From Thermoflexales bacterium (GTDB lineage Bacteria; Chloroflexota; Anaerolineae; J036; Brachytrichaceae): a stretch of DNA of 39,441 bases. This document shows, piece by piece, positions 1 to 39,441 of this stretch. Each line of letters starts with the position of its first letter. Position 1 is the stretch's first letter. The stretch lies in NCBI GenBank assembly GCA_025054635.1, contig JANWZM010000030.1, forward strand, positions 1 through 39,441, given 5' to 3'. Under the pieces are notes generated by a model. The model searched no databases, had not been told where the DNA came from, and was given only the letters and a program-made list of their open reading frames with translations. The position numbers were made by a program, and so were the translations under genes.

Positions 1-1
1 T

Positions 2-97
2 AATGGCATTCTGCGCCAATTGCTGCACGATTTCTGGTTATGGCTGCAATACCTCAGCGGCGTCTCACCGCATGCCATCGCTCGCCAATATCGCTGA
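2..97 (+). CDS. C-terminal tail of a protein truncated by the window start (…NGILRQLLHDFWLWLQYLSGVSPHAIARQYR*)
   Basis: Open frame from base 2 to TGA at 95-97; ordinary protein-like composition, followed by repeat-rich non-coding DNA. Family not identified. Confidence 0.4.
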   Translation, partial: NGILRQLLHDFWLWLQYLSGVSPHAIARQYR

Positions 98-119
98 GCG
101 ATCACCCTCCTAGCCCCGC

Positions 120-590
120 GCCACGAATGCAGGAGGGGGCATTCCCCACCCCGGCCCCCCCCCGCGGGGGGGGGGCGCCTACGGGGTGCGCCATTGACCC
201 TGTTGACCGGGCAACGCTGCCCCCCCTTCTCGCCTCGTGGGAGACGGGGGCAGGGGAGAAGCGGGACAGCCCCCCCTCGCCCGAATGGGGATAGGAAGCG
301 CGGGCGGGCGTAGCGCTCCTCGCCCGCGCCAGCGGGAGAGGGGATGGGGGTGAGGGCAACGTGACAAGCCCCGCCCTGTATTCGTGACTCACTCCTGAGG
401 CACAAGCTCGTCGTAGCAGCAGAGGGTGTCCGCCGTCTCACCAGGTCAAACCGAACGTGCCGCTGTCCCGAACACTGCGGAGACCTATGATCAGAGCATT
501 CGAGCGCGCTAGGATAGGTGTGACTCCCCCTCACCCCCATCTCCTCCCCCTCCGAGAGAGAAGCGCAGAGGTGAGGGCACAAGGCGCGAC
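120..590. repeat. Nest of GC-rich palindromic intergenic repeats (GGGAGAGGGGATGGGGGTGAGGGC-type)
   Basis: gggagaggggatgggggtgagggc at ~334-357; inverted relative ccctcacccccatctcctccccctcc at ~527-552; related ccccccttctcgcctcgtgggagacgggggcagggg at ~220-256. The same motif recurs at ~12731-12780. Confidence 0.65.
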
Positions 591-602
591 CCCCTACACC
601 AT

Positions 603-1391
603 GTGTTCGAGTCTGGTCACTCCGCAGCTCTGACCCTACAATCGCACCCAGGCGCGATGGATGCCGAGGCTGTTGACAAGCGCGCTGAGCGCGGCGTGCC
701 TTCCCTTGTCTGGCGCGCAGGGCAGGAGCGCCGCCTGTCTCTGATTAACACGGTTGCGCCGTTGCAGGGCGCGCGCGTGCTCGTGGACGGCTGCGGCATC
801 GGCGCTTACGTGCGAGCTATCCGTCGCTTCACCCCTCACGTCGTCGGGCTAGACATCGAGCTCAGCCACGTGCGCGAGGGGGTTCGCCGCGGCACGCCCA
901 ACCTGCTGGTCGCGGCGTGCGAGGCGCTGCCCTTCAGCGACGCAGCGTTCGACGTGGTGCTCAGCCACGAGGTCTTGGAGCACGTCCGCGACGACCGCGC
1001 TGCTTGTGCTGAGATCATCCGCGTGCTGCGCCCTGGGGGGCGCGCAGTGGTCTTCGTGCCGAATCGGCTGTATCCGTTCGAGACCCATGGCGTTTACTGG
1101 CGCGGGCGGTATGTCTTCGGCAACATGTTTGGGGTGAACTGGCTGCCGAATGCCCTGCGCAACAGGCTTGCGCCTCACGTGCGCGCCTACACGAGTGCAC
1201 AGGTGCGCGGGTTGTTCAGCAGGTTGCCTGCGCGCATCGTCGTGCACAAGCAGATTTATCCTGGTTTTGACAACCTGATTGCGCGCCGAGGTGCCGCTGG
1301 GCAGTTGCTGCGCCGAGTGATGCACGCGCTGGAAGACACCCCGCTGCGGATGTTTGGGCTGTCACACTTTCTCGTTGTTGAGCGCTTATAG
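603..1391 (+). CDS. Class I SAM-dependent methyltransferase (start may be ATG at 657)
   Basis: Motif I-like VLVDGCGIGAYVRAI, then LPFSDAAFDVVLSHEVLEHVRDDRAACAEIIRVLRPGGRAVVFVPN, typical of Methyltransf_11/25. Confidence 0.85.
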   Translation: MFESGHSAALTLQSHPGAMDAEAVDKRAERGVPSLVWRAGQERRLSLINTVAPLQGARVLVDGCGIGAYVRAIRRFTPHVVGLDIELSHVREGVRRGTPNLLVAACEALPFSDAAFDVVLSHEVLEHVRDDRAACAEIIRVLRPGGRAVVFVPNRLYPFETHGVYWRGRYVFGNMFGVNWLPNALRNRLAPHVRAYTSAQVRGLFSRLPARIVVHKQIYPGFDNLIARRGAAGQLLRRVMHALEDTPLRMFGLSHFLVVERL

Positions 1392-1570
1392 GGGCGCACC
1401 GCATACGCCGTTGCAGGCGTGCGCAACACGCCTGCCGACCTGAGCCGGTGTAGGGGCGCGCTGCGCCCGCCTGCGTTCTAGTGCGACGGGGCGCGCGCCA
1501 TGCGCCCCCACGCGCCTATTGACCCGAGCAACTGTAGATGCGCGCTGCGCGCGCCGAATGTTCACCCCTA
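1391..1570. repeat. Run of GC-rich hairpins / degenerate GGGGCGC repeats between convergent genes
   Basis: GCAGGCGT…ACGCCTGC, GGGGCGC-gcgccat-GCGCCCC, and repeated '(t)aggggcgc' unit starts. Confidence 0.5.
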
Positions 1571-1663
1571 GTTTCTTCCCAGTGGGCTGCCTGAGATTAT
1601 GGGTGATGAAAAGCTCGGGAGAGGCGAGGGCGCAGGGGCGAGGCGGATTGGCACTTCTCAGCG

Positions 1664-2944
1664 CTACAGAACTAGCCCCCAAGGGTTCTCGAGCAAGCGC
1701 TTGATCTCGTTCAAGAACTGCGCTGCTTCTGCGCCATCGGTCACGCGATGGTCACCCGAGAGCGTCATGTTCATCATCGTGCGAATGACGATTTGACCCT
1801 CGCGCACGACGGGGGCAGGCTGTGCTGTGGCGACAGCAAGGATTGCAGCATCCGGCTGGTTGACGATGGCGATGAAGTTGTCCACCCGATACATGCCGAG
1901 GTTGCTGATGGTGAAGGTCTGACCGCCGTAGTCGGCGGGCTGCATCTTGCCCTCGCGGGCGCGCGCTGCCAGCCCAGCCATCTCTAGGCTGATCTGGCGC
2001 AAGCTCTTCTTGTCCGCGTCGCGCACCGTTACGGTGACTAGCCCATCTGGTACGGAGACAGCGACACCGACGTTGACCTGGTCGTGGCGCTGGATGCCAT
2101 CACCCGCAAACGAGGCGTTGAGATTGGGGAAGCGGCGCAGCGCTAACGCTGCCGCGCGGATGACCATGTCGTTGACGGAGACCTTCACGCCCTCAGCCTG
2201 CAGCGCAGCGTTGATCTGTTCGCGCAGGGCAAGCGCCGCGTCCATCTCGACGGACACAGTGATGTAGAAGTGCGGCACTTGCTGCTTGCTGGCGACCATG
2301 CGCGTCGCGATGGTTTGCCGCATCCGCGTGAGCGGTTGCTTCTCGCCGCTGACGGAGACTGGCGGGGGCGGCGCTGCCACAGGCGTGGGAACAGGCACTG
2401 GCGGGGGCGGGGGCACAACGACAGGCGCAGGGGGCTCAACTTTGGTCGGCGCAGGCGTGGCTGACAGGATGAACGCTTCAACGTCAGCTTTGGTGATTCG
2501 TCCCTCTGGACCTGTGCCCTTGACCAAGCGCAGGTCAACACCGCGCTCCTGGGCAATGCGACGTGCGACAGGCGTAGCGATGACGCGGTCACTCTCCGTG
2601 ACAACGCCCGATGCGGTCACCGGCGTAGGTGCCGGCGGTGTCACGAGCGCTGGCGTTTGCGTAGGCTGCTCAACAGGCGAAGGTGAGGCAGCCTCGACGA
2701 CCTCGTTGGGGTCGGCGATGATCGCGATGACCTCACCGACAGGCACTTTCTGCCCAGGCTGGGCGACGATCTTGCGCAGGATGCCGTCGGAGAAAGCCTC
2801 GATTTGGATGGTTGTCTTGTCGGTTTCGATCTCGGCGATGGCTTCGCCTCGGGTGACAGGGTCGCCCTCTTTCTTCAGCCAGGCAGCGATCGTGCCTTCG
2901 GTCATGTCGAAGCCCATCTGCGGCATGGTGATGTTGGTTGCCAT
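1664..2944 (-). CDS. pdhC: Dihydrolipoamide acetyltransferase (E2) of a 2-oxoacid (pyruvate) dehydrogenase complex
   Basis: Lipoyl domain with ETDKTTIQIEAF, Pro/Ala linker, peripheral subunit-binding domain (ATPVARRIAQERGVDLRLVKGTGPEGRITKADVEAF), catalytic SGDHRVTDGAEAAQFL. Confidence 0.93.
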   Translation of the reverse strand: MATNITMPQMGFDMTEGTIAAWLKKEGDPVTRGEAIAEIETDKTTIQIEAFSDGILRKIVAQPGQKVPVGEVIAIIADPNEVVEAASPSPVEQPTQTPALVTPPAPTPVTASGVVTESDRVIATPVARRIAQERGVDLRLVKGTGPEGRITKADVEAFILSATPAPTKVEPPAPVVVPPPPPVPVPTPVAAPPPPVSVSGEKQPLTRMRQTIATRMVASKQQVPHFYITVSVEMDAALALREQINAALQAEGVKVSVNDMVIRAAALALRRFPNLNASFAGDGIQRHDQVNVGVAVSVPDGLVTVTVRDADKKSLRQISLEMAGLAARAREGKMQPADYGGQTFTISNLGMYRVDNFIAIVNQPDAAILAVATAQPAPVVREGQIVIRTMMNMTLSGDHRVTDGAEAAQFLNEIKRLLENPWGLVL

Positions 2945-2962
2945 AGGGTGTGCTCTGTCAAG

Positions 2963-3946
2963 TCAGTATTGGTTCTGCATCATGGCGCGCACGGCAGCGA
3001 CGACGTCCTCGGCGAAGGGCAGTGTAGCGCGCTCGAGGTTCTTAGCGTAGGGCATTGGCACTTCCAGCCCAGCCACGCGCGCGATCGGCGCGTCCAAGTA
3101 ATTGAACGCCACCTCCTGCACCGAGGCGGCGATCTCCGCCCCCAAACCGCCGGTGCGCCAGCCCTCCTCGACAACGATCATGCGATTCGTCTTGCGCACA
3201 GACTCGAGCGCCAGCGACAGATCGAGCGGGCGCAGCGTGCGCAAGTCAACGATCTCAACCTCGATGCCTTCTTCAGCCAGAATGCGCGCCGCTTTGAGCG
3301 ACTCGACCGTCATCCGCCCCCAGGTCACAATGGTGACGTCTTTCCCGCGACGCTTGTAGTCAGCCTCGCCAATTGGGATCAGATACTCCTCGTCGGGAAC
3401 CTCGCCGCGCGTGCTGTAAAGCTGCAGGTGCTCCAAGAAGACCACAGGGTCGTCGTCGCGGATGGCTGTCTTGAGCAGTCCTTTGGCGTCGTAGGGCGTC
3501 GCAGGCGCAACGACCTTTAGGCTGGGGATCGAAGCGAACCAGGCGTCGAAGTTTTGCGAGTGTGTGGCGGCAGTGCGACCATGTCCGTTCGGTGTGCGGA
3601 TGACCATCGGCACCTTGATCTGTCCGTTGAACATGTGGCTTTGCTTCGCCGCGTGGTTGACGATCTGATCCCAAGCCACCAAAGTGAAGTTGACCGTCAT
3701 AATCTCGCACACCGTGCGCAAGCCGCCCATGGCGGCGCCGATGCCAATGCCGATGATGGCTTCTTCAGCAATGGGGGTGTCGCGGACGCGCCCGGGGAAC
3801 TCCTTCGCTAGCCCAGCCGTGACGCCGTAAGCACCACCCCCGGCATATGCGACAACGTCCTCACCCCAAATGACCACGGTCGGGTCGCGCTGCATCTCCT
3901 CGCGCAGCGCACGCTTCAGCGCTTCGCGGTAAGTGATCTCTGGCAC
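2963..3946 (-). CDS. pdhB: Pyruvate dehydrogenase E1 component subunit beta (GTG start with AAGGAGGGG SD)
   Basis: Transketolase-like E1 beta: MPEITYREALKRALREEMQRDPTVVIWGEDVVAYAGGGAYGVTAGL…. Confidence 0.94.
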   Translation of the reverse strand: MPEITYREALKRALREEMQRDPTVVIWGEDVVAYAGGGAYGVTAGLAKEFPGRVRDTPIAEEAIIGIGIGAAMGGLRTVCEIMTVNFTLVAWDQIVNHAAKQSHMFNGQIKVPMVIRTPNGHGRTAATHSQNFDAWFASIPSLKVVAPATPYDAKGLLKTAIRDDDPVVFLEHLQLYSTRGEVPDEEYLIPIGEADYKRRGKDVTIVTWGRMTVESLKAARILAEEGIEVEIVDLRTLRPLDLSLALESVRKTNRMIVVEEGWRTGGLGAEIAASVQEVAFNYLDAPIARVAGLEVPMPYAKNLERATLPFAEDVVAAVRAMMQNQY

Positions 3947-3961
3947 GGTACCCCTCCTTGG

Positions 3962-5002
3962 CTAGTGGTGCTTGCCGTTAGGCGAGACGCGCCCGCCGAG
4001 CTTTGGCGGGCGGATCAACGACCCGCTGATCTGCATGTGGCTGACGGGCTGCATGTAGATGTAATCATACAGACTCTCCAGAGGTGGCTCTGGGCTGTTG
4101 TCGGCAAACTCGATTGCGTCTTCGACTTCAGCCTCGACCGATTTGCGGATCGCGGCGAGCTCCTCTGGCGTCGCCAGCTCGCGCTTGAGCAGCACTTCAT
4201 CAGCAAATCGGGTGATTGGGTCGCGTCGGCGCCACTCGGCAATTTCCTCCTTGCTGCGCTGCACGTCAGGGTCAGCCATCGAGTGACCGCGGTAGCGGTA
4301 GGTCACGGCATTCAGGAAGACCGGGCCGTCACCTCGCCGCGCGCGCTCGGCAGCCCGGCAGACTGCCTCGTGCACGACGAGGACATCCATGCCATCCACT
4401 TCCTCGGCATACATGTCGTAGCCGGCCGCCTTGGTCAGCATCGGCACAGCACTGTGAACCTCGTAGGCAGTGCCCATGGCATACTGGTTGTTCTCTACCA
4501 GGAAGATGATGGGCACATTCCAGAGCTTTGCCCAGTTCAATGCCGCGTGAAAGGTGCCGATGTTGGTTGAGCCGTCGCCCATCGAGCACAGGGTCACACG
4601 CCCTGTCTTCAAGTATTGGGCGGCGACAGCCAAGCCGACTGCCAGAGGTAAGTGACCGCCGACGATGGCGTAGCCACCCCAGAAGTGCCGCTTGACATCA
4701 ACCAAGTGCATCGAGCCGCCGCGCCCGCCAGTCGTTCCAGTCGCGCGTCCGAACAGCTCTGCCATCACCGCGCGTGCGGTGCACCCGCGCGCCAATGCCC
4801 AGCCATGATCGCGGTAGTTCACCACAATCTCGTCGTCGGGCGCAAGCGCCGACACAGCGCCGACCGCAATCGCCTCTTGACCGTTGTACAAGTGCAAAAA
4901 GCCTGCGATCTTCGCCTTCGCATACATCTCGGCAGCCCGATCCTCAAAGACGCGGATCAACAGCATCTGCCGATACAGGGAGATCAGGGTATCTCTATCC
5001 AT
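3962..5002 (-). CDS. pdhA: Pyruvate dehydrogenase E1 component subunit alpha
   Basis: TPP-binding E1 alpha: GDGSTNIGTFHAALNWAKLWNVPIIFLVENNQYAMGT, RYRGHSMADPD. Confidence 0.94.
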   Translation of the reverse strand: MDRDTLISLYRQMLLIRVFEDRAAEMYAKAKIAGFLHLYNGQEAIAVGAVSALAPDDEIVVNYRDHGWALARGCTARAVMAELFGRATGTTGGRGGSMHLVDVKRHFWGGYAIVGGHLPLAVGLAVAAQYLKTGRVTLCSMGDGSTNIGTFHAALNWAKLWNVPIIFLVENNQYAMGTAYEVHSAVPMLTKAAGYDMYAEEVDGMDVLVVHEAVCRAAERARRGDGPVFLNAVTYRYRGHSMADPDVQRSKEEIAEWRRRDPITRFADEVLLKRELATPEELAAIRKSVEAEVEDAIEFADNSPEPPLESLYDYIYMQPVSHMQISGSLIRPPKLGGRVSPNGKHH

Positions 5003-5224
5003 TTCTCGTGTGCGCCGCTGTTGCTAATGACTATGAACAGCAGCACCTCCTTCCATACCGTGAAACCAGCTTTGCCAGTGGCTCATTGACGATGGAAAAC
5101 GGTAGGACTGCCTGCAGGAACAGTTGAGCTTCTCGATAGCCACGACAGGCGCATCGCACTGCCCGAGCCACGCTGTCACGGGATCTCATTGTACGCCACA
5201 GCTCGAATGGGGCGTCGCTACGGG

Positions 5225-5335
5225 GAGTGACTCCATGAATGCATGGCAAGATGGATCGCCCTGCGCTTTCCCCAGCGTCTTTCCCCTTGAGGGAGAGGAA
5301 CTGGAGGTTAGGGCAAAGCAGAGCGCCAAGCACTA
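5225..5335. repeat. Degenerate copy of the dispersed palindromic repeat
   Basis: ccccttgagggagaggaactggaggttagggc resembles cccctctccctgaggaggggatgggggtgagggc elsewhere; flanked by a shared agtgactcc motif. Confidence 0.4.
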
Positions 5336-5520
5336 CGTGTCTGGGTCTGGACATCTTCTCGTCACGGATTGGCTCAGCAAATGCGAAGCGCCTCCAGCCG
5401 CTGGCTTGCGCAGCGCTGCTTCTCGCAGTCGTTCGGGCAATTCTGCCGCCCACTGGGCAGTCATTTCCGCACCTAACGTCTACCTTGCCACAACTGCCAG
5501 ACTCTATCTTTGGTCATTGC

Positions 5521-6345
5521 TTAGTCTATCGGTTTGCCGCAGTGTGGACAAGTGCGCGCGCCCCGCTCGACCTTGAGTCGCTCTCGCTCCTCTGAGAAGC
5601 CCGCAGCCAGGATACCCGCGGGCAGTGCGAAGATGCCAATGCCAAGCACGGCAACGAATGAGCCGACGATCTTGCCCAGCGGCGTGATGGGGTAGATATC
5701 GCCGTAGCCAATCGTTGTGAACGTTGCCACACCCCACCACATTGCGGCTGGGATCGAGGAAAACGCCTCTGGCTGCGCTTCGTGCTCAACGTAGTACATC
5801 ACACTCGACGCCAGCACCAGCGCAACAAGCAAGATGAGCATTGTCACGGACAGATCGGGCAACTTCCGCCTGAACACTTGCCCAATTAACGCCAGTGATT
5901 GCGAATAACGCCCAAGCTTGAGCACGCGCAGCAACCGCAACAGTCGAAACAGGCGCAGCAAGCGCAGGTCAACCGCCAGGAACATGAGATAAGAGGGCAG
6001 AAATGCTGCAAGGTCGATCAGCGCCATCGGCGTCAAGGCAAAGCGAACCCGCCCCCACACCGGATGGGCAAAGCGTGGCTCGACCGTGCACGCCCATAGC
6101 CGCAGGGCATACTCCATCGTGAAGACCGCCACTGAAACGACTTCGAAGACCTGGAACGCAGTGCCGAACGCTTGAGCAAGCTCAGCGACGCTCTCCAGCA
6201 CCACAGCGATAACGTTCAAGGCGATCAGAACGCTCATCCCTACGTCGTAAATGTCGAGCGCCAGGCGATCTGAATCGCTCCCAGAGGCAGTTTCGAGCAC
6301 GCGCCAGACAGCTCGGCGAAGAGGGGATTCACGGGTGTCGCTCAT
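5521..6345 (-). CDS. Voltage-gated-type potassium channel / ion transporter
   Basis: S4-like LRLLRLFRLLRLLRVLKLGRY, selectivity filter TTIGYGDIYP, S6-like VGSFVAVLGIGIFALPAGILAAGF; C-terminal CPHCGK. Confidence 0.9.
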   Translation of the reverse strand: MSDTRESPLRRAVWRVLETASGSDSDRLALDIYDVGMSVLIALNVIAVVLESVAELAQAFGTAFQVFEVVSVAVFTMEYALRLWACTVEPRFAHPVWGRVRFALTPMALIDLAAFLPSYLMFLAVDLRLLRLFRLLRLLRVLKLGRYSQSLALIGQVFRRKLPDLSVTMLILLVALVLASSVMYYVEHEAQPEAFSSIPAAMWWGVATFTTIGYGDIYPITPLGKIVGSFVAVLGIGIFALPAGILAAGFSEERERLKVERGARTCPHCGKPID

Positions 6346-6417
6346 CGGAGTGCAGAGTGTAACCCCCGGTAGGGTGGCTACGTCGCATGCCTCGACTAGG
6401 CTAGATACACTACGGGT

Positions 6418-8313
6418 GTGCGTAGGCTTTATTGGCTCGTGGCATTTGCCCTCCTGGGTCTCCTGGGGACACCTGTCCCTGTTCGCTCGACTGATGATGA
6501 ATGGTCGCCACCGCCGGAGGCGCTGATTGTGGACGACACCTCGCCACGATTCGTCCAGTTCGGCCCGCCTCAGTGGTGGAACGTCGCTACTGGCACAGAG
6601 TTCAGCTACTACGGCGGGCGCATGGTGTGGACGTTGAATGAGCAGACCCAGCTTTACAACTACGCCCGCTGGTATCTGCCGATCTCGGCGACGCTGCCGC
6701 TAACCTACGAGGTCTACGCCTTCATCCCGCGCTACAACGCTACGACAAGAAATGCGGTCTATCGCATCGTCCAAGGCACAGCGCAGACCCCGCTGACCCG
6801 CACGCGGGCAATTAGCCAGAACGTTTACTATGCTGAGTGGGTAAGCCTGGGACAGCACTACTTCCAGGCTGGCGGGGCAAACTATGTTGAGCTAACCGAT
6901 GTCACCGGTGAAACGACTGGACAGCGCCGAATCGCCTTCGACGCCATCGCATTTGTCCCTATCTCCCCGACTGCAACAATCACTGGTGAACATACCGTTT
7001 ACATTCCAGCCGTGATTGGCTCCGGCAGCAGCCAACCAACCTTCCGCTACACGACCTCGCGCTACATCTCGACGGTCAGCCCTGCCCATCACGAGCGGAT
7101 GGGGTGTGCGGCTGGACAAAACGATGAGCAGGGGATCGTCATCCTTGCCTTCGGGCAGGCTTGGGCGCAGTCAGGACAGTTTGGGGTCCTGTATTACCGA
7201 AGCAACTACACCTTCGCTTCGACTGCAGTCATTGCAAACGCGGTCAAAGGGTTCTTGCGCGGCTACTGGGCGTGCGCTTCGCCAACGGCGCAGCTCAAAC
7301 TTGTCGTTGGGACAAACAACTACCGAGGTGCGACAGGACGCCCGCACGGCGAAGCCTGGGGAGAGATGATCACTCAACTCAACGCCTGGTTGCGGTCTGA
7401 TGAAGTGCCGCCCGACGTAGCGAGTCGCATCGAGGTGCTTGGCGGCAACGACATCGAGATGTCGTGGAACACCCCGACCAACACCAAGCTCTGGGTGGAC
7501 GGCTACGCTTCGCGGACGATGCACCGGTTGATCAACTTCGGCACTTGCGACGGCTGTCCCACCCAAGGCAATCCTCACTGGCAGCCGAGCAACAATTGGA
7601 CGCTCGCGGACATCCTGTATGTCAACACAGGGATCGCTGCGCCGTTCCCAGAGATTTACCTGCGCAACGGCATCAACGCCGACCAGTGGTACCGGATGAG
7701 TTCGTATGCGTATCAGTCTCGCGGACAACCGCTCGCGTTTGCTGGGTTGCTGACGCAGTGGCAAGCCTGTCGAGACGTCGGCGGTTGTCGCGGGACAGAC
7801 AACACGCCGCGCCAGGGTTGGTATCAGCTCCAGTGGGCACTGAACGCTGACCCACGCACTGCGATGACGCTGCCGCTGCCGAGCGACATCACGTGGAGGG
7901 TGATCACAGATACCCTTCTAACTGCTGCTGCGCAGTCAGACGAGCTTGAACTCGCTCAGCTTGCGGTCTTGGCGACGACACCCGCGGGCACAGGGGCGGT
8001 CTTCGAGGGCGTCGCACCCCCCATTGAGCCGTCGCAGTTTCTCGACGAGAACGCATGGCGCGGCTTGGTCAATGGTCAGGTCGTGCGCGTCTTCGCTGGC
8101 TTGGTGCGCGATCCTGCTCTGGGCGGCGCTGACGAGCAAGCTCAAGGCGGCATCTTGCTCGTCTCAGATGCTGACGGGCAGATGCGCTTGATCGAAGCGC
8201 CAACTCCAGCGCGTGCGTTTAGGATTGTCGGCGCGGAAGGGGCTGTACTTATACTCAGCGACGGCAGCCTAACGTTGCGTTTTGACCTGGAGCGCGAAGC
8301 ATGGCTCGAATGA
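6418..8313 (+). CDS. Secreted protein with golvesin C-terminal-like domain plus uncharacterised C-terminal region (GTG start)
   Basis: N-terminal signal peptide (MRRLYWLVAFALLGLLGTPVPV); golvesin-type TYEVYAFIPRYNATTRNAVYRI…EWVSLGQHYFQAGGANYVELTDVTGE…RIAFDAIAFVPI. Confidence 0.75.
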   Translation: MRRLYWLVAFALLGLLGTPVPVRSTDDEWSPPPEALIVDDTSPRFVQFGPPQWWNVATGTEFSYYGGRMVWTLNEQTQLYNYARWYLPISATLPLTYEVYAFIPRYNATTRNAVYRIVQGTAQTPLTRTRAISQNVYYAEWVSLGQHYFQAGGANYVELTDVTGETTGQRRIAFDAIAFVPISPTATITGEHTVYIPAVIGSGSSQPTFRYTTSRYISTVSPAHHERMGCAAGQNDEQGIVILAFGQAWAQSGQFGVLYYRSNYTFASTAVIANAVKGFLRGYWACASPTAQLKLVVGTNNYRGATGRPHGEAWGEMITQLNAWLRSDEVPPDVASRIEVLGGNDIEMSWNTPTNTKLWVDGYASRTMHRLINFGTCDGCPTQGNPHWQPSNNWTLADILYVNTGIAAPFPEIYLRNGINADQWYRMSSYAYQSRGQPLAFAGLLTQWQACRDVGGCRGTDNTPRQGWYQLQWALNADPRTAMTLPLPSDITWRVITDTLLTAAAQSDELELAQLAVLATTPAGTGAVFEGVAPPIEPSQFLDENAWRGLVNGQVVRVFAGLVRDPALGGADEQAQGGILLVSDADGQMRLIEAPTPARAFRIVGAEGAVLILSDGSLTLRFDLEREAWLE

Positions 8314-8477
8314 GGAAAGGACAGCTCCCGACGAAGACCTGCCCGATCTGCGGACGACCGTTTGAGTGGCGCAAGAAGTGGGCGCGCGACTGGGAGCGCG
8401 TGATTTACTGCAGTGAACGCTGCCAGCGCGAGGCGCGCCGCCGACGGGTTGCCTCGACCAGCGCCCAGTCAAGTTGA
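8301..8477 (+). CDS. DUF2256 family zinc-binding mini-protein (58 aa), not in the supplied ORF track
   Basis: Translation from ATG 8301 (or 8310): MARMRKGQLPTKTCPICGRPFEWRKKWARDWERVIYCSERCQREARRRRVASTSAQSS*; DUF2256 pattern CxxCxRPFxWRKKW…YCSxxC. Overlaps the end of the preceding ORF. Confidence 0.88.
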   Translation: MARMRKGQLPTKTCPICGRPFEWRKKWARDWERVIYCSERCQREARRRRVASTSAQSS

Positions 8478-9017
8478 CTAGAGTTGCTTGCTGATCTCGT
8501 CGTCGAGCGCTGCCAGTCGCCCTTCGATCTGGTCCTTGACTCGTTTGAGCGCCTCAGCGAAGGCATCAGTTGCCTCAAGCAGCTCGTTTGCCAGCACGCT
8601 AGGGCTCTTTAAGCCGAGCGGGTTGTCCTGGGCGTTCAGCGCTGCTAGTCCCAAAAACGTTCCATCTGCACTGCGCACGGCTCGCCACACGCGGACGATA
8701 GCCTCGCGGTTGATTGGTCCATAGATGTGGGGAAACCTGGGCGCGACACCAGCCGTATCGCTGACCTCGACCTCTGGCGGCAGCCCAGGCATCGGCGCTT
8801 CCCAGCGCACCTCACTGGTCAGGCGAGCCGGGTCTATCTCGAGTGCGACGAACTCGCCAGGCAGGTGCTTGTAAAGCGCGTTTGCAATCTTGAGCAGCAA
8901 GCCCTCGCCCTCCGTCGCGTGGATGAACCCCTCTGACGCTAGGCTTGGCGCGACGTAGGGCTGATCGGCTGGTGCAGCCTCCCAGTCGGCGCGGGACAAA
9001 AGGTGTAGGAGGGTCAT
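8478..9017 (-). CDS. DUF952 domain protein
   Basis: LLHLLSRADWEAA…YVAPSLASEGFIHATEGEGLLLKIAN…FPHIYGPINREAIV, typical of DUF952. ATGA overlap with tatC. Confidence 0.82.
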   Translation of the reverse strand: MTLLHLLSRADWEAAPADQPYVAPSLASEGFIHATEGEGLLLKIANALYKHLPGEFVALEIDPARLTSEVRWEAPMPGLPPEVEVSDTAGVAPRFPHIYGPINREAIVRVWRAVRSADGTFLGLAALNAQDNPLGLKSPSVLANELLEATDAFAEALKRVKDQIEGRLAALDDEISKQL

Positions 9018-9793
9018 GCTTCGCGCACCTTTTCCTCTGGGTCAAGCATGGCAGGGATCGTCGCGTTGCGCCGAGCTAGCGCTGCCAAGAAGATGCTGAA
9101 CAGGTAAAGCAACAGCAGCGGCAGCATGACGATGCTCATGTTGATCGGATCAGGGGTTGGCGTGATCAGCGCAGCCAGAAGTGCTATGATGATGATTGCC
9201 CAGCGCCACTGGCGGCGCAGCACGCGCGCGTTGATCACGTTTGCCTTTGCCAAGACGAAAACAATCAGCGGCATCTCGAACGCAACCCCCATCCAGAACA
9301 TCACCCCCGCTACAAAAGGAATGTAATCGTCTGGCGTCAGCGCAACCGTGAACACGCTGGGAAAGATGTTGGTCAGAAAGCTGATCGCTGCAGGCAGCAT
9401 CACAAAGAAGGCAAACGCCGCGCCGAGGAGAAACAAACCAAACCCGAACGGCAACCCAATCAGCACCCACCGCTTCTCATGTGGCAACAGCCCTGGGAAG
9501 ACAAACGCCAGAATCTGATACAAGATGAATGGCAGCGCCAGGATTGCACCCACGGTCACTGAAACTACAAACACGTTCGTCACCGGCGACAGCGGATTGG
9601 TGACTAGCAGTTGCTTCGACAGACCGTAGGGGCCGAGCAGGATCTTTAGAATCTGCTCCGACAGAAGCAGCCCAATCCCGACGCCGATTGCGAGCGCGAC
9701 CACGGACTTCAGCAGCCGGTCGCGCAGCTCGGCTAGGTGCTCCATTAGGGTCATGCCCTCATCCTCTGGAGGGGTCGCTGCTCTCTGCGCCAT
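9014..9793 (-). CDS. tatC: Sec-independent (Tat) translocase subunit TatC
   Basis: MTLMEHLAELRDRLLKS… N-terminus, multiple TM segments, FEMPLIVFVLAKANVI, TPTPDPINMSIVMLPLLLLYLFSI. Confidence 0.95.
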   Translation of the reverse strand: MAQRAATPPEDEGMTLMEHLAELRDRLLKSVVALAIGVGIGLLLSEQILKILLGPYGLSKQLLVTNPLSPVTNVFVVSVTVGAILALPFILYQILAFVFPGLLPHEKRWVLIGLPFGFGLFLLGAAFAFFVMLPAAISFLTNIFPSVFTVALTPDDYIPFVAGVMFWMGVAFEMPLIVFVLAKANVINARVLRRQWRWAIIIIALLAALITPTPDPINMSIVMLPLLLLYLFSIFLAALARRNATIPAMLDPEEKVREA

Positions 9794-9920
9794 CGTTACC
9801 CTAGTGTACAGGGTGGAACGCTTCTAGCCCACGCAAAATGCGCGTTCTAACCTTGGGGAACGAGTTCACCCTCACGCGGGTCGTCGTAGCAAGCAGCTTC
9901 CTAGGAGCAACGTGCGGTCG

Positions 9921-9958
9921 AAAAATCAACTCAGCGGAAGGGGATTCCGCTGAGTTGA
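9921..9958 (-). terminator. Rho-independent terminator downstream of mutS
   Basis: On the minus strand: TCAACTCAGCGGA-atcccct-TCCGCTGAGTTGA (13-bp perfect stem, 7-nt loop) followed by TTTTT. Confidence 0.9.
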
Positions 9959-10065
9959 CCGTCCAAGAAGAGGTAGAGGTTGGAAGAAGCGCCTGCTACT
10001 GATCCTACATATGCTTTTTAAGCTGTTGTAAAGAAGCTCTTAACTTGGATTTGTTCTGTGGTCAC

Positions 10066-12645
10066 CTACCTTCCGTCTTCAGCGAGGCGCTTCAGCTCGT
10101 AGAGCGTCGTCAGCGCCTCTAGCGGGCTAAGCGCGTTCGGGTCAAGTGTCCTGAGCCGCTCTAGGGCAGGTGAAGGTTGAGCGAACAGCGGCAGTTGGTA
10201 AGGCTCGCTGTGCTCTCTGACGCTGGGGGGAGTGCGTCCGTTGCGCTCAAGGTCTTTGAGCACGTCCTGGGCGCGGTGGATCACCGCGGGGGGCAAGCCA
10301 GCGAGCTGGGCGACGTGAATCCCGTACGAGCGATCTGCGCCGCCAGGCACGACCTTGTGTAGGAAGACGACCTTGCCGCCCTCCTCGCTGACTGCAATCG
10401 TGTAGTTGCGCACATGCGGCAGTCGATCTGCAAGCTGAATCAGCTCGTGGTAGTGCGTCGCAAACAGGGCGAGCGCCTGGCGTTGGGGGTGGTTGTGCAG
10501 AAACTCGATCACCGCCCAAGCGATCGCCAAGCCGTCGTAGGTGCTTGTGCCGCGCCCGATCTCGTCGAGGATCACCAAGCTGCGCGGGGTGCAGTGATTG
10601 AGGATGTGCGCCGTCTCCAGCATCTCAACCATGAACGTGCTTTGCCCTGCAGCAAGCTCATCCTGGGCGCCGATGCGAGTGAAAATGCGATCCACGATGC
10701 ACAGGTCTGCCTCACGCGCAGGGACGAAGCTACCCATCTGCGCCATCAGCACGATCAGCGCGATTTGGCGCATGTAGCTGCTCTTGCCGCTCATGTTCGG
10801 GCCGGTGATCACCAGGATGCGCGCCTCGCGGTCGAGCTGGGCGTCGTTCGGGGTGAACGGGATCTCGCGCAGCAACTGTTCGATTACGGGATGGCGACCG
10901 TCGCGGATGAGGATGCGACCCTCAGCGTTGAAGCGCGGGCGCGCGTAGTTGTTGCGCACGGCAACCTCTGCTAATGCGGCTGCGACATCCAGTCGGGCAG
11001 TGGTGTAAGCAGCATCGTAAAGCGCACGCGCCCGCGACGCCAAAATCTGATTGATCTCCGCTAGCAGCCGGCGCTCGATCTCAGCGATCCGCTCATCGGC
11101 GTTCAAGATCAGCGTCTCATACTCTTTGAGCTTGGGGGTGATGTAGCGCTCGGCGTTGGTCAACGTTTGCTTGCGAATGTAGTCGCTCGGCACTAAGTCG
11201 CGGTTGGCGTGGGTGACCTCGATGTAGTAACCGAAGACCTTGTTGTAGCCGACCTTGAGCGACTTGATACCCGTGCGCTCGCGCTCGACCCGTTCCAGAT
11301 TAGCAACCCATGTCTTGGCGTCCCGCGCAGCCGCATGAACGCTGTCCAGCTCTTCGCTGTAGCCAGGCTTGATGAAGCCCTCGCTGCCTGCGTCCTCGCG
11401 GATCGCTGCTGTGATCAAGTCAACAACAGGCTGTAGGTCAACGACGGGCAACGCAGGGTCAACGCGGACGCAGAGTGGCACAAGGTGCTGCCACTGTTCC
11501 GCCGCTTTGCGCACGTTGAGCAGATCGCGTGGGGTGGCGATGCCGCTGACCACCCGCGAGGTTAGCCGCTCTAAGTCGGGCATGTGCTTGAGCCGCTCGC
11601 GGAGCTGGGCGCGCAGCAGCGCGTCGTTGACTAGCGCTTCAACGCGGTTTAAGCGTTGGTCAATTGCGGCTGGGTCGAGCAGGGGCTGGTTGATCCACGT
11701 CCGCAGCAGGCGTGCGCCCATTGGGGTCAGCGTCTCGTCGAGCACTCCCAACAGAGTAGGGGGCTTGCCCTTGCTCGTGCTAGGGCGCAGCGGCTCGACG
11801 AGCTCAAGGTTGCGTCGCGTGGTGGCGTCTAGCGCCATGAAGTGCGCTGTGCTGTATGTCTGCAGGCCAAGCAGTTGGCTGAGCGCAGCCGGCTGCGTCT
11901 CGCGCAAGTAGGCGAGGATCGCCCCAGCCGCGCTGATTGCAGCAGGCTTGTCCTCAACGCCGAACCCCTGCAGGGAAGCGACCTTGAAGTGATCCAGCAG
12001 CGCCTGCTGTGCAGTGCTCACCTCGAATCGCCAAGCGGCGTAAGGCGTTTGCGCGAACTGGCGCGTTTGGTTGGCTGCGTCCGCAGTCGCCAGAACAGGC
12101 TTGCCTTCTGGTTGGATCAGCTCGCGCGGCTGGATGCGCGCCAGCTCGCGTTCAAGCTCAACGGCGCTTCCCAGTTGGGTTGTACAGAACTCACCAGTGG
12201 TGATGTCGCAGTAGGCAAACCCAATCGGCTTGTCCTCGCTGAGTCGCACTGCTGCAGCCAAGTAGCTCGGGCGGCTTGCCTCGAGCATGCTCTCCTCGAC
12301 GACAGTGCCAGGGGTGATCACTCGGCGCACCTCGCGCGGCATCAGCCCGTTGACAGCTTCCGAGCCGATTTGCTCAGCGATTGCCACGCGGTAACCGCGC
12401 TCGATCAAGCGGGCGATGTAGCTCTCAACAGCGTGATGGGGCACCCCTGCCATCGGCACGCGCACATCTTTGGCGACAGGGCGAGAGGTCAGCACCACAT
12501 CAAGCTCGCGCGCGATCAGCTCAGCGTCTGCGTCAAACGTCTCGTAGAAGTCGCCCAAGCGGAAGAACAGAATGCAGTCCGCGTACTTGCGCTTCAGCTC
12601 AAGATACTGACGACGGATCGGCGAGACGTCAGCGGCTTCTGGCAT
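10066..12645 (-). CDS. mutS: DNA mismatch repair protein MutS (likely ATG at 12645; the ORF track extends to a TTG at 12684)
   Basis: SPIRRQYLELKRKYADCILFFRLGDFYETFDADAE; Walker A TGPNMSGKSSYMRQ; LDEIGRGTSTYDGLAIAWA; FATHYHEL. Confidence 0.96.
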   Translation of the reverse strand: MPEAADVSPIRRQYLELKRKYADCILFFRLGDFYETFDADAELIARELDVVLTSRPVAKDVRVPMAGVPHHAVESYIARLIERGYRVAIAEQIGSEAVNGLMPREVRRVITPGTVVEESMLEASRPSYLAAAVRLSEDKPIGFAYCDITTGEFCTTQLGSAVELERELARIQPRELIQPEGKPVLATADAANQTRQFAQTPYAAWRFEVSTAQQALLDHFKVASLQGFGVEDKPAAISAAGAILAYLRETQPAALSQLLGLQTYSTAHFMALDATTRRNLELVEPLRPSTSKGKPPTLLGVLDETLTPMGARLLRTWINQPLLDPAAIDQRLNRVEALVNDALLRAQLRERLKHMPDLERLTSRVVSGIATPRDLLNVRKAAEQWQHLVPLCVRVDPALPVVDLQPVVDLITAAIREDAGSEGFIKPGYSEELDSVHAAARDAKTWVANLERVERERTGIKSLKVGYNKVFGYYIEVTHANRDLVPSDYIRKQTLTNAERYITPKLKEYETLILNADERIAEIERRLLAEINQILASRARALYDAAYTTARLDVAAALAEVAVRNNYARPRFNAEGRILIRDGRHPVIEQLLREIPFTPNDAQLDREARILVITGPNMSGKSSYMRQIALIVLMAQMGSFVPAREADLCIVDRIFTRIGAQDELAAGQSTFMVEMLETAHILNHCTPRSLVILDEIGRGTSTYDGLAIAWAVIEFLHNHPQRQALALFATHYHELIQLADRLPHVRNYTIAVSEEGGKVVFLHKVVPGGADRSYGIHVAQLAGLPPAVIHRAQDVLKDLERNGRTPPSVREHSEPYQLPLFAQPSPALERLRTLDPNALSPLEALTTLYELKRLAEDGR

Positions 12646-12656
12646 TGGCGGAGTGG

Positions 12657-12684
12657 ATTGTACTGACGAAAGCCCTGCTCTCAA
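12657..12684 (-). promoter_or_regulatory. Predicted sigma70-type promoter of mutS
   Basis: Minus strand TTGAGA-N16-TACAAT, 11 nt upstream of the ATG at 12645. Confidence 0.65.
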
Positions 12685-12730
12685 CAGGGGGAGTTCCAGG
12701 GCTCGAATACACGGTGCGTGGGTGTTGTCC

Positions 12731-12805
12731 TGCTCTCACCTCTGCGCCCCTCTCCCTGAGGAGGGGATGGGGGTGAGGGCGGTGTGACACGGTACTCGTG
12801 TAGTC
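12731..12805. repeat. Copy of the dispersed palindromic intergenic repeat
   Basis: ctctcacctctgcgcccctctccctgaggaggggatgggggtgagggc followed by gtgtgaca…tcgtg..gtcactcc, shared with the ~334-395 copy. Confidence 0.7.
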
Positions 12806-12954
12806 ACTCCCAACAGGGGTGACCGCGCCCGAGATACGCGACGTAGGTTCTCTACCCTACACCTGTCCCTTCTGTATCATAGGCTTAGGGCGGCTATGAC
12901 CTCACCTGCCTACCTCTTATCCCCTCGTAATCCGGTTTCGGTAGCATTCCCCGT

Positions 12955-13908
12955 ATGAAGTTGGAGAAGATTCGCCCGTCCGAGATCACGCCGGAGCACG
13001 TTTACCTTTCCCGCCGGCGTGTTCTACGGATCGGCGCTTTGGCGCTTGGCACAGCAGCGCTCTCAGCGTGCGGCTTGCCCTCACCGTCACCCGAGCCGAC
13101 GCAGACTAACCCGCGCGTGCCGAAGGATCTGCCCACTGACAAACGCGACGAGTTCGGTGACCCTGCCAACCGCTGGGAGGAGATCACCAACTACAACAAC
13201 TTCTACGAATTCACCATGGACAAGCAGGAGGTTGCCCGCCTGGCGCAAAACTTCAAGACCTCACCCTGGACAGTTACCGTCGGTGGCTTGGTCAATCGCC
13301 CGCGCACGTATGACTTGGACGACCTACGCAAGTTCGGTGAGGAGGAGCGGATTTACCGCCTGCGCTGCGTCGAGGGCTGGTCTATGGTGATCCCCTGGCT
13401 TGGCTTCCCGCTGCACAAGCTCCTGCGCGAGGTCGAGCCACTCTCAAAGGCGCGTTACGTGCGCTTTGAGTCGCTGTTCGACCCCGACCAAATGCCTGGT
13501 CAGCGTCTGTCCTTCTACCCCTGGCCGTACGCCGAAGGGCTGCGCTTGGACGAGGCGATGCACGACCTGACGTTGCTGGTGACTGGTCTATACGGGCATC
13601 CACTGCCGCCGCAGAACGGCGCGCCAGTCCGACTGGCAGTGCCGTGGAAGTACGGCTTCAAGAGCATCAAGTCAATCGTGCGGATTGATCTTGTTGAGGA
13701 GCAGCCTGCCACGCTGTGGAACACTGTTGCGCCGCACGAGTACGGGTTCTACTCGAACGTCAACCCAAACAAGCCGCACCCGCGCTGGTCGCAGGCGACC
13801 GAGCGGCGCATCGGTGAGCCAGGACGTCGCCGCACGCTGATGTTCAACGGGTACGAGCGCCAAGTCGCTGCCTTGTACGCGGGCATGGACTTGATGAAGA
13901 ACTACTGA
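12955..13908 (+). CDS. msrP: Protein-methionine-sulfoxide reductase catalytic subunit MsrP (YedY), Tat-exported molybdoenzyme
   Basis: Twin-arginine signal SRRRVLRIGALALGTAALSACG; YRLRCVEGWSMVIPWLGFPLHKLL with Mo-ligand Cys; …RIGEPGRRRTLMFNGY. Confidence 0.94.
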   Translation: MKLEKIRPSEITPEHVYLSRRRVLRIGALALGTAALSACGLPSPSPEPTQTNPRVPKDLPTDKRDEFGDPANRWEEITNYNNFYEFTMDKQEVARLAQNFKTSPWTVTVGGLVNRPRTYDLDDLRKFGEEERIYRLRCVEGWSMVIPWLGFPLHKLLREVEPLSKARYVRFESLFDPDQMPGQRLSFYPWPYAEGLRLDEAMHDLTLLVTGLYGHPLPPQNGAPVRLAVPWKYGFKSIKSIVRIDLVEEQPATLWNTVAPHEYGFYSNVNPNKPHPRWSQATERRIGEPGRRRTLMFNGYERQVAALYAGMDLMKNY

Positions 13909-14585
13909 TGCGCGTTTGGCTTCGCGCTCACGGGCTGCAAGCCCTAGTGCATATCGGCGCGCTGATCCCGCTGGGGGTCATGATCGCCGATTATGCGCAG
14001 GACAGGCTGACGGTCAACCCGATCCAGGAATTGACGCTGCGCACGGGCAAGGTCGCTTTGGTGCTTTTGGTGTTGTCGTTGGCGTGCACGCCGTTGAACA
14101 CGCTGTTTGGTTTTCGCGGCGCGCTGCGCGTGCGCCGCGCGTTAGGACTGTACGGCTTTCTGTATGTCGTGCTGCACCTGCTCGTGTTCACCGTGCTGGA
14201 CTACGTTGGCGATCTGGCGTTGATCGTGCAGACGGTGCTGGAGAAGTATTACATCGTGGCTGGGCTGGCTGCATTTGTGCTGCTTGTGCCGCTGGCGGTG
14301 ACCTCAACGCGGGGGTGGCAGCGGCGATTGGGTCAGCGCTGGCGCGCGCTGCACCGTCTGGTTTACCTTGCGGTCCCTCTAGCCGTGCTGCACTTTGCGC
14401 TGCTGGTCAAGTCTCTGGTTGGGCGACCTGAGCCGCTGCTGTGGGGCGCGTTGGTGCTGGGGCTGCTTGCCTTGCGCATCCCGGCTGTTCGTCGCGCTGT
14501 AGCCCGCTGGCGCGACCGAGTGCGGCACACAACAAGCGAGTGGCGAGTGGCAAACCGCAAATGGCGAATGGCAAATAGCAAATAG
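13908..14585 (+). CDS. msrQ: Heme-binding membrane subunit MsrQ (YedZ)
   Basis: Ferric reductase-like TM domain; LGLYGFLYVVLHLLVFTVLDYVGD; GWQRRLGQRWRALHRLVYLAVPLAVLHFALL. Start overlaps the msrP stop. Confidence 0.92.
   Translation: MRVWLRAHGLQALVHIGALIPLGVMIADYAQDRLTVNPIQELTLRTGKVALVLLVLSLACTPLNTLFGFRGALRVRRALGLYGFLYVVLHLLVFTVLDYVGDLALIVQTVLEKYYIVAGLAAFVLLVPLAVTSTRGWQRRLGQRWRALHRLVYLAVPLAVLHFALLVKSLVGRPEPLLWGALVLGLLALRIPAVRRAVARWRDRVRHTTSEWRVANRKWRMANSK
14536..14584 (+). repeat. Heptanucleotide tandem repeat (seven units, GCRARTR-like)
   Basis: GCGAGTG GCGAGTG GCAAACC GCAAATG GCGAATG GCAAATA GCAAATA, running into the msrQ stop codon (TAG 14583-14585). Confidence 0.85.
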
Positions 14586-14654
14586 CGCAGTTGGGCTCAC
14601 CCTTGCGCCCCTACCTTCTGCTATCGGTTGGTACAATTCGGGCGTCAGCCGTGC

Positions 14655-15449
14655 ATGACTGCGCCCGCTGAGTACCGCCTGCCGCCGAATCACGACTTCC
14701 TCTGGGCGCACCTAGCTGAGCTGCCTTACTTTCGCGCGTTGCTGCGCGCGACTGAAGCACGTTTCTACCAAGACCTGCCAATCGCGCCGCCGGTGCTTGA
14801 CCTTGGCTCGGGCGACGGCAGCTTTGCTGCGCAAGCCTTTGCTCAGCCACTTGACGTTGGACTCGACCCGTGGCGCGCGCCGCTGTGGGAGTCGCGCGCA
14901 CGCAAGGCGCACCGCCTGCTTGTGCTGGCGGATGGTGGGCACTTGCCGTTCGCTGATGCCTCGTTTCAAACCGTCGTCAGCAACTCAGTTTTGGAGCATA
15001 TCCCGCATTTGGATGCTGTTTTGGCAGAATGTCATCGTGTGCTCAAGCCTGGGGGATACCTGTTGTTCTGTGCCCCGTCCGAGCATTTCACCGATTGGCT
15101 GATTGGGGGCTACTTGTTTGGCAGCCAGTATCGGCGATGGTTTAACCGCATTGCACGCCACTATCACTGCGACAGCCCAGCGCAGTGGGAAGCGCGCCTG
15201 ACCCGCGCAGGCATGTCGCTGGAACGTTGGTGGTATTACTTCTCCCCGCGCGCACTGCAGGCGCTCGAGCTTGGACACTATCTTGGTGTGCCTAACCTGA
15301 TCACGAAGAAGCTGCTTGGGCGCTGGGTGCTCTTTCCATCGCAGCGCAACCCGGTCTTACGGCTGCTGCATGCGCTGCTTAAGCCGCTCCACAATGAGCC
15401 GTTGCCCAACGTCGGGGCATACCTGTTTGGGGTCGCACGACGAGCTTGA
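14655..15449 (+). CDS. Class I SAM-dependent methyltransferase (ORF track starts at 14628)
   Basis: PPVLDLGSGDGSFAAQAF motif I; VVSNSVLEHIPHLDAVLAECHRVLKPGGYLLFCAPSEHF. Confidence 0.87.
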   Translation: MTAPAEYRLPPNHDFLWAHLAELPYFRALLRATEARFYQDLPIAPPVLDLGSGDGSFAAQAFAQPLDVGLDPWRAPLWESRARKAHRLLVLADGGHLPFADASFQTVVSNSVLEHIPHLDAVLAECHRVLKPGGYLLFCAPSEHFTDWLIGGYLFGSQYRRWFNRIARHYHCDSPAQWEARLTRAGMSLERWWYYFSPRALQALELGHYLGVPNLITKKLLGRWVLFPSQRNPVLRLLHALLKPLHNEPLPNVGAYLFGVARRA

Positions 15450-15597
15450 GTGAGCTCCACAGTTGGCGGGCGAAGATTGCCCAATCCCCACGGGCAAACG
15501 ACACAGACGGCACATGCAGACCTGCACAACCTGATATACCATCTCTGTGAAGACGGGTTTCAAGCTGCACAACAGAGATGCGGGCTGACTGGGAGCA

Positions 15598-16002
15598 ATG
15601 AGTGGTGAAGCGGAACTCTACGTAAGTCACCTCACCGAAGAGGGTTACCAACCAACTGTGGACGCGGATGGAGATGTCGTGTTCAAGCACGAAGGGCTCA
15701 CCTACTACATTGACATAGACACAAATGACGAGAGCTTCTTCCGTCTTGTTTGCCCAAACTTCTGGAGCATTGACAGCCCAGAGGAACTGCTACGGGCTCT
15801 TTTGGCTGCCAACTACGTCACCCGAAAGATGAAGGTCGCAAAGGTGTACGTGCACAACGACGGAAAGGATGTTTCGGCAAGCATTGAGATATTCCTAGCA
15901 CAACCAGAGCATTTCAAGGCGGTCTTTCGCAGGTCGCTGTCCGCACTGCAATCTAGCATCAGTAACTTCAGGTCAAGAATGGTCGGCGGCGGTTCTCTGT
16001 GA
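15598..16002 (+). CDS. YbjN-like small protein
   Basis: EEGYQPTVDADGDVVFKHEGLTYYIDIDTNDESFFRLVCPNFW resembles the YbjN / type III secretion chaperone-like fold. Confidence 0.6.
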   Translation: MSGEAELYVSHLTEEGYQPTVDADGDVVFKHEGLTYYIDIDTNDESFFRLVCPNFWSIDSPEELLRALLAANYVTRKMKVAKVYVHNDGKDVSASIEIFLAQPEHFKAVFRRSLSALQSSISNFRSRMVGGGSL

Positions 16003-16012
16003 GGTCAGGACG

Positions 16013-17242
16013 CTACTCTGGCAACAAGCCGCGCAGCCAGCGTGAGAGGTCAAACCGGCTAAGCAAACGGCGACGTTGCGCAGGTCGCGCAGTTGAGCCC
16101 TGCAAACTCCAGTGCAACAGCCCGACCGCAGTGGAGGCGCTTGGCGAGAGCAGCCCATCCGCCATCCCGAATAAGCGCTTGGGGCGCGCGGTGCGCACAG
16201 GACGCCCCGTGACCCGTCGGGCGCACTCGCGCAGCCCAGAGAGCAGCGCTCCCCCGCCCGTCAACACCAAGCCCGCTGTCAGCAGTCCTGGGTGGTCGCT
16301 GCGTCTGATCTCCTGCTCGACGAGGTCGAATAGCTCCTCAGCGCGTGCCTGCAAGATCTCGGCTGCTTCGCGCCGCAACAGGCGGACGCGTGGTTCGTCG
16401 CCGAACCCGGCGATCTCGCAAATTTGGTCTTGCGACACGTCTGCTGGATTAGCGTGACCGTAGTCGAGCTTGAACTGCTCGGCAGCCTCGAAGGGCAGGC
16501 GCAGCACCTGTGCTAGGTCGTTGGTGAAGTGCGCGCCGCCAACCTCGATCGCCTTGGTGTACCAGGCGGCGCCCTCGGTGAAGATCGTCATGCTGGTTAC
16601 TCCACCGCCGATGTCAACCAGTACGACCCCCATGTCCTTCTCGGTCTGCGTCAACACGGCTTCTGCCGCGCCAAGGGGAGCGAGCACAAACTCAGACACG
16701 TCAACGCCCGCGCTGTGCGCGCACTTGAGCAAGTTCTGCTCTGCGGTCACCGCGCAAGTCACGACATGTGCCTGTACTTCGAGCCGAAAGCCCAACATGC
16801 CGAGCGGGTTGCGCACACCCTCTTGCTCGTCCACACGAAAGTGGCGCGGGATGACATGCAAGATGCGGCGGTTATTCGGCACAGGGATCGCCTGAGCAGC
16901 GTCCACGCAGCGGGCAACGTCCTCCTCAGTGACCCCTTGGTCACCACGGCTGATTGCGGCGGCGCCAGTTGTGTTCTGCGAGGCGATGTGCGCGCCGTTG
17001 ATCGACATCACCACTTGCGTCGGCTTGACCCCCGAGGAAGCTTGAGCGCCTGCGAGCGATTCGCGGATCGCGCTGGTTGCATCTGCAACGCTGATCACCT
17101 GCCCTCGGCGGATGCCCCGCGAGGGAGCGCTTCCGACGCCGATGATAGTGAACCCCACATCGTTCGCCGCGGCTTCGCCGACCAGCGTCAGGATCTTGGT
17201 GCTGCCAACATCAACAACCGTGACAACTCTATGTTCTGCCAT
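16013..17242 (-). CDS. ftsA: Cell division protein FtsA
   Basis: VVTVVDVGSTKILTLVGE; SHS2-containing actin-like ATPase; VVLVDIGGGVTSMTIFTEG; GLVLTGGGALLSGL; C-terminal amphipathic segment. Confidence 0.93.
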   Translation of the reverse strand: MAEHRVVTVVDVGSTKILTLVGEAAANDVGFTIIGVGSAPSRGIRRGQVISVADATSAIRESLAGAQASSGVKPTQVVMSINGAHIASQNTTGAAAISRGDQGVTEEDVARCVDAAQAIPVPNNRRILHVIPRHFRVDEQEGVRNPLGMLGFRLEVQAHVVTCAVTAEQNLLKCAHSAGVDVSEFVLAPLGAAEAVLTQTEKDMGVVLVDIGGGVTSMTIFTEGAAWYTKAIEVGGAHFTNDLAQVLRLPFEAAEQFKLDYGHANPADVSQDQICEIAGFGDEPRVRLLRREAAEILQARAEELFDLVEQEIRRSDHPGLLTAGLVLTGGGALLSGLRECARRVTGRPVRTARPKRLFGMADGLLSPSASTAVGLLHWSLQGSTARPAQRRRLLSRFDLSRWLRGLLPE

Positions 17243-17268
17243 GTTTGCTGCCCAAGCTCAACCTTGCT

Positions 17269-18066
17269 TCAACGCACGAAGTAGGGTGCTTCGACGAATC
17301 GAACGTCAATGACAGTCGGTGATTCGCCTCGGTCGCGCAGTCGTTGGCGTATCTGGGCTGCTAGTGCCAACTTGTCGCGCATCGCGCCGTCGTACTCTGC
17401 CTTGCCTAGCCGCACCCGCCACCCTTCGCCCGTCACCCAGACCAGCCCGTAACGGCTGGAGTAGGCATAAAACCCGTCCTCTGGAGGCAGGTCAGCCAGC
17501 TCGTTCAAGGCGCGCACCAGTGCACGACCGAGTTGGCTACCAGGCTCAGGCAAAGCCTCGGCTTCGGCGTTGAGGCGGAGTTTGACCTCCGGCATCTCCG
17601 CGCCGACCGCATGGATGTTGCCTTCGCGGTCGCTCCACACCTTGCCGCGCGCTCCTTCGATGAGTGCAAGCGGCTCTGAGAGGTAGACCTTGATCCGGCA
17701 CCATACGCGCCACTCCCATGTGCACTGCACCTCGGCGTAGGTCACCCCCCGCAGCGACCGCACTGCCTCCGCAGCGCGCTGTGGGTCTACCTGCAGGAAG
17801 TGCTTGCCGTACAGCCCACTGGCGGCAATGACTGCCTCTGTAGGCAGGCTGCTGCTGCCGACGACAGCGATCTCCTTGACGCGCCAACTCTCACCCCAGA
17901 ACCACTGCCAGACCAGCCACACAAGCCCAGCGAGGGCTAAGACCAGCACAGCCCGTCGAACTGCGCTGCGACGCGAGCGCGCGCGCATCCGTGTGCGCGC
18001 TGCTACGGCTGCATCAAAGCGCGTGCGGGTGCGCACTTGGCGCACGGAGTGTCTCTGACGCCTCAC
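17269..18066 (-). CDS. ftsQ: Cell division protein FtsQ (POTRA)
   Basis: Single TM after Arg-rich N-terminus, VKEIAVVGSSSLPTEAVIAASGLYGKHFLQVDPQRAAEAVRSL (POTRA); position between ddl and ftsA. Confidence 0.85.
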   Translation of the reverse strand: MRRQRHSVRQVRTRTRFDAAVAARTRMRARSRRSAVRRAVLVLALAGLVWLVWQWFWGESWRVKEIAVVGSSSLPTEAVIAASGLYGKHFLQVDPQRAAEAVRSLRGVTYAEVQCTWEWRVWCRIKVYLSEPLALIEGARGKVWSDREGNIHAVGAEMPEVKLRLNAEAEALPEPGSQLGRALVRALNELADLPPEDGFYAYSSRYGLVWVTGEGWRVRLGKAEYDGAMRDKLALAAQIRQRLRDRGESPTVIDVRFVEAPYFVR

Positions 18067-19040
18067 CGTCGCGTCCTTGCCTCCTCCAACGCAAGCTCGA
18101 TCAGACGGTCAAGCAGCTCGCTGTAGCTCATCCCCCCAGCGATCCAAAGCTTTGGGTACATGCTGATCGCGGTGAAGCCGGGGATGGTGTTGATCTCGCT
18201 GACGAACACAGCCTCAGTCTGCGCGTCCATCAGGAAGTCAACCCGTGCCATGCCGCGCGCCTCAACAGCTTGTGCTACTTGGATCGCTAACCTGCGAATG
18301 TGCTCGGCAAGGGCTGCTGGCAAGGGCGCGGGGATCAACAGCCGCGATGCCTTCTCTCCGCTATCGAGGTACTTGGCTGCGTAGTCGTAAAACTCGCGCC
18401 CGGGCACGATCTCGCCGACGATAGAAGCAGTAAGCTCGTCGTTGCCTAACACGCTGACTTCCAGCTCGCGCGTGTTGGGCACTGCTCGCTCAACCAGCGC
18501 CTTGCGATCCCAGCGCAGCGCCTCCTCGATGGCTGCGGCGAGGCTGGACGGGTCTTTCACTTTCGTGACCCCGACGCTGCTGCCCATATTCGCTGGCTTG
18601 ACAAAACACGGCAAGCCGATCTGCTGCGCCACGCGCTCCAGCACAGCCGTCGGATCGCGCGCCCACTCCGCGGCGCGGACGAGCGTGCTCACGGGCACAG
18701 GCAAGCCGTGCGCGCGCATCACATCCTTGAAGATAGCTTTGTCCATGCCGACAGCTGAACCGACCACCCCTGCGCCGACGAAGGGCACGTCCAGCAGCGT
18801 CAACAAGCCCTGCACGGTGCCATCCTCGCCCATCGGCCCATGCAGCACAGGAAAGACCACATCGAAATCGCGCAGCGCCTCAAAAGGAATCGGCCAGCGA
18901 CCCTCGCGGGTGATGTAGATCGGCGTTGGCTCATACCGCGCTGGGTCAAGTGCCTCCAGAATGGACTGCGCTGACATGATGCTGACCTCATGCTCAGCCG
19001 AACGCCCGCCATACAGCACTGCAATCCGCATTTTGTTCAT
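18063..19040 (-). CDS. ddl: D-alanine--D-alanine ligase
   Basis: RIAVLYGGRSAEHEVSIMSAQSIL; FPVLHGPMGEDGTVQGLLTLLDVPFVGAGVVGSAVGMDK; VFVSEINTIPGFTAISMYPKLW. Confidence 0.96.
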   Translation of the reverse strand: MNKMRIAVLYGGRSAEHEVSIMSAQSILEALDPARYEPTPIYITREGRWPIPFEALRDFDVVFPVLHGPMGEDGTVQGLLTLLDVPFVGAGVVGSAVGMDKAIFKDVMRAHGLPVPVSTLVRAAEWARDPTAVLERVAQQIGLPCFVKPANMGSSVGVTKVKDPSSLAAAIEEALRWDRKALVERAVPNTRELEVSVLGNDELTASIVGEIVPGREFYDYAAKYLDSGEKASRLLIPAPLPAALAEHIRRLAIQVAQAVEARGMARVDFLMDAQTEAVFVSEINTIPGFTAISMYPKLWIAGGMSYSELLDRLIELALEEARTRR

Positions 19041-19055
19041 AGGTGAAGCTGCCTC

Positions 19056-19994
19056 TCACGCGCCGTCTCTGAGTCGTTCTCGTTCTGCAGGCCAATCGCC
19101 AATCAGCTCAACTTCCAGCTCCAGGTCAATCCCGAAGCGGTCAAGCACTGCTTGATGCGCCAGGTCAATCAGCGCCTTCACGTCGCTGGCTCGCGCGTCG
19201 CCGGTGACGTTGACAAAGAAGTTGGCATGTTTGTCCGAGATCATCGCGCCGCCGATCCGGCGCCCTTTTAAGCCACACGCCTCGATTAAGCGCCCAGCGT
19301 AATCCCCGGGCGGGTTTTTAAACATGCTGCCGATGGTTGCGCCGGGGGGCTGAGTTGCCTTGCGACGGGCGATGAACTCGTTGGCGCGCCGCTCGATGTT
19401 GGCGCGATACTCCAGCTTCAAGTCGAATGAAGCGCTGAGCACAACTGCTCGGTCGGTCGGGGCATAACGCTTCAAGGCACTGGTGCGGTAGCCGAGCTGA
19501 AGCTGTCGCGGCGTCCAGTATTCGATGACGCCATCGCGGCGCAGCACGCGCACCAAGTACAAATTGCTGGCAACGTCTGCGCCGTAAGCGCCTGCGTTGC
19601 CCACAACAGCACCACCGACTGTGCCTGGCACATTGATCGCCCACTCCATCCCTGCCAGCCCGCGCTCGATGCAATCGCGCGCCAGCGCTGTCAGCAGGAC
19701 GCCCGAATCTGCCTCTACGCGCGCGGTGGTGTGCCGCACGTCGAAAGTCACCTCGCGGCTGCGGTTGAGGACGACCAAGCCGCGCACGCCTCGGTCGCTG
19801 ACCAAGATGTTTGCGCCGCCGCCAATGACGATGCAGGGCAGCCCAAGCTCATCCGCACGCTGCACGATGGCGACCAGCTCTTCGCGGCTGCGCGCCTCGA
19901 TCAGCAAGTCTGCCGGCCCGCCGATGCGGGCGGTCGTGTGCTTCGACAGCGGCTCGTTTCGCTTGGCGCGTGCTTGTAGCTCTGCCCAGTTCAT
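19056..19994 (-). CDS. murB: UDP-N-acetylmuramate dehydrogenase MurB
   Basis: NEPLSKHTTARIGGPADLLIEA; GGGANILVSDRGVRGLVV; GMEWAINVPGTVGGAVVGNAGAYG. Confidence 0.96.
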   Translation of the reverse strand: MNWAELQARAKRNEPLSKHTTARIGGPADLLIEARSREELVAIVQRADELGLPCIVIGGGANILVSDRGVRGLVVLNRSREVTFDVRHTTARVEADSGVLLTALARDCIERGLAGMEWAINVPGTVGGAVVGNAGAYGADVASNLYLVRVLRRDGVIEYWTPRQLQLGYRTSALKRYAPTDRAVVLSASFDLKLEYRANIERRANEFIARRKATQPPGATIGSMFKNPPGDYAGRLIEACGLKGRRIGGAMISDKHANFFVNVTGDARASDVKALIDLAHQAVLDRFGIDLELEVELIGDWPAERERLRDGA

Positions 19995-19997
19995 CGT

Positions 19998-21395
19998 CTA
20001 TCGGCTCAACATCTCGAGCAGCCGCTCGCCGACCTGGTTGCCGTCGCCAGCGCTCAAGGTGATCACCACGTCACCTGGGCGCACCTGCGAGATGAGAAAG
20101 CCAAGCGCATCGCCGAACGAAGCGGCTGCGCGCACCGCTTTGTGGCGGATGCGGCGGGCGAGCGCAATGCTGTTCAGCGCGTCTGCAGCAAAGCCAAAGT
20201 CCTCCGCGCGCTCGCGGGCGGCATAAACTGGCAGCACGATCACGCGGTCAGCGTCACTGAAAGACGCAGTGAACTGGTCGAGCAGCGCCAGGGTGCGGCT
20301 GTAGGTGTGCGGCTGCCAGACTGCCCACACATTTGCCAGCGGGTAGCGCATCCGCGCTGCGCGCAACGTCGCCTTGATCTCAGTGGGGTGATGGGCGTAG
20401 TCGTCAATCACCCGCACGCCGTTCGCCTCCCCGCGCAGCTCGAAGCGCCGCGCCGCGCCGCGATAGCTGCCCAGCGCGCGCACAGCCTCGTCAATTGGAA
20501 CGCCGCAAGCAGTAGCGACGACCAGCGCTGCTAGGGCATTCAGCGCGTTGTGCTCGCCCGGGACGCGCAACGAGCAGTGACCGGTCACCTCGCCATTTGC
20601 GGTTGCGCCGGTGAAGTCGAAGTCAACCCCTCCAAGCGTATTCGCACGGATGTCCATCGCGCGCCACATGCCGCGCTGCACCCCGTAGTCCACTACGAGC
20701 GCTGACGGCTCTGCCAGCCTGAGCGCGCGAGCGCACCCCTCGTCGTCAGCACAGATGACGATCAGCCCCTCTTGCGGCACGCTGCGCAGAAACAGCGCAA
20801 ACGCTGAGACCACGCTTGACTCGTCAGCATACGTGTCGGGGTGGTCGAACTCGATGTTAGTGACGACTGCGATCCTCGGCTGGTAGCGCAGAAAGGTGCG
20901 GTCGTATTCGTCTGCTTCAAGCACGAAGACCTCACCCTGCCCAGCGCGCGCGTTCGTGCCTAGCCCAATCGGTTTGGCGCCGATGATGAACGACGGGTCT
21001 GCCCCTGCTTCCTGGAGGATTGTAGCGATCATCGCGGTCGTTGTGCTCTTGCCGTGCGTGCCTGCCACAGCGACGCTGAACTTGTCCTGCAGCAGCAAGG
21101 CGAGCAGGTCGCCTCGATGCAAGATGCGCAACCCACGTTGACGCGCCTCGACAAGCTCTGGCTCGTCGGGTGAAATCGCCGAGGAGGGTGCGACCAGCGT
21201 CGCTCCGTCGAGATGGCTGGGGTGGTGTCCAACGAACACTGGGATGCCCTCAGCGCGCAGCTCTGCTAGCGTCGGCGAGTCCATGCGGTCGTCGCCTGTG
21301 ACGTAAACACCACGCGCGCGCAGGACGCGGGCGATTGCGCTCATGCCCGCACCGCCGATGCCAATGATGTGAACGCGCTCGTCTTGCAACCTCAT
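19998..21395 (-). CDS. murC: UDP-N-acetylmuramate--L-alanine ligase MurC (true start likely ATG 21395)
   Basis: RVHIIGIGGAGMSAIARVL; AGTHGKSTTTAMIATIL; DDYAHHPTEIKATL. The 36-aa ORF extension overlaps the upstream gene. Confidence 0.95.
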   Translation of the reverse strand: MRLQDERVHIIGIGGAGMSAIARVLRARGVYVTGDDRMDSPTLAELRAEGIPVFVGHHPSHLDGATLVAPSSAISPDEPELVEARQRGLRILHRGDLLALLLQDKFSVAVAGTHGKSTTTAMIATILQEAGADPSFIIGAKPIGLGTNARAGQGEVFVLEADEYDRTFLRYQPRIAVVTNIEFDHPDTYADESSVVSAFALFLRSVPQEGLIVICADDEGCARALRLAEPSALVVDYGVQRGMWRAMDIRANTLGGVDFDFTGATANGEVTGHCSLRVPGEHNALNALAALVVATACGVPIDEAVRALGSYRGAARRFELRGEANGVRVIDDYAHHPTEIKATLRAARMRYPLANVWAVWQPHTYSRTLALLDQFTASFSDADRVIVLPVYAARERAEDFGFAADALNSIALARRIRHKAVRAAASFGDALGFLISQVRPGDVVITLSAGDGNQVGERLLEMLSR

Positions 21396-21925
21396 ACCAG
21401 CACCGTGATGACGAACAGGAACACCACGACGACGACGATGATCAGCGTTGTGCCGCTGAAGATGACCGGTGAGGCGCTCTGGATGAAGAAGAACTTCTCC
21501 CATCCTCCCTCAGGCGGTCTGAACAAGTTAGTGTTCTGCGCGAGCAACCCGGTGTCGAGCGCCCAATACGCTAGTGCGCTGAGCAGCAAGTAGCCGTTAA
21601 AGCCGCCAACAATGAACGCCAGCAGCCCGCTCTCAAACCGACCGCCGCCCCTGTCGCCATTTGCAGATCGACTCAGAATCGCTGGACCAAGGTAGCCCAT
21701 GAATGCGATGAAGGCGAAGGGCAAGATGCGCCACACAAAGCGCGTGGCTGCGTCTTGTTGCTCTAGCAGCGGCTGGAGGATGCGGTTAAACTCAGGTAAA
21801 GTGTAGATGAACAAGCCAAACATCATCGAGAACAAAGCGATCACCTCGCGTGCCCAGCCGCGAACTGTGCCAAAGAAACCAAACATGACAATAAAGAAGA
21901 TAAAGAACACAGTGGCGTCAATCAC
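21392..21925 (-). CDS. CvpA-family-like multi-spanning membrane protein within the dcw cluster
   Basis: N-terminal hydrophobic segment with GTVRGWAREVIALFSMMFGLFIY (CvpA-like GxxRGxxRE); several TM segments; ATGA overlaps with murG and murC. Confidence 0.6.
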   Translation of the reverse strand: MIDATVFFIFFIVMFGFFGTVRGWAREVIALFSMMFGLFIYTLPEFNRILQPLLEQQDAATRFVWRILPFAFIAFMGYLGPAILSRSANGDRGGGRFESGLLAFIVGGFNGYLLLSALAYWALDTGLLAQNTNLFRPPEGGWEKFFFIQSASPVIFSGTTLIIVVVVVFLFVITVLV

Positions 21926-23028
21926 GCTCGCGCGACCTCCTCGAGCAATGCTGCGATTCGCTCCGCACCGTCGTGAACAGCAAGCTGGGCGCTTGCTTCA
22001 CGCATTGCGTCGAGGCGCGCCGGCGATCCCAGCAGCTCGTTAACCACCCGAGCGAGCGCACCTGCTGCTGACAGGGCGTGATCCTCGAGCAGCACCGCAG
22101 CGCCGCGCGACGCCAAGTAGCGCGCGTTGACGCGCTGGTAACGCCAAGCGTGGGGATAGGGGATCAAGACTGCGGGCAAGCCGAAGAAGGTTAGCTCGCC
22201 GAGCACACTTGCCCCTGCGCGACACACGACTAGATCGGCTGCCGCCATTGCCAGCGGCATCTCATCGTGCAAGAAGGGAAAGACTTGGTAGCGTGCGCGC
22301 ACAGCCTCGGGCAATGCCTCGCGGCGCGCGCGCACCTCCTCCCAGTCCGCTGCCCCTGTAATGTGCACCACTGTGGCGTGCCGAGTCAAGTTGGGCAGGT
22401 CGCGCAGCACCGCTTGGTTGATGCTGCGCGCGCCTTTACTGCCACCGTAAACCAACACCATCAAAGACGCCTCAGACAGACCGAAGCGCGCGCGTCCAGC
22501 CGCGCGCGTCGCCGACTTGAATGATGCGCGCAGCGGATAGCCCGTCGTGACAACGTTGCAATGGCGCAGATGGAATGTCGAGGCGTCAACGGTCGCCGCA
22601 ACTCGCGTCGCCAGGCGCGCCATCAGCCGCAGCGCCATCCCTGGTTCAACGTCAGGGAGATAGACCACACTCGGGACGCGCCTGAGCCAACCCGCTAAGC
22701 TGACCGGAACACCGACGAATCCGCCGGTGAGCAAGATCACATGCGGGCGGAAGTCGCTGATTGTGTGCAACGCCTGGGCTGTGCCCTGAGCAACGCGCAT
22801 CAAGCTGTGCGCAGCGCGCAACAAGCTAACCCCGTGCATCGCACCTGACCGAACAGAGCGGAAGGGAAGCCCAGCTCGCTGAGCAAGCTCACGCTCCATA
22901 CCGCTTTCTTCGCCAACGAACAATGCTTGTGAATCTTGCCGACGCTTGCTCAGTGCCTCCCAGACGGTCAAGGCGGGCAAAACGTGACCGGCGGTGCCGC
23001 CGGCGGAAAGGAGCACCCGCATAGACAT
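21922..23028 (-). CDS. murG: Undecaprenyldiphospho-muramoylpentapeptide beta-N-acetylglucosaminyltransferase MurG (start ATG 23028 with AAGGAGG SD)
   Basis: MRVLLSAGGTAGHVLPALTVWEAL; VVCRAGASVLGELTFFGLPAVLIPYPHAWRYQRVNARYL. Confidence 0.95.
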   Translation of the reverse strand: MSMRVLLSAGGTAGHVLPALTVWEALSKRRQDSQALFVGEESGMERELAQRAGLPFRSVRSGAMHGVSLLRAAHSLMRVAQGTAQALHTISDFRPHVILLTGGFVGVPVSLAGWLRRVPSVVYLPDVEPGMALRLMARLATRVAATVDASTFHLRHCNVVTTGYPLRASFKSATRAAGRARFGLSEASLMVLVYGGSKGARSINQAVLRDLPNLTRHATVVHITGAADWEEVRARREALPEAVRARYQVFPFLHDEMPLAMAAADLVVCRAGASVLGELTFFGLPAVLIPYPHAWRYQRVNARYLASRGAAVLLEDHALSAAGALARVVNELLGSPARLDAMREASAQLAVHDGAERIAALLEEVARA

Positions 23029-24193
23029 GCTTGCCTCCTTGGTCACCGATGGATGAACTTGGCTCGATAAGCACCCTACTGCCGCGGCTGACGCTGACCA
23101 CAAGCCCCGCGCTTGCCAGCAGCGCAACAAGCGACGAGCCCCCCTGACTGAGGAAGGGCATTGGCATCCCTGTAAACGGGATTAGCGCTAGCACCGCGAG
23201 CACATTGAGCAGCATTTGACCGATCACCCAAGCGACGATGCCGACCGCAACGAACGCACCGAAAGCAGTGTCGGCGTGATGCGCGATCACTATCCCGCGC
23301 CAGGCGAAGATGACAAACAACACCAGGGTCGCGACTAAGCCGACTAGCCCCATCTCTTCACCGAGCACCGCGACGACGCTGTCGTGGTGCGGTGTCGGCA
23401 AAAAGCCAAACTTCTGCCTTCCTGCGCCTAGCCCGTTGCCGAACAGCCCGCCCTCGCCCAGGCTGATCAGCGATTGGCGAATGTGGTAGTCCGGCTCGCC
23501 TGCGGTGCTCCACAGCGAGATAAAGCCTTGAATGCGCTTCACTGCATGGGGGAAGAGTTGGGTTAAACCCGCAAACGCCAGCAGCGCAACGAGGAATACC
23601 AGCACCATCTGCTGAATGCTGGCGCCTGCTAAGAAGAACATCACCAGCGCGATCAGCACCAAAACAGCCGCTGTGCTGAAATCCGGCTGTATGACGACGA
23701 GAAAGGCGACGCTGCCTGCGATGATCCCAAACGGGATCAAACCATCCATAAAGCTGCGCACCTGTTCGCGGCGCGAGGACAGCCAAGCGGCTGCGTAGAT
23801 GATCAGCCCGACCTTGGCGACCTCGCTCGGTTGCACGGAATTGTTCAGCAGCGTGCGCCGCGCGCCGAAGTGCTCCTCACCAAACAGAAGCACAGCAACC
23901 AACAACGCAAGACAGACCAGCATGATCCGCACCGCGTAGCGCCGCGCTATCCCATAGTCCGCGTTTGCTGTTGCTACAAATGCAGCGAGACCAAGCGCAG
24001 CAAACGCGGCTTGGCGCAGGAAGGTCGTTACGCCCTCTTCCCAGAAGAACGTGGTGCTGTAAGACATCAGCAGCCCAAGCGCGGTGAGCGCCAGGGTCGC
24101 CGCGACAAACCCCCAGTCAGGAGGGCGTCGCTCACGTCGCTGTCTCAAGGAGCGAATAGGGAGGGCACGGGTTACCATTGCTCGTTCACCCAT
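22889..24193 (-). CDS. ftsW: Lipid II polymerase / cell division protein FtsW (SEDS)
   Basis: SEDS family: LNNSVQPSEVAKVGLIIYAAAWLS; FSTAAVLVLIALVMFFLAGAS; IPFTGMPMPFLSQGGSSLVALLASAGLV. Start may be 24178. Confidence 0.94.
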   Translation of the reverse strand: MGERAMVTRALPIRSLRQRRERRPPDWGFVAATLALTALGLLMSYSTTFFWEEGVTTFLRQAAFAALGLAAFVATANADYGIARRYAVRIMLVCLALLVAVLLFGEEHFGARRTLLNNSVQPSEVAKVGLIIYAAAWLSSRREQVRSFMDGLIPFGIIAGSVAFLVVIQPDFSTAAVLVLIALVMFFLAGASIQQMVLVFLVALLAFAGLTQLFPHAVKRIQGFISLWSTAGEPDYHIRQSLISLGEGGLFGNGLGAGRQKFGFLPTPHHDSVVAVLGEEMGLVGLVATLVLFVIFAWRGIVIAHHADTAFGAFVAVGIVAWVIGQMLLNVLAVLALIPFTGMPMPFLSQGGSSLVALLASAGLVVSVSRGSRVLIEPSSSIGDQGGKHVYAGAPFRRRHRRSRFARLDRLGGTEQASARFTSIVRWRRKRYGA

Positions 24194-25533
24194 TGGCGGA
24201 ACTTATCGCCGCGTTCGGCAAAATCCTTGAACTCGTCATAGCTTGTGCCCCCAGGGGAGAGCAGCACGACGTCTCCTGGCTGGGCGATCTGCTGCGCTGC
24301 GCGCACTGCTTCGCGCAACGACGGGGTGATCACCCATGGCGCCTCACCCGCGGCGGCGCGTAGGTGCTCAGCGACCATCGGCCCCATCTCGCCGAAGAGC
24401 ACGATTGCCTTGCAGCGCGCACGCATCAACCGCGCTGCCTCGTCCCAGGGCAAGTGCTTGTCCCGACCACCGCACAACAGAATGACAGGCTGTTCAAAGC
24501 TGTTCAGCGCAGCTATCAACCGCTCCGGTGCTGTGGCGATTGAGTCGTCATACCAGCGCACGCCGCCTCGCTCTGACACAAGCTCTAAGCGGTGGGCGAC
24601 ACCGCGGAAGCTCGTCGCAACCGTGCGCACTGCTTCAATTGGCGCGCCTGCAAGGACGCTGATTGCCGACGCTGCCAGCACGTTTAAGATGTTGTGCTCG
24701 CCCATTAGTTTCAGGTCGTTGCGGTGAGCAATTACCTGCTCTTGTCCATGCAGGCGCAGCCGCAGCGTGCGCCCAGCGTCTAGCCATGCGCCCTCTTGGT
24801 CAGGCGGCAGCGGATGCGCGCTGAACCACACCGTGCGTTCGGGCTTGCCCATCTGCACCGTGATGGGGTTGTCCGCGCACAGCACGCGCCAATCCGAGGG
24901 CGACTGAAAGTCCAGAATGCGCCGCTTGGCGGCAACATACGCCTCCATCGTCCCGTGGCGGTCGAGGTGGTTTGGGGTGATGTTGGTGATGCAGGCGATG
25001 TGCGGGCTGCGCGTCATGAGCTCGAGCTGGAAGGAGGACAGTTCCATTACAACGACGTCATCCGCTTGGATGTGCGCCAGGTCGGTGATCAGGGGATTGC
25101 CGATGTTGCCGCCGACCCAAACGCGCTGCCCGGCTTGTTTAAGCATCTCGCCAACGAGCGTCGTCGTTGTCGTTTTGCCTGCCGAGCCCGTGATCCCGAC
25201 CACAGGGGCAGGGCAGCGCTCGATGAAAAGCTGGGCGTCGTTCGTAAGCGGGATGCCTCGGCGCTGCGCCTCGCGCACGATCGGCAAGTCGAGCGGCACG
25301 CCGCCGCTGACGCAGACCAAAGTGCACCCGTCGAGCAAGCCAAGAGGATGCCCGCCGCCGACAACGTTCAGCCCTTCTAGCTCTGCCAAGTCGTCTAGCT
25401 CAAGCGCCTGGACTGGCTTGGCGTCGTTTAGCGTGACGCGCGCGCCTTGCGCAAGCAAGTAACGCGCCAGCGCCTTGCCTTGCCGCGCGGCGCCGAGGAT
25501 CAACACTTGTTGGTCGTGCCAGCTCTCAATCAC
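24172..25533 (-). CDS. murD: UDP-N-acetylmuramoylalanine--D-glutamate ligase MurD (likely GTG start at 25533)
   Basis: VVGITGSAGKTTTTTLVGEML; ITNITPNHLDRHGTMEAYVAAKRRI; WYDDSIATAPERLIAAL; LLSPGGTSYDEFKDFAERGDKFRQWV. Confidence 0.95.
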   Translation of the reverse strand: MIESWHDQQVLILGAARQGKALARYLLAQGARVTLNDAKPVQALELDDLAELEGLNVVGGGHPLGLLDGCTLVCVSGGVPLDLPIVREAQRRGIPLTNDAQLFIERCPAPVVGITGSAGKTTTTTLVGEMLKQAGQRVWVGGNIGNPLITDLAHIQADDVVVMELSSFQLELMTRSPHIACITNITPNHLDRHGTMEAYVAAKRRILDFQSPSDWRVLCADNPITVQMGKPERTVWFSAHPLPPDQEGAWLDAGRTLRLRLHGQEQVIAHRNDLKLMGEHNILNVLAASAISVLAGAPIEAVRTVATSFRGVAHRLELVSERGGVRWYDDSIATAPERLIAALNSFEQPVILLCGGRDKHLPWDEAARLMRARCKAIVLFGEMGPMVAEHLRAAAGEAPWVITPSLREAVRAAQQIAQPGDVVLLSPGGTSYDEFKDFAERGDKFRQWVNEQW

Positions 25534-26651
25534 GGCGATCCTCCTGCGCTCACACAGCCCAGCAAGCACCGCCCGGCGCGAATCTCCTCCATCGGCGGGT
25601 TGCCGAACGAGGCTAAACCAATGCCGACCATGCCGAAGAACAAGGCAATGACGAAGAAGCGCTGGACGATTTGTGGCTCACTCCACCCAAGCAGCACGAA
25701 ATGATTGTGCAAGGGCGACATCTTGAACAAGCGTCTACCCTCTCCGTACTTGCGCTTGGTGTATTTGAAGTAGCCCACTTGCAGGATCACGCTTAGGGTC
25801 TCCGCCATGGGCACAATGGCGATGATCGGCAGCAACAGCCATTGACCTGTCATCAGCGCGACCACGCCGAGCACGCCGCCGAGCGCTTCACTGCCTAGGT
25901 CACCCATCATCACTTGGGCAGGGTGGATGTTGAACCACAGAAACCCTAACAGTGACCCGACTAGCACCATGCACAACATGGTGATGAACACCTGACCTTG
26001 CATGTACGCAATGACGCCGTAAGCGACAAACGCGACGCTGACGATCAACGCTGCTAACCCATCCAAGCCATCAGTGAGGTTGACGGCGTTTGCCGAGGCG
26101 TGAATGATGAAGACAGCTACTGGAATCCACGCCAGTCCTAGCGCGATTGGGTCGCTGATGCCGGGGATGCCCACGCGGTTGACACCGAAGGCGAGGTTCA
26201 TCACCAACGCAGCCGCTACGGCGATGATCAACTGGATCAGCGCCTTGCTCCGCCCGCGCATTCCCTCACCGCGCCGAATCCCGATGACGCCCATGTAGTC
26301 GTCCACCGCGCCCAGGGCGGCAAAGCCAAGTAAGACGAAGATTGGCACGGCAATTGAGTTGCCGACCAGCACAAACTGCACCAGCGCTGGATCAATCCGC
26401 ACCGCCAGGCGGGTGTAGGCATACATCACGCCGATCAGCAGAACGGTCGGCAGGATGAACATCACCCCGCCCATCGTTGGCGTGCCTGCCTTCACGTAGT
26501 GGCTGGCTGGACCGTCAATTCGGATGCGCTTGCCGATGCGGGCTTTCTTGAGCACGTGGATGACTGCCGGCCCAAGCAGCAGGGTGAGCACGAAGGCAGC
26601 TCCACCTGCCATCAGACAAATCCCCATCTGTGGTGCGGAAAGTTGCCCCAT
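25530..26651 (-). CDS. mraY: Phospho-N-acetylmuramoyl-pentapeptide-transferase MraY
   Basis: GPASHYVKAGTPTMGGVMFI; NAVNLTDGLDGLAAL; GDLGSEALGGVLGVVALMTGQ; PLHNHFVLLGWSEPQIVQRFF. Confidence 0.96.
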   Translation of the reverse strand: MGQLSAPQMGICLMAGGAAFVLTLLLGPAVIHVLKKARIGKRIRIDGPASHYVKAGTPTMGGVMFILPTVLLIGVMYAYTRLAVRIDPALVQFVLVGNSIAVPIFVLLGFAALGAVDDYMGVIGIRRGEGMRGRSKALIQLIIAVAAALVMNLAFGVNRVGIPGISDPIALGLAWIPVAVFIIHASANAVNLTDGLDGLAALIVSVAFVAYGVIAYMQGQVFITMLCMVLVGSLLGFLWFNIHPAQVMMGDLGSEALGGVLGVVALMTGQWLLLPIIAIVPMAETLSVILQVGYFKYTKRKYGEGRRLFKMSPLHNHFVLLGWSEPQIVQRFFVIALFFGMVGIGLASFGNPPMEEIRAGRCLLGCVSAGGSP

Positions 26652-28117
26652 TAATTGCCCTCCGCTTCTGCCAACGCCCCAAGGCCGGCGACGATCTCCT
26701 CCATCTTCATGCCGCGCGACCCCTTGACCAGGATGACGCAGCGCTCAGTGACGAGCTGCTGCAGCAGCGATAGCGCCTCCTCGTTTGTGTTGACGTGAAA
26801 GACGCGCTCAGGTTTTGCGCCGCACTCGATAGCTGCTCGGCACATCCAAGCAGCGCGGGCGCCAACTCCGATGAAGTAGTCAGCCACACTGCCTGCACGG
26901 CAGCCGACTTCCTCGTGTGCTTGGCGTTCTAACTCGCCGAGTTCGAACATGTCGCCCAACACAGCAACGCGCGGCCCATGCTCGCTGATTTCGCTCAGCA
27001 AATTCAGCGCAGCTAGAGTGGATTCGCGGCTGGCGTTGTAGGCGTCGTCCAGCACTAGCGAACCGCGCGGCCCTTTAGCCATCACTAAGCGAAGCTGCTC
27101 TCCGGGCGCGAAGAACGCCTCAGCGACCTCCTCCAGCGACATTCCTTCGATCAGCCCGACCGCAGCCGCGCGCAGCGCGGTGTGGACGCTGTGCCGCCCA
27201 AGCAGCGGCAAGCGCATTTTGAGGCTGCGCTTGTCGTAGTGCAGCGTGAACGCGATCCCGTTCAGCCCAAAACTTTCGATGTCGCTTGCGCGCACCTGCG
27301 CGGTCTCAGCCGTCCCGTACGTCACCACCCGCGCGCGCGTGAGCGCAGCCATGGCGCGGACGCGATCGTCGTCCTCGTTGAGCACAGCGACGCCGCCAAC
27401 TTCAGCCGGTGGCAGCGCCTGGACAAGCTCTGACTTTGCCTGAGCGATCCGCTCGATGCTGCCCAAGCGGGAGAGGTGCACTGGGGCGACCATCGTCACT
27501 ACGCCGATGTGAGGGCGCGCCCACTGGCAATAGCTGGCGATCTCGCCGAGTTGATGCATACCCATCTCAATTACCGCGCGCTCATGCGTCGGGCGCAGCT
27601 TGAGCAGTGTGAGCGGCACGCCAATCTCGTTGTTGTAGTTCCCTTCGCTTTTCAGCACGCGGAAGCGCGTTGCCAGCACTTGAGCGATTAGCTCCTTCGT
27701 TGTCGTCTTGCCCACACTGCCAGTCACACCGACGACGCGCAACTGCGGGTTGGCAGCGCGCAGCCGCCAGAAGGCAGAGAGCTGCTGAAGTGCTGCCAAG
27801 GGGTCTTCTACGCAGATCAGCAGCGGATCTTCGCGCGTCAGCGGCGTCTCGGGGTGTGCTACGTCAAGGCGCTGAGCTGAAACGCCATCGAGCAGCGCCA
27901 CTTTGCCGCGCTGCACTAGCGCGACGCGCGCACCGCGGCTCAGCGCGTCCGCGACGAAGTAGTGCCCATCGGTGTGCTCACCTGCCAGCGCTACAAACAT
28001 TGCGCCAGGTTGAGCCTGGCGCGAGTCGATCACAACATTCGTGATCGGCATGGCTTGAGCCTCTGTGCGGCGCAGCCCGCTGAGCGCCTCGATGACATCT
28101 GCAACCGTGAGTGTCAT
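26651..28117 (-). CDS. murF: UDP-N-acetylmuramoyl-tripeptide--D-alanyl-D-alanine ligase MurF
   Basis: VVIDSRQAQPGAMFVALAGEHTDGHYFVADALSRGA; GVTGSVGKTTTKELIAQVL; LVLDDAYNASRESTLAAL; VLVKGSRGMKMEEIV. Confidence 0.95.
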   Translation of the reverse strand: MTLTVADVIEALSGLRRTEAQAMPITNVVIDSRQAQPGAMFVALAGEHTDGHYFVADALSRGARVALVQRGKVALLDGVSAQRLDVAHPETPLTREDPLLICVEDPLAALQQLSAFWRLRAANPQLRVVGVTGSVGKTTTKELIAQVLATRFRVLKSEGNYNNEIGVPLTLLKLRPTHERAVIEMGMHQLGEIASYCQWARPHIGVVTMVAPVHLSRLGSIERIAQAKSELVQALPPAEVGGVAVLNEDDDRVRAMAALTRARVVTYGTAETAQVRASDIESFGLNGIAFTLHYDKRSLKMRLPLLGRHSVHTALRAAAVGLIEGMSLEEVAEAFFAPGEQLRLVMAKGPRGSLVLDDAYNASRESTLAALNLLSEISEHGPRVAVLGDMFELGELERQAHEEVGCRAGSVADYFIGVGARAAWMCRAAIECGAKPERVFHVNTNEEALSLLQQLVTERCVILVKGSRGMKMEEIVAGLGALAEAEGN

Positions 28118-28137
28118 AACCTCTGCATTCTATGGAC

Positions 28138-29859
28138 TCAGCCTGCCCGAGCCGAGGCAATGCCTGCGCGTCGGCACAGGTAGGCAACCACGTCGCGGAA
28201 CACAGGGCCAGTCGTCGGCGCTGCCCAGCGCGAGGACTGGGGCTGGTCTAGTTTTACGAGCACAGTGAATCTGGGTTCAAGCACAGGGGCAAAGCCCACA
28301 TAGGTCACGATGGTGGTCTCTTGTCTGACGCCGTTGCGATACCACTCGGCTGTGCCAGTCTTCCCAGCGGCTGGGCACTCTGGCGGAAGCGCCTGCGGCG
28401 TTGCGCGGCGGCTGGCGCGCGCCATCAGCTCCCGCAATGTGCGCGCGGTCTCGGCGCTGATCACGACCCGCGACGGAGTGGGCTGCTTGTGGACGACTGT
28501 GCTGTTCACTGGCTTCCACTTGCGCACAACGTAGGGTTGCATCCACATCCCATCGTTAGCGACTGTGTTGAAGGCGTTGAGCACTTGGATCGGAGTCGCC
28601 ATCATCCCCTGACCAAAGCTGTTCGTGGCTAGGTCTGTGCGCGACCACTCCACATCCCGCGGCGTGCGCAACCGCCCAGGCGACTCGTTGGCAAGGTCAA
28701 TCCCTGTAATGCTGCCGAACCCGAATAGGCTCAGGCGCTCGTAGAAGTCCTTCGCGCCGAGGTCGAGCGCGATCTGTGCTGTGGGCACGTTCAGGGACAG
28801 CGCTAACACGTCCTCGATGCTGGCACGCCCTCGCCGAATGCCCTCGGCATTGCGGATCGCTCGCCCCGAGATCACCAACCTGCCCGTGTCGGTCAGAATG
28901 CTGTTAGGCGTGATCAGCCCTTTCTCCAGCCCAGCCGCGATTGTCATCACTTTGAGCACCGAGCCAGGCTCGTAGGGCACGCTCACCACAGGGTCAACAA
29001 GCAAACCCGGCTGCGCAGCTAACTCGACGGCGCGGTTGGGGTCGTAGCCTGGCGCGACTGCCGAAGCCAAGATTGCGCCTGTGCGGGTGTCCATGACCAC
29101 AATGACACCGCTCTGGGCGCGCGTTTCCTGTAACGCCTGTTGCAGGCGTTGCTCGACATAAGTTTGCAGCGCTAGATCCACGGTGAGCACCAGGTCTGCT
29201 CCTTCAAGCGTCGGCGTGACAACCAGCACATCGGTGCGGCCGCGCTCGCGGCGGACACCAGGCGGAGGGTTAAGCTCGCTGTCGTAGTAGCCCTCTACGC
29301 CTGCGTAGCCTTTCGGCTGCAAGCTGACGAAGCCAATGAGCGGACCCGCGACTAGCCCTTGGGGGTAGACCCTTGCCCAGCCCTTCTCGACGAGGAGACC
29401 GCGTAGTTTGCGCGCCGCAACCGTCGTGGTCAACATGTGCGTGACCTCGGGTGAGAGGTTGTAGGCGAGGATCGTGCTCAGAGTCGGCGTCGGCGAGCGG
29501 CTATCAGCGATGATGCCGCGAATCTGCTGCTGAAGCTGCTCCACAGGGCGACCTGTGGCGGGGGAGAGTGCCTCTGCCAGTGCCGACACCTGTGCTGACA
29601 GGTCGGGTTCAGCCGACAGGGCGGCTGGATCAAGGCGCACGAGGTAGGCGCGCTGGCTCACTGCGAGCACAGCGCCAGAGCGATCAAAAATTCGCCCGCG
29701 CGGTGCAGGGTTGAGGTAGGTCTTCAGTTGCTGGTAGCGCGCTTGTGCAGCGTAGCGCTGTCCCTCTACCACCTGTACGCGCAGCGCTTGAACCAACGCA
29801 AGCACAAGCAGCAGGCTGAAGACAAGCCCTAAAGTGAGCAACCGACGCGACGAGAGCAC
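28138..29859 (-). CDS. ftsI: Peptidoglycan D,D-transpeptidase FtsI / class B PBP (likely GTG start 29859 with GGAGGT SD)
   Basis: PBP dimerisation domain RGRIFDRSGAVLAVSQRAYLV; active-site YEPGSVLKV; AAGKTGTAEW. Confidence 0.93.
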   Translation of the reverse strand: MLSSRRLLTLGLVFSLLLVLALVQALRVQVVEGQRYAAQARYQQLKTYLNPAPRGRIFDRSGAVLAVSQRAYLVRLDPAALSAEPDLSAQVSALAEALSPATGRPVEQLQQQIRGIIADSRSPTPTLSTILAYNLSPEVTHMLTTTVAARKLRGLLVEKGWARVYPQGLVAGPLIGFVSLQPKGYAGVEGYYDSELNPPPGVRRERGRTDVLVVTPTLEGADLVLTVDLALQTYVEQRLQQALQETRAQSGVIVVMDTRTGAILASAVAPGYDPNRAVELAAQPGLLVDPVVSVPYEPGSVLKVMTIAAGLEKGLITPNSILTDTGRLVISGRAIRNAEGIRRGRASIEDVLALSLNVPTAQIALDLGAKDFYERLSLFGFGSITGIDLANESPGRLRTPRDVEWSRTDLATNSFGQGMMATPIQVLNAFNTVANDGMWMQPYVVRKWKPVNSTVVHKQPTPSRVVISAETARTLRELMARASRRATPQALPPECPAAGKTGTAEWYRNGVRQETTIVTYVGFAPVLEPRFTVLVKLDQPQSSRWAAPTTGPVFRDVVAYLCRRAGIASARAG

Positions 29860-29884
29860 TGCATTACCTCCTGTGCGGTCCACC

Positions 29885-30211
29885 TCAGCGGTTGGCGCCC
29901 GTGAGCAGCACCTCTTGCTCCTCTGGGGGGGCAAAGCCGAGCTGTCGCGCCCGCCCAACCATCACGCGCGGCGAGGTCACCTCGCTGATCTCAACCCATA
30001 GCTGATTGGACTGTTCCTGCAGTTCGATTTGCTGCTGCTCGAGCCGTTCGAGCTCTTCCAGCAGCGCCACGTTCTCGGTGCTCAGCCACAGCCACAGTAC
30101 GGCAAGCGCCAAGAAAATAACTGTGCTCACGACCACGATGAGCAGCGCAGCGCGCTCAGACACGCGGACGTTTGCCAGCCAGTCTCGAGTTTTGCGGATC
30201 GCGTTTGTCAC
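29885..30211 (-). CDS. FtsL/DivIC-like septum protein (likely GTG start 30211)
   Basis: Short protein, single TM then coiled coil (LLEELERLEQQQIELQEQSNQLWVEI); position between rsmH and ftsI. Confidence 0.75.
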   Translation of the reverse strand: MTNAIRKTRDWLANVRVSERAALLIVVVSTVIFLALAVLWLWLSTENVALLEELERLEQQQIELQEQSNQLWVEISEVTSPRVMVGRARQLGFAPPEEQEVLLTGANR

Positions 30212-30215
30212 CCTG

Positions 30216-31124
30216 TCAACCTCCGATGCGCTCGGCGACGCGCAGCCGTGCGCTGCGCGCGCGCGGATTGACTGCAATTTCCTCGGGCGAGGGCATGATC
30301 GGTCGTCGCGTGAGCAACTTCAGCCGCGGTGGCGAGGCATTCGCCTTACCAAACCCAGGCGAGTAAGCCTGCGGCATGGACTCGTGCCTGAAGGTCTCTT
30401 TCACGATGCGATCCTCGAGTGAGTGAAACGCGATGACGGCAATCCGCCCTCCCTCAGCCAAGAGATCGATCAAGCGCGGCAGGGCTTCGCGCAGGCGGCG
30501 CAGTTCATCGTTGACGGCGATGCGCAACGCCTGAAAGACTTGCGTCGCAGGATGAATCCGCCTAGAGCGCGGCTTGATGATGTCAGCGACGACATCGCGT
30601 AACTGGCTTGTGCTGCGCAGCGGGCGTGCGCGCCAGATCGCCTGCGCGACGTGCATGGCGTTGGGCACCTCGCCATATTCGCGCAGCACGCGGGCAAGCG
30701 TGGCGAGGTCTGTCGTGTCGAGCCATTCAGCGGCACTGATGCCTGCTGTTGGGTCGAAGCGCATGTCCAGCGGCCCTTCGCGCATGAACGAAAAGCCGCG
30801 GGCGGGGTCTTCGAGCTGATTCGCCGACAAGCCGAGGTCGACCAGCACGCCGTCCACGGGGGCGAACCCAAGCTGACGCGCTCGCGTCGGCGCTTCATCA
30901 AGCCAGCATGGGTGCAGGATCAAGCGTTCGTCGGGGATGCACGCGCGCACGCGCACAATCGCAGCCGGGTCGGCGTCAAAGCCCAACACCAAGCCATCTG
31001 GCGCGCAACGCTCGAGAAGCCCTGCGGCGTGCCCGCCGTTGCCCACAGTGCAATCTAGGTAGCGCCCGCCGGGACGCGGCTGTAACGCTCGCATCACTTC
31101 GTCAAACAGAACTGGCACATGCAT
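30216..31124 (-). CDS. rsmH: 16S rRNA (cytosine(1402)-N(4))-methyltransferase RsmH (MraW)
   Basis: HVPVLFDEVMRALQPRPGGRYLDCTVGNGGHAAGLL; DGVLVDLGLSANQLEDPARGFSF; GGRIAVIAFHSLEDRIVKETF. Confidence 0.96.
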   Translation of the reverse strand: MHVPVLFDEVMRALQPRPGGRYLDCTVGNGGHAAGLLERCAPDGLVLGFDADPAAIVRVRACIPDERLILHPCWLDEAPTRARQLGFAPVDGVLVDLGLSANQLEDPARGFSFMREGPLDMRFDPTAGISAAEWLDTTDLATLARVLREYGEVPNAMHVAQAIWRARPLRSTSQLRDVVADIIKPRSRRIHPATQVFQALRIAVNDELRRLREALPRLIDLLAEGGRIAVIAFHSLEDRIVKETFRHESMPQAYSPGFGKANASPPRLKLLTRRPIMPSPEEIAVNPRARSARLRVAERIGG

Positions 31125-31130
31125 CGCGCC

Positions 31131-31559
31131 TCAGACGCCTAACTTCGCCCAGATGTTCTGGTCGGCTGCATGCGTGCGTATTTCCTGCTGGGCGCGATCC
31201 CATTCAGATGCATTCCACAGCTCAATGAACCGCCCCACGCCGACGATGATGACTTCGCCGGCGAGGGCAGCGTAGTCGCACAGCGCCTGCGGAATGACCA
31301 CACGGTTTTGCTTGTCGGGCACTGTGTCGTAAGCATTTGTGAACAGCAGCCGGCGCAACGTTGCTGCCTCGCGATCCATCAAGGGCAGCGCACTCACGCG
31401 CTCGAACAGCGCTTGAAACTCCTCTGCTGGGTATACAAGCAGGCACTTGTCCATCCCGGCGGTGATCACAACGCCGTCAGCAAGGCGTGTGCGGAACTTC
31501 GCTGGCAACGCCAGGCGGTTCTTGTCGTCCAATGTATGGACAAACATGCCTAAAAACAT
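31131..31559 (-). CDS. mraZ: Transcriptional regulator MraZ
   Basis: MFLGMFVHTLDDKNRLALPAKFRTRLADGVVITAGMDKCLLVYP; duplicated AbrB-like fold. Confidence 0.95.
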   Translation of the reverse strand: MFLGMFVHTLDDKNRLALPAKFRTRLADGVVITAGMDKCLLVYPAEEFQALFERVSALPLMDREAATLRRLLFTNAYDTVPDKQNRVVIPQALCDYAALAGEVIIVGVGRFIELWNASEWDRAQQEIRTHAADQNIWAKLGV

Positions 31560-31589
31560 AAAAGCACAAGTGGAGAGCCGCTGGTCGCA

Positions 31590-31623
31590 CCACGATGCAC
31601 CACTCTACCCCACTTTGCGCCAC
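31590..31623 (-). promoter_or_regulatory. Predicted MraZ operator: four GTGG boxes at exact 10-nt period
   Basis: Minus strand GTGGC gcaaa GTGGG gtaga GTGGT gcatc GTGGT; plus-strand CCAC at 31590, 31600, 31610 and 31620. Confidence 0.75.
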
Positions 31624-31624
31624 C

Positions 31625-31652
31625 ATCATACACTGAAGCCTCTAATCCGCAA
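31625..31652 (-). promoter_or_regulatory. Predicted promoter of the dcw cluster
   Basis: Minus strand TTGCGG-N16-TATGAT immediately upstream of the GTGG boxes. Confidence 0.6.
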
Positions 31653-31740
31653 CAAAGCGCCTCCTCAACCCCTGCTGAAGCACTTGTCCGCAGCCCTGCG
31701 TCGCTGATGGGCAGCCAAATGCAGTGCAATAATCCGGGGC

Positions 31741-32589
31741 ATGGAACCGCGAGTTGCCTTCGAGATCGGGCCGATCAAGGTTCACTGGTATGGGATCGCG
31801 GTCACACTCGGCATTCTGACAGCGACGTTCATCGCCTCGCGCGAGCTAAAACGCCGCAGCCTCGACGTGGCTTTGGCTTGGGACGGGGTGCTGTGGGTCA
31901 CTGGGTTCGGGCTTGTCGGTGCGCGGCTGTATCACGTCTTATCGTCGCCAAATGACGGGGTGAGCGGCGGCTGGGCGTACTACAGCCAAAACCCGCTGCA
32001 GATCTTTGCAGTGTGGAACGGAGGGTTGGGCATCTTTGGAGGGCTGCTCGGCGGCACGCTTGGCTTGTGGCTCTTCACGCGCAAGCATGGCGTGCCGTTC
32101 TGGATCGTTGCGGACAGCGCTGCGCCTGGCGTTGCGCTCGGGCAGGCGGTCGGTAGGTGGGGCAACTACTTTAACCAGGAACTCTACGGAGGCCCAACAG
32201 GCTCTTCGTGGTGGGGAGTCACTATTGACCCACCCTACCGCATCCGCACGCCCTACGCGGACTACACAGACCTGGCAACTTTCCCGCCAGAGACTCGGTT
32301 TCACCCCACTTTCCTCTACGAGTCGGTGTGGAATCTGATTGGATTCGCGTTGCTCATCTGGCTTAGCCGACGCTGGGCTTCTCGCCTGCGCGAGGGAGAT
32401 TGCGCAGGGGGTTATTTGGTTTGGTATGGCGTAGGGCGAGCCTGGATTGAGCTTCTCTTCCGACCTGACGCATGGACGATTGGCAGTGTGCCAACCGCTG
32501 TCCTTTTCGCTGCTGCATTTGTCGTGCTCGGGGTGGGTGTGCTCGTGGCAAATCGCCTGTCCGTGCCCCTGAGCACCCAGCGCGCATAA
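31741..32589 (+). CDS. lgt: Prolipoprotein diacylglyceryl transferase Lgt
   Basis: FEIGPIKVHWYGIAVTLGIL; GQAVGRWGNYFNQELYGGPT; HPTFLYESVWNLIGF. Confidence 0.95.
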   Translation: MEPRVAFEIGPIKVHWYGIAVTLGILTATFIASRELKRRSLDVALAWDGVLWVTGFGLVGARLYHVLSSPNDGVSGGWAYYSQNPLQIFAVWNGGLGIFGGLLGGTLGLWLFTRKHGVPFWIVADSAAPGVALGQAVGRWGNYFNQELYGGPTGSSWWGVTIDPPYRIRTPYADYTDLATFPPETRFHPTFLYESVWNLIGFALLIWLSRRWASRLREGDCAGGYLVWYGVGRAWIELLFRPDAWTIGSVPTAVLFAAAFVVLGVGVLVANRLSVPLSTQRA

Positions 32590-32606
32590 TGCGAGTGCTT
32601 GGGTAG

Positions 32607-33458
32607 ATGCCGCGCTATATCCGCGACCCGTATGAGTTTCCAGGTGATGAAGACCTGCCGCTCTACGAGGGGCGCGTCCGACGCCGCAAGCCTGTCGTCT
32701 GGCCGATCTATGCCTTGGGTTTAGTCGCGGTTTGTGTTGCAGCCATACTTGGTGTTGACTGGGTGCAGGGGTGGCAAGAGCAGGACGAAAGCTGCGTGGG
32801 CTGCCACACGCCACAGCACGAGGCTTACCTCGATCGCGCTCGTGCAGCAGTAGCTGGGGCCGTTCCAGCCGATCTATCCAGCCATCACTACCAGCACCTG
32901 CACGGGACAGGGGCTACTCTGCGGTGCATTGACTGCCACCGTGGCGACCATGGCACGCGCGCCCGCGCTGAGACGCTATGGCTAAGCGCTCGCATGACTG
33001 CACGCTGGCTCGCCGGCGTTGACGATCGCACTCTAGAGAAGACCACACTCACGCTCACCGTTCGCAGCGGGGTCACTCAGACTGTGCCCCAAACATTCCT
33101 GGCGCTGAGCGAACCGCACCTGTCTAACGATGGATGCGTGCAATGTCATCAAGACACGCTGCTCGTCGCTGGCATGGGGAATCACACCCACAACATGCTC
33201 CCCCAGGCGTATGCCTTGTGGGCGAACGGCGCGCGGCTGATACCTCCTCGCGATGACCCGGATCCTCAAACGCTGATTGCGCGCGGGCTTGTGCGCTACC
33301 CGACGACGCTGTACTGCTCAAATTGCCATCAAACGCATCGCAGCATTGACGCGCCGGGTTACTTGGATTGGCTCAACGTCGTCAAGCCTGCTTGCGAGCA
33401 ATGTCACCGCGAGGTCGGCGCAGGTCCTGCTGAAGTGCAGCCTCCTGCGGGCGAGTGA
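32607..33458 (+). CDS. Membrane-anchored multiheme cytochrome c (five CxxCH motifs)
   Basis: N-terminal TM (VVWPIYALGLVAVCVAAILGVDWV); CVGCH, CIDCH, CVQCH, CSNCH, CEQCH. Confidence 0.85.
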   Translation: MPRYIRDPYEFPGDEDLPLYEGRVRRRKPVVWPIYALGLVAVCVAAILGVDWVQGWQEQDESCVGCHTPQHEAYLDRARAAVAGAVPADLSSHHYQHLHGTGATLRCIDCHRGDHGTRARAETLWLSARMTARWLAGVDDRTLEKTTLTLTVRSGVTQTVPQTFLALSEPHLSNDGCVQCHQDTLLVAGMGNHTHNMLPQAYALWANGARLIPPRDDPDPQTLIARGLVRYPTTLYCSNCHQTHRSIDAPGYLDWLNVVKPACEQCHREVGAGPAEVQPPAGE

Positions 33459-33468
33459 GCTGGCGGGA

Positions 33469-34209
33469 TCACTCACGGATGAACTCAACGCGCTGGTAGC
33501 CCGACAGGAGCAGCACGCGCTCGACGGCGATTTCCGCATTTCGCTGCGCGTCGTCGAGCAAACCGCTTTCAACTGCAGCCTGTCGAATTGCTTGCAGCGC
33601 CTTATCCCGCGCTTGGGTTTCTAACTCTTTTGTCTCGGGCAGCAGCAGCAGATTTGTGCGGTCGTACACTCGGGTAGCGCACGGGTGATTGGCGTCGTCA
33701 ATTAGGTAGGCATCAAGCAGCCTAGCGCGTGGCAAACGGACTTGCACTGTCACGCCGTCCGTGCTCACGCGCACATCGGCTTCGCCGAGCTGCGATAGGT
33801 CAACCCCTGCTTTGACGCGCCCACAGGCAATCAGCACCAAGCGCTCGTAGATGACGTTGCCGACACGCGCTTTCTCAGCCTCGACAACAGTTGACATCAG
33901 GGTTTGAGCCGTGGCGAGTTCGCTCACCGCGCGCACTTGAAGCAGCGCAGGCGGCCTGGGCATAAGCGTCGGCGTGGCATTCGGTAGCAGGGTGCCAACC
34001 GCGCGGATGGGGTTGTTGCGTTCGACGAAACCGATCACCTCGCGCACGGCTGAGAAGATCAACACGGCAGAGATGATCGTCCCGAGCGCCAATATGCCGC
34101 TGCCAATCGCGCAGCCCAGCACGATGGGTGAGGGCTGTCGTGCGGGTGGTGGCGGTGGAGGCAGCGGCTCAGGCAACGCCGGAGGTGCGTTGCCGGGCAG
34201 TTCAGACAT
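33469..34209 (-). CDS. DUF4230 domain protein with Pro-rich N-terminus and one TM
   Basis: LLQVRAVSELATAQTLMSTVVEAEKARVG… resembles DUF4230; 8-nt overlap with the upstream gene. Confidence 0.65.
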   Translation of the reverse strand: MSELPGNAPPALPEPLPPPPPPARQPSPIVLGCAIGSGILALGTIISAVLIFSAVREVIGFVERNNPIRAVGTLLPNATPTLMPRPPALLQVRAVSELATAQTLMSTVVEAEKARVGNVIYERLVLIACGRVKAGVDLSQLGEADVRVSTDGVTVQVRLPRARLLDAYLIDDANHPCATRVYDRTNLLLLPETKELETQARDKALQAIRQAAVESGLLDDAQRNAEIAVERVLLLSGYQRVEFIRE

Positions 34210-34492
34210 CCTGCGCCTGAGGCACAGCTGCAAGCAACCCTAGCTTGCGCGCGTGCTCTTCTAGCTTGCGTGTGCTAGGCTCAACTAAGCGCGAGCCGTC
34301 CCAAAACACAATCGTCGGAATGCTGCGCATTCCGTTATTGACTGACTTAACGTATTCTTCGGCAGCCTTGTCCTTGTCAACATCAATCCATTCATACGGG
34401 ATGTTGTTGTTGTCAAACCAGCTTCGCGCACGGCGCGTGTCGCCACACCACATCGCGCCGTAAAACTTGATCGTGCCAACGGTCTCAGCCAT
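34202..34492 (-). CDS. Glutaredoxin/mycoredoxin-like protein with a CGDT active site
   Basis: GTIKFYGAMWCGDTRRARSWFDNNNIPYEWIDVDKDKAAEEYV…SIPTIVFWDGSRLVEPS. Confidence 0.8.
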   Translation of the reverse strand: MAETVGTIKFYGAMWCGDTRRARSWFDNNNIPYEWIDVDKDKAAEEYVKSVNNGMRSIPTIVFWDGSRLVEPSTRKLEEHARKLGLLAAVPQAQDV

Positions 34493-34733
34493 CGCTCAAC
34501 TACCCTCTCTACATATGCTCCCTTTTGGGATTCTAACAACGCCTCTCATCGTCTGAGGATTGGCAAAGAGCGCCAGGGCTGCGCAGCGAGCGTGGATTGG
34601 TACAGCAATCCGTGCGACTGTGCGAATGCAGGTCTGGTATGTTGGGTGGAGTGCGTTGTCTCGCAAGGTGTAAGCGAAGTTTAAGGTTTGTTCTGCTCGT
34701 CCCAGGTTAAACTGAGAGGGAAGAGAGGGCAGG

Positions 34734-35426
34734 GTGCAGATTGAGCATATGCCCATGGTCGAAGTCTCTCCTGCGGTTGAACAAGCTCGCGCCCAGATTG
34801 CAGCGATCGGTCGTCTGCTCTACGAGCGCCGGCTGACGGACGCGGCTGGCGGCAACATCAGCGTTCGGGTTGGCGACCTCGTTTGTCTCACCCCGCGCTA
34901 CAGCGGCTCGAAGCGCCGCTGGCAGCTTTGCCCAGACGACGTGCTGGTTGTTGACCTGGAAGGCAATCGCCTCGCCGGCGAGGGTGATCTCTCGCGCGAA
35001 AGCAAGGTTCACTTGCGGCTTTACCGTGAGTTTCCCGACGGCACAGCCGTTATTCACGCGCACCCGCAGCACGTGTTGGTGTTCTGTGTTGCGCGCCAGC
35101 CCATCCCGCCCGTGTTGGAGGCAACGCTGAAGTTCGGCACGATCCCTGTTATTCCCTTCGCCCCTGCTCACAGTGCTGACCTTGCTGAGTTCGTCGCGCA
35201 AGGCTTGCGCGGTCAGGAGGCGCGCATCCGCAAGCAAGCCGCGGCTGTTCTCGCCCCGTGGCACGGCATCTTCTGCATCGGCAAAGACTTGGACGCAACT
35301 TACGACGCGGTTGAGCGCATCGACACCAACGCCCGGCTGATCTTAATGAGCCGGGCGCTGATAACCCCAGAGCAACTTGCCCGCGAGCAGGCAGCACTGC
35401 TCGAGGCGGTAGCGAAAAGTCACTAG
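34734..35426 (+). CDS. Class II aldolase/adducin family protein (start may be 34749)
   Basis: RLTDAAGGNISVRVGDLVCLTP; ESKVHLRLYREFPDGTAVIHAHPQHVLVF; LAPWHGIFCIGKDLDATYDAVERID. Confidence 0.88.
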   Translation: MQIEHMPMVEVSPAVEQARAQIAAIGRLLYERRLTDAAGGNISVRVGDLVCLTPRYSGSKRRWQLCPDDVLVVDLEGNRLAGEGDLSRESKVHLRLYREFPDGTAVIHAHPQHVLVFCVARQPIPPVLEATLKFGTIPVIPFAPAHSADLAEFVAQGLRGQEARIRKQAAAVLAPWHGIFCIGKDLDATYDAVERIDTNARLILMSRALITPEQLAREQAALLEAVAKSH

Positions 35427-38110
35427 ACCACTAGGCTGAGCAACTTGCCCGCGACGTAGTGCACTTGCTTCGGCGCGCCGCCGTTCAGGAACTTGCGCAC
35501 AGCGGGTGAAGCGAGCGCTTGCTCAAGGATGTATGCCTCGTCCGCATCGGCGGGCACGGTCAAACGGTCGCGCACTTTGCCGTTAACCTGAACAACAATC
35601 GTGATTGACTCAGCTTTTACTGCTTCTGGGTCAACCTTGGGCCAGGCTTGCTGAGTGATGCTGTATGGCTTACCCAGGCGACACCACAGCTCCTCAGCAA
35701 TGTGGGGGGCGATCGGCGCTAGCAAGCGCAGCAGGATGTCAATCGCCTCGTCCCACTCTGGCGTGTGGTGCAGCCCCGCGTCGCGCGCCTTGTATAGCGC
35801 ATTCGTGAACTCCATCATCGCTGAGACAACTGTGTTGAAGGAAAACGCCTCCAAGTCGCGCTCATAGCGTTGGATGGTCTGGTGGGCGATGCGGCGCAGC
35901 TCACGCGCGGTCATCTGGGTCGGCGCGCCCTTGTCCACGTCTGGGTAAAGCACGATGCGCCAGACTCGGTCCAGCCAGCGGCGCACGCCGGGCACGCCCT
36001 GCGTGTTCCAAGGCACGGTCTTCTCGAAGTCGCTGATGAACAACTCGTAGCCGCGCAGCGCATCTGCGCCATGTTCAGCGATCACCTCGTCAGGTGTGAT
36101 CACGTTCCCCTTGGACTTGCTCATCTTCTCGTAGTACTCGCGCCCGTGCTCGTCCACTTTCTTCTGGGGCGAGAGGATCAAGCCCTGGTTGCGCAGCACC
36201 CTGAACGGTTCAAAGAACTTGACTACGCCCAGGTCGTAAAGCACCTTTGTCCACATGCGCGAGTACAGCAGGTGCAGCACCGCGTGCTCTGCGCCGCCGA
36301 CGTAGACATCGACGGGCAGCCAGTAGTCAATCTCCTTCGGGTCACCGATCGCCTTGTCGTTGTGGGGATCGGCAAAGCGGATGTAATACCATGACGAGCA
36401 TGCCCATGTCGCCATGGTGTCGGTCTCGCGCCTGCCGTTTGGCGCGTTGACAAACTCAGGGATGCTCTCCAGCGGCGATTCCCCGTTCGGGCCAGGTTCG
36501 TATTCCTTGACTTTGGGCAGCAGGAGCGGCAATTCATCCTCGCGCAGCGCGACAGGACCATCGGGGGTGTGCACAATCGGGATGGGCGTACCCCAGTAGC
36601 GTTGGCGGCTGATCAGCCAAGGGCGGATCTTGTAGTTCACCCGCCGCTTGCCGATGCCTCGCTGCTGGCAATATGCAATTGCGGCGCGGATGCAAGCGCA
36701 CCCGTCCTCGCCTGTGCTCATGCCAGTGAGCGGGCCGCTGTCAACCATCACACCGTTCTTGTCCTCGTAGGCACGCTCCATCGTTGTTGGGTCCAGCGTG
36801 CGGTCAGGGGGCTGGACGACGACCTTGATCGGCAAGTTGAATTTGCGGGCGAACTCGAAGTCGCGCTGATCGTGCGCAGGCACAGCCATGATCGCGCCGG
36901 TGCCGTAACTCATCAGCACGTAGTCCGCCACCCAGATCGGGATGCGCGCGCCGTTCACTGGGTTGATCGCGTAGGCGCCTGTGAACACGCCTGTTTTCTC
37001 CTTGTCGGCAGCCGTGCGCTGCTCCTCAGTCTCGCCCTTGGCGAAGGCGACATACTGTTCAACGGCTTGGCGCTGGTCTGGCGCGGTGATCGCCAGCGTG
37101 AGTGGGTGCTCGGGCGAGAGCACCATAAACGTCGCACCCCACAGCGTGTCTGGGCGAGTGGTGAAGACAGGGATCTCGGCGTCGTGCCCATCAACTGGGA
37201 AGCGCACTTCTGCACCCTCGCTCTTGCCGATCCAGTTGCGCTGCATGGTGATGATTGCCTCAGGCCAATCCACCGTGTCCAGGTCGTTAATCAGGCGCTC
37301 GGCGTAGGCGGTGATGCGGAAGAACCACTGCTTGAGCGTGCGCTTAATCACTAGCGCGCCACTGCGCCAGGCACGCCCATTCTCCACCTCTTCGTCTGCG
37401 ACGACGACCTTGTCTACTGGATCCCAGTTGACGGTGCTCTCGGCTTGAAAGGCGAGGCGGAAGTGGTTGAGGTAGTCATTCTGCTCGCGGCGGCTCATTG
37501 CGCGCCACTGTTCAGCCGTGATGGGCGGTGTGCCCTTGTCAACCACACCAACGTGCTCTGGATGGTCGTCAATGTAGTCAAAAATGGCGTGTGAGCCGCG
37601 CTCAGCCAGTTCAGCCTCTAGCTCCGCGATAGGGCAAGCCTTGTCCTTGCGCGGGTCGTACCAAGCGTTGAACAACTGGATGAAGATCCACTGCGTCCAG
37701 TGGTAGTACTCGGCGTGCGCGCTGTTGATCAGCCGCGACCAGTCGTAGCTCAGCCCCATCAGCTTGTATTGGCGCACGTAGTTCGCCGAGTAGCGCTCAT
37801 TCAGCTCATGTGGATCCACTTTGAGCTTGATCGCTGCGTTCTCCGTCGGCAGCCCGAAGGCATCGAAACCGATCGGATGCAGCACGTTGTAGCCGCGCAT
37901 GCGATAGTAGCGAGCCAGCAAGTCAGTCGGCACATAGTTTCGAGCATGCCCAACCGACATCCCCTCACCCGATGGGTAAGGATAGAAGTCCAAGACGTAG
38001 TACTTGGGCTTATCGCACGCCGGCTGGGCGCGATAGAGCTGGTCTTGCTCCCATCGCGCCTGCCACTTCGGTTCGATAGACTGTGGGTTGTAGCGCTCGA
38101 TCTCGGTCAT
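35423..38110 (-). CDS. leuS: Leucyl-tRNA synthetase (start ATG 38110)
   Basis: YYVLDFYPYPSGEGMSVGHARNYVPTDLLARYYRMRGYNVLHPIGFDAFGLPTENAAIK; KMSKSKGNVITPDEVI. Confidence 0.96.
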   Translation of the reverse strand: MTEIERYNPQSIEPKWQARWEQDQLYRAQPACDKPKYYVLDFYPYPSGEGMSVGHARNYVPTDLLARYYRMRGYNVLHPIGFDAFGLPTENAAIKLKVDPHELNERYSANYVRQYKLMGLSYDWSRLINSAHAEYYHWTQWIFIQLFNAWYDPRKDKACPIAELEAELAERGSHAIFDYIDDHPEHVGVVDKGTPPITAEQWRAMSRREQNDYLNHFRLAFQAESTVNWDPVDKVVVADEEVENGRAWRSGALVIKRTLKQWFFRITAYAERLINDLDTVDWPEAIITMQRNWIGKSEGAEVRFPVDGHDAEIPVFTTRPDTLWGATFMVLSPEHPLTLAITAPDQRQAVEQYVAFAKGETEEQRTAADKEKTGVFTGAYAINPVNGARIPIWVADYVLMSYGTGAIMAVPAHDQRDFEFARKFNLPIKVVVQPPDRTLDPTTMERAYEDKNGVMVDSGPLTGMSTGEDGCACIRAAIAYCQQRGIGKRRVNYKIRPWLISRQRYWGTPIPIVHTPDGPVALREDELPLLLPKVKEYEPGPNGESPLESIPEFVNAPNGRRETDTMATWACSSWYYIRFADPHNDKAIGDPKEIDYWLPVDVYVGGAEHAVLHLLYSRMWTKVLYDLGVVKFFEPFRVLRNQGLILSPQKKVDEHGREYYEKMSKSKGNVITPDEVIAEHGADALRGYELFISDFEKTVPWNTQGVPGVRRWLDRVWRIVLYPDVDKGAPTQMTARELRRIAHQTIQRYERDLEAFSFNTVVSAMMEFTNALYKARDAGLHHTPEWDEAIDILLRLLAPIAPHIAEELWCRLGKPYSITQQAWPKVDPEAVKAESITIVVQVNGKVRDRLTVPADADEAYILEQALASPAVRKFLNGGAPKQVHYVAGKLLSLVV

Positions 38111-38121
38111 AGCTTTTCTAC

Positions 38122-38158
38122 AAGAAAAGCCCACCCATCCGCTCAGGGACGAGTGGGC
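38122..38158 (-). terminator. T-box terminator hairpin upstream of leuS
   Basis: GCCCACTCGTCC-ctgagc-GGATGGGTGGGC (12-bp stem with G-U pairs) followed by TTTTCTT. Confidence 0.88.
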
Positions 38159-38370
38159 TCGTGGTACCACCCTGATTTACTGCAGCGTGAACACGTGCTG
38201 CAGCCTCGTTGTTGCGCGGTAACGGGCGCACCCGTGCTTTTCAGGCTCGCGGACGAGTTCAGCCTACCGCGCTCCCCTATGCGCGCCTTGCCGAGCTCGC
38301 ACCCTCCTCGGCTCGCTGCGGGGATGGCTTACTGCTTCCGGTCGTCGCCTTGTTGCGCTATTCCTTTGCC
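38122..38370 (-). ncRNA. T-box leader (riboswitch) upstream of leuS
   Basis: Minus strand: Stem I apical-like AGCGAGCCGAGGAGGGTGCGAGCTCGG, specifier-loop candidate GAACTCGTCC (CTC = Leu, 38255-38257), T-box AGGGTGGTACCACG (38160-38173), then the terminator. Confidence 0.88.
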
Positions 38371-38376
38371 AGCCGA

Positions 38377-38404
38377 ATTGTACCCTACGCTGATCAAGGG
38401 TAAA
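38377..38404 (-). promoter_or_regulatory. Predicted promoter of the T-box/leuS transcript
   Basis: Minus strand TTTACC-N16-TACAAT upstream of the leader. Confidence 0.6.
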
Positions 38405-38514
38405 CGGAAGGCAACCAGCCTCCGTTGGCAGATCCCACCTCTCTCGCTCACGATCTCACTTGTCCACCTGAGAGCCCCTGCGGTGCGGCAGTTCGTAGCC
38501 CAGCAAGCGCCGGC

Positions 38515-39441
38515 TTAGGCATGGGCAATTTCGTCGATCAGCGCGCCGACGTATCGCATGCCATCGTAGTAGTTCTGCAGGATGGCGTTTTCGTTCGGCG
38601 AGTGCGCGCGCGAGTCGGGATGCGCAATGCCCGCGCAAACGACCGGCACGCCGCCGATGAAGGACGACAGCGAATACATCGGTCCGCTGCCGGGGCTGAG
38701 CAAGAGGCGCACGGGCTTTTGCCCATAGACACGCTGCGCAGCGCGCTCGGCTGCCCTGACCATCGGCGAGTTGATGTCGCTGACCTCCGCTCGATACCCC
38801 CCGAGAAACTTGATCTCGATGTCGTCGAATCCATGGCGGTCAAGATGCTTGCGCAGCAGGTCGAGGACGACCTCTGGAGTGAGGTTCGGCACGAGCCTGA
38901 AATCCACTTTTGCGCTGGCAACAGCAGGCAGAACGGTCTTAACGCCCTGTCCTTGCCAACCGCTGGTCAAGCCGCAGATCGTCACGGTTGGCGCAAAGAC
39001 CAGGCGCTTGAGCGCCTCGAACCCGCTCACGCCGCCGACGAATGATTCGACGCCCCACTTCGCCTTCATCTCCTCTTCCTCGAAGGGCGTCTCGCGCAGC
39101 AGGGCTTCTTCCTCTGGCGTCAACGCGCGGACATGGTCGTAGTAGCCCTCGATGAGGATGCGCTCGTTGGCGTCCTTGAGTGTGTTCAACGCCCAAACGA
39201 GCCGCCAAGCTGCATTCGGCGCGATGGCGCCGTTCGAGGAGTGCAGGTCATGGCTCACGCCTTTTGCATGCAGCTCGACGTAACAGATACCCTTCACGCC
39301 CATGGTGAGCACGAAGCGCCCTTTCTCATCGAAGCCGCCAAACTCCCACAAGCAGCCGTCCAGCGGACTGCCGTCTGGCTTGGTCAGCCAGTCCTTGTGT
39401 TTCTCAACCCACGAGTGCAGATGAGGGCTACCCACTTCCTC
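38515..39441 (-). CDS. M20 family metallopeptidase (5' end beyond window)
   Basis: Frame open to the window edge (EEVGSPHLHSWVEKHKDWL…), GVKGICYVELHAKGVSHDLHSSNGA, LSPGSGPMYSLSSFIGGVPVVCAGIAHPDSRAHSPNEN. The M at 39435 is an internal GTG. Confidence 0.88.
   Translation of the reverse strand, partial: EEVGSPHLHSWVEKHKDWLTKPDGSPLDGCLWEFGGFDEKGRFVLTMGVKGICYVELHAKGVSHDLHSSNGAIAPNAAWRLVWALNTLKDANERILIEGYYDHVRALTPEEEALLRETPFEEEEMKAKWGVESFVGGVSGFEALKRLVFAPTVTICGLTSGWQGQGVKTVLPAVASAKVDFRLVPNLTPEVVLDLLRKHLDRHGFDDIEIKFLGGYRAEVSDINSPMVRAAERAAQRVYGQKPVRLLLSPGSGPMYSLSSFIGGVPVVCAGIAHPDSRAHSPNENAILQNYYDGMRYVGALIDEIAHA

Follow-up and report, generated by a model that had tools for sequence, protein, structure and literature searches.

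What does a short, strictly periodic repeat at the mraZ promoter of a Thermoflexales bacterium do? In the window, the whole 39,441-nt stretch of DNA analysed, the minus strand upstream of mraZ reads TTGCGG, a 16-nt spacer, TATGAT, g and then GTGGCgcaaaGTGGGgtagaGTGGTgcatcGTGGT. GTGG starts here at 31623, 31613, 31603 and 31593, a period of exactly 10 nt. Boxes and spacers follow one another as GTGGC (box 1, 31619–31623), gcaaa, GTGGG (box 2, 31609–31613), gtaga, GTGGT (box 3, 31599–31603), gcatc and GTGGT (box 4, 31589–31593); boxes 3 and 4 have neither the common GTGGG nor an AAA spacer. The first box begins 1 nt past the −10 hexamer TATGAT (31625–31630; TATCAT or TATGAT in relatives), and 29 nt separate the end of the last box from the mraZ ATG at 31559. 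The −35-like hexamer TTGCGG (31647–31652) is weak, matching the consensus poorly; its TTGC is kept in the alignment of G000, G001 and G002 and in most of the family. A strict sigma-70 scan of the mraZ promoter called no promoter. Were transcription to start some 7 nt past the −10 (close to 31618), box 1 would lie between the −10 and +1 (about −5 to −1) and the array would span about −5 to +30. The initial annotation had reported four GTGG boxes at an exact 10-nt period just past the −10, correct to the base, and its placement of the array at the mraZ promoter stood, while its span of +1 to about +30 had to be moved upstream as above. GTGT at 31633, weighed as a degenerate fifth box, keeps the register but is absent from the same-genus genomes G001 and G002, and was taken as chance.

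The gene downstream of the array (31131–31559, minus strand) encodes a bona fide MraZ of 142 amino acids. In profile searches the protein scored 125 bits against TIGR00242 (cut-off 98.35) and 106 bits, in two stretches, against PF02381. It carries two DxxxR motifs (DDKNR, DKQNR), and D11, R15, D82 and R86 were invariant across 16 aligned sequences, in which its MFLG start also agreed with that of relatives. The monomer model (pLDDT 91.8) resembled MraZ structures with a TM score of about 0.8, matching 9qlg, 1n0e and 9sz7. Identity to the G001 and G002 proteins was only 61–63%. Two class relatives contained second, divergent mraZ-like genes (G031:C57:28513-28863 and G053:C1:2401619-2402011), neither with an upstream GTGG array.

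MraZ is followed on the same strand by rsmH, ftsL, ftsI, murF, mraY, murD, ftsW, murG, murC, murB, ddl, ftsQ and ftsA, with neighbours mostly overlapping or separated by small gaps. The rsmH gene (mraW; 30216–31124, TIGR00006) lies 6 nt past mraZ. An ftsL-like gene (29885–30277) was named from its cluster position and from matches to NF053549 and TIGR02209 below cut-off, and a murF-type ligase gene (26651–28117) from its open reading frame and cluster position only. The ftsI/pbpB-type transpeptidase (28138–29958; TIGR02214, 300.6 bits) scored below cut-off and ftsW (22889–24193; TIGR02614, 304 bits) just under it. The run further comprises mraY (25530–26651, TIGR00445), murD (24172–25569, TIGR01087), murG (21922–23130, TIGR01133), murC (19998–21503, TIGR01082), murB (19056–19994, TIGR00179), ddl (18063–19040, TIGR01205), an ftsQ-like gene (17269–18066; POTRA_1, FtsQ-type) and, as its final gene, ftsA (16013–17242, TIGR01174). 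The divergent neighbour of mraZ is lgt (31741–32589, plus strand, TIGR00544). In the 2.69-Mb assembly the array at the mraZ promoter was the single occurrence of three GTGG boxes in register. Allowing one mismatch gave 15 three-box matches genome-wide versus 19 for a backwards-pattern control, which is no excess; the exact site therefore stands alone, and no further regulon is claimed. Since ftsZ does not adjoin ftsA but sits on another contig (G000:C19:1894-2874), and since the genome has no other exact array, control by MraZ through the mraZ operator would not reach ftsZ directly.

Alignment of mraZ upstream regions from related genomes, proposed as a check in the initial annotation, revealed that the boxes were conserved and that the GTGG periodicity was kept in the genus, family, class, phylum and other phyla. 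For locating mraZ on genome contigs an alignment-based scan was productive; a single-protein query gave no matches. In G001 and G002 all four boxes were kept in register, 1–2 nt from the −10; TTGC, TGTATnAT and the boxes were retained, and most of the other intergenic sequence was unalignable. Among the 25 family genomes with mraZ, one, two, three, four and five boxes occurred in 1, 3, 11, 9 and 1 genomes, respectively, so that 21 of the 25 had at least three. The longest array of the family, upstream of mraZ in L010 (G016), comprised five GTGG boxes with a period of exactly 10 nt. At least three boxes were also found in 17 of 29 further class members and, in a phylum-wide draw, in 79 of 104 Chloroflexota genomes (four boxes: 15/104). 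The same layout, mostly with three boxes, occurred at Firmicutes, Actinobacteria, Atribacteria and candidate-phyla loci of named genomes. The relatives G010, G003, G015 and G019 had one or two exact boxes only, so that the GTGG word by itself misses some of the sites. With MraZ and the dcw cluster downstream and with box position and period conserved, the proposed MraZ operator was borne out, as was the assignment of the source lineage to Chloroflexota.

Seven loci of families f49 and f59 (L092, L093, L094, L097, L104, L107 and L108) had a second, GTGGGATAAT-type array with a 10-nt period away from mraZ. These arrays lay upstream of a MoxR-type ATPase gene or a Yip1-like gene, or near pyrD (names from reading the translations), several of them roughly 60–90 nt upstream of a TATAAT-like −10. 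They could be under the control of MraZ or of some other protein that binds direct repeats. An Rfam search at the second arrays of Chloroflexales returned no match.

Compared with three-box operators of the family (G009, G013, G017 and others), the array studied here is longer by one box, added in register at the end nearer the −10. The first box of three-box family members generally lies 8–12 nt past the −10 (about 10–12 nt in the operators just named), and boxes 2–4 here sit likewise, box 2 occupying the position of box 1 in those relatives. Boxes 2–4 thus coincide with the usual three, and box 1 is an extension towards the −10. A first box 0–2 nt past the −10 was found in the source's genus and in G006, and genus g6 carries its fourth box on the downstream side instead. 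Phylum-wide, 17 of 26 arrays with at least four boxes started 0–2 nt after the −10 versus 12 of 89 three-box arrays (Fisher p about 6e-7, a guide only, given the relatedness of the sequences and the use of predicted −10 hexamers). Judged from these predicted promoters, a fourth box that extends the array upstream to abut the −10 is a repeated pattern in Chloroflexota. A Rayleigh test of the helical phasing of the array relative to the −10 did not single out a period of 10, and no phasing is claimed.

The E. coli MraZ operator at the mraZ promoter, as reportedly described by Eraso et al. in 2014, has three direct repeats of the TGGG type separated by 5-nt spacers. The array here is likewise made of such repeats and spacers at the same promoter, with four boxes in place of three. 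A closer likeness is the dcw promoter of Burkholderia cenocepacia: upstream of mraZ, four repeats with a period of 10 nt lie past the −10 and over the dcw start site, and the fragment that contains them is bound by MraZ (PMC7761207). That organism belongs to another phylum, and its operator comes with a mapped start site and EMSA, whereas the present array is known from sequence. Among PDB entries, 9r4j is MraZ with its promoter and 9sz7, by its title, MraZ with a 4-box promoter; this Mycoplasma genitalium protein is homologous to the MraZ here (about 34% identity, TM about 0.8), although the Mollicute motif AAAGTG[T/G] (PMC8475190) is unlike the GTGG boxes. To present four boxes as unusual against three, as the initial annotation did, was thus an overstatement, since they are known in Burkholderia (PMC7761207), in 9sz7 and at 15 of 104 Chloroflexota mraZ promoters. 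The four-box layout is not new; the array adds a member to the known MraZ operators.

The four boxes very probably serve the MraZ of the adjoining downstream gene as its operator, through which it would exert negative feedback on the dcw cluster. By homology, a ring-forming MraZ would contact one box after another along a single face of the DNA, the boxes lying at intervals of about one helical turn. Bound in this way, it would occupy the promoter as far as about +30, beginning directly past the −10 and taking in the start site, and block RNA polymerase, lowering transcription of mraZ and of the genes presumably reached by read-through. Autorepression is the likely outcome of such binding because the array overlaps the promoter and because there is precedent in E. 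coli, Mycoplasma (PMC8475190) and Burkholderia (PMC7761207). In describing this autorepression as strong, however, the initial annotation went too far. Binding would not by itself entail regulation, as MraZ from M. gallisepticum is reported to bind a non-cognate repeat in vitro as well, with no in vivo effect (PMC5282649). MraZ might also bind with net activation or fine-tuning as the result, or the fourth box might serve another role, e.g., in polymerase escape. The array does shift relative to the −10 by about one helical turn between lineages, as these options would allow, but a site overlapping +1 favours repression over activation, and MraZ of E. coli acts as a repressor of the cluster that encodes it, according to the citing passage of PMC8475190; we consider them improbable.

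A poorer candidate still, and a quite improbable one, is another regulator, such as DnaA or a direct-repeat controller, whose site happens to sit upstream of mraZ. Some relatives do have exact DnaA boxes (TGTGGATAA) that overlap their MraZ boxes, and HsdC, an unrelated controller, has similar GTG repeats with a spacing that differs by 1 nt (PMC5282649). Yet the array tracks mraZ across phyla, and the consensus DnaA box (TTATCCACA/TGTGGATAA) was absent from the 39,441-nt window, so the promoter was not classed as DnaA-regulated and the DnaA-box enrichment described below bears on relatives, not on the four-box array. Of the 134 mraZ upstream regions in the first sets, 17 contained exact DnaA boxes, against 0.31 expected from shuffles; L128 and G025 are seemingly one genome here, and the eight g6 genomes are closely related. 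The phylum set had such boxes in 23 of 104 regions (0.23 expected). Their rate in mraZ upstream regions was 0.96 per kb versus 0.0074 per kb in flanking DNA, about 130-fold higher. The regions concerned included L004–L011 (genus g6) as well as L208, L210, L213, L215, L220–L222, L227–L231, L233, L235, L236, L239–L241, L243, L249, L261, L281 and L306. Two layouts were seen. In g6 of the source's family, f54, f46, f51 and f72 the DnaA boxes lie upstream of the promoter; in f58, f69, f81, f90 and f92 an MraZ-type GTGG box, within the array or adjacent to it, doubles as the DnaA box. At mioC in E. coli, a DnaA box overlaps a site to which MraZ binds (PMC4446571), and in B. subtilis the ftsL promoter region is bound by DnaA (PMC8203912).

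That the repeat is a functionless G-rich tandem arisen by chance, for which only the shortness of the box speaks, has a negligible probability and is already refuted by conservation of the array, in the genus among others; the controls for shuffling, word, strand, period and flanking DNA came out negative throughout. In 20,000 dinucleotide-preserving shuffles of the 200-nt region upstream of mraZ, four boxes in register never occurred and three occurred four times; the chance expectation for a GTGG array in the whole window was 0. Three-box matches numbered 94 in 26 kb of mraZ upstream DNA versus 1 in 679 kb of flanking DNA. Within the family and class mraZ upstream regions, control words and the antisense word formed no arrays of three, and periods other than 10 yielded no three-box arrays except one at 20, a multiple of 10.

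The array is predicted to place MraZ feedback on the division and cell-wall cluster of a little-studied Chloroflexota lineage, and its analysis provided a phylum-wide census of the MraZ operator in Chloroflexota. Tentatively, and at somewhat less than even chance, many Chloroflexota and some candidate-phyla and Firmicutes dcw promoters may be composite MraZ/DnaA sites, whose exact DnaA boxes either lie shortly upstream of the −35 or coincide with one of the in-register MraZ boxes; the source's genus would then show the MraZ part only, with a fourth box. If so, the division-gene promoter could be contested between MraZ and the replication initiator DnaA. The enrichment of DnaA boxes at mraZ promoters offers a testable link from replication initiation to division-gene expression.
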